Assembly (NCBI GenBank): GCA_937876775.1
Contig: CALEFA010000063.1
Coordinates: 62,001 to 126,000 of the forward strand
DNA: 64,000 bases
From: an uncultured Rhodobiaceae bacterium
GTDB taxonomy: Bacteria > Pseudomonadota > Alphaproteobacteria > RS24
Reading direction: 5' to 3'
Part shown: piece after piece, positions 1-64,000 of the stretch
Numbering within the stretch: the first letter of the stretch is position 1
How the letters are laid out: each line of letters opens with the position of its first letter
The notes under the pieces: generated by a model
What the model saw: only the letters and a program-made list of their open reading frames with translations
Database searches by the model: none
Told to the model about the DNA's origin: nothing
Program-made: the position numbers and the translations under genes

Positions 1-620
1 TGGGCTTGTATGACAAATATGTATTGCCACGATTTCTGAACACCGCTTGCGGCACCAAGCCAGTGCGTAAGCAACGCGAAAAAGTTGTGCCGCATTGCGA
101 AGGCCGCGTGCTGGAAATTGGCATGGGAACAGGCCTCAATCTGGAATTTTACGACCCTTCAAAAGTAGACATGGTATTTGGTCTTGAACCAGCTGCTGAA
201 ATGGTTGCGCGGGCCAAACCTTTGGCCGATGCGGCACCGTTTCCGGTTGAATTCATTGATCTGCCGGGCGAAGAAATTCCGCTCGAAGATAATAGTGTCG
301 ACACAGTTTTGTTGACTTATACACTGTGCACAATCCCCGGCACATTGGCCGCCATGCAAGGCATGCGCCGTGTTTTGAAGCCTGGTGGTAAATTGATTTT
401 TTCTGAGCATGGGCGCGCGCCAGATGCGGCCATTAACAAATGGCAAGACCGTCTTAATGGTGTCTGGGGACACATTGCCGGCGGCTGCAATATCAATCGT
501 GATATTCCGCATTTGATTGAACAGGGTGGTTTCAAAATCACCGATATGGATCAAATGTATGTGCCATCGACACCGCGCGTGTTGGGCTACACCTATTGGG
601 GAGCGGCGGAAATCCGCTAA
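1..620 (+). CDS. Class I SAM-dependent methyltransferase (first base of start codon outside window)
   Basis: A small Rossmann-fold methyltransferase. Motif I (E39-I-G-M-G-T-G45) and an acidic motif around VFGLEP are followed by a PLEDNSVDTVLLTYTLC segment and VLKPGGKL, the usual order of the UbiE/Methyltransf_11 group. The window opens with TGGGCTTGTATGAC; with one preceding A this reads ATG GGC TTG TAT GAC, giving M-G-L-Y-D-K-Y-V-L-P-R, the typical opening of this family. I therefore infer the true start is one base before the window and the protein is 206 aa, complete apart from that base. The substrate cannot be told; relatives act on lipids or small molecules. It lies about 100 bp upstream of the SOS cassette and is probably unrelated to it. 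Confidence 0.85.
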   Translation, partial: GLYDKYVLPRFLNTACGTKPVRKQREKVVPHCEGRVLEIGMGTGLNLEFYDPSKVDMVFGLEPAAEMVARAKPLADAAPFPVEFIDLPGEEIPLEDNSVDTVLLTYTLCTIPGTLAAMQGMRRVLKPGGKLIFSEHGRAPDAAINKWQDRLNGVWGHIAGGCNINRDIPHLIEQGGFKITDMDQMYVPSTPRVLGYTYWGAAEIR

Positions 621-654
621 TCAGGTAAAAGTTTTGTAAATTCTGTCGGGAGGC

Positions 655-694
655 TTGACTCTAGCGCGTCATTAAAATAGAACAAAAAAAGAAC
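655..694 (+). promoter_or_regulatory. SOS promoter with LexA box upstream of imuA
   Basis: GAAC-A7-GAAC at 680-694 exactly matches the alphaproteobacterial LexA operator, known as the direct repeat GTTC-N7-GTTC (read here on the other strand). A -35-like TTGACT (655-660) sits 17 bp upstream of a -10-like TAGAAC (678-683), so the operator would overlap the -10. The box lies 28 bp before the imuA ATG and should repress the whole imuA-imuB-dnaE2 unit until DNA damage. Box identity is seen directly; promoter hexamers are inferred. Confidence 0.85.
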
Positions 695-722
695 AAAAAA
701 GCAAATATAGCAGGCACGCCAG

Positions 723-1490
723 ATGGATGACGCGGAAAAAAGACCACAGATTAATGCGCTGAATCGCCAAAAAATTGTACGACTACGCAAAAAAATAGAG
801 CGTTTTGAACCGCTTAGCCAATCTGCCGCACATATCACCACGGGCTTTGACGCGATTGATACTTATCTTACTGCCCATGTGAGCGGCGGCGGGCTGGCTT
901 TAGGGGGCGTGCATGAAATTATCGCCGCACGCACGGGTGATATGGCAGCGGCGCTGGGTTTTGCGCATCATCTTGCGTCGCGGTTTCGTGGTGCGCAAAC
1001 TGCTTTGCTCTATGGGCAGACCCATGCCGGCGTGCGCGATACCGGCCAGCCCTATGCACCGGCTTTAATGTCCCGCGATGATTTGATTTATCTGGATGGT
1101 GTCAGCCTGCCGGAGTTGATGTGGGCAGGCGAGGAAGCGCTGAGCTGTGATGCCATTGGTTGTATTATTCTGGCCAGCACCGAAGAAGCGCCAAATTTTA
1201 CCTTTAGCCGTCGTTTGTCGATGACCGCGCGCAGTGTCGACCGGCCCTTGATTATGGCTCTGGGTGCCAGTGCAGCGGGTACCGCTTCGGCGGCGGCCAG
1301 TCGTTGGCAAGTGCAAGCCATCGCTAATAATGGTTGGCAGCTAACGCTTACCCGTCTGCGTAGCAGCTATCGTCAGACGCCGCCGACACAGGGGTGGCAA
1401 GTGTTCGCAGCGGCGCCACAAAGCGACGCGGATGGCGGCGCCAAGACACCAGAAATTGTCGCTGAACCGCGCCAGTTAGCGACAAATTAA
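723..1490 (+). CDS. imuA: ImuA, RecA-like SOS mutagenesis protein
   Basis: First gene of the LexA-controlled mutasome cassette; 255 aa, normal for the family. The N-terminus is basic and predicted helical (residues 1-30). A RecA-fold core begins near residue 35 with the stretch SGGGLALGGVHEI, which occupies the position of a P-loop without being a canonical GxxxxGKT. ImuA works with ImuB and DnaE2 in translesion synthesis and damage-induced mutagenesis, probably by modulating RecA/ImuB interactions. It is followed after 11 bp by imuB, so the three genes are one operon. The ATG at 723 is chosen because it follows the LexA box closely; no strong ribosome-binding site is visible. Confidence 0.9.
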   Translation: MDDAEKRPQINALNRQKIVRLRKKIERFEPLSQSAAHITTGFDAIDTYLTAHVSGGGLALGGVHEIIAARTGDMAAALGFAHHLASRFRGAQTALLYGQTHAGVRDTGQPYAPALMSRDDLIYLDGVSLPELMWAGEEALSCDAIGCIILASTEEAPNFTFSRRLSMTARSVDRPLIMALGASAAGTASAAASRWQVQAIANNGWQLTLTRLRSSYRQTPPTQGWQVFAAAPQSDADGGAKTPEIVAEPRQLATN

Positions 1491-1501
1491 GGCGGTGAGT
1501 G

Positions 1502-3163
1502 ATGACAGATTTGACGCCACAAGAGCCTCCAAAGACACCAATTGGTGATTTTACTTTCAAGCCGCAAGCGACCGGAAGGCGCATTGTGTCTTTATGGTTT
1601 CCCTATTGGCTGGTGCAAAGCTATGGCGCCGGATTTGATGCCACGCGGCCATTTGTTCTGGTTGATAAGCAGAAAAACACCCAGCGCGTTGTGGCGGTGA
1701 CACCATTGGCAGAAGCTGTTGGTTTGCACGCTCATATGTCGCTTGCCGATGCCCGCGCTTTAGTGCCCGATTTGCAAACCGCCCCTGTATTATGGCCAGC
1801 GGCGCAGGAAAAATTAGAAAAAACCGCCAAATGGTTGCAGCGCTATACGCCTTGGGTCGGCTATGACGCTCCCGGCGACAGTCCGGCGGATGGGTTCGGC
1901 TTGTTATTAGATATCAGCGGTTGCGCGCATTTATTTGCCGGTGAACGCGCCATGCTGGCTGACATACAGGCGCGTTTTCAGGCCCGGGGCATAACCGTGC
2001 ACGCGGCTGTGGCGGGCACGATTGGCGCAGCTTGGGGGCTGGCGCGGTTTCGCCGCCAGCGCGAAGCAGTGATTTTGCCGCCGCAGCAAGAAACTGACGC
2101 CATGCTTGAGTTGCCGCCTGCCGCTTTGCGATTGACGCCGCAACATCTCGATTTATGCCGACGGCTTGGGTTGGATAAGGTGTCAGAATTGGCAAAATTC
2201 GCGCGTCCTGCTTTGACCCGTCGCTTCGGACCATTGCCGGTGATGCGCATGGAACAGGCATTTGGTCATGCCGGCGAGGCGCTAAGCCCTTGTGTGCCAG
2301 AGCCAGAGTTTCTGGTGCAAAAATTATTGCCACAAGGCATCACGCAATTGCCCGCTTTGGCCGATTTGCTGACGCCGCTTTGTGCACAGCTAGCGATCAA
2401 ATTAGAAGCCGCCGGGCAGGGCGCGCAACGGCTCGATTTGGTGCTGACCCGTACCGATAATGCGGTAATGGCCTTATCTTTGCGTTTGGCGCATCCGTCT
2501 GCTGCGCCGAGCCATATGACGCGGCTGTTTGCTGATCGGTTGGAACGCTTGCGCAGCGGAGTGGATATTGGGTTGGGGGTTGAAAAGTTGCTGCTGGTGG
2601 CTAGCCAGACGGCGCCGATCAGCCCGCCACAAACCGCTATGGGTCTACAAGGGCGAAGTCATACACCACCGGCGGCATCGGCTTTGGCGCAGTTGATCGA
2701 CCGTTTGATCGGGCGCTTGGGCCCGCAGCGCGTGGTGCGTCCTGTGGCGCAGCCGTCTTATATTCCAGAACGCGCGGTCGACTTTATTCCAATATTAGCC
2801 GCCGCCGAGCCACCATCAAAACTGGCCTTTGATGGCTCGCCGAGTATTCACACGCGCCCGCTTTTTATGCTGTGCGCGCCAGAACCGATTGAGGTCATTG
2901 CCGAGGTGCCAGAAGGTGCGCCATTTCGCTTTCGTTGGCGCCGGGTGTTGCATGAAGTGGTCGCCGCTCAGGGGCCAGAGCGCATTAGCCCTGAATGGTG
3001 GCAAGAAGTCTTCGGCACAAAATCGCGCAGTCATAACCGCCAGACGCGCGACTATTTTCGCATTGAAGATAATAATGGCTATCGTTTTTGGCTCTATCGT
3101 GATGGCCTATATGAGCGCGAAACCCAACAGCCCAAATGGTTCATGCATGGGGTGTTTGCCTGA
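1502..3163 (+). CDS. imuB: ImuB, catalytically dead Y-family polymerase homologue
   Basis: Y-family (DinB/UmuC) fold protein of 553 aa that acts as the hub of the ImuABC mutasome rather than as a polymerase. The metal-binding acidic motif after the first strand is replaced by RRIVSLWFPYWLV, and the second motif reads LLLDISGCAHLFAGE, both typical of inactive ImuB. The segment Q377-T-A-M-G-L382 is where I would expect the beta-clamp binding peptide and is only a loose match. An upstream in-frame GTG at 1499 is possible, but the ATG at 1502 sits better after GGCGGTGAG. The stop overlaps the dnaE2 start as TGATG, indicating translational coupling. Confidence 0.9.
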   Translation: MTDLTPQEPPKTPIGDFTFKPQATGRRIVSLWFPYWLVQSYGAGFDATRPFVLVDKQKNTQRVVAVTPLAEAVGLHAHMSLADARALVPDLQTAPVLWPAAQEKLEKTAKWLQRYTPWVGYDAPGDSPADGFGLLLDISGCAHLFAGERAMLADIQARFQARGITVHAAVAGTIGAAWGLARFRRQREAVILPPQQETDAMLELPPAALRLTPQHLDLCRRLGLDKVSELAKFARPALTRRFGPLPVMRMEQAFGHAGEALSPCVPEPEFLVQKLLPQGITQLPALADLLTPLCAQLAIKLEAAGQGAQRLDLVLTRTDNAVMALSLRLAHPSAAPSHMTRLFADRLERLRSGVDIGLGVEKLLLVASQTAPISPPQTAMGLQGRSHTPPAASALAQLIDRLIGRLGPQRVVRPVAQPSYIPERAVDFIPILAAAEPPSKLAFDGSPSIHTRPLFMLCAPEPIEVIAEVPEGAPFRFRWRRVLHEVVAAQGPERISPEWWQEVFGTKSRSHNRQTRDYFRIEDNNGYRFWLYRDGLYERETQQPKWFMHGVFA

Positions 3164-6100
3164 TGGATGAAGCGACAGGCAATCGGTTTTCTGAACTGGC
3201 AGCGATTTCTAATTTTAGTTTTTTGCGTGGGGCGGCGCACCCACAAGAAATGGTGCTGGAAGCGGCGACATTGGGCTATCAGGCGATTGGCCTAGCCGAC
3301 CGCAACACACTGGCTGGCGTGGTGCGTGCCCATGCAGCGGCCCGTGACATTGGCTTGCGCTTTGTGCCGGGCGCCCGTTTGGTAACGCAATGTGGTTTTG
3401 AAGTGATTGCCTATCCGCATGATCGCGCCGCTTATGGTGCCTTGTCGCAATGTCTGACGCGCGGCAATCGGCGGGCCGGCAAGGGCCAATGCCTATTATA
3501 TATCGACGACATATTGAAGCTGGCAAAAGTGGAGAAATTTTGCTGGCTGATTGTCCCTCCGCCTGAGCTGGCCGCATCATTCCGCGATAGTGTGGCGCTT
3601 CTGGCGGCCAGCAGTCACCATGTTTACACGCTTTTAGTGCCGCTTTACGGGGCTGATGATACGGCGTGGTTTGGCCAAATTGCCGCTCTCGCCGATTGGG
3701 CGGGGGCCGGGCTGATTGCCAGTTTTGACCCGCTTTATCACAATCCAATGCGGCGCCCGTTGCAAGATGTGGTGGTGTGTATTCGTCACCATTGCACATT
3801 GCAAGAAGCCGGCTATCGTTTGGCAGCTCATGCTGAGCGGTATTTGAAGCCAAGTACGGAAGCGCAACGTTTATTCGAGGCTTATCCAAATGCTTTGCGC
3901 AATATTGAAACAGTATTGAAGGTCTGCACATTCTCGCTTGATGAGCTGGCTTATCAATATCCTGAGGATGCGTTTGATGCGAGTTTGTCGCCGCAGGCCT
4001 TATTGGAAAAGTACACATGGGAAGGCGCGGCGGCGCGATTTCCAGACGGCGTGCCCGCCAAATTAGAAAAAACCCTGCACCATGAATTGGCGCTGATTGA
4101 CCAGCTTTCCTATGCGCCATATTTTTTGACGGTTCATGACATTGTCAATTTCGCCCGTCGCAAACATATTCTATGTCAGGGGCGCGGCAGTGCGGCCAAT
4201 TCTGCGGTTTGTTATTGCGTCGGTATCACCGCCGTTGACCCCAGTCGTCTGGATTTATTATTCGAACGATTTATCTCCGCCGAACGCAATGAGCCACCCG
4301 ATATTGATATTGATTTCGAACACGAAAGGCGTGAAGAAGTCATTCAATATATTTACCAAAAATATGGCCGCGATCGGGCCGGTATTGCCGCGACGGTGAT
4401 TACCTATCGTAGTCGCTCGGCGGTGCGCGAAGTGGCCAAAGTCATGGGTTTGTCGGCCGATGTCGCCAGCGCCCTTTTATCGGTCAGCTGGGGCAGTGGA
4501 AACCAGCCCCCACCGCGCGACCATATCACCATGTTGGGGCTCGACCCCGACGCTATTGGTCTGGCTGCAACGCTTGATATGGCGGCGCAGTTAATTGGCT
4601 TTCCGCGCCATTTATCGCAACATGTCGGCGGCTTTGTGGTGACCAATCAACGCCTCGACACGCTGGTGCCGATTGGCAATGCGGCCATGCAGGAGCGCAC
4701 CTTCATCGAATGGGATAAAGATGATCTCGACACATTAGGGATTTTGAAAATTGATATTTTGGCGCTTGGCATGTTGTCGGCGATCCGCCGCAGTTTCGAT
4801 CTAATCGCCGCGCATCACCAGCGTAATTTGGAGCTGGCCAATGTGCCACCCGAAGATAGTTCGGTTTACGATATGTTATGCCGTGGCGAGTCGATTGGGG
4901 TTTTTCAGGTCGAAAGTCGGGCGCAAATGAATATGCTGCCGCGCCTCAAACCGCGCGATTTTTATGATTTGGTGATTGAGGTAGCGATTGTCCGCCCGGG
5001 GCCAATTCAAGGCGATATGGTGCATCCTTATTTGCGTCGCCGTAATGGTGAGGAGGCGGTCGAATTTCCGTCGCAAGAATTGGAAGATGTGCTGAGCAAA
5101 ACCCTCGGCGTGCCTTTATTTCAAGAACAAGCCATGCGTATTGCGGTGGCGGCGGCTGGGTTTACACCATCGGAATCCGATCAATTGCGCCGCGCCATGG
5201 CAACCTTTCGCAAAACCGGCGTGATTCATGAATTCGGCCTGCGCTTAGTTAATGGCATGGTGGCGCGCGGCTATGAAAAGGACTTTGCCGAACGCTGCTT
5301 TCGTCAAATTGAGGGGTTTGGCGAATATGGTTTTCCCGAAAGCCATGCCGCCAGTTTTGCGTTTTTGGTTTATGTTTCGGCGTGGCTGAAACATCATTAT
5401 CCGGCGGCGTTTTGCGCCGCGTTAATCAATAGCCAGCCAATGGGGTTTTATGCTCCGGCGCAATTGCTCGGCGAAGCGCGCCGCCAAGGCGTGGTCGCGC
5501 AACCGGTTTGCATTAATGCCTCCGACGCGGAAGCTGATTTGGAAATCAACAGCGATGCGCAAGGGCTGGCGCGTGTTGATTTGCGGCTTGGCTTTAATCA
5601 AATCACCGGACTTGCCTCGGCTGATGGTGAAGCGATTGTGGCGGCCCGACAAATGGGTGGCGCCTTTGATAGTGTGGCCGATTGCGCCCGCCGTGTAGGC
5701 CTTGGGGTTGGCACTTTGGAGCGTTTGGCGCGGGCTGATGCGTTTGCTAGCTTGGGTCTATCGCGTCGCCAAGCTCTGTGGGCGGTGCGGGCGCTGGCGC
5801 CGGAACAAAAATCCGCGGCGCTTCCTTTGTTTGACAAGCAAGGGGTTCCAACAACGCCGTTTGAAGACGAGGCCAGTGCTGATTTGCCAGCCTTGGCGCC
5901 GGGCATGGAGGTGCTTGAGGATTATGCCAGTTTGCGCTTATCGTTGCGCAATCATCCGCTGGCGTTTTTGCGGGCTGGCTTGCAACGCGCGCATGTTCAC
6001 CAATTACTAGACTTACAAAATGCCGCTTCTGGGCGGCGCATGAGCGTGGCTGGTTTGGTGATTTGTCGGCAGCGCCCAGGCAGTGCCAAAGGGGTTGTCT

Positions 6101-6399
6101 TTCTGACGCTGGAAGATGAAACCGGCACGGGCAATATTGTGGTCTGGCCCGACCGGTTTGAGCAATTTCGGGCGACAGTCATTGGCGCCCGTCTTATGCG
6201 TATTGAAGGGCGGGTGCAGCGCAGCGGTATTGTGGTGCATTTAGTGGCTGAAAGATTGACCGATATATCCGACCAGCTGATGCAGTTAATGCAGCAAAAA
6301 GGGGTGCCGTCGAACACCGCTTTGCCCAAACCCTTGCGCGGCAAAAGCCAAGTCGGACGGCGTACGCCTCGCGAAATGCCCTGGCGCGGCGAAGAGTAA
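3163..6399 (+). CDS. dnaE2: Error-prone DNA polymerase DnaE2 (ImuC)
   Basis: Catalytic C-family polymerase of the ImuABC mutasome, 1078 aa. An N-terminal PHP domain starts with SNFSFLRGAAHP. The palm carries P-D-I-D-I-D-F with catalytic D380 and D382, and the third carboxylate is probably D531 in KIDIL. Finger and helix-hairpin-helix regions follow, and a C-terminal OB fold (about 930-1040) contains VWPDRFEQFR. The first in-frame ATG is at 3136 inside imuB, but the ATG at 3163 overlaps the imuB stop (TGATG) and gives the usual short N-terminus, so it is preferred. The product performs mutagenic bypass of lesions during SOS. The stop is 3 bp from the convergent trxB stop. Confidence 0.95.
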   Translation: MDEATGNRFSELAAISNFSFLRGAAHPQEMVLEAATLGYQAIGLADRNTLAGVVRAHAAARDIGLRFVPGARLVTQCGFEVIAYPHDRAAYGALSQCLTRGNRRAGKGQCLLYIDDILKLAKVEKFCWLIVPPPELAASFRDSVALLAASSHHVYTLLVPLYGADDTAWFGQIAALADWAGAGLIASFDPLYHNPMRRPLQDVVVCIRHHCTLQEAGYRLAAHAERYLKPSTEAQRLFEAYPNALRNIETVLKVCTFSLDELAYQYPEDAFDASLSPQALLEKYTWEGAAARFPDGVPAKLEKTLHHELALIDQLSYAPYFLTVHDIVNFARRKHILCQGRGSAANSAVCYCVGITAVDPSRLDLLFERFISAERNEPPDIDIDFEHERREEVIQYIYQKYGRDRAGIAATVITYRSRSAVREVAKVMGLSADVASALLSVSWGSGNQPPPRDHITMLGLDPDAIGLAATLDMAAQLIGFPRHLSQHVGGFVVTNQRLDTLVPIGNAAMQERTFIEWDKDDLDTLGILKIDILALGMLSAIRRSFDLIAAHHQRNLELANVPPEDSSVYDMLCRGESIGVFQVESRAQMNMLPRLKPRDFYDLVIEVAIVRPGPIQGDMVHPYLRRRNGEEAVEFPSQELEDVLSKTLGVPLFQEQAMRIAVAAAGFTPSESDQLRRAMATFRKTGVIHEFGLRLVNGMVARGYEKDFAERCFRQIEGFGEYGFPESHAASFAFLVYVSAWLKHHYPAAFCAALINSQPMGFYAPAQLLGEARRQGVVAQPVCINASDAEADLEINSDAQGLARVDLRLGFNQITGLASADGEAIVAARQMGGAFDSVADCARRVGLGVGTLERLARADAFASLGLSRRQALWAVRALAPEQKSAALPLFDKQGVPTTPFEDEASADLPALAPGMEVLEDYASLRLSLRNHPLAFLRAGLQRAHVHQLLDLQNAASGRRMSVAGLVICRQRPGSAKGVVFLTLEDETGTGNIVVWPDRFEQFRATVIGARLMRIEGRVQRSGIVVHLVAERLTDISDQLMQLMQQKGVPSNTALPKPLRGKSQVGRRTPREMPWRGEE

Positions 6400-6402
6400 A
6401 CC

Positions 6403-8408
<2,006 letters not shown>

Positions 8409-8419
8409 GGCTTTTCCTG

Positions 8420-8434
8420 TAGAAATATTTCAAA
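8420..8434. promoter_or_regulatory. Candidate Lrp/AsnC operator
   Basis: The intergenic region between the ELM1-family gene and the lrp-like gene holds the perfect 10-bp palindrome GAAATATTTC (8422-8431) inside TAGAAATATTTCAAA. This resembles the degenerate Lrp box (YAGHAWATTWTDCTR) at about 9 of 15 positions. Its place, about 50 bp before the regulator's ATG, fits autoregulation. Assignment is inferred. Confidence 0.35.
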
Positions 8435-8483
8435 CTTCGGTATTATTATTACGTTGTTTGCTCAATTTGGGACAGAAAAAACT

Positions 8484-8963
8484 ATGAAAGAGTCACGGCT
8501 CGATAGTATTGACCTTAAAATCATTGCCGCTTTGCAGGACGATGGCCGCATGACCAATGTTGATTTGGCGCAGCGTGTTGGTATTTCTGCGCCGCCGTGT
8601 TTGCGCCGCGTCAGGGCTTTGGAAAATGCGGGTTTCATTAAAGGCTATCACGCCAGCGTCGATGGCCAAATGTTAGGGTTTGGGGTGACGGTATTTGCCA
8701 TGGTCGGTCTCGATAGCCAGGCCGAGAGCGATTTGCAGGCTTTTGAAAAGCGCGTCAATGAATGGCCAGAAGTACGCGAATGCCATATGCTGAATGGCGA
8801 GATTGATTTTATTTTGAAATGCGTCTCTTCAGATCTGGCCAGTTTTCAAGAGTTTCTGACACAAAAACTAACCTCGGCCCCGAATGTGGCGCATGTACGC
8901 ACATCATTGACCATTCGTCAGTCGAAACATGCGGCTGGCATGCCGATTAATTTATCTAAATAA
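8484..8963 (+). CDS. Lrp/AsnC family transcriptional regulator
   Basis: A 159-aa leucine-responsive-type regulator. The N-terminal winged helix spans about residues 6-65 (D-L-K-I-I-A-A-L-Q, then [16 protein letters not shown] as the recognition helix). The C-terminal RAM effector domain follows (about 70-150, with a V-R-E-C-H-x-L-N-G-E-I-D-F signature). The open frame extends upstream to 8181, but that part overlaps the divergent ELM1 gene; ATG 8484 gives the standard length. Family members sense amino acids as octamers and often autoregulate. The last 8 bp overlap the convergent greA end. Confidence 0.9.
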
Positions 8964-9429
8964 ATTTAACCCCGAGAATTTCATAGGATTTGCCGCCGCC
9001 GGGTGTGTTGACCTCGACGCTGTCGCCAACCTCTTTACCAATCAGCGCACGGGCAATCGGCGAGGCGATAGAGATTTTACCAGCTTCGACATTGGCTTCA
9101 TATTCGCCGACAATTTGATAAGTTGTTTCGACATCGGTGTCTTCATCGACCAATTCGACGGTGGCGCCGAATTTGACGGTATTGCCACTGAGCGCGGCGA
9201 CATCAATAATCTCAGCCCGATTGAGCATGTCTTCAAGCTCCATCACCCGACCCTCATTGTGGCTCTGCTGTTCTTTGGCGGCGTGATATTCGGCGTTTTC
9301 TGACAAATCACCATGCGCACGCGCTTCGGCAATGGCGCGAATGATGCGCTGGCGGTCAGGGCCCTTTAATTTTTTAATCTCGGCGTTCAGCGTCTCATAG
9401 CCGCTGGCCGTCATTGGTACGGTTTCCAT
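8956..9429 (-). CDS. greA: Transcription elongation factor GreA
   Basis: Stimulates transcript cleavage by backtracked RNA polymerase. 157 aa, the typical length. An N-terminal coiled-coil hairpin (about residues 10-75) carries the tip motif with D-L-S-E-N-A-E-Y, whose acidic residues reach the polymerase active site. The C-terminal FKBP-like domain ends in [13 protein letters not shown]. The frame continues 24 bp upstream, but ATG 9429 follows GAGAGGGA with good spacing and matches the usual [11 protein letters not shown] start. It lies downstream of carB but has its own likely promoter in the gap. Confidence 0.97.
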
Positions 9430-9473
9430 AAAATCCCTCTCACGTGCAACCAAACCGATTGCAAATTTTTATT

Positions 9474-9502
9474 ATTATAATCTTTCAAACTTTAAGGGTT
9501 AA
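9474..9502 (-). promoter_or_regulatory. Probable greA promoter
   Basis: On the minus strand TTAACC (9497-9502) and a perfect TATAAT (9474-9479) are separated by 17 bp. They lie in the 87-bp gap between carB and greA and predict a transcript start near 9467, about 38 nt before greA. greA can therefore be expressed apart from carAB. Confidence 0.6.
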
Positions 9503-9516
9503 GGCAAGCGTGCTTG

Positions 9517-12500
9517 TTAGGCGCGCCGCTTGCTTTCATATTCCTGCAGCGAACACACTTGCAAATCACCTTTGCTGAGCGCCCCAATAGCGGCGACAGC
9601 GGCTTCGGCACCGGCCAAAGTTGTGTAATACGGAATTTTATCCATCAAAGCGCAGCGACGAATAGATTTACTGTCGGCCAGTGATTTCTCACCTTCGGTC
9701 GTATTGACCACCAAATGGACATCGCCGTTTTTCATCGCATCCACAATATGAGGGCGCCCTTCCATGACTTTATTCACCGGAGTCACGGCAATACCATTTT
9801 CTGCCAGATATGCCGCAGTGCCGCGCGTGGCAATCAGGGTAAAGCCAATGTCTTGCAGGCCGCGTGCGGCTTTCAGACTGCGCGGCTTATCGCTTTCACG
9901 CACAGAAATAAAAGCCGTGCCAGAGGCTGGCAATACGGTGCCACTACCCAGCTGGCTTTTGGCAAAGGCGGTCGCAAAGTCTTTGTCCAATCCCATGACT
10001 TCTCCGGTGGAGCGCATTTCAGGGCCAAGAACCGTGTCGACGCCGAGGAAGCGGGCGAAGGGGAAAACTGATTCCTTGACCGCGACATGATCATAATCTG
10101 GCGTTTGTAGATTAAATTCGCTCAATTTAGAGCCAGCCATTAAACGTGCGGCAATGCGGGCGATCGGTTGACCCAGAACTTTGGCGACAAATGGCACGGT
10201 GCGGCTGGCTCTTGGATTGACCTCAATAACGAAAATCTGTTCACCCTGAACGGCAAACTGCACATTCATCAAGCCCTTCACATTCAAGGCCAAAGCCATT
10301 TCCGCAGCTTGTCGACCCAATTCATCAATTATGTTTTGCGACAAAGAATGTGGCGGCATGGAGCAGGCGCTGTCGCCTGAGTGCACGCCGGCTTCTTCAA
10401 TATGTTCCAAAATACCCGCGACCACGACGTTTTCGCCATCGCACAGCACGTCGACATCAAGCTCTGTCGCATCACGTAAATAGCCGTCAATCAGCACTGG
10501 GCTGGTGCCGGAGACAATCACCGCTTCGCGCATATAACGCTCAAGCTGCTCGTCTGTGTCGACAATTTCCATGGCCCGCCCGCCGAGCACATATGATGGC
10601 CGAATAACCACAGGAAAGCCAATATCCTTGGCAATGACGCGCGCCTCTTCGGCACTGCGGGCAATGCCATTTGGCGGCTGGCGCAATTTCAGCTCATCGA
10701 GTAAATCCTTGAACCGGTCTCGGTCTTCGGCCAAGTCAATGGCATCGGGCGATGTGCCCAAAATAGGAATGCCGGCATCCTCTAGGGCTTGCGATAATTT
10801 CAGCGGTGTTTGCCCGCCAAATTGCACAATTACCCCTAGCAAACTGCCGTTCTGCATTTCGCAGGTCAAAAGCTCCAGCACATCTTCTTGCGTCAATGGT
10901 TCAAAATACAGCCGGTCAGAGGTGTCATAATCGGTCGACACGGTTTCTGGGTTGCAGTTCACCATAATGCTTTCAATATCGGCATCGCCCAGCGCAAAAG
11001 CGGCGTGGCAGCAGCAATAATCAAATTCAATGCCCTGACCAATACGATTTGGCCCACCACCAAGGATCACCGCTTTCGGCCGATCTGATGGCGCCGCTTC
11101 ATTCTGTCCTTCAAAAGGTGAGGGGCTGTCATAGCTCGAATAGAGATAGGGCGTACTGGCCATAAATTCGGCGGCGCATGTATCAATGCTGCGGAAGTAA
11201 GGCCGCACTTCAAGCTCATGGCGTGCGCGCCGCGCGTCTGCTTCTGACAGGCTGCACAATTCACCCATGCGGGCATCCGAAAAGCCCTGCGCTTTCACCG
11301 CGCGCATGGCTTCGGCATTGTCAGGCAGGCCATGGGCAATCAATTTTTCTTCGGTGGCGATTATTTGTTCCAATTGTTCCATAAACCACGGGTTGAAATG
11401 CGATAATTGGCAAACTTCGTCAGCGCCCATACCTTGGCGCAACGCATGGGCGGCGACCAACAGGCGGTCGGGTGTCGGCGTCGTCAGCGCGGCACGCATA
11501 TTGCTTAGCCCTTCAGGGGTCGATATATCGGGCGCGTTCTCTGGCGGATTAATGCCGGTCAGGCCGGTTTCCAATGAGCGCAGCGCCTTTTGCAAGCTCT
11601 CTTGAAAATTGCGGCCAATGGCCATGGCTTCGCCAACGGATTTCATTGCTGTCGACAAAAGCGGTTCGGCGCCGGGGAATTTTTCAAAAGCAAAACGTGG
11701 AATTTTTGTAACCACATAGTCAATGGTCGGCTCAAAACTGGCTGGTGTGACGCTGGTAATATCATTCATTAGTTCGTCTAGCGTATAGCCAACCGCCAGT
11801 TTTGCCGCGATTTTGGCAATCGGAAAACCAGTGGCTTTGGAAGCCAGTGCCGACGAGCGCGACACCCTTGGGTTCATCTCAATCACCACCAGTCGGCCAT
11901 CGGCAGGATTGACGGCAAATTGCACATTCGACCCGCCGGTTTCGACGCCAATTTCGCGCAACACAGCAATCGACGCATTACGCATGATTTGATATTCGCG
12001 ATCGGTCAATGTCAGGGCAGGGGCAACGGTGATGCTGTCACCCGTATGCACACCCATGGGATCGATATTTTCAATCGAGCAAATGATGATGCAATTGTCG
12101 GCTTTGTCGCGCACCACTTCCATCTCATATTCTTTCCAGCCCAAGACGCTTTCTTCAATCAGCACTTCGGTTACTGGCGAGGCGTCGAGGCCGCTTTCAA
12201 CAATGGCGATAAATTCTTCTTTATTATAGGCGATGCCGCCGCCAGTGCCGCCCATGGTGAAAGACGGACGAATAATGGTTGGCAGGCCGACTTTTTCGAG
12301 CCCTTCAAGCGCTTCTTCCATGGTGTTAGCAATTGAAGAGCGGGGGCTCTCGAGGCCAATTTTATCCATGGCCTCACGGAACAATAGGCGATCTTCAGCC
12401 TTGTTAATGGCCTCAAGGTCAGCACCAATGAGCTGCACATTATATTTTTCCAATGTGCCATTTTCAGATAGCGCAATGGCCGTGTTCAAAGCGGTTTGCC

Positions 12501-12774
12501 CGCCCATGGTTGGCAAAATCGCGTCCGGCCGCTCCTTGGCAACAATCGCCGCCACCACGTCAGGGGTGATTGGCTCAATGTAAGTGGCATCGGCTAATTC
12601 CGGGTCGGTCATAATCGTCGCTGGATTGGAGTTGACCAAAATTACCCGATAGCCTTCTTCGCGTAGCGCTTTACAGGCTTGCGTGCCCGAATAGTCGAAT
12701 TCGCAGGCCTGACCAATGACGATGGGGCCAGCGCCAATAATCATAATGCTCGATATGTCTGTGCGTTTAGGCAT
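9517..12774 (-). CDS. carB: Carbamoyl-phosphate synthase large subunit
   Basis: Makes carbamoyl phosphate for pyrimidine and arginine synthesis using ammonia channelled from CarA. 1085 aa with two homologous ATP-grasp halves: the first (about 1-400) contains [20 protein letters not shown] and [12 protein letters not shown], the second (about 555-935) contains [17 protein letters not shown] and [10 protein letters not shown]. An MGS-like allosteric domain follows (about 940-1070; [18 protein letters not shown]). The start shares one base with the carA stop (TAATG), so translation is coupled, and AAGGAAACAG lies upstream inside carA. Confidence 0.98.
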
Positions 12775-13943
12775 TAGCTGTTTCCTTGCGCTGACATCGC
12801 CGCGACAAAGCGGTCGAATAAATAGTGACTGTCCTGAGGGCCAGGTGAGGCCTCTGGGTGATATTGCACTGAGAACACCGGCTTGCCTTTAAGCGCAATG
12901 CCGCAATTGGTTCCGTCAAATAGGCTGACATGGGTTTCTTCGACATTGTCGGGCAGTGTGTCGCGATCGACGGTAAACCCGTGGTTCATTGAGGTGATTT
13001 CGACTTTGCCGGTGTTGATATCTTTCACTGGATGATTGGCGCCATGATGGCCCTGCTTCATCTTCACAGTTTGCGCCCCAAGTGCCCGTGCCAGCATTTG
13101 ATGGCCTAGGCAAATGCCAAACACCGGCTTACCGCTATCAACTAATTTGCAAATCTCGCCAACCGCATAAGCGCCGGTCGCGGCCGGGTCGCCCGGGCCA
13201 TTGGATAAAAAGATACCATCTGGTTGCAGCGCCAGCACTTGCTCAGCTGTGCTATCAGCCGACACAATCGTCACCCGACAACCGGCTTCAGACAAGCAGC
13301 GTAAAATATTGCGTTTGATGCCAAAATCGAGGGCCACGACATGCACATCTGAAGCAATGTCGTCAAAGCCGTCTTCCCACTGCCAGCGTCCCTGTTGCCA
13401 GTCATAGGATTGTTGGCTGGAGACTTCGGCCGCTAAGTCAGCCCCTTCGAGGCCCGCAAAACTAGCTAATTTGGCTTGCATAGCGGCTTCGTCAAAGTGG
13501 CCGTCTGGGGCGTGGGCGATGACGGCATTAAACATGCCATGGTCGCGAATATGGCTGGTAATGGCGCGTGTATCGACGCCTGAAATGCCGATGAGCCCGT
13601 GTTGTTTCAGCCATGTATCTAAATGCTGGGCGGCGCGATAATTGGCTGGCGTGGTGATGGCTTCGCGAATAATCAGCCCTTCAGCACCACGCGGTTGACT
13701 TGTGTTTGAGGTTTCGCTGTCGTCATCATTGGTGCCGACATTGCCAATATGCGGGAAGGTAAAGGTAACAATTTGCCCGGCATAAGACGGGTCGGTGAGG
13801 ATTTCTTGATAGCCCGTCATCGCCGTGTTGAAGCACACTTCACCGACAGTTTGGCCGACTGCGCCAAGGCCGTAACCATAAAGTTTCTGGCCGGTTTCAC
13901 TCATAAGAAGCGCCGTCTTTGGGGCTGTCTGCCATCCGCTCAT
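12774..13943 (-). CDS. carA: Carbamoyl-phosphate synthase small subunit
   Basis: Class I glutamine amidotransferase subunit that hydrolyses glutamine and passes ammonia to CarB. 389 aa. An N-terminal CPSase small domain (about 8-150, with [18 protein letters not shown]) precedes the amidotransferase domain. The nucleophile is C278 in GICLGHQ, with the His/Glu of [10 protein letters not shown] completing the triad. A clear ribosome-binding site (AAGGAAG) precedes ATG 13943. It heads the carA-carB pair, divergent from yqeY across a 400-bp gap. Confidence 0.98.
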
Positions 13944-14343
13944 AATGTTACTTCCTTGTCATTGTGGGGGGGCAGAGTGATGAGAACAAGACAAAACAAA
14001 AGCCCCAGCCACATATTTGGCGGGACTTGGAAAATTTTGACACATTCTCATTTATCAATCTGCTCTGGCTAGAGGTAAGCTAAAGTTGCGGGAGACTATC
14101 TAATCACCCCCTCTGGGTCAAGAGAAGTTAACGTGATTCCAGTGGGAAAAATAACTTAGTTAAAACATGTGTTTACTGATCATGATTTGGGCCGTTTTCT
14201 TGGCCGTGCCGCAAGCCTCAGAGATCGGCTGATTAAATTGCGTGAAATCTAGCAATTTGTGGTTGGTCATTCTATCATTGCCATTGCTGATGGGTTGGAC
14301 TATATCAGCCCAACTCGACGAAGTTCAGTGAGGAGCCTAGTTT
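13944..14343. other. 400-bp divergent intergenic region between carA and yqeY
   Basis: The longest gene-free stretch of the window. It must hold the carA promoter and leader on the minus strand and the yqeY promoter on the plus strand. I see a C7 run in the carA leader (G7 at 13966-13972 on plus), short inverted repeats such as AAACA-TG-TGTTT, and a TGATCATGAT patch. There is no convincing attenuator: GGCTGGGGC before a T-rich stretch on the carA strand lacks a pairing arm. No conserved open frame, tRNA or riboswitch is recognisable; a small RNA cannot be excluded. Confidence 0.5.
14278..14306 (+). promoter_or_regulatory. Probable yqeY promoter
   Basis: TTGCCA (14278-14283) and TATATC (14301-14306) are separated by exactly 17 bp, predicting a start near 14313 and a leader of about 30 nt that contains AGGAG 8 bp before the yqeY ATG. 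It may also drive dnaG-rpoD-panD. Inferred from hexamer match only. Confidence 0.5.
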
Positions 14344-14796
14344 ATGCAAGAGCAGTTCAGTGAAGCGCTCAAAGCCGCCGTTAAAAGCCAAGATAAAGTG
14401 CGTATTTCTACTTTGCGCTTGATTACTGCGGCCATCAAAGACCGCGATATTGCGGCTCGTACAGCCGATAACCGAGATGGTGTGTCGGATGACGAAATTC
14501 TTGAAATTCTTGCTAAAATGGTCAAGCAACGCCAAGAGTCGGCGACCACTTACGAACAAGCCGGACGCCTTGAGCTGGCTGAGCAAGAGCGTAACGAAAT
14601 TGCTGTTATTGAAGAATTTTTGCCGCGCCAGCTCGACGACGACGAAATGGCTATCGCTGTCGACACTGTCATCCAAGCGCAAGCGGCAAGCTCGCTGAAA
14701 GATATGGGCAAGGTCATGGGGGCGTTGAAAAGCCAATATGCCGGGCAGATGGATTTCGGCAAGGCCGGCGCGCTGGTGAAGCAAAAGCTCGGCTAA
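14344..14796 (+). CDS. yqeY: GatB/YqeY domain protein
   Basis: A 150-aa all-helical protein of the YqeY family, homologous to the tail domain of GatB that contacts tRNA during amidation. Hallmarks are the N-terminal L-R-L-I-x-A-A-I-K-D-R-D and the central EEFLPRQL. The exact role is unknown. As in many bacteria it lies just before dnaG-rpoD, in the place where rpsU often sits in gammaproteobacteria. AGGAG precedes the start. Confidence 0.9.
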   Translation: MQEQFSEALKAAVKSQDKVRISTLRLITAAIKDRDIAARTADNRDGVSDDEILEILAKMVKQRQESATTYEQAGRLELAEQERNEIAVIEEFLPRQLDDDEMAIAVDTVIQAQAASSLKDMGKVMGALKSQYAGQMDFGKAGALVKQKLG

Positions 14797-14885
14797 TCAA
14801 GGGCGCGCCAATTATGCGCACAGCTAATTTGTCCAAATCATGTGTTCTGGCTGGTCGTGGCGCCGGATTAGCGTAAAATACGTCT

Positions 14886-16787
14886 ATGGCCTTTCCGCAA
14901 AACTTTCTTGATGAGATTAAAAACCGCATTGCTGTGTCGGATATTGTTGGCCGTCGGGTGAAATTGCAGCGCCGTGGCCGCGAGTATGTCGGCCTTAGCC
15001 CGTTCAAACAAGAGCGCACACCGTCGTTTACCGTCAATGATGACAAACAATTTTACCATTGTTTTGCGACCGGCAAACATGGATCGGTTTTCGATTTTAT
15101 TATGGAAACTGAGGGGCTGAGCTTTCCCGAAGCGGTCGAGCAACTGGCCCGTCAGGCGGGACTTGAGATGCCCGAACGTGACCCGCAAGCGGCGCAGAGA
15201 GCCGCCGTGCAGGCGACATTAATTGATGTCACAGAAGCTTCTGCCCTATGGTTTCAAGCGCAGTTGAAAGCCCCAGAAGCGGCTGAGGCAAGGGCTTATT
15301 TGGAGCGCCGCGGCGTCTCGCAAGAGCTGATTGAGCGGTTTGGCATTGGCTATGCGCCAGGCGCCCGCACCGCCTTGATTGAGCATTTATCGGCACGGCA
15401 AATGCGGCCTCCACAAATCGTCGAGGCCGGCATGGCCATTCAACCCGAAGAATCAGACCGCCCGCCCTATGACCGTTTCCGCGAGCGCATTATGTTTCCC
15501 ATCCACGACGCGCGCGGTCGGGTGATTGCCTTTGGTGGTCGGGCGATGAGCGCAGATGCGAAAGCCAAATATCTCAATTCACCCGAGACCCCCTTGTTTC
15601 ACAAAGGCGCGGTCTTGTTTAATTTTGCCCGCGCCCGTCAGCCTGCCTATGATGCCAATATGGTGCTGGTAGCAGAGGGCTATATGGATGTTGTCGGCTT
15701 GGCGCGGGCCGGTTTGCATCATGCGGTGGCGCCGCTTGGCACGGCAGTGACGGAAGATCAAATTCGTCTTCTATGGCGTTTGGCGCCAGAGCCGGTTATG
15801 TGCCTTGATGGCGACGAGGCTGGCTTGCGTGCCGCCTATCGGGCGATTGACCGCATTTTGCCGCAATTAAAGCCTGGCTTTTCCATGCAATTTGCACTTT
15901 TGCCAGCCGGTAAAGATCCGGATGATGTGGTGCGCGATGGAGGGGCTGAGGCAATGAACGATATTATCGGTCGGGCGCGCAGCTTGATCGACATGATGTG
16001 GGAGCGCGAAATTGAACGCGCCCCATGGGATACGCCCGAGCGGGCCGCTGCCTTGAAGCAAAGATTACGCGAAGCAGTGGCGCTGATTAATGACAAAGAC
16101 GTGCGGGCGCTTTATGGCCAAGAGGTCAAATCGCGGCTTGATAAACTGCTAGGTGGTGGCGCCTATGGCAATCAGGGGCGCAACGGGCAGGCAGCTGGTT
16201 ATCGCGGCGGCGGACGCCAGCCACGCGCGCCGTGGGGCAGCCGGCGACCGCAACCGGCAACGTCTGAATTACGGCGCTCTGATTTAGGCCGTGGCGAGGT
16301 TAGCTTTCCCCGTCGTGAAGCGCTGATTGTCTTGGCCGTATTGAACCATCCTGGTATCTTGCTTAGTCAACGTGATCATTTTGAAAATCTCGACTTATCC
16401 TCATCCGAGCTAGACCAGCTAAGATTTAAGATTGTCGACTATTTTGATAAGTTGCCAAATGCTGAGGCAGGACTTGACATTGACGCCTTGACAGGGCATT
16501 TGAATGAGCACGGTTTAACAGAATTAACGCAACGTTTATGGCAAATGCCAGAAGCGCGGCTTTTAACCTTTGTACGCAAAGAAAGTGACCTAAGTGATGT
16601 TTTGGCGGGATGGCTTGAAACCACCGTCGTTCATCATAAATTACTTACTTTGACGGCTGAAAAAGCCCTTGTGCAGGAAGAGCTTGCAACCGAGATGGCG
16701 CGCGATGGAACGCAAAATGCGCTGGATCGGTTAACGGCAATTAAAAATGAAATCGCGGCGCTTGAAAGAAATGATGACAGCGCTTGA
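14886..16787 (+). CDS. dnaG: DNA primase DnaG with degenerate zinc-binding site
   Basis: Synthesises RNA primers at the replication fork; 633 aa. The N-terminal zinc-binding fold is present (residues about 1-100), but the CHC2-type ligands are mostly replaced: the usual C-x2-H is S38-P-F-K41 and the usual C-x2-C is C59-F-A-T62. The Toprim core follows with VAEGYMDVV and CLDGDEAGLRAA, containing the catalytic Glu and Asp residues. A Gly/Arg-rich linker (about 425-460) leads to the C-terminal DnaB-interacting helical domain. No strong ribosome-binding site precedes ATG 14886, yet the N-terminus is canonical. rpoD follows after 32 bp. Confidence 0.95.
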   Translation: MAFPQNFLDEIKNRIAVSDIVGRRVKLQRRGREYVGLSPFKQERTPSFTVNDDKQFYHCFATGKHGSVFDFIMETEGLSFPEAVEQLARQAGLEMPERDPQAAQRAAVQATLIDVTEASALWFQAQLKAPEAAEARAYLERRGVSQELIERFGIGYAPGARTALIEHLSARQMRPPQIVEAGMAIQPEESDRPPYDRFRERIMFPIHDARGRVIAFGGRAMSADAKAKYLNSPETPLFHKGAVLFNFARARQPAYDANMVLVAEGYMDVVGLARAGLHHAVAPLGTAVTEDQIRLLWRLAPEPVMCLDGDEAGLRAAYRAIDRILPQLKPGFSMQFALLPAGKDPDDVVRDGGAEAMNDIIGRARSLIDMMWEREIERAPWDTPERAAALKQRLREAVALINDKDVRALYGQEVKSRLDKLLGGGAYGNQGRNGQAAGYRGGGRQPRAPWGSRRPQPATSELRRSDLGRGEVSFPRREALIVLAVLNHPGILLSQRDHFENLDLSSSELDQLRFKIVDYFDKLPNAEAGLDIDALTGHLNEHGLTELTQRLWQMPEARLLTFVRKESDLSDVLAGWLETTVVHHKLLTLTAEKALVQEELATEMARDGTQNALDRLTAIKNEIAALERNDDSA

Positions 16788-16819
16788 TGAAATGACGTGA
16801 GACGGTCTCGGAGACGTGA

Positions 16820-18805
16820 ATGGCGACGAAAAAAGCATCAGAGAAAACAGTAGAGCGCGAGCCAGGGGATAGCCCTCTGATTGACATGAATAATCGTGCC
16901 GTAAAACGGATGATTAAGACGGCCAAGGAATCCGGCTCGGTGACCTATGATGAGCTCAATGCGGTTCTGCCGCCGGAAGAATTTACCTCTGAGCAAATCG
17001 AAGACATTATGTCCATGTTATCGGAAATGGGCATTTCCATTGTCGAGAACGATGGCGTCGATGACGGCGATGAGGATGCCACGCCCAAACCATCAAATGA
17101 CGATGACGATGATTTGGATGATGATGAGGCCGAAGCCACAAGCTCGACGGCCATTGCCAAAACAGCCAAAACAACCGGCGCCGGCGACCGCACAGATGAT
17201 CCGGTACGCATGTATCTGCGCGAAATGGGCTCGGTTGAGCTGTTGTCGCGCGAAGGCGAAATTGCCATTGCCAAACGCATTGAGGCTGGCCGCGAAATGA
17301 TGATTTCGGGCTTATGTGAAAGCCCGCTGACTTTTCAGGCGATTATTATTTGGCGCGATGAGCTCAATGAAGGCAAAGTTCTGCTTCGCGAGATTATTGA
17401 TCTGGAAGCCTCTTTCGCCGATCCTGACGTGAAAAAAATCGACCGTTCGGCTGAAGGGGCGGCGCCTCCGCCATCTGGTGCGCCATCAGGTGAAGCCGAA
17501 GGTGAACCCGATGAAGACGAAGATGATGATGATTCAAACCTGTCGCTATCGGCCAAGGAAATGGAATTAAAGCCAAAAGTTCTAGCAAGTTTCGATGTTA
17601 TCGCTTCGACTTATAAAAAATTACGCCGCTTGCAAGATCAAAGCGTTGAGCTGCAGGCCGATAATAAAGAACTGTCAACAGCGCAACAAAACCGCGCTGA
17701 TAAATTGCGCAGTGAAATTATCGCTGAGGTGAAGGAACTGTCTTTGAACAACAGCCGTATTGAGGCTTTGGTGGAGCAGCTTTATTCAATCAATAAAAGT
17801 CTGGTTGGTCTAGAATTGCGCCTGTGGCGTATGGCCGATGGTGAGGGCGTGAAGCGCGAAGAGTTTCTCAAGCAATATCAGGGCAATGAATATGAGGCCA
17901 ATTGGGCCAATCGTGTTGCCCGCCTTGCTGGTAAGGGCTGGAAAGGTTTTGTCCAGAACAACCGCAATGAAATTAAAGAAGTGCGTGGCGAAATTCAGGA
18001 ATTGGCCAATGATACGGGTCTCAATATCAGCGAATATCGTCGCATTGTCCGCATGGTTCAAAAAGGTGAGCGCGAAGCGCGGATTGCCAAAAAAGAAATG
18101 GTCGAGGCCAATTTGCGTCTGGTTATTTCGATTGCCAAAAAATACACCAACCGTGGCCTGCAATTCCTTGACCTGATTCAAGAGGGTAATATCGGCCTGA
18201 TGAAAGCGGTTGATAAATTTGAATATCGCCGCGGTTATAAATTCTCAACCTATGCCACATGGTGGATTCGCCAAGCCATTACACGCTCAATTGCCGATCA
18301 GGCGCGGACCATCCGTATTCCAGTGCATATGATTGAAACAATTAACAAATTAGTGCGCACGTCGCGCCAAATGTTGCATGAATTTGGTCGTGAACCAACG
18401 CCGGAAGAATTGTCTGAAAAACTCTCAATGCCGCTGGAAAAAGTCCGGAAAGTGCTGAAAATCGCCAAAGAGCCAATCAGTCTCGAAACCCCGATTGGTG
18501 ACGAAGAAGACAGTCAATTGGGCGACTTCATTGAAGATAAAAACGCTATTCTGCCGATTGATGCCGCCATTCAATCCAATTTGCGCGACACCACAACCCG
18601 CGTTCTGGCCTCCTTGACGCCACGCGAAGAGCGGGTTTTGCGGATGCGGTTTGGCATTGGTATGAACACTGATCATACTTTGGAAGAAGTCGGGCAGCAG
18701 TTCTCTGTGACCCGCGAGCGTATCCGTCAGATTGAAGCCAAAGCTTTGCGTAAGCTCAAACATCCGAGCCGGTCACGCAAATTGCGCAGCTTCCTCGATA
18801 ATTAA
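16820..18805 (+). CDS. rpoD: RNA polymerase primary sigma factor (sigma-70)
   Basis: Housekeeping sigma factor, 661 aa. Region 1.1 (about 15-90), an acidic linker, region 1.2 ([17 protein letters not shown]), a long non-conserved region with an Asp/Glu-rich run, then region 2 with [20 protein letters not shown] (-10 recognition and melting), region 3 and region 4 with the helix-turn-helix [18 protein letters not shown] for the -35. GGAG at 16810-16813 is the ribosome-binding site and lies inside a small GTCTC-G-GAGAC inverted repeat. It forms the dnaG-rpoD part of the macromolecular synthesis operon. Confidence 0.98.
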
Positions 18806-18829
18806 TCACGCGTATTTAGGATTAGTTTT

Positions 18830-19156
18830 ATGCAGCTCACCATGATGAAGGCGAAAATCCATCGCGCCAGTGTCACCCAATGCGACATGCATTATGAAGG
18901 GTCAATTTCAGTCGATCAGGATTGGCTCGATGATGTTGGCATTTTGCCCAATGAGCAGGTTGATGTGTTGAATATCAATACTGGCGCCCGCTTTACGACC
19001 TATGCCATTCCGGCGGAACGTGGCTCGAAAACCATTGGCATCAATGGTGCCGCAGCGCGGCTGGCGCAGGTTGACGATCTGGTGATTATTATTGCCTATG
19101 CACAGATGGACGAAACCGCCGCGCGCGGTTATAAACCAAAAGTGTTCTTGCCATAA
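18830..19156 (+). CDS. panD: Aspartate 1-decarboxylase
   Basis: Pyruvoyl enzyme making beta-alanine for pantothenate and CoA. The proenzyme self-cleaves at the Gly-Ser of HYEGS (G24/S25 in the usual numbering), and the catalytic Tyr lies in [11 protein letters not shown]. 108 aa, somewhat shorter at the C-terminus than the E. coli protein (126 aa), as is common. The internal M-x5-H-R pattern near the start (MMKAKIHRA) is standard. It lies 24 bp after rpoD, an unusual partner, and 21 bp before a tRNA gene, so all may share a transcript. Confidence 0.93.
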
Positions 19157-19177
19157 TTTTGGTCGGTAAATGGTTTG

Positions 19178-19254
19178 GGGCCTGTAGCTCAGTTGGTTAG
19201 AGCGAACCGCTCATAACGGTTTGGTCGCAGGTTCGAGTCCTGCCGGGCCCACCA
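19178..19254 (+). tRNA. tRNA with CAT anticodon (Ile2 or elongator Met)
   Basis: A complete 77-nt cloverleaf including an encoded CCA. Acceptor GGGCCTG pairs with CGGGCCC, the D stem is GCTC/GAGC, the anticodon stem AACCG/CGGTT closes loop CTCATAA (anticodon CAT, 19212-19214), and the T arm is GCAGG-TTCGAGT-CCTGC. The variable region TTGGTCGC is like E. coli tRNA-Ile2, whose CAT is modified to lysidine to read AUA; an elongator tRNA-Met cannot be excluded. It is not initiator-like: it has a normal G1-C72 pair and lacks the three G-C pairs in the anticodon stem. It probably shares the panD transcript. Confidence 0.95.
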
Positions 19255-20137
19255 TTCTCCCCACTGTTAAGGCTTGCAGCGCATTTTCCAATTTTGGCAT
19301 ATTGCATTGGCCTTTGATGGCAATGAACACCAGCGCGCAGGCGCGACTTTCAGCCGCCACCAGCGTATATTTCGACCCCACTAATTGCAGCCGATGGGTG
19401 CCGGTATGACCCTTGGCACGAACCAGCTTATCGGCATGGTCAGCCAGCAACGCCTCAAAGGCCTGCACTGGCAAGCTTATGTCGCTGGTAAAGGTCAGTT
19501 GATCAAATACCGCACCGGCGTCCGCCTCATCATCGGCCAGAGCAATCGGGTGGTGTTTGGCTGGCCGCTCAAAGATGATTTCGGCCAGTGCCTGCTGGCG
19601 CGCGTTCAGTAGCGGCGCATTGGTCATTTGCTCAATCATTTCTTGCGCTTTTGCCGCGTCATCATCGGTGGCGTCGGCCTTGGTTAGCAAAATCATATCG
19701 GCTTGCGCAATCTGTCGCCGAACCAATTTGCCAACGAATTTATCGCTGCATTTCTGCGCCACTGTGCTGGCGTCGACGGCGACCAAAACACTATCCAACT
19801 GTAAGCCCTCGATGCCATAGCCGAGATAGGCCAGACGGGCTGGTTCTCCGGCCCCGCTGGCTTCAACGATAATATGCTCCGGCTTGTTTTTCTGGCCTGC
19901 CAATTGGCTCAATTGTTCAATCATATCGTCGCGCAATTGGCAGCAAGCGCAGCCATTGGTGAGGCTCATGGTTTCGCCGTCGTGACTGTCAATCAGCTCG
20001 GCATCAATATTAATGGCGCCGAAATCATTGACCAATATGGTCAATTTCCGGCCATGCGGCTCGGCGAGCAGGCGATTGATCAGCGTGGTTTTGCCGGCGC
20101 CCAAATAACCGCCCAAAATGGTAATTGGGGTGCTCAT
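19211..20137 (-). CDS. COG0523 (CobW-type) GTPase, putative metallochaperone
   Basis: A 308-aa G3E-family GTPase. The P-loop is G9-G-Y-L-G-A-G-K-T17, the metal-binding hallmark C63-A-C-C66 follows NG, and the guanine-specificity motif is TKAD. A shorter C-terminal CobW_C-like domain starts near residue 215. The family delivers metals, often zinc or cobalt, to client enzymes. The frame continues past the expected C-terminus into the tRNA on the other strand: the last 14 residues MVGPAGLEPATKPL are antisense tRNA, and the stop is formed by T33-C34-A35 of the anticodon loop. Its start overlaps the end of the amidohydrolase gene by 4 bp, implying coupled translation and perhaps a client relationship. 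Confidence 0.88.
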   Translation of the reverse strand: MSTPITILGGYLGAGKTTLINRLLAEPHGRKLTILVNDFGAINIDAELIDSHDGETMSLTNGCACCQLRDDMIEQLSQLAGQKNKPEHIIVEASGAGEPARLAYLGYGIEGLQLDSVLVAVDASTVAQKCSDKFVGKLVRRQIAQADMILLTKADATDDDAAKAQEMIEQMTNAPLLNARQQALAEIIFERPAKHHPIALADDEADAGAVFDQLTFTSDISLPVQAFEALLADHADKLVRAKGHTGTHRLQLVGSKYTLVAAESRACALVFIAIKGQCNMPKLENALQALTVGRMVGPAGLEPATKPL

Positions 20138-21780
20138 GCGGGTTTATCAATTTTATGCGGCGTGCCGGCAAATACTGTGCCCCAAATTTCGATGTCTTTC
20201 AGGCCTGCGGCCCCGACAACAAACGGATCCGCCTCGAGCACGGTGAAATCGGCTCGTTTGCCGCCACGTAAAGAACCAATCTCATTTTCCAGTCCCAGCA
20301 CATAAGCCGCATCAATGGTGATGGCGCGCAATGCTTGCTCGACACTGACCAGTTCGCTTTCGCCGACAATGTCGCCTTCAGCATTCTCGCGCCGCGCCGC
20401 CACCCATGCCGAGTTGAGCGGTTGAGCCGGTGCCATGGTGTAATCCGAGTGTAGGGCAAAGGGAATATTGTTGCGCGCCAATGTGCCCAAGCGCGCCATG
20501 TGATAGGCACGCTCCGGCCCCAGAGCATGGAGGGCATAAACAGCGCTCAATTCATGCAGATAGTAAACATTGGCCGAGGCAATGGCGCCAAGCCGTGCCA
20601 TGCGCTCGACCTGTTCTGGTGTCGATAGGCCAAAATGCTCAATCGTAAAGCGATGGTTGAAGCGCGGTTTTTCATCTTGCAGTTTTTGCAACACATACAA
20701 GGCCAATTCGAGGCCAAGGTCGCCAGTGCAATGAACGTGGATTTTATAGCCAGCGTGCCAGAATAGGCGGGCTGCAGCTTCAAATGTTTCTGGCACCATC
20801 AGCCATTCGCCATCGTGCCCATCAAGATAACCGGGCGGGCCAACCATCATTAATTGCGAGAAGAAGGCTCCATCGGTGAAAAGTTTGACATGGTCGGTAA
20901 AGAATAATTTATCGCTGTTGAGCTCTGTCAGCCCATTGGCGAAGGTCAGCACTTTGTCGAATCCCTCGTCATCGACCAGAGCCAGAGCATTGGGCGTGTA
21001 ATGCACACGAAACGGCGTATCTGGCGTATCAAAGAAGCTTTTGGCGGCTTGCCATTCCATATCAAAATTGAAGATACCAATGCCCATGTCGCCAACCAGC
21101 GTATGGCCGCCGAAATGCGCCACTTGTTTAAGCCGCTGCATACCAAGACCAAATTTTTCCGGCGACATAATAACGGGGTTGAGCGCATTGATTGCAATGC
21201 GCAAGCCATTTTCATAGAACAAGCCGTCGTCGAGTTTGACTTGCGGGTGCCCAGCAACGGCATTTGTGTTGAGATTAAAATGCTCAATCGCCGCAGAATT
21301 CATAATCACTTCATGAAACGATCGGTGCCAAACAATCACCGGTCGAGTGGGGCAAATCTGGTCGAGTTCGCGGCGGGTGACATCGCCGTGCCAATTGCGG
21401 TGATAGCCCCATGTGAAAAATGGTGCGTCGTCGCCATCGCTGGTTAAGTCTTTCAAACGCGCCAAATAATCTTCATGGCTGGTGGTGGCGGGGACATTCT
21501 GCCATGGCAGTTTCCATTCCAGCGCGGTGATAAATTGCATGGGTAAAATCACTGCCGCCATGCTCGGATGTAGGTGCGGGTCAATAAAACCTGGCATAAT
21601 CACTTTGTCTTCAAATTGCCGGTCAATTTGATGCTGGTGACGCTCTAGCCACGGCGCGAGACTGTCCAATGTGCCAACTTCCAATATCTCACCATCGCGC
21701 ACAGCAATTGCCGTGCCAAACGCATGGCTTGGCTCCATGGTGTGAATGGCTTTGGCTGTATAAACATGGATTTTCGACAT
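20134..21780 (-). CDS. YtcJ-type metal-dependent amidohydrolase
   Basis: A 548-aa amidohydrolase-superfamily enzyme (Amidohydro_3, YtcJ group). The N-terminal beta-sandwich leads to the metal motif P-G-F-I-D-P-H69-L-H71. Further candidate ligands are in KIHVHCTGD and TIEHFGL, and the C-terminal segment HSDYTMAPAQPL carries the conserved Asp. The substrate is unknown; relatives hydrolyse cyclic amides or N-acyl groups with zinc. No signal peptide is visible. GGGAG lies 6 bp before ATG 21780. The COG0523 GTPase follows with a 4-bp overlap, so the two form one unit. Confidence 0.85.
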   Translation of the reverse strand: MSKIHVYTAKAIHTMEPSHAFGTAIAVRDGEILEVGTLDSLAPWLERHQHQIDRQFEDKVIMPGFIDPHLHPSMAAVILPMQFITALEWKLPWQNVPATTSHEDYLARLKDLTSDGDDAPFFTWGYHRNWHGDVTRRELDQICPTRPVIVWHRSFHEVIMNSAAIEHFNLNTNAVAGHPQVKLDDGLFYENGLRIAINALNPVIMSPEKFGLGMQRLKQVAHFGGHTLVGDMGIGIFNFDMEWQAAKSFFDTPDTPFRVHYTPNALALVDDEGFDKVLTFANGLTELNSDKLFFTDHVKLFTDGAFFSQLMMVGPPGYLDGHDGEWLMVPETFEAAARLFWHAGYKIHVHCTGDLGLELALYVLQKLQDEKPRFNHRFTIEHFGLSTPEQVERMARLGAIASANVYYLHELSAVYALHALGPERAYHMARLGTLARNNIPFALHSDYTMAPAQPLNSAWVAARRENAEGDIVGESELVSVEQALRAITIDAAYVLGLENEIGSLRGGKRADFTVLEADPFVVGAAGLKDIEIWGTVFAGTPHKIDKPA

Positions 21781-21861
21781 CTCGTTCTCCCGCTAACTTA
21801 CTCTTGTCATATGCTAGCAAAACAAGCATGGTTTGTTGGCAATTTTATTTGGGAGGAAATA

Positions 21862-22278
21862 ATGCAAGCTTCAGCTATTCTACAACCAGTTATCGCTTTG
21901 GGTCTGTGGACTGCAATAATTATGGTTTGGATGTTCATTGTCCGTATTCGTTCGGCCAATGCCACAAAATTTGATATTCAAGACGCGCTACACGCAAAAT
22001 CTGTGACTTGGCCATCAGATGTCGCACGCGTTGGTGAGAATTATGATCATTTGTTTGAGCAGCCAACACTGTTTTACGCCATTGCCCTGACGATTGCGGT
22101 CATGGGGCATGGGGATCAAACGGCAGTTAACGCGGCCTGGGCCTTTGTGATTTTCCGTGTTTTGCATTCCTTGGTGCAAATCATGTCGACCAATGTTTCC
22201 TTGCGTTTGGTCGTTTTTTGGCTGTCTTGGGCGGCCCTTTTAGTGCTCATTATCCGCGAAGCGATGATGATTTTCTAA
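21862..22278 (+). CDS. MAPEG-family membrane protein
   Basis: A 138-aa membrane protein of the MAPEG family (membrane-associated proteins in eicosanoid and glutathione metabolism). The conserved helix-2 segment reads A-R-V-G-E-N-Y-D-H-L-F-E-Q-P, followed by hydrophobic helices and RVLHSLVQ. Three to four membrane spans are visible (about 7-27, 65-85, 88-105, 115-135). Bacterial members are mostly uncharacterised; some have glutathione transferase activity. The frame is open further upstream, but GGGAGG seven bases before ATG 21862 fixes the start. An intrinsic terminator follows. Confidence 0.82.
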   Translation: MQASAILQPVIALGLWTAIIMVWMFIVRIRSANATKFDIQDALHAKSVTWPSDVARVGENYDHLFEQPTLFYAIALTIAVMGHGDQTAVNAAWAFVIFRVLHSLVQIMSTNVSLRLVVFWLSWAALLVLIIREAMMIF

Positions 22279-22297
22279 AACACTCACATTAAGAGCG

Positions 22298-22332
22298 AAA
22301 AGGCGGTCGCCTAATGGGGCCGCCTTTTTTTT
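22298..22332 (+). terminator. Intrinsic terminator after the MAPEG gene
   Basis: Stem AAGGCGG (22300-22306) pairs with CCGCCTT (22320-22326), followed by a run of eight T (22325-22332). It lies 20 bp after the MAPEG stop and separates that gene from ettA. Confidence 0.88.
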
Positions 22333-22406
22333 CGCAAACATTGCGCTGGCCTAGCAAAACATGCCAAAACAAGTCGAACAAATTACCGCCTGATCTGGAG
22401 AAAATT

Positions 22407-24062
22407 ATGGCCGCTTACCAATATGTCTATGTGATGGATCGTCTGTCTAAAACCTATGCCGGTGGCAAACAGGTGCTGAAGGATATTCGCCTGTCGTTCT
22501 TGCCGGGCGCAAAAATTGGTATTGTCGGGGTCAATGGCTCGGGTAAGTCGACCTTGCTGAAAATCATGTCCGGTAAAGACAAAGATTATCAGGGCGAGGC
22601 ATGGGCCGCTGAGGGCGCCAAAGTTGGCTATCTGGAGCAAGAACCGCAGCTCAATCCAGACAAAGACGTTCGCGGCAATGTTATGGAGGGTGTCGCCGAG
22701 AAACAGGCTTTGCTCGATCGCTATAATGAACTGGCGATGAACTATTCCGATGAAACCGCTGATGAAATGGCGCAATTACAGGATCAAATTGACGCGCAAA
22801 ACTTGTGGGATTTGGAAAGCCAAATCGAACAAGCCATGGACGCGCTGCGCTGCCCACCCGCCGATTCTGAGGTGACCAATTTGTCCGGTGGTGAAAAGCG
22901 CCGTGTCGCTTTGTGCAAATTACTGCTCGAAGAGCCTGACATGTTATTGCTCGATGAGCCAACCAACCATTTGGATGCCGAAACCGTAGCTTGGTTGCAG
23001 CATCATTTGGCTGATTTCGCCGGCACGGTTGTTCTGGTGACTCACGACCGTTATTTCCTCGACCAAATCACCAATTGGATATTGGAACTCGATCGCGGCC
23101 AAGGCCTGCCTTATGAGGGTAATTATTCCAATTGGTTGGAGAAGAAACAAAAACGCCTTGAACAAGAAGCCCGTGAGGATGATTCCAAGCAGCGCACCTT
23201 GGCTAATGAGCTTGAGTGGATACGCCAATCGCCAAAAGCGCGGCAAAGCAAGAGTAAGGCGCGGATTACCGCCTATGAAAATTTGCTGGCCAGTGCTGGG
23301 CGGGAGGATGTTGGGCGGGCGCAAATTACCATTCCTTCTGGGCCACGGCTCGGCGGCATTGTGCTGGAGGCTGACAAGCTCTCGAAAGGCTTTGGCGATA
23401 AATTATTGATCGACAATTTGTCTTTCCAATTGCCCCCCGGTGGTATTGTCGGGGTTATTGGCCCCAATGGTGCCGGTAAAACCACTTTGTTCAAAATGCT
23501 AACGGGCGCCGACACCCCAGATGAGGGTGATCTGCGGGTTGGTGATACAGCCGTCATGGGCTATGTCGACCAAAGCCGCGATAATCTCGATGATAACAAA
23601 ACTGTTTGGGAAGAAATTTCCGGCGGTCTAGATATTTTAGAGCTTGGTAAGCGCGAGATGAATTCGCGCGCCTATGTTGGGGCGTTTAACTTCCGTGGCG
23701 GTGACCAGCAGAAAAAAGTTGGCCTATTGTCAGGCGGTGAACGCAATCGGGTGCATTTGGCGAAAATGCTTAAGTCTGGATCTAATCTCTTGCTGCTCGA
23801 TGAGCCGACCAATGATTTGGATGTTGAAACCTTGCGTGCCCTAGAAGAAGGGCTGGAGCGTTTCGCTGGCTGTGCCGTTATCATCAGTCACGATCGTTGG
23901 TTCCTCGACCGTATTGCAACGCATATTTTGGCCTTTGAAGGCGATAGCCATGTCGAATGGTTTGAAGGCAATTACGCCGATTACGAAGAAGACCGTAAAC
24001 GTCGCCTCGGAACCGACGCGGAAGTGCCTAAGCGCATTAAATATAAGCAGTTTAGCCGTTAG
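22407..24062 (+). CDS. ettA: Energy-dependent translational throttle protein EttA
   Basis: ABC-F ATPase that binds the ribosomal E site and gates the first elongation steps according to ATP/ADP ratio. 551 aa with two ABC cassettes: Walker A G41-V-N-G-S-G-K-S-T49, signature [11 protein letters not shown] and Walker [12 protein letters not shown]; second cassette [20 protein letters not shown] and [11 protein letters not shown]. The inter-domain linker (about 245-320) has the basic P-site tRNA interaction region with KQKRLEQE and [12 protein letters not shown]. The frame is open 93 bp upstream, but GGAG before ATG 22407 and the [10 protein letters not shown] start are standard. The last 11 bp overlap convergent mlaC. 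Confidence 0.96.
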
Positions 24063-24708
24063 TCACGGCGTCTGACTTGCCGCCGGAGATTTGCTGGCGG
24101 ATATGTTGCAGCAGCGTATCAATATCGCCTTTGTTGTTTTTCAGCACAGATGAGAAACTATCGCGCTGTTCCTGTGCCATCCACACGCCGAGAACCCGCA
24201 CGTCAAACAAGCTGAAACTACCGTCTTTTTCACGCACCAGCCACCAATCAATCGGGATGGGCTGGCGGCCATTGGCGAATTCAATTTTACTGTTGATGAT
24301 GAAATTGCGCTTTTTACTTTGTCCGGTGCCGACGATGACACGTTCATCGGAATACTCGCCCAAGCGGTTGGCATAGACTTTGACAATCATCTCATTGAGA
24401 AGCGCCTGATAGGTCTCGAAATCCTCATCGGAAATTTGTCGTGCAAATTGGCCAAGCGTGAAACGCGCAATGCGGCGCATATTGGCGCGTTGTTCAAGCA
24501 AGGCGCGAAAACCTTCTTCGCGGCCCTCGCGGGTTTTTTGCGTGGTTAAAATGCTCACCGCTTCATCGGCCATTTCGGTAACAAATAGCTGTGCTTTGGC
24601 CATGAGTTCGGCTTCTGACAAAGCATTTGTATTCGCTGCCGCTGGTGCCAGCGCCAGTAAACTCAGGGCAAAAAAACTCACGCAAAATAGAGAAGTTAAA
24701 GTCCGCAT
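24052..24708 (-). CDS. mlaC: MlaC-type phospholipid-binding periplasmic protein
   Basis: Soluble periplasmic carrier that shuttles phospholipids between the outer and inner membranes (toluene tolerance Ttg2D family). 218 aa with a signal peptide (residues 1-25, cleavage near APAAA-NT). The MlaC fold shows in [20 protein letters not shown] and in a C-terminal [14 protein letters not shown]. It follows mlaA after 9 bp, and its ribosome-binding site TAGGAG includes the mlaA stop codon. The permease genes mlaD, mlaE and mlaF are not next to it and must be elsewhere if present. It overlaps ettA tail-to-tail. Confidence 0.9.
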
Positions 24709-24717
24709 GATTGGCTC

Positions 24718-25473
24718 CTAAAAATCATCGAGATCGCCAATATCTGGCAATGCGTCTAAATTGGTTTTGCCATTATCAATTTCGCTTTGGCGGTTTTGCC
24801 GGTAAAGGCTTCTGACGCTGGCATAATAATCAACCGAACTGCGCTCAATCTCATCAATAATACCGACATTTGTCGCCCGCGAGTCAATGCCAGCAACGGC
24901 GAAAACCAGAACGGGGCCAGAAAGACCATCGTCAAGGATATAGGTCACGGGGTTGAAAACAGTGTCGACCGTTGTGCCAAAAAGATCGCGCGGCGGGGCA
25001 GGGCCCAATATAGGTAAATACAGATAAGGCCCTTCACTGACGCCGTAGACAGCAAGCGTTTGGCCGAAGTCTTCATCATGTGAGGCAAAGCCAAGGCTTG
25101 TGGCGGGGTCGAAAAACCCAAACAGGCCGAGCGTCGTGTTAATGCCGAGGCGCGCTCCCGTGGTGCCAGCGCGAGACCATTCGCCTTGCAGGACGTCATT
25201 CGCCAATGTGACCGGCGACGTCAAATTGTCGATAAATCGACGCACAGACATACGCACTGGCTCGGGGACGTATAAGTAACCTTTAGCGACCGGCTCGAGC
25301 GCATATTCGTCAAGCGTCATATTAAAGGTGAACATTTTACGGTTGAAATTTTCATAGGGGTCATTGGCGTCTTGATACTGGCTCGCCTCATTGGGTGCCG
25401 CACCGCCGCAAGCAGTCAGAGTCAAACTCAAAACAATGGGGAGAATTTGAAAACGTTTTCGGAATAAGAACAT
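24718..25473 (-). CDS. mlaA: MlaA (VacJ) outer-membrane lipoprotein
   Basis: Removes mislocalised phospholipids from the outer leaflet of the outer membrane. 251 aa with a lipoprotein signal; the lipobox LTAC places the lipidated cysteine at C22. The family signature DPYENFNRKMFTFN occurs near residue 40, and the conserved region GLFGFFDPATSLGF with EDFGQTLAVYGVSEGPYLYLP follows. First gene of an mlaA-mlaC pair, divergent from the SahR-like regulator across 140 bp. Confidence 0.93.
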   Translation of the reverse strand: MFLFRKRFQILPIVLSLTLTACGGAAPNEASQYQDANDPYENFNRKMFTFNMTLDEYALEPVAKGYLYVPEPVRMSVRRFIDNLTSPVTLANDVLQGEWSRAGTTGARLGINTTLGLFGFFDPATSLGFASHDEDFGQTLAVYGVSEGPYLYLPILGPAPPRDLFGTTVDTVFNPVTYILDDGLSGPVLVFAVAGIDSRATNVGIIDEIERSSVDYYASVRSLYRQNRQSEIDNGKTNLDALPDIGDLDDF

Positions 25474-25576
25474 GACTAACCTATTTATTGCTGTCTCAAT
25501 CTAACTGATTTTCGCGCAGAAAAAAGGAAAACCGTGGATTTATCGTTCTAAACACATCGATACCGCGCTATATGGC

Positions 25577-25606
25577 TTGACACATAAAGATATGTTTATG
25601 TATAAA
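25577..25606 (+). promoter_or_regulatory. Promoter and inverted-repeat operator of the SahR-like gene
   Basis: TTGACA (25577-25582) and TATAAA (25601-25606) are separated by 18 bp. A perfect inverted repeat ACATAAA (25582-25588) / TTTATGT (25595-25601) with a 6-bp centre fills the spacer and touches both hexamers. The expected transcript start falls at or next to the ATG at 25614, so the mRNA should be leaderless. A repressor bound here would block polymerase directly; autoregulation by the ArsR-type protein is the natural inference. Confidence 0.8.
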
Positions 25607-25613
25607 TCAGCGC

Positions 25614-26561
25614 ATGAAAACCTTACTTTCAGCTCTTCGCGCGGCAGGCGAACCCACGCGGCTTAGAATTCTGGCCATTTTGGCGCGTGGTGAATTGACG
25701 GTATCTGAGCTGACCCAAGTTCTATTGCAGAGCCAGCCACGTATTTCGCGGCATTTGAAACTCTTGGCCGAGGCCAAATTAGTGCAGCGCCACCCTGAGG
25801 GCAGCTGGGTGTTTTATCGCCTCAACGACAGTCAAGATATCGCTGGCCTGTTGCAGCAGCTCATTACCCATTTACCAGCCGATGATTTAATTCTCCAGCG
25901 CGATTATGAGCGTTTTGAGCATGTTTGCGAAGAACGCGCGGCGCGCGCCCGCCACTATTTCGCCGCCAATGCCGCAGCATGGGATGATTTACGTACCCAT
26001 CATATTCCTGAGACCGAAGTGGAAGGAAAAATCGCCACGTCCATCGGCGAGCGGCAGATTGGCCTTTTGGTCGACCTTGGCACGGGCACGGGCCGCATGT
26101 TGGAAATTTTCGCGCCACGTTGCGCGCGCGCCATTGGTTTTGATATCAGCCCCGAAATGCTGACTATTGCGCGCAGTAAGTTGGACGGCGCGGGGCTTGA
26201 TCATTGCCAAGTGCGGCAGGGAGATTGTGCCAATGTGCCATTGGAAGACGGTGTCGCAGACATTGTCATCTTGCACCAAGTATTGCATTTCCTTGATGAT
26301 CCCACTCAGGCGATTGCTGAGGCGGCGCGTATTCTGGCGCCCGGTGGCAGTGTGTTAATTGCCGATTTCGGGCCGCATGATATGGAAAGCCTGCGCGAGC
26401 AGCACGCGCACCGGCGCTTGGGGTTCAGCTCAGAGGAAATCCAGTCAATGCTGGCGCAATCTGGCTTGAGCTATTTTGCTGGAGAAACCTTGACGTCAAA
26501 TAATCATGATTTACCGGTCGCTCTGTGGCGCGCCGACAAACCGGCCGCGACTGTGGAATAG
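25614..26561 (+). CDS. ArsR-type regulator fused to a SAM-dependent methyltransferase domain (SahR-like)
   Basis: A 315-aa fusion. Residues 1-85 are an ArsR winged helix (EPTRLRILAIL, recognition helix QPRISRHLKLL). The metal-sensing cysteine motif of ArsR/SmtB is absent: that position reads ELTVSEL. Residues about 110-300 form a class I methyltransferase fold with motif I V153-D-L-G-T-G-T-G160 and LEDGVADIVILHQVLHF. Such proteins next to metF-metH match SahR, a repressor sensing S-adenosylhomocysteine in Proteobacteria; the methyltransferase fold probably serves as the ligand sensor. No ribosome-binding site precedes ATG 25614. metF follows after 9 bp. Confidence 0.82.
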   Translation: MKTLLSALRAAGEPTRLRILAILARGELTVSELTQVLLQSQPRISRHLKLLAEAKLVQRHPEGSWVFYRLNDSQDIAGLLQQLITHLPADDLILQRDYERFEHVCEERAARARHYFAANAAAWDDLRTHHIPETEVEGKIATSIGERQIGLLVDLGTGTGRMLEIFAPRCARAIGFDISPEMLTIARSKLDGAGLDHCQVRQGDCANVPLEDGVADIVILHQVLHFLDDPTQAIAEAARILAPGGSVLIADFGPHDMESLREQHAHRRLGFSSEEIQSMLAQSGLSYFAGETLTSNNHDLPVALWRADKPAATVE

Positions 26562-26570
26562 GAAAATAAA

Positions 26571-27410
26571 ATGACACGTATCTCCTTTGAATTTTTCCCA
26601 CCCAAAAGCGATCAGGCGGAAGAAAAACTTTGGCAGGCGATTGACCGTCTGGCGCCCCTTCAGCCGGATTTTGTTTCCGTCACTTATGGCGCTGGTGGCT
26701 CGACGCGCGACCGCACCCATGCCTGTGTGAAACGCTTGATTGAAGAAACCAATCTGCAACCGGCGGCGCATTTGACTTGCGTTGCCGCCAGTCGGGCCGA
26801 TGTGGACAGTGTGATTGATGAATATGCTGCCCTTGGCGTAAAACACATTGTCGCGCTGCGCGGTGATATGCCCGATATGGGCGCGTTCCAACCGCATGCT
26901 GATGGATATAGCGGCTCGGTTGATTTAGTGGCGGCGCTGGCCAAGCGCGGCGGTTTTGATATCACCGTCAGTGCCTATCCGGAAAAACACCCCGAGTCGG
27001 CGTCAATGGCCGCTGATATTGATTTGTTGAAAGCCAAAATAGACGCCGGGGCGACCCGCGCCATCACCCAATTTGCCTTTGATACGACGGCGCATTTGCG
27101 TTTTCGTGATGCATTGGCGGCGGCCAATATTACCATTCCGGTCATTCCGGGCATTATGCCAACGACCAATTTTGTTGGCGCCCAACGCATGGCCGAAGCC
27201 TGCGGTGCGTCGGTTCCCGATTGGTTGGCGGCGCATTATCATGGGTTAGAAAGTGACGCTGATACGCGCAAGCATATCGCCGCTTCTGTGGCGGTTGACC
27301 AATGCCGCAAACTCATCGAAGAAGACTTTGAGGATTTACATTTCTACACCTTAAATCAAGCCGATCTGACTTTTGCGGTATGCCGTATTCTGGGTCTTGG
27401 TAAACAGTAA
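26571..27410 (+). CDS. metF: Methylenetetrahydrofolate reductase
   Basis: FAD-dependent TIM-barrel enzyme that makes 5-methyl-THF for methionine synthesis. 279 aa. The catalytic Glu lies in SFEFFPPKS, and further family marks are [24 protein letters not shown] and ITQFAFD. It is the middle gene of the SahR-like-metF-metH unit, with 9-bp and 8-11-bp gaps, and so should be derepressed together with metH when methyl-cycle intermediates accumulate. Confidence 0.96.
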
Positions 27411-27421
27411 AGGCACGAATG

Positions 27422-30400
27422 ATGAGTTGGACACGCGAAACCAGATTGACCGCGCTCAAGGCGCAAATCGAGGCCCGTATTCTGCTCCTCGACGGCGCGA
27501 TGGGCACAATGATTCAGCGCCATCAGCTAGATGAAGCTGCTTATCGCGGCGCCCGATTTGATAATTATCACGCGGATGTGCAGGGCAATAATGACCTGCT
27601 GTCGCTGACCCAACCAGATATAATTCGCGACATTCATGCCGCCTATCTTGAGGCTGGCAGCGATATTGTTGAAACCAACACCTTCTCGTCGACGACCATT
27701 GCTCAGGCTGATTATGACATGCAAGATCTGGCCTATGAGCTGAATGTCGAAGGCGCCAGATTGGCGCGCCAAGCTTGCGATGCCATGGAAGCTGCTGACC
27801 CCAGCCGCCCGCGTTATGTGGCTGGCGCATTGGGCCCAACCAATCGGACAGCTTCCTTGTCACCAGAGGTCAATGATCCGGGCTATCGCAATGTCAATTA
27901 TGATGAATTGCGCGACGCTTATGCTGAGGCCACACGTGGCCTGATTGAGGGCGGCGCTGATATTATTTTGGTTGAAACCATTTTTGACACGCTGAATGCC
28001 AAAGCGGCGGTGCACGCTGTGCAAGACGTGTTTGATGAGACCGGTATTACTCTGCCGTTGATGATTTCCGGCACCATTACCGACCGCTCGGGCCGCACAT
28101 TGTCAGGGCAGACGACGGAGGCGTTTTGGAATTCCTTGCGTCACGTGAAGCCTTTTGCCGTCGGCTTAAACTGCGCCTTGGGTGCCGATGAAATGCGCCC
28201 CTATGCGGCTGAAATTGCACGTATTGCCGATACTCATGTCTGTATCTATCCGAACGCCGGTCTGCCCAATGAATTTGGTGAGTACGATCAATTGGCCGAT
28301 GAAATGGCGACCATTGTGGGCGAATTTGCGGAAGCTGGATTGGTCAATATTTTGGGCGGTTGCTGCGGCACAACGCCAGAACACATTGCCGCTATTGCCA
28401 AAGCGGCGGGACAAAACAAGCCGCGCGCCATCCCGCAAATCGAGGCCAAGATGCGCTTGTCGGGTCTGGAGCCATTTACGTTGAGCGACGACATTCGGTT
28501 TGTGAATGTTGGCGAGCGGACAAATGTTACCGGCTCGGCCAAATTCCGCAAATTAATCACCGAGGGTGATTTCGACAGCGCCCTCGATGTAGCCCGTCAA
28601 CAGGTTGAGAATGGCGCGCAAATTATTGACGTCAATATGGACGAGGGCATGCTCGATAGTGAGGGGGCGATGGTGCGATTCTTGAACCTCGCCGCCACAG
28701 AGCCAGATATCGCTCGCGTGCCGGTGATGATTGACAGTTCGAAATGGTCAATTATTGAAGCCGGTTTGAAATGCGTGCAAGGCAAGTCAGTGGTCAATTC
28801 AATTTCCCTGAAAGAGGGTGAAGAGGCGTTTATAGCTCAAGCGCGCGCCTGCCAACGCTATGGCGCGGCAGTGATTGTCATGGCCTTTGACGAGGACGGA
28901 CAGGCCGATACGGAAGAACGCAAGTTTGAAATCTGCAAACGCTCTTACGATATTTTGACCCAGCAAATTGGCTTCGCGCCGGAAGATATTATTTTCGACC
29001 CGAACGTATTTGCCGTCGCCACGGGCATTGAAGAGCACAATAATTATGCCGTCGATTTCATTAATGCGACGGGGCGTATTCGTCGCGAATTGCCGGGCGC
29101 GCATGTTTCTGGCGGCGTGTCCAATGTGTCGTTTTCTTTTCGCGGCAATGAGCCGGTTCGCGAAGCCATGCATTCGGCGTTTCTCTATCACGCCATTCAG
29201 CAGGGCATGGATATGGGTATCGTCAACGCCGGTCAGTTGACGATCTATGAAGATATTGAACCGACGTTGAAGCAAGCGGTAGAAGACGTGCTGTTGAACC
29301 GGCGCGATGATGCCACCGATCAGCTATTGAATGTGGCCGAGACCTATCGCGGCCAAAAGGGGCAGGAGCGCAAGGTTGATTTATCATGGCGTGAAGAACG
29401 GGTTGAGCAACGGCTAATGCACGCGCTTGTTAATGGCATTGGCGATTATATTGAGGAAGATACTGAGGCCGTGCGCCTAACCGTCGAGCGACCGCTTCAT
29501 GTCATTGAAGGGCCATTGATGGATGGCATGAACCGCGTCGGTGATTTATTCGGCGATGGTAAAATGTTCCTACCGCAAGTGGTCAAGTCAGCCCGCGTGA
29601 TGAAACGCGCCGTGGCCTATCTTGAGCCCTTTATGGAAGCAGAAAAAGCCAGCGCCCAAGCCGATGGCTTGGCAACGTCGTCGAGCAAAGGCAAAGTGCT
29701 GATGGCGACGGTGAAGGGTGATGTGCACGATATTGGTAAGAATATCGTCGGTGTGGTTTTGCAGTGCAATAATTATGATGTCATTGATATGGGCGTGATG
29801 GTGCCAGCCGCCGATATTATCGCCCGCGCCATTGAAGAAAAAGTCGACATTATTGGCCTGTCTGGGCTGATTACCCCTAGCCTTGATGAGATGTGCCATG
29901 TGGCGGCTGAAATGCAGCGTCAGGGGCTGGATATTCCGCTATTGATTGGCGGTGCGACGACTTCGAAAGTGCATACAGCGGTCAAAATCAATCCGAATTA
30001 TCAACGCGGCCAAACGGTTTATGTCACCGATGCCAGCCGCGCCGTCGGCGTTGCCTCACAATTATTGTCCGAGACACAGAGCGACGGCTATAAAGCCGAA
30101 ATCCTGTCCGATTATTTGGCCATGGCGGAAGCCCACGCGCGTAGTCGTGAGGGTGCTGTGCGCGTGCCCATTGCTAAGGCGCGGGACAATGGGTTTCAGC
30201 CGACGCAAGCGCACGTGCCGGTGAAGCCGAGTTTTCTCGGCACCAAAGTTTTTGACGATTATAATCTCGCTGAGCTGCGTGATTATATCGACTGGACACC
30301 TTTCTTCCAAAGCTGGGATTTGCATGGTCGCTATCCGGCGATTTTGACCGATAAAGTTGTCGGTGAAGCGGCCACAGCATTGTTTGAAGATGCACAAGCC

Positions 30401-31135
30401 ATGCTCGACAAGATGATTGCCGAAAAATGGCTGACCGCCAAAGCGGTGATTGGTTTTTGGCCAGCCGCGCGCGATGGCGATGATGTGGTGGTGTATGAAG
30501 ATGACACACGCAGCAGTGAACGCGCCCGCTTGCATACAATACGCCAGCAAATGGAACGCAAAAACCGGCGGGCGAATTTTGCCTTGGCCGATTTCATTGA
30601 GCCAATCGGTGGTGCCCATGATTATATCGGCGGTTTTGCCGTGACCTCGGGTCATGGTGAAGATGACGTGGCGAAAAAATTTGAGGCAGCCGGTGACGAC
30701 TATAGCTCAATTCTGTCGAAAGCGCTTGCTGACCGCTTGGCAGAGGCCTTCGCTGAGCGCATGCATCAGCGCGTGCGGACTGAGTTTTGGGGCTATGCCG
30801 CTCAGGAAAACCTCGACAATGAGCAATTGATTGAAGAAAAATATCAGGGCATTCGACCGGCGCCCGGCTATCCGGCGCAGCCTGACCACACAGAGAAACA
30901 AACTTTATTCGCGTTGCTAGATGCCACTGAGGCAGTCGATATTACGTTGACCGAGAGCTTTGCCATGTGGCCGGGGGCGGCGGTGTCGGGGCTATATTTC
31001 AGCCATCCGGAGAGCCAGTATTTTGGTGTCGGCAAAATCGCTCGTGATCAGGTCGAAGATTATGCGGCGCGTAAAAATATGTCGGTCGAAGAATGCGAAA
31101 AATGGTTGGCGCCGATTTTATCTTATAAGGCGTAG
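27422..31135 (+). CDS. metH: Cobalamin-dependent methionine synthase
   Basis: Transfers methyl from 5-methyl-THF via cobalamin to homocysteine. 1237 aa with all four modules in one chain: homocysteine domain (about 10-330, zinc ligands C251, C314, C315), pterin-binding domain (about 350-640; [14 protein letters not shown]), cobalamin domain (about 650-890; D-V-H769-D-I-G-K-N, the His being the lower axial ligand) and AdoMet reactivation domain (about 905-1220; [21 protein letters not shown]). Two tandem ATGs at 27419 and 27422 could start it; AAAGG precedes both. No cobalamin riboswitch is visible because only 8-11 bp separate it from metF. Confidence 0.97.
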
Positions 31136-31213
31136 TGGGTTTCAGAACGAAGTCGCTCGAAAATTCACGCAGACTCGTCTAAGATTAAAGCCAATATTAA
31201 CCACGGAGTGCCA

Positions 31214-31912
31214 ATGTCTATATGGGGCAAAATCGCCGGACTCGCCGCTGGCTATGCCATTGGCGGTGTGCCAGGCGCGCTTGTCGGCGCATTGGCAGGG
31301 CATTTCACGCTGGATCGGCTGAATGACAGCCAAGTGGTGTTCACCATTGCGCTGATTTCGCTTGCCGCCAAAATGACCCGCGCTGATGGTGTTGTTTCAC
31401 CGATTGAAATTCAGGCAGTGCAAAACGTGTTGCGCGTGCCCGACAGCGAAAAGGCGAATATGCAGCGGGTGTTCCAATTGGCGCAAGAAGACGTCGCCGG
31501 TTTCGATACTTACGCCCGCCAAGTTGCTTCAATATATGCCGATAGTCCGCAAGTGTTGGAAGATGTGCTGGATGTGTTGTTTTATATCGCTTATGCCGAC
31601 GGCCAATTGCACCCAGCCGAATTGCAATTCTTGCAAATCGTCGCAGATATTTTTGCCATTGAAAAAAGCACATTTGACAGCGTTCAGGCGCGTCACGACG
31701 GCAGTGTGCAAGACCCCTATGTGGTGCTTGACGTCGACCGTCATGCCGATGATGCGACGGTGCGCGCGGCTTGGTTGTCGGCGGTGCGCAATAATCACCC
31801 CGATCAATTACAGGCGCGCGGTATGCCGCCAGAGATGATACATATAGCAACCGCCCGCATGGCAGCGATCAATGATGCGTGGCGAATTATTAGCAAGGAG
31901 CGCGGCGTATGA
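31214..31912 (+). CDS. DjlA-like TerB/J-domain protein
   Basis: A 232-aa protein with a Gly/Ala-rich hydrophobic N-terminus (residues 7-30, [21 protein letters not shown]) that may insert in the membrane. A TerB-like helical domain follows (about 45-150, with [21 protein letters not shown] and [14 protein letters not shown]). A C-terminal J domain carries the H195-P-D197 motif. This order is that of DjlA, a membrane co-chaperone stimulating DnaK. The ATG at 31214 is chosen because GGAG lies 5 bp upstream, although a GTG two codons earlier is in frame. The stop overlaps rpiA by 4 bp. Confidence 0.82.
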
Positions 31913-32643
31913 GTGACACTGATTGGCAAGCCAAACTATTGGCCCCAACCGATCCGGTTGAGGTGATGAAGCAAAAAGCCGCTTTGCGCGCCTTAGAGCA
32001 GGTGAAGTCGGGCATGAAACTGGGACTGGGTACCGGCTCAACCGCACGTTATTTTGTTGATGGTCTGGGGGCAAAGGTCGCTCATGGCTTGCAGGTCATT
32101 TGCGTACCAACGTCTGAGGCGACACGGGCGCAGGCGGAAAGCTTGAATATTCCGCTGGCTGAATTGGGCGATTTACAACGCCTCGATCTGACGGTCGACG
32201 GAGCTGATGAAATGGACGCGCATTTGCGCTTGGTCAAAGGCGGGGGCGGGGCGTTACTGCGCGAGAAAATCGTCGCGGCCGCCTCTAATGCGATGATTGT
32301 CATCGCCGATGATAGCAAGCTGGTCGATAACCTCGGCGCCTTTGCCTTGCCGGTGGAGGTCAACATGTTCGCGCATCAGGCAACGGCGCAAGCGATTGCC
32401 GATGTGTTGCACCAAACCGGCAATGCTGGCGACATTACATTGCGCGGCGGGGCGGACGCTTTTGTCACCGATGGTGGCCATTATATTTATGATTGCGATC
32501 TCGGGCGGGTAAACAATATTGAACAATTGGCGTCAGCATTGCTGAATGTCCCCGGGGTTGTTGAACACGGACTGTTTCTGGGCTATGCCACGGCAGCCGT
32601 TTTGGCCGGTTCAGACGGTTTACAGGAAGTAGGAAAATTATGA
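31909..32643 (+). CDS. rpiA: Ribose-5-phosphate isomerase A
   Basis: Interconverts ribose-5-phosphate and ribulose-5-phosphate in the pentose phosphate pathway. 244 aa, slightly long because of a 20-aa N-terminal extension. Signatures are [26 protein letters not shown] and [12 protein letters not shown], which includes catalytic acid and lysine residues. It overlaps its neighbours by 4 bp (ATGA) on both sides, so it is translationally coupled to the J-domain gene and gor. Confidence 0.95.
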
Positions 32644-33986
32644 GTTATGATTACGATCTCTTTGTCATTGGCGCTGGCAGTGGCGGCGTGCGCGCAGCGC
32701 GGATGAGTGCCTCTTACGGTGCCAAAGTCGCCATTGCCGAAGAATATCGTGTTGGCGGCACATGCGTGATCCGCGGCTGTGTTCCCAAAAAACTATTCGT
32801 TTATGCCAGCCATTTTGCTGAGGAATTTGAGCAAGCGGCTGGCTTTGGCTGGCAGGTCGGCGCCAGTCATTTTGATTGGCCAACCTTGATTGCCAATAAA
32901 GACGCTGAGATTAATCGGTTGAACGGCATATATATTCGTAATTTGGAAGCCAGCGGCGTAGAGATTCTCAATGGTCGTGCGGTGCTCAAAGACGCCCACA
33001 CAGTGCTTCTCGATGGCCGCGAAATCAGCGCCAAATATATTTTGGTGGCGGTCGGCGCCACGCCGTTTATGCCGCAAATTGATGGCATCGAACACGCCAT
33101 TAGCTCTAATGAAGCCTTTCATATAGAAGCTTTACCGCGCGATATTATTGTTGTTGGCGGTGGTTACATTGCCGTCGAATTCGCCGGCATTTTTAATGGC
33201 CTTGGGGTTAACACCACATTGGTTTATCGCGGGGAAGAAATTTTGCGCGGCTTCGACAATGAAGTGCGTGAGCATTTGCACGCCGAAATGGTGAAAAAAG
33301 GCGTGAACATCAAAACTGAGAGCGATATTGCCGCCATCACGCCACAGGCAGACGGCTATCAGGTCAGTTTTGCCGATGGAAGTCAGCAGACCACTGGTCT
33401 GGTTATGTATGCCACCGGTCGGGTGCCGAAAACCCAAGAGCTTGGGCTTGAGGATGCCGGCATCGAAACTGGTCAGCGCGGCGAAATTCTCGTCGATGCG
33501 CGTTCGCAGACAAATATTGGCAATATTTATGCTGTTGGTGATGTCACCGAGCGGGCGCAATTGACCCCTGTGGCCATTCGCGAGGGCGCGGCTTTTGCCG
33601 AGACTGTGTTTAATGATAATCCGCAACAGGTGGATCATTCGCTAATTCCGACGGCAGTGTTTTCGCAACCGCCGATTGGCACCATTGGTATGGGCGAGGA
33701 AGAAGCGCAAGCTGCTGGCCTGGATTTTGATGTTTATGCCACCACTTTCCGCGCGATGAAAAACACCTTATCGGGGAGTGAAGAGAAAACCTTGATGAAA
33801 TTATTGGTTGAAAAAGCCAGTGATAAAATTATCGGCTTGCATATTGTTGGCCCCGATAGTGGCGAGATGATTCAAGCTTTCGGCGTGGCTGTGACCATGG
33901 GCGCGACAAAGGCGCAATTTGATGCCACCATTGCCGTGCATCCGACAGCCGCCGAGGAATTAGTGACCTTTAAGCAACCGCGATAG
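32640..33986 (+). CDS. gor: Glutathione-disulfide reductase
   Basis: FAD/NADPH enzyme restoring GSH. 448 aa, the typical length. FAD fold G11-A-G-S-G-G16, redox pair C42-x4-C47 in [17 protein letters not shown] fold [13 protein letters not shown], and the C-terminal H-P-T-A-A-E-E that supplies the catalytic His to the partner subunit. [10 protein letters not shown] distinguishes it from dihydrolipoamide dehydrogenase (which has NVGC). AGGAAAATT precedes the start, which overlaps the rpiA stop. Confidence 0.95.
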
Positions 33987-33994
33987 GCGTTATT

Positions 33995-34783
33995 TTGATT
34001 AAAAATTTGAAAAATATCAGTTCACGATTGCCGCGGCGAAACCGCCCGCCGCGCATTGGCCATAGTTTTGAGGCCGATAAGGTTGCATGGCCGCTCAGGA
34101 TAATCGGTAAGTTTGTGACTTTGTATATTCATTTGGTCGAAGCGACAACGCAGGCTCATATCGCCGGAGATGGCCCGCTTAATCGTTTGCAATTGGAAAA
34201 CAAACCAATTGTTTTGCTGCTCTGGCATGGCCGCAATTTTCAGGGCATCCCAATAGGGCGCTATTTTCACCGGCCAATTTCGGCCCTGACCTCGCGGAGC
34301 CGAGACGGGGCGATTATTGCCAATATCATTAAGCCGTTTGGCTTTGGTGCCATTCAAGGTTCCGGCACTGGCGCGGCGGCTAATAAAGCCACTAATCCGC
34401 GCAAACGTGGGGCGCAGGCGTTTCGTACCATGTTGAACCATTTGAAAGCGGGCGAAATTGTGCTGGCGACGGCCGATGTGCCGCCGGGGCCAGTGTTTGA
34501 AACCGGCCCGGGGATGGTGCGTTTGGCGGCCAAAGCGGGGGCCGCGATTATTCCAATCGGTGTTTGCTACAAGCCGGAGTTGCCGATTTTAGGGACATGG
34601 GACAAATCGCACTTGCCGCTCCCGTTTGGTCAGCGCGCGATGGTTTTCGGAGAACCGATTTATTTTGCCGCTGATGCCACAGGCGAGGCGTTATCCGAGG
34701 CGCAAAAGCAAGTTGATGCGGCGATTGCCAAAGCGCAAACTGAGGCGGCGTTGATATTGGGCAAAAAACCGTTAGCTGATTAG
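33995..34783 (+). CDS. DUF374-type lysophospholipid acyltransferase
   Basis: A 262-aa protein of the DUF374 group within the PlsC-like acyltransferase superfamily. The catalytic region is LLLWHGRNFQGI, followed by the family motifs SRSRDGAIIANIIKPFGF, TADVPPGPVFETGPGMVRLAAKAGA and PIGVCYKP. It probably acylates a lysophospholipid or lipid A-like substrate at the inner membrane, which is inferred. No in-frame ATG lies near the N-terminus, so a TTG start at 33995 is used. It is the last gene of the J-domain-rpiA-gor unit and ends 3 bp from the convergent DAHP synthase. Confidence 0.82.
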   Translation: MIKNLKNISSRLPRRNRPPRIGHSFEADKVAWPLRIIGKFVTLYIHLVEATTQAHIAGDGPLNRLQLENKPIVLLLWHGRNFQGIPIGRYFHRPISALTSRSRDGAIIANIIKPFGFGAIQGSGTGAAANKATNPRKRGAQAFRTMLNHLKAGEIVLATADVPPGPVFETGPGMVRLAAKAGAAIIPIGVCYKPELPILGTWDKSHLPLPFGQRAMVFGEPIYFAADATGEALSEAQKQVDAAIAKAQTEAALILGKKPLAD

Positions 34784-34786
34784 CCC

Positions 34787-36133
34787 TTACTTGTTGCCCA
34801 GACCTTCAGCAATCAAAAATGCCAACTCCAGTGCTTGCGAGCCATTCAACCGTGGGTCGCAATGCGTGTGATATCGGCTCGACAAATCTTCCTCTGAAAT
34901 TTCCTGCGCGCCCCCCAAACATTCGGTGACATTCTGGCCGGTCATTTCAAAGTGAATACCACCCGCGTGCGTGCCCTCGGCCTTATGCACTGCCATAAAG
35001 CTTTGCACTTCGGTCAAAATCATATCTACGGGGCGGGTCTTATAGCCATTCGAGGCTTTAATCGTATTGCCATGCATTGGGTCGCAAGACCAAACAACTT
35101 TGCGGCCCTCGGCTTGCACTTTTTGAATTAGCGCCGGCAAATGCTTTTCAACATTATCATGCCCAAAGCGGGCGATCAGCGTAATCCGGCCCGGCTCATT
35201 TTCTGGGTTCAGCTTGTCGAGCAAGGTAATCAATTCATCAGGTGCCAAAGATGGGCCGCACTTCAAACCAATTGGATTTTTTACGCCCGATAAAAACTCG
35301 ACATGGGCGCCGTCCGGTTGGCGTGTGCGATCGCCAATCCACAACATATGCGCCGATGTATCGTAATAATCGCCACTGGTGCTGTCGAGGCGGGTCAGCG
35401 CTTGTTCATAGCCTAGCAATAGCGCTTCATGGCTGGTGAAGAAATCGACCATGCTCATTTGCGGCGCCGTAGCACTCGAAATGCCGCAAGCCGCCATAAA
35501 TGCCATTGCTTGATCAATTTGCCCTGCCAATTCTTCGTAGCGCGCGCCTTGCGGGCCGTCGGCGACAAAGTCTTGGTTCCAGCGGTGCACTTCGGCCAAA
35601 TCAGCATAACCGCCCTTAGCGAAAGCCCGCAGCAGGTTGAGCGTTGAGGCAGCCTGACGATAGGCAGAAATCTGCCGCTGTGGATCGGGCACCCGATCGG
35701 CGGCATTAAAATCAATACCGTTGATAATATCACCGCGATAGCTTGGTAATTCGACGCCATCAATCACTTCCGTATCGGCCGAACGTGGCTTGGCGAACTG
35801 GCCAGCCATGCGACCGACTTTGATAACAGGCAGTTGACCGCCGAAAGTCAGAACAATCGACATTTGCAGCAGAACGCGGAAAGTGTCGCGAATATTGTCG
35901 GCATGATGTTCAGCAAAACTCTCGGCGCAATCGCCACCTTGCAGCAAAAACGCGCGGCCTTCGCAGACTTCAGCCAGTTGTGCTTTCAGATTGCGGGCTT
36001 CACCGGCGAACACCAAAGGCGGAAACGACTTAAGTCGCTCCTCGACAGAAGTAAGCTCTTCTTGGCTTTGATAATTCGGTACTTGCTTGATTGGAAAATC
36101 ACGCCAGCTTTGCAGAGTCCAGTTTTTTGTCAT
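34787..36133 (-). CDS. 3-deoxy-7-phosphoheptulonate synthase, class II
   Basis: First step of the shikimate pathway, condensing PEP with erythrose-4-phosphate. 448 aa and of the plant-type class II family (DAHP_synth_2). Marks are WSRDFP-like [15 protein letters not shown] at the start, [39 protein letters not shown] and [20 protein letters not shown]. The first 20 residues show no targeting signal. It is downstream of nothing on its strand except the oxidoreductase gene 116 bp upstream, so it likely has its own promoter. Confidence 0.95.
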
Positions 36134-36249
36134 TGTCTTGCTTTCATATTATTCAGTCGCCTGATATACGGATTTTGCGGGCAAAAGGGAAGCCTTTAGG
36201 CCGCGATGATGAGAATTTAACAGAAATTTATTACAATGGTTAACGCTAG

Positions 36250-37260
36250 TTAGCTTAATTGAATAAGGCGGCGGCCATGATTATTGCCGCTAAACAGACC
36301 AATAAACGCTTGCGGTGCGCCTTCAATCCCTTGGCTGATGTCTTCGCTATAGACCAGCGAGCCAGCGCGAATGAGCTTGGCCATCTCTGCCTGCGCATCG
36401 GTGAAACGATTGGCGTAATCATAAACCACCAATCCAGCCATGCTCAACCGATGGGTGATGAACGGCGTCGTGTGGCGAATGCCCACTGGTGTTGGGCGGT
36501 TATATTCAGAAATCTGCCCGGAAACGACAATCCGCCCGCGTATCCGCATATTGACAATCGCCGCGTCGAGCATATCGCCGCCGACATTGTCGAAATAAAT
36601 ATCGACGCCATCCGGGCAGGCGTTTTTAATCGCCTCAACCAAATCAGTCTCGGCTTTATAGTCAATGACTTTGTCAAACCCCAATTGCGAGACATAACGA
36701 CATTTATCTTCGCCGCCAGCAATGCCAACCACATTCAGTCCCATGGATTTAGCCAATTGGCCGGTGGTCGCCCCAACCGGCCCAGCGGCTGATGAAATGA
36801 CAATTGTTTCGCCGCTTTTTGGGTGCCCCAAATCGTGCAACCCAAACCATGCTGTCAGGCCCGGCACACCCAAAATGCCAATGGCCGCCGTCATGCGCAC
36901 CTGCTCATCAAATAGGTCAGGGTCTAGTTTTTGTAGCCCACGGTCGCCATGCACCAACCCTTGTGCCCAGCCAAGCCCGCCCATCACCATATCGCCAACC
37001 GCATAGCGTGATGATGTGCTTTCAACAATCTCGCCAATGCCCGCGCTTTCAATCACATTGCCCAAGGGAAGGGCGGCGGCATAGCTATCACCATTCAGGC
37101 GAGAACGCATGCCAGGATCGACGGAAAAGAAATGCGTTTTAATGCGCACTTGATTGTCTTTAAGATCCGGTAAGTCATGCTCGACCAAGGCAAAGCAATC
37201 CTCGGTTGGAACAGCCTCTGGCCGCTTGTTCAGTGTCCATTGTTTGATCGTCCGGTTCAT
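36250..37260 (-). CDS. NADP-dependent medium-chain oxidoreductase (CurA/leukotriene B4 dehydrogenase-like)
   Basis: A 336-aa zinc-free member of the medium-chain dehydrogenase/reductase family, close to curcumin/alkenal reductases. Residues 1-130 form the GroES-like catalytic domain (FSVDPGMRSRLNGDSYAAALPLG). The Rossmann fold follows with VISSAAGPVGATTGQLAKSMG and the family-typical VDIYFDNVGGDMLDAAI. It likely reduces alpha,beta-unsaturated carbonyls with NADPH; the physiological substrate is unknown. AAAGGAG precedes ATG 37260. It is divergent from nadE. Confidence 0.88.
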   Translation of the reverse strand: MNRTIKQWTLNKRPEAVPTEDCFALVEHDLPDLKDNQVRIKTHFFSVDPGMRSRLNGDSYAAALPLGNVIESAGIGEIVESTSSRYAVGDMVMGGLGWAQGLVHGDRGLQKLDPDLFDEQVRMTAAIGILGVPGLTAWFGLHDLGHPKSGETIVISSAAGPVGATTGQLAKSMGLNVVGIAGGEDKCRYVSQLGFDKVIDYKAETDLVEAIKNACPDGVDIYFDNVGGDMLDAAIVNMRIRGRIVVSGQISEYNRPTPVGIRHTTPFITHRLSMAGLVVYDYANRFTDAQAEMAKLIRAGSLVYSEDISQGIEGAPQAFIGLFSGNNHGRRLIQLS

Positions 37261-37335
37261 GGCTATCTCCTTTTGTCATAAAGATTAATTATCTTGCTGC
37301 CATATGCAAGCACAGAGCTTGTTCACAAGGCCAGC

Positions 37336-37353
37336 ACGCGCTACATAGCGTGT
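37336..37353. promoter_or_regulatory. Imperfect palindrome abutting the nadE start codon
   Basis: ACGCGCTA-CA-TAGCGTGT: eight-base arms with one mismatch (a G-T in RNA) around a 2-bp centre, ending directly before ATG 37354. It occupies the place of a ribosome-binding site, and none is visible. It could be a repressor operator or an RNA hairpin that limits nadE translation. Confidence 0.4.
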
Positions 37354-39021
37354 ATGACAATTGGCAAGAAAAGCTTAACTTTGGTAATGGCCCAGCTCAA
37401 CCCGACGGTTGGTGCGCTGGCGGCTAATGCCGACTTATTGCGCGCTTGCCGTGCGGCTCACACCGATGCCGATGTGATTATTGCTGGTGAGCTTTTTCTG
37501 ACCGGTTATCCGCCTGAGGATTTAGTGCTCAAACGCGCCTTTGTCGCGCAAATCGCCGAGGTGGCGGCGGCGCTGGTTGAGGAAACAAAAGACGGCGGCC
37601 CAGCTTTAATCTTTGGTCTGCCAACGCTAGAAAATGGCCAGCTCTATAATAGTGTGATGGTTGCCGATGGCGGCCAAGCCAGTGTCCGCCACAAACATCA
37701 TTTGCCTAATTACGCGGTGTTTGATGAAAAGCGCCTGTTCTCGTCTGGCCCGCTTCCGGCATCGGTTGAGTTGCGTGGCCTGCGCGTGGGCTTGCCAATT
37801 TGCGAAGATATTTGGTTTACCGATGTCGTCGGGCATTTAGCCAGCCAAGGCGTCGATGTTTTGATTTCGCCAAATGGCTCACCTTTTGAGCGCGGCAAAC
37901 ATGAAAAACGTCTGCACCATGCCCGCCAACGCGCGTCGCAATCAGGTTTGCCTTTGGTCTACGTCAATCAGTTTGGCGGGCAAGACGAATTGGTCTTTGA
38001 CGGCGGCAGTTTTGCCATTAATGGCGATGGTGCGCTGGCCGTGCAGCAACCGGTCTGGCAGTCGGTAAGCGCGCGCATCACCTTGCAACAGCAAGCCGAT
38101 GAAAGTTGGCAAATTGCTGCCGAGACTTTGGCCGAGCATCCGCCAGAGGACGAACAAATATACGCTGCCGCCGTTTTGGGCTTGCGCGATTATGTAGAAA
38201 AAAACCGTTTCCCGGGGGTTCTTCTTGGCCTGTCGGGTGGCATTGATAGCGCCATATGTGCGGCGATGGCGGTGGATGCGCTGGGCGCGTCGCGTGTGCA
38301 TTGCATTATGCTGCCGTCGCAATACACCAGCCAAGCCAGTCTTGATGACGCCGCAGCTTGCGCCAAGGCTCTCGGCGTCAAACTCGACACAATTTCAATC
38401 GCCGATCCGGTGCAGGGCGTCGAAAACGCCTTGCAGGCCTTATTTGCTGGCACTTCGCCTGATTTGACCGAAGAGAATATTCAGTCGCGTTTGCGTGGCA
38501 CTTTACTGATGGCGGTGTCGAATAAGTTTGGCTCCATGGTTATCACCACCGGCAATAAGTCTGAAGTCTCGGTTGGTTATGCGACGCTCTATGGCGATAT
38601 GAACGGTGGCTATAATCCGATTAAAGATATTTATAAAACCGAAGTTTTTGCCCTGTCGCGTTGGCGCAATGAGCATCAGCCAATCAACGGCTTGGGCCCG
38701 GCTGGTGAGGTTATTCCCAACGCCATTATTGACAAGCCGCCGAGCGCTGAACTGCGGCCCGACCAAAAAGATGAAGACAGTCTGCCACCCTATGAGGTGC
38801 TCGACGATATCTTGTTTGCTTTGGTTGAGGATGAGCTTGGGGTTGATGAAATTATCGCCCGCGGGCATGATGCAGAAATTGTAAAGCGCATTGAGCATTT
38901 ATTGTATATTTCAGAATATAAACGGCGTCAGGCTGCTCCTGGCGCTAAAATTGGACATCGTAATTTTGGTCGCGACCGTCGCTACCCGATTACCAATGGT
39001 TTCCGTGACGCAAGCTTATAA
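37354..39021 (+). CDS. nadE: Glutamine-dependent NAD+ synthetase
   Basis: Last step of NAD synthesis. 555 aa with an N-terminal nitrilase-like glutaminase domain (about 5-255; GELFLTGYPPEDL with the Glu, then a Lys and the Cys of GLPICEDIWF) and a C-terminal synthetase domain (about 275-555) with the ATP loop S294-G-G-I-D-S299 and ITTGNKSEVSVGYATLYGDMNGG. The frame is open 60 bp upstream; ATG 37354 gives the standard MxxxxxLxLVMAQLNPTVG start, although no ribosome-binding site precedes it. gltX follows after 27 bp. Confidence 0.95.
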   Translation: MTIGKKSLTLVMAQLNPTVGALAANADLLRACRAAHTDADVIIAGELFLTGYPPEDLVLKRAFVAQIAEVAAALVEETKDGGPALIFGLPTLENGQLYNSVMVADGGQASVRHKHHLPNYAVFDEKRLFSSGPLPASVELRGLRVGLPICEDIWFTDVVGHLASQGVDVLISPNGSPFERGKHEKRLHHARQRASQSGLPLVYVNQFGGQDELVFDGGSFAINGDGALAVQQPVWQSVSARITLQQQADESWQIAAETLAEHPPEDEQIYAAAVLGLRDYVEKNRFPGVLLGLSGGIDSAICAAMAVDALGASRVHCIMLPSQYTSQASLDDAAACAKALGVKLDTISIADPVQGVENALQALFAGTSPDLTEENIQSRLRGTLLMAVSNKFGSMVITTGNKSEVSVGYATLYGDMNGGYNPIKDIYKTEVFALSRWRNEHQPINGLGPAGEVIPNAIIDKPPSAELRPDQKDEDSLPPYEVLDDILFALVEDELGVDEIIARGHDAEIVKRIEHLLYISEYKRRQAAPGAKIGHRNFGRDRRYPITNGFRDASL

Positions 39022-39048
39022 GCTGCTGGTGAGTTGAAGAGAGATTTT

Positions 39049-40392
39049 ATGACTATTCGTACACGTTTTGCGCCAAGCCCAACCGGCCTTTTGCATGTTG
39101 GCAATGCACGCGCCGCTCTGTTCTGCTTTTTGTTCGCCAAGGCGCAAAATGGCGAGTTCATGCTGCGTTATGACGACACCGACCAAGAGCGCTCAAGCGA
39201 TGAGTTTTCAACCGCCATTGATCAAGATCTCGCATGGCTCGGTTTGTTGCCCGATGTGACGGCACGCCAGTCTGAACGGTTTGACCGCTATGAAAGCGTC
39301 TTCAACATGCTTAATGAAAAGGGTCTTGTTTACGCTTGCTATGAAACCCCAGACGAGCTTGACCGCAAGCGCAAACGGCAATTGGCGCGCGGCCTGCCGC
39401 CAGTTTATGACCGCGCCGCATTGGCTTTGACCGATGAAGAAAAGCAGGCTTTTGAAGCCGAAGGCCGACACGCCCATTGGCGTTTCAAATTATCCGGCAA
39501 TGACGTGCAGTGGGATGACCTCATTCGAGGGGCGCAAAAAATCGAAACCGCCAGCCTGTCGGATCCGGTTATCCGCCGCGCTGATGGGACTTGGCTCTAT
39601 ACGCTGCCGAGCGTCGTCGATGATTTGGATTTGGCCATTACCCACGTCATTCGCGGCGAGGATCATGTGACCAATACGGCAGCGCAGATTGAACTGATTG
39701 CCGCGATTGGCGGTGCTGCGCCAACATTTGCCCATTTCTCTCTGATGTTGGGGGCTGATGGCAGTAATTTGTCGAAGCGCATTGGCTCTTTGTCGCTGCA
39801 AGAATTGCGCGGACAAGGTTTCGAGGCAATGAGCTTGAATAGTTTGATTGCCCGTTTGGGCACGGCGGATCCGGTAGAACCAGTTCAGGATATGGCAAGC
39901 CTGATTGCTGGCTTTGACATATCTCGGCTGGGACGCGCACCGGCGCGTTTTGACCCGGAAGATGTCGCGCGTCTCAATGCGCGGATTTTGCACGATATGT
40001 CTTATGAGCTGGCGCAGCCGCGCTTGCAGGAAATGGGCGCGCCTGATGACGAAGCATTTTGGCTCGGCGTGCGCGGTAATATTGATTACTTCCGTGATGT
40101 TGCCAATATGGTGACGTTGATCAATGGGCCGATTACCCCGGTTGTCGAAGACGAAGACGCTGATTTTATCGTTACGGCACATGCCACTTTGCCAGATGCG
40201 CCGCTTACCTCGGAAAGCTGGTCACAATGGACAACAGCCTTGAAAGAACAAACTGGCCGAAAAGGGCGTGGCTTGTTCATGCCTTTGCGTCAGGTCTTGA
40301 CCGGCCAAGCGCACGGGCCAGAAATGCAACACTTATTGCCACTTATCGGTTATGATCGTGTGGTGGCGCGTCTGACTGGCGCAACTGAATAA
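39049..40392 (+). CDS. gltX: Glutamate--tRNA ligase
   Basis: Class I synthetase charging tRNA-Glu, 447 aa. The HIGH-type motif is H16-V-G-N19 in APSPTGLLHVGNARAALF and the KMSKS-type loop is LSKRIG. It is at the short end of the family; alphaproteobacteria often carry two GluRS copies, one serving tRNA-Gln before amidation, and which role this one has cannot be told. ATG 39049 follows GAAGAGAGA; an in-frame TTG at 39034 is less likely. It lies in the nadE-gltX-cimA-psd-pssA run. Confidence 0.93.
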   Translation: MTIRTRFAPSPTGLLHVGNARAALFCFLFAKAQNGEFMLRYDDTDQERSSDEFSTAIDQDLAWLGLLPDVTARQSERFDRYESVFNMLNEKGLVYACYETPDELDRKRKRQLARGLPPVYDRAALALTDEEKQAFEAEGRHAHWRFKLSGNDVQWDDLIRGAQKIETASLSDPVIRRADGTWLYTLPSVVDDLDLAITHVIRGEDHVTNTAAQIELIAAIGGAAPTFAHFSLMLGADGSNLSKRIGSLSLQELRGQGFEAMSLNSLIARLGTADPVEPVQDMASLIAGFDISRLGRAPARFDPEDVARLNARILHDMSYELAQPRLQEMGAPDDEAFWLGVRGNIDYFRDVANMVTLINGPITPVVEDEDADFIVTAHATLPDAPLTSESWSQWTTALKEQTGRKGRGLFMPLRQVLTGQAHGPEMQHLLPLIGYDRVVARLTGATE

Positions 40393-40409
40393 TTAATCGG
40401 TAGGAGCGC

Positions 40410-42011
40410 ATGCGCGAACGGCTTTATATTTTTGACACAACCTTACGCGATGGTCAGCAGACTGCTGGCGTCGATTTTTCTGTGTCAGATAAAGCCCGTC
40501 TCAGCGATGCCCTCGACGCGCTGGGGGTTGATTATGTCGAAGGCGGATATCCTGGCGCCAATCCAACGGATACAACGTTTTTCGAGACCTATGCCGGGAC
40601 CAAAAATGCCCGTCTGACGGCATTTGGCATGACCAAAAGGGCCGGTCGCAGTGTTGATAATGACCCAGGGTTTTTACAAATTCTGAACGCTGGCGCGCAG
40701 GCTGTTTGCTTGGTTGGCAAAAGTTGGGATTATCACGTTGATGTTGCTTTGGGCATCAGCAATGAAGAAAACATCGAGTCAATTCGCGATAGTGTCGAGG
40801 CGATTTGCGCCCGCGATCTTGAGGCGATGATTGACTGCGAGCATTTTTTTGACGGCTTTAAGGCCAATCGCGACTATGCCTTGGCTTGCGCCAAAGCCGC
40901 CTATGAGGCAGGTGCCCGCTGGGTTGTGCTATGCGACACCAATGGTGGCACACTGCCGCATGAAGTGGCGGCAATTGTCGGCGAAGTGGTGCAGCATATT
41001 CCCGGCGCCCATTTGGGCATTCATACCCATAATGATACAGAAAATGCTGTCGCCAATTCCTTGGCGGCGATTGAGGCTGGCGTGCGCCAAGTGCAGGGGA
41101 CGATTAATGGTCTGGGCGAGCGTTGCGGCAATGCCAATTTAGTGTCGCTGATCCCCACGCTTTTGCTGAAACCAGATTATGCCGCGCGTTTTGAAACCGG
41201 CATATCTCTCGACAAGCTACCTCAGGTCAAAAATGTTTCGCTTTTGCTGGATGATATTTTGAACCGCACGCCGAACCGACACGCCCCTTATGTTGGTGCG
41301 TCTGCCTTTGCCCATAAGGGCGGCATTCATGTGTCGGCGGTGATGAAAGATCCGTCGACCTATGAACATGTTGATCCGGCCAAAGTCGGCAACCAGCGCA
41401 CAATTTTAGTGTCTGACCAAGCTGGCAAAAGCAATATTATTGATCGGCTGGTGTCGGCAAAAATCAATGTCGACGCCAAAGACCCGGCCATTGACCGCAT
41501 TCTTTTTGAAGTGAAGCAAAAGGAAATGGACGGCTATAGCTATGATGGGGTTGGTGCTTCCTTTGAGATTTTGGCGCTGGAGCAATTAGATTGCTTGCCG
41601 AAATTTTTCGACGTCAAAGGTTATAACGTCAATATCGCCAATGATGGCAAGGGCACCACTCAGTCGCTTGCCGAAGTGCTTCTGGTGATTGATGGCGAAA
41701 CAGTCTCTGGCACCGGCTCAGGTAATGGCCCTATTAACGCGCTGGACATGGCTCTGCGCAGTGACCTCAAGCGCTATGCGGCGAATATTGAGAATATGCG
41801 TTTGGTTGATTTTAAAGTGCGTATTCTCAATACCGGCACTGAGGCGGTCACCCGTGTGACCATTGAAAGCGTTGATGACGACGGTCATTCTTGGCGTACG
41901 ATTGGCGTCAACGCCAATATTATTGTCGCTTCTTTTGAAGCTTTGAAAGATGCTGTGGTGTATAAATTACTCTTGGATGGCGTGTCGGCAACACCTGACT
42001 CCCATCTCTAA
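40410..42011 (+). CDS. cimA: (R)-citramalate synthase
   Basis: Condenses pyruvate with acetyl-CoA, giving a threonine-independent route to isoleucine. 533 aa. The HMG-CoA lyase-like TIM barrel (about 1-280) opens with FDTTLRDGQQTAGVDF, contains the metal ligands HTHND, and ends in a flexible part with GASAFAHKGGIHVSAV. A LeuA-type regulatory domain follows (about 385-515). The closest alternative, 2-isopropylmalate synthase, usually begins with DTTLRDGEQ and differs in the barrel; the KNARLTAFGMTKR segment and length favour CimA. TAGGAG precedes the start. Confidence 0.9.
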   Translation: MRERLYIFDTTLRDGQQTAGVDFSVSDKARLSDALDALGVDYVEGGYPGANPTDTTFFETYAGTKNARLTAFGMTKRAGRSVDNDPGFLQILNAGAQAVCLVGKSWDYHVDVALGISNEENIESIRDSVEAICARDLEAMIDCEHFFDGFKANRDYALACAKAAYEAGARWVVLCDTNGGTLPHEVAAIVGEVVQHIPGAHLGIHTHNDTENAVANSLAAIEAGVRQVQGTINGLGERCGNANLVSLIPTLLLKPDYAARFETGISLDKLPQVKNVSLLLDDILNRTPNRHAPYVGASAFAHKGGIHVSAVMKDPSTYEHVDPAKVGNQRTILVSDQAGKSNIIDRLVSAKINVDAKDPAIDRILFEVKQKEMDGYSYDGVGASFEILALEQLDCLPKFFDVKGYNVNIANDGKGTTQSLAEVLLVIDGETVSGTGSGNGPINALDMALRSDLKRYAANIENMRLVDFKVRILNTGTEAVTRVTIESVDDDGHSWRTIGVNANIIVASFEALKDAVVYKLLLDGVSATPDSHL

Positions 42012-42038
42012 CGTGGCGACAGCCAGCAAGGAAAAACT

Positions 42039-42731
42039 ATGCGAGCTCTGAAATCTATTCTCTTTCCGATTCACCCAGAAGGCTACCGATTCATTGCGAT
42101 TTTCGCCGTCGTCGCCTTTCTGCTGTTCTTTTTATCGGATTTTCTCGGCTGGATTGGCGTGGTTCTTACGCTGTGGTGCGCTTGGTTCTTCCGAGACCCC
42201 GCCCGCGTTACACCGCAACGCGAAGGTTTGGTCATCAGCCCAGCCGATGGCGTGGTGAATATGATTACCAATGCCGTGCCGCCGGAAGAATTAGGTCTGG
42301 GCGATGAGGCGCTGCCGCGGGTTTCGGTTTTCATGAATGTGTTTAACTGCCATGTGAACCGCTTGCCGGTCAGCGGCACGATTCGTAAATCACTCTATCG
42401 CACGGGCCAATTCCTCAGCGCCGATCTAGATAAGGCCAGCGACGCCAATGAGCGCCAGTCTCTTTTGGTCGAAATGGCCGATGGCAAGCAATTGGTGGTC
42501 GTGCAAATCGCCGGTCTGGTTGCGCGGCGCATATTGTCGTTTGTGCATGAAGATCAAGAAATGCAAGCTGGTGAGCGTTTTGGCCTCATTCGCTTTGGTA
42601 GCCGCTGCGATGTTTATTTGCCCAAGGGCTGTGTGCCGTTAGTGGCAGTCGGTCAATCAGCGATTGCTGGTGAAACTGTTCTGGCGGACTTGGCATCGAA
42701 AGAAAAACAACGTGAAACAATAACCGCGTAA
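42039..42731 (+). CDS. psd: Phosphatidylserine decarboxylase proenzyme
   Basis: Pyruvoyl enzyme making phosphatidylethanolamine. 230 aa, the short form (PSD-A type) typical of alphaproteobacteria. Self-cleavage is expected at G187/S188 in R-F-G-S-R; the Asp and His of the autocatalytic triad are probably those of SPADGVV and [10 protein letters not shown] hydrophobic anchor is seen at residues 15-45. AAGGAAAAACT precedes the start. pssA follows after 12 bp, so the two PE-forming steps are co-expressed. Confidence 0.94.
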
Positions 42732-42743
42732 GGCTTTTGCATC

Positions 42744-43538
42744 GTGTCAGAATCGAAGTTACATCAACAAAAAAACAGCAGTGAACGCCGCCGCAGAGAA
42801 TTTCCTCTGCGCCGCATGGTGCCAAATATCCTCACGCTTTTGGCCCTGTGTCTGGGGTTGACGTCTTTACGTTTGGGGCTGAATGAACGTTTTGATTTGG
42901 CTATGTTGTGCATCATCGGAGCCGCCTTCCTCGATGCGTTTGATGGCCGCTTAGCGCGTCTCTTGCGCGCCAGCAGCCCATTCGGCGCGCAGTTGGACTC
43001 ACTGTCCGATTTTGTCAATTTCGGCATTGTGCCAGTGTTATTGGTCTATCTCTATGCCTTGCAAGCTACGGGTCGTTTAGGTTGGGCAGTCATCTTGCTG
43101 TTCTCTGTTTGCTGTGCGCTGCGTTTGGCGCGGTTCAATGTCGACATTGATGACGGCGATCGACCAGCTTGGAAAATGAAATTCTTTACCGGCGTGCCGT
43201 CACCATCGGCCGGCGCCTTGGTCATGTTACCAATGTTTCTGGATGTTGGCGGCATTATCAGCCTTCGTGAGCAGCCGATCATTGTTTCGGCCAATGTCAT
43301 TTTGGTTGCCTTGCTGATGGTCAGTAACCTACCGACTTATTCGGGCAAGGGCTTTTCACCGACCATACGCCGCGATTTGGTTTTGCCATTAATGCTCGGT
43401 ATCGGTGTTCTGGCGGTGATGTCTTTCACCTTTCCATGGGTTACTTTGAGCGTCTTGTGTTTGGTCTATTACGCGCTATTGCCGGTCGGCTGGCACCACT
43501 ATCGCCGTTTGGCTGGGGCCACTAGCCTGACCGATTAA
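42744..43538 (+). CDS. pssA: CDP-diacylglycerol--serine O-phosphatidyltransferase
   Basis: Integral membrane enzyme producing phosphatidylserine, the substrate of Psd. 264 aa, GTG start at 42744 with AAGG about 10 bp upstream. The CDP-alcohol phosphotransferase motif DG-x2-AR-x8-G-x3-D-x3-D is present as DAFDGRLARLL through GAQLDSLSDF. Eight or so hydrophobic segments are visible. The N-terminus is basic (SSERRRREFPLRR). The stop overlaps the convergent RND gene's stop by 4 bp. Confidence 0.93.
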   Translation: MSESKLHQQKNSSERRRREFPLRRMVPNILTLLALCLGLTSLRLGLNERFDLAMLCIIGAAFLDAFDGRLARLLRASSPFGAQLDSLSDFVNFGIVPVLLVYLYALQATGRLGWAVILLFSVCCALRLARFNVDIDDGDRPAWKMKFFTGVPSPSAGALVMLPMFLDVGGIISLREQPIIVSANVILVALLMVSNLPTYSGKGFSPTIRRDLVLPLMLGIGVLAVMSFTFPWVTLSVLCLVYYALLPVGWHHYRRLAGATSLTD

Positions 43539-46500
43539 GCTTGCGTCGCATTGGCCGCAACGCCGGCCCGCCATTTGCCAATAAACTGAGCGATGCGCGT
43601 ATTGCGTAAATAATCCGGCAAGGTCAACATCACTGGCACGAGGATCAGCGTCAGCAGGGTTGAGAAACCAAGGCCGAAGATAATCGCTGTCGACAATTGT
43701 ACCCACCAAGCCGATGTTGGCTCGCCGATTTGAATGGTCCGCTGCACCACATCAACTGAAGTTTGAATGGCCATGGGGAGCAGGCCAATCATAGTGGTGA
43801 CGGTGGTCAATAGAATAGGCCGCAAACGTTGCCCTGAGGTCTTTAAAATCGCCGTTGTCCTGTCTAAGCCAGCACTGCGCAGGCGTTGATAGGTATCAAT
43901 CAATACAATCGAGTTATTCACCACAATACCAGCCAGCGCGACAACGCCAGTGCCGGTCATAATAACACTAAAGTTTTGTCCGGTGACCACCATGCCCAGC
44001 AACACGCCGACGGTTGATAAAACCACGGTCGATAGGGTCAGTAAGGTGAAATACAGGCTATTGAATTGCAGCAGCAGAATAATAAACATCAGCAACAGGG
44101 AGGCCAGCATGGCACGCCCCAAAAAGGCCGTGGCGGCTTCAGCTTCTTCATTGGCACCGCGCAGGCGTACACCAACGCCGGGCGGTAAATCTTGCGTGTC
44201 GAGCCAAGTTAAAAAGTCCTGTTCGGCGACTGTGGCAAGAATTTCATCGCCAGTAGCGGGGTCAATGGTGGTGGCTGCTTTGACGGTAAATGTCCGCTTG
44301 CCATCGACACGGTTGATGGCGTCGCGGCGTTGGGCGATAGAGCGCGTAACAAAATTGGTAATCGGCACATTGCCAGCCTGCGTGCGCACGCGTAATTGAT
44401 CAAGCTGGTCGAAGGAACGCGCATCAAATGGATAGCGGGCGCGAATTTCGATCTCATCGTCGCTATCGTCAGGCCGGTAGTGGCCAACCAAAATACCATT
44501 GGTCACCAATTGCACCATATTGCCGACCGTCACAATATCGGCTTTGAAACGGCCAGCCGCTTCGCGGTCAACCGTCAGATTCCACTCAATACCCGGCAGC
44601 GGAAGTGTGTCCTCAAGCTCGGTGTATAGATCACTACGGCTCCGCAAATAGGCATTAATGTCATTGACCACAGTGGTCAGCTTACTAATGTCCTGACCGG
44701 CAATTTCAATCTCAATGCCTTTACCCGAAGGCGGCCCTTGCTCGCGTTCAATCACTTCCACTTCAATCGCCGGGAAGGCGTTGGCGCGCCGGTCGATTTC
44801 GCGCATGATTTGGGATGATGGTATGCGGGTGGAGAAATGGGTAAATTCAATGCGGATAAGCCCAATCAAATCGCTTGGCTTGTCGCCCTCGACACGAGCC
44901 ACGCCGCCGCCCGAACCCAAGGCTGGGCCGGCCTGCGTGAAGGCAGAACTAATACCGGGGATAGATAGAACAATATCTTCGACCAAGCGCGTCATGCGGT
45001 CGGCTTCCTGAATCGATAAATTGCCGCGCGCTTTAATGAAAACATTGGCTTGTTGCGGCTCAATCGACGTCGAAAACTCGACCCCGCCGCCATAACGACC
45101 ATTTAGCACAATCACGCCGACCAAAATAAACACAGCAACACTAATAGTGGTCAGCGGCCAGCGGATGCAGCGCTCTAGAAACCGTAAATATTTGCCTGTC
45201 AGGCCGGGCGTTGTTGCCACATTAATTTCATTCTCAGCCGCCAAGCTGGTCAGTAATTCGTCCCCCTCCTGCTCTGATTTGCCAATTAAGCCGCCAATAA
45301 CCGGCAGGAATACCATTGCCGTTAGCAATGAGGCCGACAGCAGAATAATCACGGTAATCGGCAAGAAGGACATGAATTTACCGCTGACGCCGGGCCAGAG
45401 AAGCATGGGCGCAAAGGCGGCTAAAGTGGTGCCTGTTGATGATAAAATCGGCCAGAACATGCGCGACGCGGCTAGGGCATAGGCCTTTTGACGATCGAGA
45501 CCCTCGGCCATTTTGCGGTCAGCGAATTCAACCACCACAATCGCACCATCGACCAAAATGCCGACAGCCAGCAAGAAGCCAAACATAATCATCATATTCA
45601 GCGTCATGCCCAAAAGGTTCACAATCAAAAAGCCAATCAGGAATGAGGTCGGAATCGATAGGCCAACCAACAGCGCTGATCGCAGTCCGAGTGCGGCAAT
45701 GACCAAAATCATCACCAATAAAATCGCATTGGTAATAGAAATTTCCAATGAGCCAAGCATCTCAAAGATGAAGCTGGAAATATCTGATGAGAAATCGATG
45801 GAAATATTTTCCGGCCAGTCGGCGACGAAAGCTTGCGACAAGGCGCGAACTTCGCGTGTCGTGTCGACGACATTGGCACCCAGCCGTTTGGTAACCTCAA
45901 TAGAAATTGTCGGTGTGCCGTTGTAGCGGGCGAAAATATCTGGGTCTTTGAAACTGCGCCGAATGTCGGCAATATCGCTCAGGCGCACGACGGCATCGCC
46001 TTGCGTCTTAATGGCAAGCGCGTAAATATCGCTTTCGCTTTCAATCAGTCCCGGCACAGATAGCGAGAACCGACCACTGCCATTGTCCATATTACCGGCT
46101 GGCACCAGCTGATTATTGCGCGACAGCGTGGCATAAAGCTCTTCTGCTGAGATGTTGTAATTTTCCATCGCCCGCGGGTCGATAATCACTTCCAATACTT
46201 CTTCGCGGTGGCCAATTAATTTGGCTTCCAACACCGATGACATGCCAGACAGTTCGTCTTTCAGCATATTGGCGTGGCGGTAAAGCTCGCGTTCAGAACC
46301 CGGGCTCGTCAAATTCACCATAATCACCGGGAACAGGCCGGCGTTAAACTCACGCACATCCGGTTCTTCAGCTTCCTCAGGGAACTCAGAGCGCACTTGA
46401 TCCATTTTCTCACGCACATCGACCAGTGCTTGCTCTTTGTCAAAGCTGACGTCGAATTCGAGGATAACGGCGCCGAAATTCTGCGCGGCAATGGCCTTCA

Positions 46501-46741
46501 TCTCTTTCACGCCGGTCAGCGTCCGCAGTTCCAGCTCCATTGGCTTGACAATCAGGCGCTCGGCGTCGGCCGGTGCGATGCCCGGCAGAACAACGCCAAC
46601 GTAAATAAACGGAATAGGAATGTCTGGATCGGCTTCGCGCGGCAACGATACATAAGACGACACACCGCCAAGCAAAAGCGCGACCAAAATGGTAAGAACA
46701 GCGCGGCTACGGCTAATGGCGGCGGTGATGAAATTAAACAT
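43535..46741 (-). CDS. RND-family efflux transporter permease
   Basis: Proton-driven inner-membrane pump of 1068 aa, AcrB-like topology: TM1 at residues 13-30, a large periplasmic loop with SLPREADPDI, TM2-6 (about 335-480), a second loop, and TM8-12 near the C-terminus. The TM4 relay reads GILVDGAIVVVE, with one Asp where AcrB has two. The PREADPDI subgroup is widespread in alphaproteobacteria; substrates are unknown. The adaptor gene lies 2 bp upstream; no outer-membrane channel gene is adjacent, so a TolC elsewhere is implied. Confidence 0.92.
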   Translation of the reverse strand: MFNFITAAISRSRAVLTILVALLLGGVSSYVSLPREADPDIPIPFIYVGVVLPGIAPADAERLIVKPMELELRTLTGVKEMKAIAAQNFGAVILEFDVSFDKEQALVDVREKMDQVRSEFPEEAEEPDVREFNAGLFPVIMVNLTSPGSERELYRHANMLKDELSGMSSVLEAKLIGHREEVLEVIIDPRAMENYNISAEELYATLSRNNQLVPAGNMDNGSGRFSLSVPGLIESESDIYALAIKTQGDAVVRLSDIADIRRSFKDPDIFARYNGTPTISIEVTKRLGANVVDTTREVRALSQAFVADWPENISIDFSSDISSFIFEMLGSLEISITNAILLVMILVIAALGLRSALLVGLSIPTSFLIGFLIVNLLGMTLNMMIMFGFLLAVGILVDGAIVVVEFADRKMAEGLDRQKAYALAASRMFWPILSSTGTTLAAFAPMLLWPGVSGKFMSFLPITVIILLSASLLTAMVFLPVIGGLIGKSEQEGDELLTSLAAENEINVATTPGLTGKYLRFLERCIRWPLTTISVAVFILVGVIVLNGRYGGGVEFSTSIEPQQANVFIKARGNLSIQEADRMTRLVEDIVLSIPGISSAFTQAGPALGSGGGVARVEGDKPSDLIGLIRIEFTHFSTRIPSSQIMREIDRRANAFPAIEVEVIEREQGPPSGKGIEIEIAGQDISKLTTVVNDINAYLRSRSDLYTELEDTLPLPGIEWNLTVDREAAGRFKADIVTVGNMVQLVTNGILVGHYRPDDSDDEIEIRARYPFDARSFDQLDQLRVRTQAGNVPITNFVTRSIAQRRDAINRVDGKRTFTVKAATTIDPATGDEILATVAEQDFLTWLDTQDLPPGVGVRLRGANEEAEAATAFLGRAMLASLLLMFIILLLQFNSLYFTLLTLSTVVLSTVGVLLGMVVTGQNFSVIMTGTGVVALAGIVVNNSIVLIDTYQRLRSAGLDRTTAILKTSGQRLRPILLTTVTTMIGLLPMAIQTSVDVVQRTIQIGEPTSAWWVQLSTAIIFGLGFSTLLTLILVPVMLTLPDYLRNTRIAQFIGKWRAGVAANATQA

Positions 46742-46743
46742 GA

Positions 46744-47925
46744 CTATCGCACCTCAACGCCGGGCGTTGCTACATCAGCCAAAGCTGGCGCGGCAAATTC
46801 GAAATCGACTTGTCGGCCATCGCGGGTGTATTCGCCACCGGCAATAATCACATTCTCTCGGGCACGCAGGCCGGTCACCAGAACGCCATCGAGATTGTCA
46901 GCAACAATGGTGACATCGCGAAACGCCACTCGCCCTTCATCAATCACCCGAACGCCGAGCTTGCCATCGTCGCTCATCGTCAAAATACCCTGCGGAATAC
47001 GGGTCGCCAGCACATCACCGGTTTGCAATGTGAGTTCCGCACTCACACCATCGCGGAGCAGCAGGTCTTTATTGTCGATTTCCAATTCAACGCGGAACGT
47101 GCGCGTTGTCAGATTTGGGGTCTCGGCAATATAGCGGACTTTTCCTCGTACTGTTTCGCCGGTCACAAAGGCGGCTTCACCAATGGCTCCAACGCCGATT
47201 GAATTAACTTGGTTCTCGGCAATATGGCCGACCACTAAAAGCGGGTCTTTGTCGATAATCGTGGCGCATGGCTGGCCGACGCTGATGAAGTCACCGACTT
47301 TCACCGGCAGGCGATCTAGGATGCCGTCAAATGGCGCTTTGATTGTCGCGCGAGACAATTCCACCTGACGGCCTTTAACGGCGGCCTTGCTGGCGTCATA
47401 AGCGGCGCGCGAAGCGGCTAACTGGCTTTTCGATACATGGCCTTGTTCGGTTAGCTTGGTCGCCGCATCAAACTCAATCTGACGCGCATCGCGCATGGCT
47501 TTGGCTTCATCCAATTGCGCTTTTCGCGCACCAATGTCAATTTTGCAAATCGTTTGATTGGCCTGCACAAACGCCCCTTTATCAACCGGCAGCGCGCTGA
47601 TGGTGCCATTGGTTTCAGCCGCTATCGTCACCACTTTATCGGCTTCACTGCGGGCTTGCAGATTAATCTTATTCAAATAGGGGCGCGCTTCTAAGGCCTG
47701 CACGACAACTTTGAAACGATTGGCTTCTTGCATCGTATCTTTGAGAGGTTTTGCCACCGCCAACTCTTTGGATGAGTCTGAGAGCCAGCCGCTGAACAAC
47801 CACGCTACGAGAGCAATAAGCACGAAAAGGGAGGTGAAAACTGACTTGCCAATAGGCATTTTGTCCCAAAAAGACGAGGTTGTTGCTTTAACGGCGGTTG
47901 CTTGATCTTGCTGATCCGAACTCAT
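46744..47925 (-). CDS. RND efflux periplasmic adaptor (membrane fusion protein)
   Basis: A 393-aa HlyD/AcrA-type adaptor joining the RND pump to an outer-membrane channel. A single N-terminal membrane segment (about 30-48, VFTSLFVLIALVAWLFSGWL) has no lipobox. Then come a biotinyl-lipoyl domain (GTISALPVDKGAFVQANQTI), an alpha-hairpin (about 130-185, IGARKAQLDEAKAMRDARQ) and beta-barrel and proximal domains. It is the first gene of the efflux pair, divergent from the DUF1330 gene; the intergenic region has tandem TCTAAC repeats near the start. Confidence 0.92.
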   Translation of the reverse strand: MSSDQQDQATAVKATTSSFWDKMPIGKSVFTSLFVLIALVAWLFSGWLSDSSKELAVAKPLKDTMQEANRFKVVVQALEARPYLNKINLQARSEADKVVTIAAETNGTISALPVDKGAFVQANQTICKIDIGARKAQLDEAKAMRDARQIEFDAATKLTEQGHVSKSQLAASRAAYDASKAAVKGRQVELSRATIKAPFDGILDRLPVKVGDFISVGQPCATIIDKDPLLVVGHIAENQVNSIGVGAIGEAAFVTGETVRGKVRYIAETPNLTTRTFRVELEIDNKDLLLRDGVSAELTLQTGDVLATRIPQGILTMSDDGKLGVRVIDEGRVAFRDVTIVADNLDGVLVTGLRARENVIIAGGEYTRDGRQVDFEFAAPALADVATPGVEVR

Positions 47926-48151
47926 AACTTTTCCAATTGTTTGCAGTTAATCTAACTATCTAACGAAAATAAGGCTGAAATCTGTCTTTTCAATGTTATT
48001 GGTGGCCTTTTTGCGTCAATATTTACTCTCGCTGACATAGCTTGGAACTTAGCTAATTGCAACCAATGGAAAGTTAAAATTATTGACAGGTCGCGGTGTT
48101 TTTTGACACGGTAAATGCCAATAAAAACGAGCTAACGATAGGGAGTTTTAG

Positions 48152-48565
48152 ATGAAAGTGCAAAATGCAGTTTATCCGGATAAGCAGCAAGTCGCAGGGT
48201 TTTTTGAAGATGGTCATCAGCTTCCAATTTACATGGTGAATTTGCTGAAGTTTAAGCCGAAAGCGGAATATGAAGATGGCCGCGAAACCACATTGAGTGG
48301 CCGTGAGGCCTATGAGATTTATGCCCAAGCCGTGCAAGAATTATTGCAGAAATTTGGCGGTGGCATTGAGTTTAACGCTCAGGTCGAACGTTTGATGATC
48401 GGCCAAGCGGAAGAGCTTTGGGATAGTGTGGCGATTGCGCGCTACCCCAGTCGGGCGGCGATGATGGACATGATGAAATCGCAGGAAATGCAAGACATCT
48501 CGGTTCACCGAACGGCTGGTTTGGCTGGTCAGTTGAACATTGAAACCATCATACCGACGGAATAG
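48152..48565 (+). CDS. DUF1330-family protein
   Basis: A 137-aa protein with a ferredoxin-like dimeric alpha/beta-barrel fold predicted from the DUF1330 signature (PIYMVNLLKFKP, then GREAYEIYAQAVQELLQKFGG and VAIARYPSRAAMMDMMKSQEMQDI). The function of the family is unknown. GGGAG lies 9 bp before ATG 48152, and two TTGACA hexamers (48083 and 48103) upstream have no well-spaced -10. The GST-like gene follows after 12 bp, so a shared stress or detoxification role is plausible. Confidence 0.85.
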   Translation: MKVQNAVYPDKQQVAGFFEDGHQLPIYMVNLLKFKPKAEYEDGRETTLSGREAYEIYAQAVQELLQKFGGGIEFNAQVERLMIGQAEELWDSVAIARYPSRAAMMDMMKSQEMQDISVHRTAGLAGQLNIETIIPTE

Positions 48566-48577
48566 GCGCGCAGAAAA

Positions 48578-51776
<3,199 letters not shown>

Positions 51777-51815
51777 TCATTTGCCCGATACTCTGTCCGC
51801 GAAGGGGAGTTCACC

Positions 51816-53573
51816 ATGGGTTTTTTCAAACCGCCGCCATCGCCAGCCATTGCCACATTGGTGTTAAGTCTGGTGATGCTGCTCGCCCCCTATCTCAATT
51901 TGCAGTTTATTCATTTACAGCACCATTGGCGGCTGGCGCCTAAAGGGGTTTATGGCGACACCGCTATGGTGGTGAGCGCCCATGGTTTGGCCTCCGATAT
52001 TGGTCGCGATGTTTTAGAAGCTGGCGGCAATGCCTTTGATGCCGCCGTGGCGGTGAATTTTGCGTTGGCGGTGGTCTATCAGCAAGCCGGTAACGTTGGA
52101 GGTGGTGGGTTCATGGTCTACCGGCTGGCGGATGGTCAGACGGGGGCTTTGGATTTTCGTGAAAAAGCACCACTGGCGGCGGATAAAAATATGTATTTGG
52201 ACGCGCAGGGCGAGGTCATTAAGGGCCTGAGCCTTGCCGGTCATTTGGCGGTTGGTGTGCCCGGTTCAGTGGCCGGCATGGTAGCGTTGCATGAGAAATT
52301 CGGCAGTTTGCCGTGGGATGTATTGGTGCGCCCGTCAATTTATTTGGCCGATGAAGGATTTGAACTGAGCGAGAAGGCGGCGCGTATGTTCAATCGTTAT
52401 CAGGCCGATTTTGCCCGCCTGAATCGTCATCAACCAACTGTTATGCGCGATAAAAAATGGCAGGCCGGTGAGCGCTTGGCATTTCCAGATTTGGCGCAAA
52501 CCTTGTCGCGCATCGCCAAATTTGGTCATGATGGGTTTTATGCCGGTGAAACGGCGCGTCTCTTGGTCGATGAAATGCGCGCCGGTGGTGGTCTTATCAC
52601 TCAAGCCGACCTCAATGCCTATCAAGCCGTTTGGCGCCAACCAGTGCGTTTCGATTATCGCGGCCACGACATCATTTCCATGCCGCCGCCGTCCAGTGGC
52701 GGCCTCGCTTTGGCGCAATTATTACAAGGGGCCAGTGCCTATGATATCGCTGCCCTCGGCCATAATAGCGCGGCTCATATTCATTTGATGACCGAACTTC
52801 AGCGCCGCACCTATGCTGATCGGGCTACCCATTTGGGCGACACTGATTTTGTCGATGTTGATATGGCGGGGCTGATGGCGGCTGATTATATCGCCGCGCG
52901 CAATGCCGATATTATGCCGGATAGGAAAACCGAGAGTAAGAGTATCCGCCCGGGATTGGTGAATGTCATTGAAAGCGTTGAGACGACGCATTTTTCCATC
53001 ATTGACCCGATGGGCAATGCGGTCGCTATCACCACCACGTTAAACGGCAATTATGGCTCGAAGGTCGTCGTCAAAGGGGGCGGCTTCTTCCTCAATAATG
53101 AGATGGATGATTTCTCCATCAAGCCAGGCCACGCCAATCAATTCGGTCTGGTTGGCGATGATAAGAATGCCATTGCGCCAGGCAAGCGGATGCTGTCGTC
53201 GATGACCCCAACCATTGTCGAAAAAGACGGGCGCTTAAAACTTGTCGTAGGCACGCCGGGCGGGGCGACGATTATCACCTCCGTGTTTCAAACCATTTCC
53301 AATATTATCGATTTTGACATGACCGCACAGCAGGCCGTGCACGCGCGCAAAAGCCATAGTCAATGGCAGCCAGATTTTGTGATGCTGGAAAAAGGCACGC
53401 TGAACATCGGCAATATGATGGGCCTGATGCGGCGTGGTCATGTGCCCTATAGTTGGCCGCGTTTCACTTATGCGCTGGGCAGGGTTGAGGCGATTTTAGT
53501 CCACCCCGATGGGCGCCTTGAGGGGGCGGCAGATTATTCGCGCGGCTTTGATGACCGCGCTTCCGGCTTTTGA
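51816..53573 (+). CDS. ggt: Gamma-glutamyltransferase
   Basis: Ntn-hydrolase that cleaves gamma-glutamyl bonds of glutathione outside the cytoplasm. 585 aa. A hydrophobic signal or anchor segment spans about residues 10-30. Autocleavage into two subunits is expected before T390 in E-T-T-H-F-S, the nucleophile. Substrate loop residues TTLNGNYGSKVVVKGGGFFLNNEMDDF and PGGATIITSVFQTI are conserved. GAAGGGGAG lies just before ATG 51816; the longer frame runs into the fadH promoter and is rejected. trhO follows after about 53 bp. Confidence 0.93.
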   Translation: MGFFKPPPSPAIATLVLSLVMLLAPYLNLQFIHLQHHWRLAPKGVYGDTAMVVSAHGLASDIGRDVLEAGGNAFDAAVAVNFALAVVYQQAGNVGGGGFMVYRLADGQTGALDFREKAPLAADKNMYLDAQGEVIKGLSLAGHLAVGVPGSVAGMVALHEKFGSLPWDVLVRPSIYLADEGFELSEKAARMFNRYQADFARLNRHQPTVMRDKKWQAGERLAFPDLAQTLSRIAKFGHDGFYAGETARLLVDEMRAGGGLITQADLNAYQAVWRQPVRFDYRGHDIISMPPPSSGGLALAQLLQGASAYDIAALGHNSAAHIHLMTELQRRTYADRATHLGDTDFVDVDMAGLMAADYIAARNADIMPDRKTESKSIRPGLVNVIESVETTHFSIIDPMGNAVAITTTLNGNYGSKVVVKGGGFFLNNEMDDFSIKPGHANQFGLVGDDKNAIAPGKRMLSSMTPTIVEKDGRLKLVVGTPGGATIITSVFQTISNIIDFDMTAQQAVHARKSHSQWQPDFVMLEKGTLNIGNMMGLMRRGHVPYSWPRFTYALGRVEAILVHPDGRLEGAADYSRGFDDRASGF

Positions 53574-53626
53574 TAAAATTACCCGTCAGTGACCAGTAAA
53601 GATTGAAATTTTTTGTCGAATTGGGC

Positions 53627-54619
53627 ATGGTCGCCAACATGGAACAAAACACCGCCATACAAGTGCCCAGCGCGCCGGATGACACGCCGATTGTTGTTGC
53701 CGCTTTTTACAAATTCGTGGCTTTGCCAGACTTTCAGCTGGTGCAGCCAAAACTACAGGCCATGTGCCAGAAAGCCGGCATTTTGGGCACCATTCTGCTG
53801 GCCAAAGAAGGCGTGAATGGCACGGTTTGTGGCTCGCATATCGCGTTACAGGCGCTGATGAATTATTTTGCTAATGAGCCGCGTTTTGCCGATGTGACAC
53901 CGAAATTCAGCTTCGCCGAAAGCGCTGCCTTTCACCGCATGAAAGTGCGTCTGAAGTCTGAAATCGTTAGCATGGGGCAGCCGAATATTGATCCGATTGG
54001 CGATGTCGGCGCTTATGTGAAACCGGAAGCGTGGAATCAGCTGATTGAGCAACCCGACACGCTGGTCATTGATACGCGCAATAAATATGAAGTGGCAATT
54101 GGCACATTCGAGGGGGCGGTTGATCCGGCCACCACTTCATTTCGCGAATTTCCCGATTGGGTTGATGATTATCTCGGGAAATTAAAAGACAGCGAAAAGC
54201 CGAAAAATATCGCCATGTTTTGCACTGGCGGCATTCGCTGTGAAAAAGCCACCGCCTATTTGGTCGGCAAGGGTTTTGACAATATCTTCCATCTCGAAGG
54301 TGGCATTTTGAAATATTTGGAAACCGTGCCGGAAGACCAAAGCCAATGGCGCGGCGATTGTTTCGTTTTCGATCAGCGCGTGTCGGTCAAACATGGTCTG
54401 GCCGAGGGTGATTATGATATGTGCCACGCTTGCCGCATGCCCCTGACCGAAGCGGAAAAACAATCGCCCGACTATGAAGCCGGTGTGTCATGCAGCCATT
54501 GTATCGACACCCATGACGAAGCCGACCGCGAGCGGTTTCGCGAACGCCAGAAGCAAATCAAATTAGCGCGCGCGCGCGGCCAAGAACATATTGGCGACGT
54601 GCAAAAGAAAAATGTCTGA
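53627..54619 (+). CDS. trhO: tRNA uridine(34) hydroxylase TrhO (rhodanese-fold)
   Basis: Makes 5-hydroxyuridine at the wobble position of tRNAs, oxygen-dependently. About 330 aa. An N-terminal YceA-specific domain (about 20-110; KEGVNGTVCGS) precedes the rhodanese domain with active-site C199 in CTGGIRC, and a C-terminal cysteine cluster (MCHACRMPL and SCSHCID) may bind metal. The start is uncertain: ATG 53627 and ATG 53639 are both possible and neither has a good ribosome-binding site. The end overlaps the next GST gene by 8 bp. Confidence 0.9.
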   Translation: MVANMEQNTAIQVPSAPDDTPIVVAAFYKFVALPDFQLVQPKLQAMCQKAGILGTILLAKEGVNGTVCGSHIALQALMNYFANEPRFADVTPKFSFAESAAFHRMKVRLKSEIVSMGQPNIDPIGDVGAYVKPEAWNQLIEQPDTLVIDTRNKYEVAIGTFEGAVDPATTSFREFPDWVDDYLGKLKDSEKPKNIAMFCTGGIRCEKATAYLVGKGFDNIFHLEGGILKYLETVPEDQSQWRGDCFVFDQRVSVKHGLAEGDYDMCHACRMPLTEAEKQSPDYEAGVSCSHCIDTHDEADRERFRERQKQIKLARARGQEHIGDVQKKNV

Positions 54620-55265
54620 GCTGCCAGTTCTCTATAGTTTCCGTCGCTGCCCCTATGCCATGCGGGCGCGCATGGCGCTGGCGGCCAGCGGCATAGAAGT
54701 TGAATTGCGCGAAATTATTTTGCGCGACAAGCCAGCCCATATGTTGGCTTTGTCGGCCAAGGGCACTGTGCCAGTTTTGTGGCTGGCGCAATCACAAGTG
54801 ATTGACGAAAGTCGCGAGGTGATGGCTTGGGCCTTGGCGCAAAACGACCCATTTGATTGGCTAACGCGGGTCGATGAGCCACGCATTGATGCTTTCGACG
54901 CGCGGTTCAAACATCATTTGGATCGCTATAAATATGCCACGCGCTATGCCGATGAGGTTGATAATGTGTTGCTGCACCGCGCGGCTTGCCATGAGATGTT
55001 GCGCCAAGTCGAGCAAGACTTAACCAGTGACTGGCTGGGCGGGGAACACGCTGGATTGACCGATGTAGCGATTTTGCCCTTTGTCCGTCAGTTTCGTATT
55101 GCTGACAGCGCGTGGTTCGAAAATGAGCTCGGTTTGCCGCGCGTGCACGCTTGGCTTCATAGGTTTCTGGTTTGGCCGGTGTTTGTCGCCGTGATGGATA
55201 AATATGCCTTATGGCAGGCCGAGACGACGGGGGTTCGCTTCCTACCTAATATTGAAGGCCGCTAG
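54612..55265 (+). CDS. Glutathione S-transferase with glutaredoxin-like active site
   Basis: A 217-aa GST. The N-terminal thioredoxin-like domain starts YSFRRCPYAMRARMAL, with a C-P-Y-A site like glutaredoxins and the omega/GrxB-type GSTs, then GTVPVLW and the SNAIL-type DESREVM. The C-terminal domain (about 90-210) is all helical. A Cys-type GST usually reduces glutathione mixed disulfides rather than conjugating. It starts inside the trhO 3' end (8-bp overlap), so the two are translationally coupled. Confidence 0.85.
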   Translation: MSELPVLYSFRRCPYAMRARMALAASGIEVELREIILRDKPAHMLALSAKGTVPVLWLAQSQVIDESREVMAWALAQNDPFDWLTRVDEPRIDAFDARFKHHLDRYKYATRYADEVDNVLLHRAACHEMLRQVEQDLTSDWLGGEHAGLTDVAILPFVRQFRIADSAWFENELGLPRVHAWLHRFLVWPVFVAVMDKYALWQAETTGVRFLPNIEGR

Positions 55266-55318
55266 ACGACTTCGTTTTATCGTGTAAATTATGAATTGTT
55301 CGAGCGGGGGGGGATTCG

Positions 55319-56623
55319 ATGTTCAGTCAGAGAGTTTGTATTATTGGCGCTGGGTGCTCTGGCTTCACTACCGCCAAGCGGCTGAAAGATTTCGGCATTG
55401 CTTACGATCAGTTTGAAGCCTCCGATAATATTGGTGGCAATTGGTATTTCAAAAACCCCAACGGCATGTCGGCTTGTTATCAGTCTTTGCACATTGATAC
55501 GTCGAAATATCGCCTCGCCTTTGAAGATTATCCGGTGCCTGATGATTGGCCTGATTTCCCGCATCACAGCCAGCTTTTCGACTATTTTAACGACTATGTT
55601 GACCATTTCGGTTTGCGCGACGCGATACAATTTAACACGCGGGTGGAAGATGCGCGCCGCGACGATGATGACATTTGGCATGTAACCCTATCGACAGGCG
55701 AAACCCGTCAATATGGTGCCTTAGTGGTTGCTAATGGCCACCATTGGGACGCGAAAATTCCAACTGAGTATGGCGATCACTTCGACGGCATCCAAATGCA
55801 CAGCCATAGCTATAATTCGCCCTTTGAACCGCATGAATTGCGTGGCAAAAACATCCTCGTTGTCGGGGTTGGTAATTCGGCCATGGACATTGCTTCGGAA
55901 GTGTCTCAGCGCCCGATTGCCAATAAATGTTTCGTCTCGGCCCGTCGTGGGGTTTGGGTGCTGCCAAAATATCTCAATGGCGAACCGGCTGATAAGGCCG
56001 TCATGCCGGCTTGGATGCCAGACAAAATTGGCCGCTGGTTGGGACAAAAGGCCATTGAGCGGGCGATTGGCAAAATGGAAAACTACGGCTTGCCGAAGCC
56101 CGACCACAAAGTGCTGACGGCGCACCCGTCGGTTTCTGGCGAGTTTCTAACCCGCTTGGGGTGTGGCGACATTAACGTCAAGCCGGGGCTGAGAAAACTT
56201 GATGGCGACGGCGTAGTATTTGAAGACGGCACGCGCGAGGTGATCGATACGATTATCTGGGCCACTGGATATCGCATTCGGTTTCCGTTTTTGAACCAAA
56301 ATGCCTTGGCCGTGGAGAATAATAAATTCCCGCTTTATCATCGGATGATTAAGCCGGGCTGGCGCAATTTGTTTTTTGTCGGTTTGGCACAGCCGTTACC
56401 GACGTTAGTCAATTTGGCGGAACAGCAGTCGAAATTTATCGCTGCGGTTTTGTCTGGGCGTCTTGAGTTGCCAGATGACGCAGCAATGGAAGCGCAAATC
56501 ATTAAGGATGAGCAAAAATATCTCGGTCACTATTATGACAGTGAGCGCCATACCATTCAGATTGATTTCAACCAATATGTTCACGATTTAAAAAAGCAGC
56601 TTGGTAAACACTGGGTAGAATAG
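55319..56623 (+). CDS. Flavin-containing monooxygenase (FMO-like)
   Basis: A class B flavoprotein monooxygenase of 434 aa. FAD fold IIGAGCSGF at residues 8-16, FMO identifying motif F-D-G-I-Q-M-H-S-H-S-Y (FxGxxxHxxxY), NADPH fold VVGVGNSAMDIA, and the late ATGY-type motif IIWATGYRIRF. FMOs oxygenate nitrogen or sulfur; trimethylamine is one possible substrate but the sequence differs from canonical Tmm openings. The start follows an unusual run of eight G (55306-55313) that must serve as the ribosome-binding site. The alkylsulfatase gene begins 9 bp after its stop. Confidence 0.88.
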   Translation: MFSQRVCIIGAGCSGFTTAKRLKDFGIAYDQFEASDNIGGNWYFKNPNGMSACYQSLHIDTSKYRLAFEDYPVPDDWPDFPHHSQLFDYFNDYVDHFGLRDAIQFNTRVEDARRDDDDIWHVTLSTGETRQYGALVVANGHHWDAKIPTEYGDHFDGIQMHSHSYNSPFEPHELRGKNILVVGVGNSAMDIASEVSQRPIANKCFVSARRGVWVLPKYLNGEPADKAVMPAWMPDKIGRWLGQKAIERAIGKMENYGLPKPDHKVLTAHPSVSGEFLTRLGCGDINVKPGLRKLDGDGVVFEDGTREVIDTIIWATGYRIRFPFLNQNALAVENNKFPLYHRMIKPGWRNLFFVGLAQPLPTLVNLAEQQSKFIAAVLSGRLELPDDAAMEAQIIKDEQKYLGHYYDSERHTIQIDFNQYVHDLKKQLGKHWVE

Positions 56624-56632
56624 GATTTCGAC

Positions 56633-58594
56633 ATGAAAAAACTCATTACTTTAGCGCTCGGCCTATCGATGATTGGCGTAGGGGCGCAAGCAGCCGACGC
56701 GGAAAATAGCAAGCCCGCTTCGCAAGCCACGCAACAGGCGCATGAAAAAGTTCTGGCCCGCCTGCCATTCGAAAATATGGAAGATTTTGAATTGGCTCAG
56801 CGCGGTCTGCTGGCGAGGCCGGACAGTCTTGTCGTCAAAAATGCGGAAGGCACAGCGATTTGGGACATGACGCGCTATGACTATCTCAAAGGTCCACGCC
56901 CCGATACGGTGAACCCAAGCCTGTGGCGGCAAGCCCAGCTCAATGCGCTTTACGGTTTGTTCAAAGTCAGCGATCGGATTTACCAAGTTCGCGGATATGA
57001 CTTGGCCAATATGACCCTCATTGAGGGCGATACTGGCTGGATTGTTGTTGACCCGCTCACCGCGACAGAAACCACCAAAGCGGCCATGGATCTGGTCGAC
57101 TCGCATTTCGGCAAACGGCCAATCAAAGCGATTTTATCGACCCATAGTCACGCCGACCACTTTGCCGGTATTCGGGCGTTGGCGACTGAAGAGGATTTGA
57201 CCAGTGGGCGTATTCGTTTTGTCGCGCCTGAGCATTTTGTGAAAGAAGCGGCCAGTGAAAATGTCATCGCAGGCAATGCCATGTCGCGACGGGCCGGTTA
57301 TATGTTCGGTAATTTATTGCCGCGCACGCCAGACGGCAATATCGATAGCGGGCTTGGCAAAGGCGTCGCCTTCGGCACGCTTACCCTGCTGACGCCAACC
57401 GATACCATTGACCGCACCGGCCAAAAATTGACATTGGATGGGGTGGAGTTTGAGTTTCAGTCAACCCCCGGAGCTGAGGCGCCGGCTGAATTTATTTTCT
57501 TCCTGCCGCAACTGAAAGCCCTGTGCGTGGCTGAGGAAGTTAATGGGGTGATGCATAATTTGTATACGCCGCGTGGCGCCAAAACCCGCGATGCCTTGAT
57601 TTGGTCGCGCCATTTGACGGAAACCATTGAGCTATACGCCGACCGGATGGAGTTGGTGTTTGGCAGTCACCACTGGCCGCGTTGGGGTCGTGAGGCGGGC
57701 ACAGAATATATCGCCAAACAGCGAGATATGTATCGTTTCATCCATGACCAAACTGTGCGTCTGATGAACCAGGGATATACCTCGACTGAAATATCCAACA
57801 TGCTGGATTTGCCGCCATCGCTGGCGCAAGAATTTTATAACCGCGATTACTACGGCACAGTGAGCCACAACTCACGCGCGGTGTATAATTTTTATCTCGG
57901 TTATTTTGACGCCGTTCCAGCCAATTTGAATCCGCATGACCCACAAACACGGGCCCGCAATTATGTTGATCTGGCTGGCGGCAAAGACGCTTTGCTGGCA
58001 AAAGCGCAAACGGCCGTTGATGCTGGTGATTATCGCTGGGCGGCAGAATTGCTCAACCATGCGGTGTTTGCTGATGACACAAATCAGGCGGCGCGCAATT
58101 TGCTGGCCGATGCCTATGAGCAAATGGGTTATCAAGCCGAGAGCGGGCCATGGCGCAACTTCTATCTCACGGGCGCGCAAGAGTTGCGCGGCGGTGTGCA
58201 AAAACCAGAAATCATCCGTACTGCGTCACCTGACTTAATTGCCAGCGTGCCAACGTCCATGTTCCTTGATTTTATGGGCGTGCGTTTCAACCCTGAGGGG
58301 GCGGATGATTTGGAAGTGAAAATCAATCTTGATTTCACCGATACGGGCGAACAATTTGTTCTCTCACTGGATAATAGTGTGTTGAATAATATTCCCAACA
58401 AGCAAGATCCAGAAGCCGATGCAACGCTGACCCTGAGCCGCGCCTTGTTTAATCAAGTGGCTTTGAAGGAAACCAGTTTCCCGAAGGAGATTTTGAAAGG
58501 CAATGTAAAATTGTCTGGCAATCCCCTGGCGCTGATGCGAGTGTTTGGCCGACTGGAAGATTTCAATCCATGGTTTAACATCGTCACGCCATAA
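56633..58594 (+). CDS. Alkyl/aryl-sulfatase of the SdsA1/BDS1 metallo-beta-lactamase family
   Basis: A 653-aa secreted hydrolase cleaving sulfate esters such as alkyl sulfates. The signal peptide is residues 1-20 (cleavage near AQA-AD). The MBL domain carries the dizinc motif H171-S-H173-A-D175-H176, the alkyl-sulfatase dimerisation domain lies at about 385-525 (NRDYYGTVSHNSRAVYNFYLGYFD), and a C-terminal SCP2-like lipid-binding domain at about 535-650. Length and order match SdsA1. TAGGA, formed with the FMO stop, precedes the start, so FMO and sulfatase share a transcript that ends at a strong terminator. Confidence 0.92.
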   Translation: MKKLITLALGLSMIGVGAQAADAENSKPASQATQQAHEKVLARLPFENMEDFELAQRGLLARPDSLVVKNAEGTAIWDMTRYDYLKGPRPDTVNPSLWRQAQLNALYGLFKVSDRIYQVRGYDLANMTLIEGDTGWIVVDPLTATETTKAAMDLVDSHFGKRPIKAILSTHSHADHFAGIRALATEEDLTSGRIRFVAPEHFVKEAASENVIAGNAMSRRAGYMFGNLLPRTPDGNIDSGLGKGVAFGTLTLLTPTDTIDRTGQKLTLDGVEFEFQSTPGAEAPAEFIFFLPQLKALCVAEEVNGVMHNLYTPRGAKTRDALIWSRHLTETIELYADRMELVFGSHHWPRWGREAGTEYIAKQRDMYRFIHDQTVRLMNQGYTSTEISNMLDLPPSLAQEFYNRDYYGTVSHNSRAVYNFYLGYFDAVPANLNPHDPQTRARNYVDLAGGKDALLAKAQTAVDAGDYRWAAELLNHAVFADDTNQAARNLLADAYEQMGYQAESGPWRNFYLTGAQELRGGVQKPEIIRTASPDLIASVPTSMFLDFMGVRFNPEGADDLEVKINLDFTDTGEQFVLSLDNSVLNNIPNKQDPEADATLTLSRALFNQVALKETSFPKEILKGNVKLSGNPLALMRVFGRLEDFNPWFNIVTP

Positions 58595-58618
58595 AATATC
58601 GTCATAGAAATATGCGCA

Positions 58619-58664
58619 AAAAAAAGCCCGGCACCTGCGAACAGGGGCCGGGCTTAATTTTTTT
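58619..58664. terminator. Bidirectional intrinsic terminator
   Basis: AAGCCCGGC (58624-58632) pairs with GCCGGGCTT (58647-58655). A runs flank the left side and T runs the right, so it can stop both the alkylsulfatase transcript (+) and the nitronate monooxygenase transcript (-). Confidence 0.92.
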
Positions 58665-58670
58665 AACGTT

Positions 58671-59645
58671 CTAGCTTGCGAAAGCCGTCAAGCGCGCATT
58701 GATAATGTCATTGGCTTCTTTCATCATTGAATCAACCAATTCCTGACAGCTTGGTACGTCATGGATCAGGCCAGCGACCATGCCGCATGACCATGCGCCG
58801 GCATCCATTGTGCCTTCTGACATGATTTTCGGATAGACGCCTGCAACTTCACCCATGATGTCGTTGATTTGGATTTTGTCTCCAAGCTCTTTCTCTTTTA
58901 CGATAATGCGTTCAACCGCGGCATTTTTCAAAACCCGCTCTGTGTTGCGCAATGGGCGCATAATCAGTGTTGTGTCCAATTCACTGGCAGCGACCAGAGC
59001 GTCTTTCACATTTTGGTGAACCGGCGCTTCTTTTGTCGCAATAAACCGTGTGCCCATATTAACGCCATCGGCACCCAATGCCAAAGCAGCAACCAGCTGC
59101 TTGCCATTACCAATGCCGCCGGAAGCAACAAATGGCACGGTCAATTCTTCGGCCGCGCGTGGCAGCAAAATCATGTTTGGAATATCGTCTTCACCGGGGT
59201 GTCCGCCGCATTCAAAGCCATCAACGCTGATGGCATCGCAGCCAATACGCTCGGCTTTCAAAGCGTGGCGCACGGATGTGCATTTGTGAATTACTTTAAT
59301 GTCGGCTTGTTTCATGACGTCCATATATTGCTCGGGGCTACGACCTGCCGTTTCAACAATTTTCACGCCGCCATTGATAATCGCCTCAATATATTCTGGG
59401 TAAGGCGGGTTAGCAAAGCCCGGCAGAAACGTCAGATTGACGCCAAATGGCTTGTCGGTCATTTCATGACAACGGGCAATCTCATTGGCCAAATCGGCAG
59501 GTGTGGGTTGGGTCAGGCCGGTGATAATACCAAGCCCGCCAGCGTTAGACACGGCGGCTGCCATTTCTGCAAAGCCAACATGGTGCATGCCACCTTGTAT
59601 GATTGGGTGTTCAATACCAAAAAGTTCTGTGATGCGGGTTTTCAT
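58671..59645 (-). CDS. Nitronate monooxygenase (2-nitropropane dioxygenase family)
   Basis: An FMN-dependent TIM-barrel protein of 324 aa. Family marks are HPIIQGGMHHVGFAEMAAAVSNAGGLGIITG, a phosphate-binding region FVASGGIGNGKQLVAALALGADGVNMGTRF, and the conserved DGFECGGHPGEDD carrying the His seen in this family. It may detoxify propionate-3-nitronate or act as an enoyl reductase-like FMN enzyme; the substrate is unproven. ATG 59645 follows GGAGAG. It is divergent from the thiolase. Confidence 0.88.
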   Translation of the reverse strand: MKTRITELFGIEHPIIQGGMHHVGFAEMAAAVSNAGGLGIITGLTQPTPADLANEIARCHEMTDKPFGVNLTFLPGFANPPYPEYIEAIINGGVKIVETAGRSPEQYMDVMKQADIKVIHKCTSVRHALKAERIGCDAISVDGFECGGHPGEDDIPNMILLPRAAEELTVPFVASGGIGNGKQLVAALALGADGVNMGTRFIATKEAPVHQNVKDALVAASELDTTLIMRPLRNTERVLKNAAVERIIVKEKELGDKIQINDIMGEVAGVYPKIMSEGTMDAGAWSCGMVAGLIHDVPSCQELVDSMMKEANDIINARLTAFAS

Positions 59646-59760
59646 TTCGTCTCTCCATTGTGCTGAGCTCATCGCGAGCGCGTTGGCCTTACATTATGGC
59701 GAAAGATTGCAGATGGAAAGGGGGTTTCGTAATTTGGTGGGGAAGGGGTCAAGAATATAC

Positions 59761-59789
59761 TTGTTCGAGTGACGCAGTTTATGTTTAAT
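59761..59789 (+). promoter_or_regulatory. Probable thiolase promoter
   Basis: TTGTTC (59761-59766) and TTTAAT (59784-59789) are separated by 17 bp and predict a start near 59796, about 25 nt before the thiolase ATG with AGGGAG between. The -10 matches five of six consensus bases, the -35 only three. Confidence 0.45.
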
Positions 59790-59820
59790 CTCCCGAGACA
59801 TTAGCTATAGGGAGATGATC

Positions 59821-60993
59821 ATGGCTGAAGCATATATTGTTGCCGCAGTGCGTACCGCAGGTGGGCGCCGCGATGGTAAATTAAAAGGATGGCACCCAGC
59901 CGATTTGGCGGGTCAGGTCATCAATGAATTGCTCGATCGTTCGGGCGTTGATCCGGAAGCCGTAGAAGATGTGATTATGGGCTGCGTCGGTCAAGCCGGT
60001 GAGCAGGCCGCCAATATTGGTCGCAATGCGGTTTTGTCATCGCGTTTGCCAGAGAGTGTCCCCGCGACATCGGTTGACCGTCAGTGCGGCTCAAGCCAAC
60101 AGTCGATTCACTTTGCGGCTCAAGCGGTTATGTCAGGTACAATGGATTGCGTCATTGCCGCTGGTGTCGAAAGCATGACACGCGTGCCAATGGGAACGCC
60201 CATCAGCTTGCCTTACAAAAATGACCTCGGCTTTTATGTCAGTGAAGAAATGCAAAAGCGTTATCCAAATGTGCAGTTCAGTCAATTTGCTGGCGCCGAA
60301 ATGGTTGCCAAGAAATATGGTCTGGATAAAGAGGATTTGGACGGCTTCTCTTATCGCAGCCATGAGCGCGCCATTGCGGCAACTCAAGCGGGCGCTTTCG
60401 AAGAAGAAATTTTGCCAATCGAAGTCGATACTGAGAATGGCAAAGAGTGGCACAAAATCGACGAAGGTATTCGTTTTGATGCCAGCAAAGAAGGCATTGC
60501 CGGTGTTAAACTGCTGGCTGAAGGCGGCAGTTTGACCGCCGCTTCATCAAGCCAAATTTGCGATGGTGCCTCTGGTGTGCTGATCGTTAATGAAGAAGGT
60601 TTGAAAAAGCTGAAGGTCAAGCCTCTGGCGAAGATTGTTCACATGTCGGTCATGGGTCATGATCCAGTGATTATGTTGGAAGCGCCAATTCCGGCCACAA
60701 AGCGGGCGCTTGAGCGCGCTAAAATGTCGGTTGACGATATTGATTTATTTGAGGTCAACGAAGCTTTTGCATCTATCCCAACAGCTTTCATGAAAGAGCT
60801 TGGGGTTGAGGAAGAAAAGCTGAATGTGCACGGTGGCGCGATTGCGCTGGGTCACCCATTGGGCGGTTCTGGCACCAAATTGATGACCACGCTGGTCTAT
60901 GCGTTGAAGAAACGCGGTGGCAAATACGGTCTGCAAACCATGTGCGAGGGTGGTGGCATGGCCAATGTAACGATTATTGAAAACCTTCAGTAA
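59821..60993 (+). CDS. Thiolase (acetyl-CoA acyltransferase)
   Basis: A 390-aa thiolase II-fold enzyme making or cleaving 3-ketoacyl-CoA. Catalytic C89 lies in DRQCGSSQ, the catalytic His in ALGHPLGGSG, and the second Cys in TMCEGGGMAN, where many thiolases have CxGGGQG. Direction and chain length cannot be told; it could serve beta-oxidation or acetoacetyl-CoA formation. An ATG at 59815 abuts the ribosome-binding site AGGGAG, so the ATG at 59821 is chosen. It stands alone between two divergent and convergent neighbours and ends at a terminator. Confidence 0.92.
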   Translation: MAEAYIVAAVRTAGGRRDGKLKGWHPADLAGQVINELLDRSGVDPEAVEDVIMGCVGQAGEQAANIGRNAVLSSRLPESVPATSVDRQCGSSQQSIHFAAQAVMSGTMDCVIAAGVESMTRVPMGTPISLPYKNDLGFYVSEEMQKRYPNVQFSQFAGAEMVAKKYGLDKEDLDGFSYRSHERAIAATQAGAFEEEILPIEVDTENGKEWHKIDEGIRFDASKEGIAGVKLLAEGGSLTAASSSQICDGASGVLIVNEEGLKKLKVKPLAKIVHMSVMGHDPVIMLEAPIPATKRALERAKMSVDDIDLFEVNEAFASIPTAFMKELGVEEEKLNVHGGAIALGHPLGGSGTKLMTTLVYALKKRGGKYGLQTMCEGGGMANVTIIENLQ

Positions 60994-61014
60994 TCGCGAC
61001 ATGTCCTGAAATAG

Positions 61015-61045
61015 AAAAGCCCCGTTCGAAAGAGCGGGGCTTTTT
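61015..61045. terminator. Bidirectional intrinsic terminator with GAAA tetraloop
   Basis: AAAAGCCCCGTTC and GAGCGGGGCTTTT form a 13-bp stem (one G-T) closed by a GNRA-type GAAA loop (61028-61031). A and T tracts on either side let it serve both the thiolase (+) and the DUF3237 gene (-). Confidence 0.93.
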
Positions 61046-61048
61046 GCA

Positions 61049-61519
61049 TTAGACGATTTTGAAAATATCGTAAACCAAATGACCTTGTTTTTGAGGATTG
61101 GCCATGGTCGTGGTTTGCATGGCGCCAACAAAAAGGGCGTCATTCATCCACTGCAAATCAGGCGCATTGGTCTCAACCGATGGGGTGGTGGTGAAATACA
61201 TCTCTGATCCATCAATGGCCTCGCCAGTACCCATTTTTCCGGCCATGTTCTCATTCACCACAACGCGGCCCGGATAAGTGATGTAAAGATAGCTGCCATC
61301 TGGCAAGAGGGCGCTGAGGCGCACATCAAGCGCAATCACATTATCGCTAATGGTGCGAGACCAATCGCCTGACGGGGCGACAATTTTAGCTTCAAAGCCG
61401 TCGCCTTTAATGCTGCCGCTTGGCACATTGTAAATGCCCAAGCCCTTACCAACATTCTGTGGCGCGTCGATGACGGCCTCAATGGTCATTACTTTTTCCA
61501 ATGTGGGTGTGCGTGGCAT
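61049..61519 (-). CDS. DUF3237-family protein
   Basis: A 156-aa beta-barrel-type protein recognised from the family pattern: a central GRVVVNENMAGKMG followed by MYFTTTPSVETNAPDLQWMNDALFVG and the terminal Y-D-I-F-K-I-V. The function is unknown. The frame is open a further 210 bp upstream across the CDGSH gene, but AGGAGT six bases before ATG 61519 fixes the start. It is divergent from the CDGSH gene with an 87-bp shared promoter region. Confidence 0.8.
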   Translation of the reverse strand: MPRTPTLEKVMTIEAVIDAPQNVGKGLGIYNVPSGSIKGDGFEAKIVAPSGDWSRTISDNVIALDVRLSALLPDGSYLYITYPGRVVVNENMAGKMGTGEAIDGSEMYFTTTPSVETNAPDLQWMNDALFVGAMQTTTMANPQKQGHLVYDIFKIV

Positions 61520-61606
61520 GACTACTCCTGAAACTGTGAATTGAAAATATATGTTGCGATAGCTGTGCGCTGTGCGCAAGATTAAATAACTGTTACGGAG
61601 GATATT

Positions 61607-61846
61607 ATGAGTGAAGCTGTCGTGGCGCAAAAAGCGCCTTACAAAGTTGATGTTGAAGAAGGTAAAAATTACTTTTGGTGTTCGTGCGGCAAATCGGCCA
61701 AACAGCCATTTTGCGATGGCTCGCACCAAGACACATCCTTTCAGCCGCTGCGCTATACGGCGGAAAAAACCGGTACCGTGTATTTTTGTGGCTGCAAAGC
61801 GTCTGACAAATCCCCCTTATGTGATGGGGCGCACAATAAGTTATAA
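61607..61846 (+). CDS. Double CDGSH iron-sulfur protein
   Basis: A 79-aa protein with two mitoNEET-type 2Fe-2S sites, each with three Cys and one His: C25-x-C27-x8-C36-x3-H40 and C61-x-C63-x8-C72-x3-H76. This is the CISD3-like two-domain form. No membrane segment is present, so it is soluble. Such proteins are thought to transfer electrons or clusters; no partner is known here. GGAGG lies 5 bp before the ATG. The final 6 bp overlap the convergent rRNA methyltransferase gene. Confidence 0.92.
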   Translation: MSEAVVAQKAPYKVDVEEGKNYFWCSCGKSAKQPFCDGSHQDTSFQPLRYTAEKTGTVYFCGCKASDKSPLCDGAHNKL

Positions 61847-62617
61847 TGAGCGGGTGAGGGCGTAAAGCGTAACGGCGGCGGCAGTGGCGACGTTCAATGT
61901 CGCAAAGCTTGAACCATCGGCTTCTGAGGCGACCGGCAAGCGCGCCAGCACATCGCAGGTTTCGCGGGTCAACCGGCGCAAGCCTTTGCCTTCGGCGCCC
62001 ATGACACAGGCAATTGGGCGGTCGCGCGAAATGTTATCGATTAAATCGGCGCCCATTTCATCAAGCCCCACCGTCAAATAGCCAGATTGTTGGATTTCGC
62101 GCAGCGCTCGTGCCAGATTGGTGACTTCGACGAGCGGTACAAATTCCAGCGCCCCAGAAGCGGTTTTCGCCAGACTGCCCATAGCCGGTGGGCTGTTGTG
62201 GCGGGTCATCACAATGCCGCCAGCGCCAAATACCGCGGCTGCCCGCAAAATCGCGCCAACATTGCGCGGATCACTCACTTGGTCGAGGATGATAATCAGT
62301 TTGCCGCGAGCAATAAGCGCGTCAAGCGTGAGCGGGGTCAGCGGATCGGTTTCCAGTACCAGCCCCTGATGCACCGCGTCAGGCGGCACCATGGCGGTTA
62401 GTTTATCGTTTTCCAGCAAGGTCATGGGGGTGGCGATCTCGCCGACATCGGCTTGCAAATCGCGGGCGGCATTCTTTGATGCGAATAAACGCAGGTTCTG
62501 GCGTTTCGGATTAGCCAGAGCTGCGCGCACCGCATGTTGCCCGTAAAGCACCATTTGATTTCCGGCGGAAGGTTTTTTTCGTCTATTTTGCTGATAGTTA
62601 GGCTTGCGCTTGTTCAT
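61841..62617 (-). CDS. rlmB: TrmH/RlmB-type rRNA 2'-O-methyltransferase
   Basis: A 258-aa SPOUT methyltransferase that probably modifies G2251 of 23S rRNA. A basic N-terminus (NKRKPNYQQNRRKK) leads to the substrate-binding domain (VLYGQHAVRAALANPKRQ). The SPOUT knot domain follows with ILDQVSDPRNVGAILRAA, VMGAEGKGLRRL and the C-terminal VASEADGSSFATLNVATAAAVTLY. The reading S-S-F-A-T-L-N-V replaces the usual S-L-N-V. ATG 62617 is preferred over the frame's upstream ATG because of length; its ribosome-binding site is weak. Confidence 0.87.
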   Translation of the reverse strand: MNKRKPNYQQNRRKKPSAGNQMVLYGQHAVRAALANPKRQNLRLFASKNAARDLQADVGEIATPMTLLENDKLTAMVPPDAVHQGLVLETDPLTPLTLDALIARGKLIIILDQVSDPRNVGAILRAAAVFGAGGIVMTRHNSPPAMGSLAKTASGALEFVPLVEVTNLARALREIQQSGYLTVGLDEMGADLIDNISRDRPIACVMGAEGKGLRRLTRETCDVLARLPVASEADGSSFATLNVATAAAVTLYALTRSL

Positions 62618-62762
62618 ACAACATCTTATAAGGACTTCGACATTGATGTGCAATTGTTCCGTCACAACGGCTGATTTTAATTAATTGGCTTCTGTGAGCG
62701 GGATTTTGTGCTTGTGTTTTTTATTGGAAATCAAGGGTTTACCTTGGTTTCAAACCTTGGGC

Positions 62763-62847
62763 GGAGGGATGTCCGAGTGGCTAAAGGAGACGGGCTGTAA
62801 ACCCGTTGGCTATGCCTACGTTGGTTCGAATCCAACTCCCTCCACCA
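62763..62847 (+). tRNA. tRNA-Tyr (GTA)
   Basis: An 85-nt class II tRNA with encoded CCA. Acceptor GGAGGGA pairs with TCCCTCC. The anticodon stem ACGGG/CCCGT encloses CTGTAAA with anticodon GTA at 62797-62799, and a long variable arm (TTGGCTATGCCTACG) and T arm GTTGG/CCAAC follow. First gene of the tRNA-Tyr, tRNA-Gly, tuf cluster. Confidence 0.97.
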
Positions 62848-62878
62848 TCCAAGCTGTGGTTTGGGTGGCCAAAAAGTT

Positions 62879-62899
62879 AAGGGACGACCCTTTTGGTCG
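62879..62899 (+). repeat. Overlapping, mutually exclusive hairpins between tRNA-Tyr and tRNA-Gly
   Basis: AAGGG (62879-62883) can pair with CCCTT (62888-62892) around ACGA, followed by TT. Alternatively CGACC (62885-62889) can pair with GGTCG (62895-62899). The two share bases and cannot form together. They may guide tRNA processing or tune readthrough. Confidence 0.4.
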
Positions 62900-62906
62900 G
62901 TTAAAG

Positions 62907-62980
62907 GCGGGTGTAGCTCAATGGTAGAGCAACAGCCTTCCAAGCTGAAGATGAGGGTTCGATTCCCTTCACCCGCTCCA
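62907..62980 (+). tRNA. tRNA-Gly (TCC)
   Basis: A 74-nt tRNA with encoded CCA. Acceptor GCGGGTG pairs with CACCCGC, D stem GCTC/GAGC, anticodon loop CTTCCAA with anticodon TCC at 62939-62941, T arm GAGGG-TTCGATT-CCCTT. The order Tyr-Gly(TCC)-tuf mirrors E. coli tyrU-glyT-thrT-tufB without the threonine tRNAs. Confidence 0.97.
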
Positions 62981-63052
62981 AGTCTCACGCATGTGGGTTG
63001 GAGTTTTAATAAGCGAAGCGGGCCGTGGCCCTAGCGAAACGAGGAACGAGAG

Positions 63053-64000
63053 ATGTCGAAAGAAAAGTTTGAGCGCACTAAGCCGCATTGTAACATCGGA
63101 ACGATTGGTCACGTTGACCATGGTAAGACGACGCTGACTGCGGCGATTACGAAAGTTTTATCTGAAACAGGCGGCGCGTCTTTTTCAGATTATGCTGATA
63201 TTGATAAGGCGCCTGAAGAGAAGGCTCGCGGTATTACGATTTCGACGGCTCACGTTGAGTATGAGACGGAAGCTCGTCACTATGCGCACGTTGATTGCCC
63301 TGGCCACGCTGACTATGTGAAGAACATGATTACGGGTGCGGCGCAAATGGATGGCGGGATTTTGGTTGTTAACGCCGCTGATGGTCCTATGCCTCAGACG
63401 CGCGAGCATATTTTGCTTGCCCGTCAGGTTGGTGTGCCAGCGCTTGTTGTTTATTTGAACAAAGTTGATCAGGTTGATGATGACGAGCTTTTGGAGCTTG
63501 TTGAGATGGAAGTTCGCGAATTGCTTTCTTCTTATGAATTCCCTGGCGATGATATTCCGATTGTTAAAGGTTCAGCGCTTGCTGCTCTTGAGGGTCGTGA
63601 TGATGCGATTGGTAAGGAATCGATTTTGGCTTTGATGGCTGAAGTTGACCGTTATATTCCTCAGCCTGAGCGTCCGAAGGATCAGCCTTTCTTGCTTCCG
63701 ATTGAGGATGTTTTCTCGATTTCAGGTCGCGGTACGGTTGTGACGGGTCGTATTGAGCGCGGTGTTATTAATGTTGGTGACGACATTGAGATTGTTGGCA
63801 TTAAAGACACAACGAAAACCACCTGCACGGGTGTTGAGATGTTCCGCAAGCTGCTTGATAGCGGTGAAGCTGGTGACAATGTTGGTGTTTTGTTGCGCGG
63901 TACGAAGCGCGAAGATGTTGAGCGTGGTCAGGTTCTTTGTGCGCCTGGTTCGATTACGCCGCATACGAAGTTTAAAGCCGAGGCTTATATTTTGACCAAG
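63053..64000 (+). CDS. tuf: Elongation factor Tu (3' end beyond window)
   Basis: GTPase delivering aminoacyl-tRNA to the ribosome. The first 316 codons are present, open to the last base. The P-loop is G19-H-V-D-H-G-K-T26, switch II D-C-P-G-H, and the guanine motif NKVD; domain 2 begins near residue 205. GAGGAACGAG is the ribosome-binding site. Codon choice differs sharply from the rest of the window (GTT, GCT, CTT and CGT dominate), as expected for a very highly expressed gene. The stop, and any following rRNA-protein or secE-nusG genes, lie outside the window. Confidence 0.98.

Follow-up and report, generated by a model that had tools for sequence, protein, structure and literature searches.

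The 64,000-nt stretch of DNA analysed here (the window) very probably carries an autoregulated SahR promoter of a sahR-metF-metH operon from a PS1-clade-like alphaproteobacterium, and this reading, including release of the repressor by S-adenosylhomocysteine (SAH) and a leaderless start of the first gene, is the best explanation of the locus as a whole. SahR is an already described regulon, of which the locus is a well supported further member, since all defining features that could be tested fit except a site at metK. The SahR-like identity, the autoregulation and the link to metF-metH proposed in an earlier note on this DNA are supported by orthologues, by a conserved operator and by the literature. 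The features are collected in Table 1.

Table 1. Positions of the promoter elements, genes and protein domains of the sahR-metF-metH operon in the window.
Feature	Position	Strand	Basis
-35 box TTGACA	25577..25582	+	direct reading; same register relative to the operator in 19/26 family genomes
SahR operator ACATAAAGATATGTTTATGT; family consensus ATATAAAGATATCTTTATAT	25582..25601	+	palindrome, conservation, second genomic copy at ahcY
-10 box TATAAA	25601..25606	+	direct reading; 18-bp spacer; spacing conserved
predicted transcription start, at or next to the A of AUG	25613..25614	+	inferred from the 6-8 nt distance between -10 box and ATG in 14 genomes and no Shine-Dalgarno sequence
sahR, ArsR-methyltransferase-fold fusion, 315 aa	25614..26561	+	Pfam HTH_5 1.2e-12, Methyltransf_11 5.5e-26; AlphaFold2
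ArsR winged-helix DNA-binding domain, residues 14-58	25653..25787	+	Pfam; SmtB/ArsR structure matches without metal cysteines
SAM/SAH-binding methyltransferase-fold domain, residues 153-249	26070..26360	+	Pfam; D154, G156, G158, D177, D204 invariant
metF, methylenetetrahydrofolate reductase, 9 bp after sahR	26571..27410	+	PF02219, TIGR00676
metH, cobalamin-dependent methionine synthase, 8 bp after metF	27419..31135	+	TIGR02082, PRK09490

Promoter and operator upstream of sahR

The promoter-operator region of the window reads gcTTGACAcataaagatatgtttatgTATAAAtcagcgcATG. Both boxes and the 18-bp spacer of the TTGACA-N18-TATAAA promoter described in the earlier note were recovered, and the -10 box, as claimed there, ends 7 nt before the ATG (counted between 25606 and 25614). 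The further claim, that an inverted repeat fills the spacer, held for the ACATAAA/TTTATGT arms, which are perfect over 7 bp within a 20-bp palindrome pairing at 9 of 10 positions, but the operator also reaches one base into each box, its first A doubling as the final base of the -35 box and its last T as the initial base of the -10 box. Within the 64 kb no second TTGACA-N15-19-TATAnn promoter was found, and no second ACATAAA-N6-TTTATGT-like site with up to three mismatches. A 20-mer palindrome of this quality appeared in 0.2% of the shuffles of the 63-nt region, and a chance palindrome was ruled out by the conservation across relatives. A riboswitch was also rejected, as the Rfam hits in the window were all tRNAs and the ahcY and metK loci gave none. 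On the other side of a 140-bp gap the gene mlaA (24718-25473, minus strand), followed by mlaC, is divergent from sahR, so that the sahR promoter region is common to an outer-membrane lipid transport gene.

The operator 20-mer was present upstream of the sahR orthologue in all 26 family members (≤3 mismatches), and most of its 20 columns carry 1-2 bits while the flanks mostly stay below 0.5 bits in these 26 genomes. Furthermore, a 20-bp palindrome before the own gene, which is a defining feature of SahR, is common to the alphaproteobacterial relatives: allowing five mismatches or fewer, it was found at 68 of 72 named loci, and the four loci without it (L108, L112, L141 and L161) also have no adjoining metF. 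The exact 20-mer of the window was found again in Aminobacter (L096). In Methyloceanibacter and a relative (L087, L088, L092) the nearest in-frame ATG lies within the operator (TTTATGT), and operator and start codon consequently overlap there.

The start of the sahR transcript

As judged from the sequence, the sahR mRNA is probably leaderless and starts at or next to the AUG. The distance between -10 box and ATG was 6-8 nt in 14 of the 15 genomes of the genera g1 and g5, and a Shine-Dalgarno (SD) sequence was generally absent from these short-gap genomes; a purine run in L008 would be outside the transcript, because it sits between the -10 box and the ATG. For comparison, genus g4 and G024 keep the same promoter-operator register with a gap of 16-17 nt and SD-like sequences, which are weaker in L021. 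The probable leaderlessness suggested in the earlier note thus gains comparative support, and its statement that no ribosome-binding site precedes sahR agrees with the anti-SD duplex energy of +0.8 kcal/mol, versus -4.2 kcal/mol for metF and -3.3 kcal/mol for metH. With ribosome-binding sites of their own, metF and metH are probably translated more strongly than sahR.

Leaderlessness is evidently not strictly fixed, since G024, in an otherwise leaderless genus, has a leader with AAGGAG; as G024 nests inside leaderless relatives in the protein tree, this leader was probably gained. Short operator-to-ATG gaps of 5-9 bp were also observed in Phenylobacterium, Hyphomonadaceae and Siculibacillus (L130, L136, L160, L113, L107), so leaderless sahR may have arisen repeatedly. 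The relatives offer a natural series in which the promoter-operator stays the same while the leader and its ribosome-binding site disappear or return. Leaderless transcripts are widespread among Alphaproteobacteria, 375 of them being reported for Caulobacter and 171 for Sinorhizobium (PMC4117421, PMC3616915); for this gene in Caulobacter, no leaderless data were found in the main texts of the papers.

With regulator and operator unchanged, the sahR mRNA might instead have a leader from another upstream promoter, with the likeness to TTGACA and TATAAA arising in part from the AT-richness of the operator. The operator itself does supply part of the box sequences, and the SD-like leaders of G024 and genus g4 lie downstream of the same promoter. 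We nevertheless regard a leader as unlikely, because the promoter to which TTGACA belongs has no second of its form in the 64 kb, the box keeps its register in 19 of the 26 family genomes, TTGAC falls outside the palindrome, and the 6-8 nt gap without SD recurs in 14 genomes; a leader begun further upstream would, moreover, still be without SD.

SahR protein, regulon and effector

AlphaFold2 gave a confident two-domain model of SahR (mean pLDDT 91.7), in accordance with the fusion to a methyltransferase fold predicted in the earlier note for the ORF 25614-26561. Among solved structures, the N-terminus comes closest to SmtB/ArsR repressors, and an NF033788 match above the cut-off indicates an ArsR-family winged helix there; the C-terminus, which has the class I fold, comes closest to small-molecule methyltransferases. 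The SAM/SAH-pocket residues listed in Table 1 are invariant in 45 relatives, and so are H221, H255 and R261. The metal-sensing cysteines of ArsR/SmtB (ELCVCDL type) are absent, SahR reading ELTVSEL at the recognition position, and no cysteine is conserved across the 45 family members, as expected from the earlier description of an ArsR domain without metal cysteines; metal sensing was ruled out on the absence of this motif. The arsenite-binding cysteines of ArsM/ArsRM were not found in SahR either.

The predicted adjacency to metF and metH was confirmed, both genes following sahR directly, and metF adjoins sahR in every family genome with enough sequence to see it. In the 1.72-Mb genome of the window, where sahR is the only ArsR-type gene, a relaxed pattern unveiled two strong operator sites, one at sahR and one whose end lies 58 nt upstream of the start codon of ahcY. 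The other matches, with at least one mismatch (for example C23:11782), were rejected as they fail the conserved core or lie in or near unrelated genes. The genome scan proposed in the earlier note thus came out positive for ahcY, with a strong copy upstream of the gene, and negative for metK, with none nearby in this genome. The absence at metK does not exclude membership in SahR, because metK is a core but not a universal member (PMC4239095), and the operators before ahcY and sahR-metF-metH cover the core genes ahcY, metF and metH. The ahcY gene is split over two contigs (G000:C16 and G000:C74), apparently by an assembly break.

The ahcY operator is kept in 22 of the 24 family genomes with readable upstream DNA and was present at 39 of the 73 alphaproteobacterial class loci inspected; in the incomplete genome G003 no sahR orthologue was found and the ahcY site is likewise missing. 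This assigns the methionine-cycle control of a small-genome (1.7 Mb) PS1-clade relative to the SahR regulon, in a form reduced to only two operons.

Upstream of ahcY (L003:1501-1580, corresponding to G000:C16:5543-5622) the gene's own operator is accompanied by the promoter TTGCGA-N17-TAAACA, and the leader contains AGGGG; the regulon thus combines a leadered gene with a probably leaderless one. The -35 box follows this operator closely, at a distance of 4-5 bp, and the promoter spacer measures 17 bp in almost all of the 22 family genomes. Among the 39 operator-bearing class loci two gap modes were observed, 0 bp (9 loci) and 4-6 bp (21 loci), in promoter calls that derive from a scoring made in this analysis and carry some selection bias. 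As the two modes, 0 and about 5 bp, correspond to opposite helical faces, simple occlusion of the -35 region is likelier at ahcY, graded occlusion is favoured over a specific contact, and a face-specific activator role is weakened. The two conserved geometries could conceivably serve two outputs, a tight shut-off at sahR-metF-metH and graded repression or a contact-dependent polymerase effect at ahcY, a proposal that we consider rather doubtful; if it were true, the SAH-destroying enzyme would be kept on at a basal level.

At low SAH, a SahR dimer would occupy the 20-bp palindrome inside the promoter and exclude RNA polymerase. Accumulating SAH would bind to the C-terminal domain and release SahR, whereupon metF and metH would be expressed to remake methionine and ahcY, whose product destroys SAH, would be de-repressed simultaneously via the operator just upstream of its -35 box. 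The regulator itself would be encoded by the leaderless first cistron; its translation would probably lag behind that of metF and metH and so hold the repressor at a low level. SAH is the likely effector by analogy, on the strength of literature on Desulfovibrio SahR and not on the fused form.

The fused fold could bind SAM as well as SAH, and a SAM response was suggested for the homologue SamR, whose regulon is without other SAM-cycle genes (PMC4239095), so that SAM might be the effector here, acting as a corepressor as in MetJ. This is improbable, because the regulon of the window includes ahcY, which fits SAH, whereas metK is absent from it, and because Desulfovibrio SahR was reported to be SAH-responsive, as cited in PMC4239095 and PMC8877191.

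A primarily enzymatic role, in which the protein would be an arsenite methyltransferase carrying a DNA-binding domain (ArsRM) and its operator would tie arsenic methylation to methionine supply, is very improbable. The idea draws on a Brevundimonas protein of the same architecture and gene order (arsRM-metF-HMT-metH), which shifted its own promoter, raised the arsenite tolerance of E. coli and was active with arsenite in an SAH-release assay (PMC10190100), and the SAM-pocket motifs are intact in the protein of the window. However, the region equivalent to Cys134 is without cysteine here, in line with the lack of any conserved cysteine among the 45 members, the genome has no ArsB and no other ArsR, the regulon comprises the methionine cycle only, and the Brevundimonas paper is without any mention of SahR (PMC10190100). 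From architecture and gene order, the Brevundimonas operon appears to be a SahR operon under another name; we suggest that the published ArsRM belongs to the SahR family, in which case its arsenite activity deserves a second look.

Comparison with known systems

The described SahR regulon combines a 20-bp palindrome with the core genes sahR, ahcY, metH, metF and metK (PMC4239095). The locus resembles its alphaproteobacterial form (PMC4239095; Ensifer aridi, PMC8877191) in the ArsR family, the 20-bp palindrome, the autoregulation and the targets ahcY and metF-metH, and sahR of Ensifer aridi, with 1023 bp, has the right size for the fused form (PMC8877191). The proposed autoregulation agrees with reporter data from Ensifer, where the sahR promoter was highest in a sahR deletion (PMC8877191). 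In contrast to that regulon, the prediction here covers only two operons, without metK, and has a leaderless first gene.

The ArsRM of Brevundimonas sp. M20 (PMC10190100) is likewise an ArsR-methyltransferase fusion with a conserved DLGTG-type motif, encoded as the first gene before metF and metH. It bound its own promoter in gel shifts (EMSA), and its target there is an AT-rich palindrome, comparable to the palindromic operator of the window. It differs from SahR of the window in being described as an arsenite methyltransferase, and its proposed arsenite-site cysteine is not conserved in the family. SamR of the Xanthomonadales, a distant SahR homologue, also adjoins metH, but has a 24-bp palindrome, a larger methionine-biosynthesis regulon and a gammaproteobacterial host (PMC4239095).

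The closest leaderless autoregulated precedent is acuR-acuI-dddL of Rhodobacter sphaeroides, in which translation of the first gene reaches about 7.5% of that of the second (PMC3017554). Both systems have a repressor as the autoregulated first gene, a promoter-overlapping inverted repeat with a 6-bp centre, no leader (predicted here) and downstream genes with their own SD. Unlike SahR of the window, acuR belongs to the TetR family, responds to acrylate and serves an unrelated pathway, and the leaderlessness of acuR-acuI-dddL was mapped experimentally.
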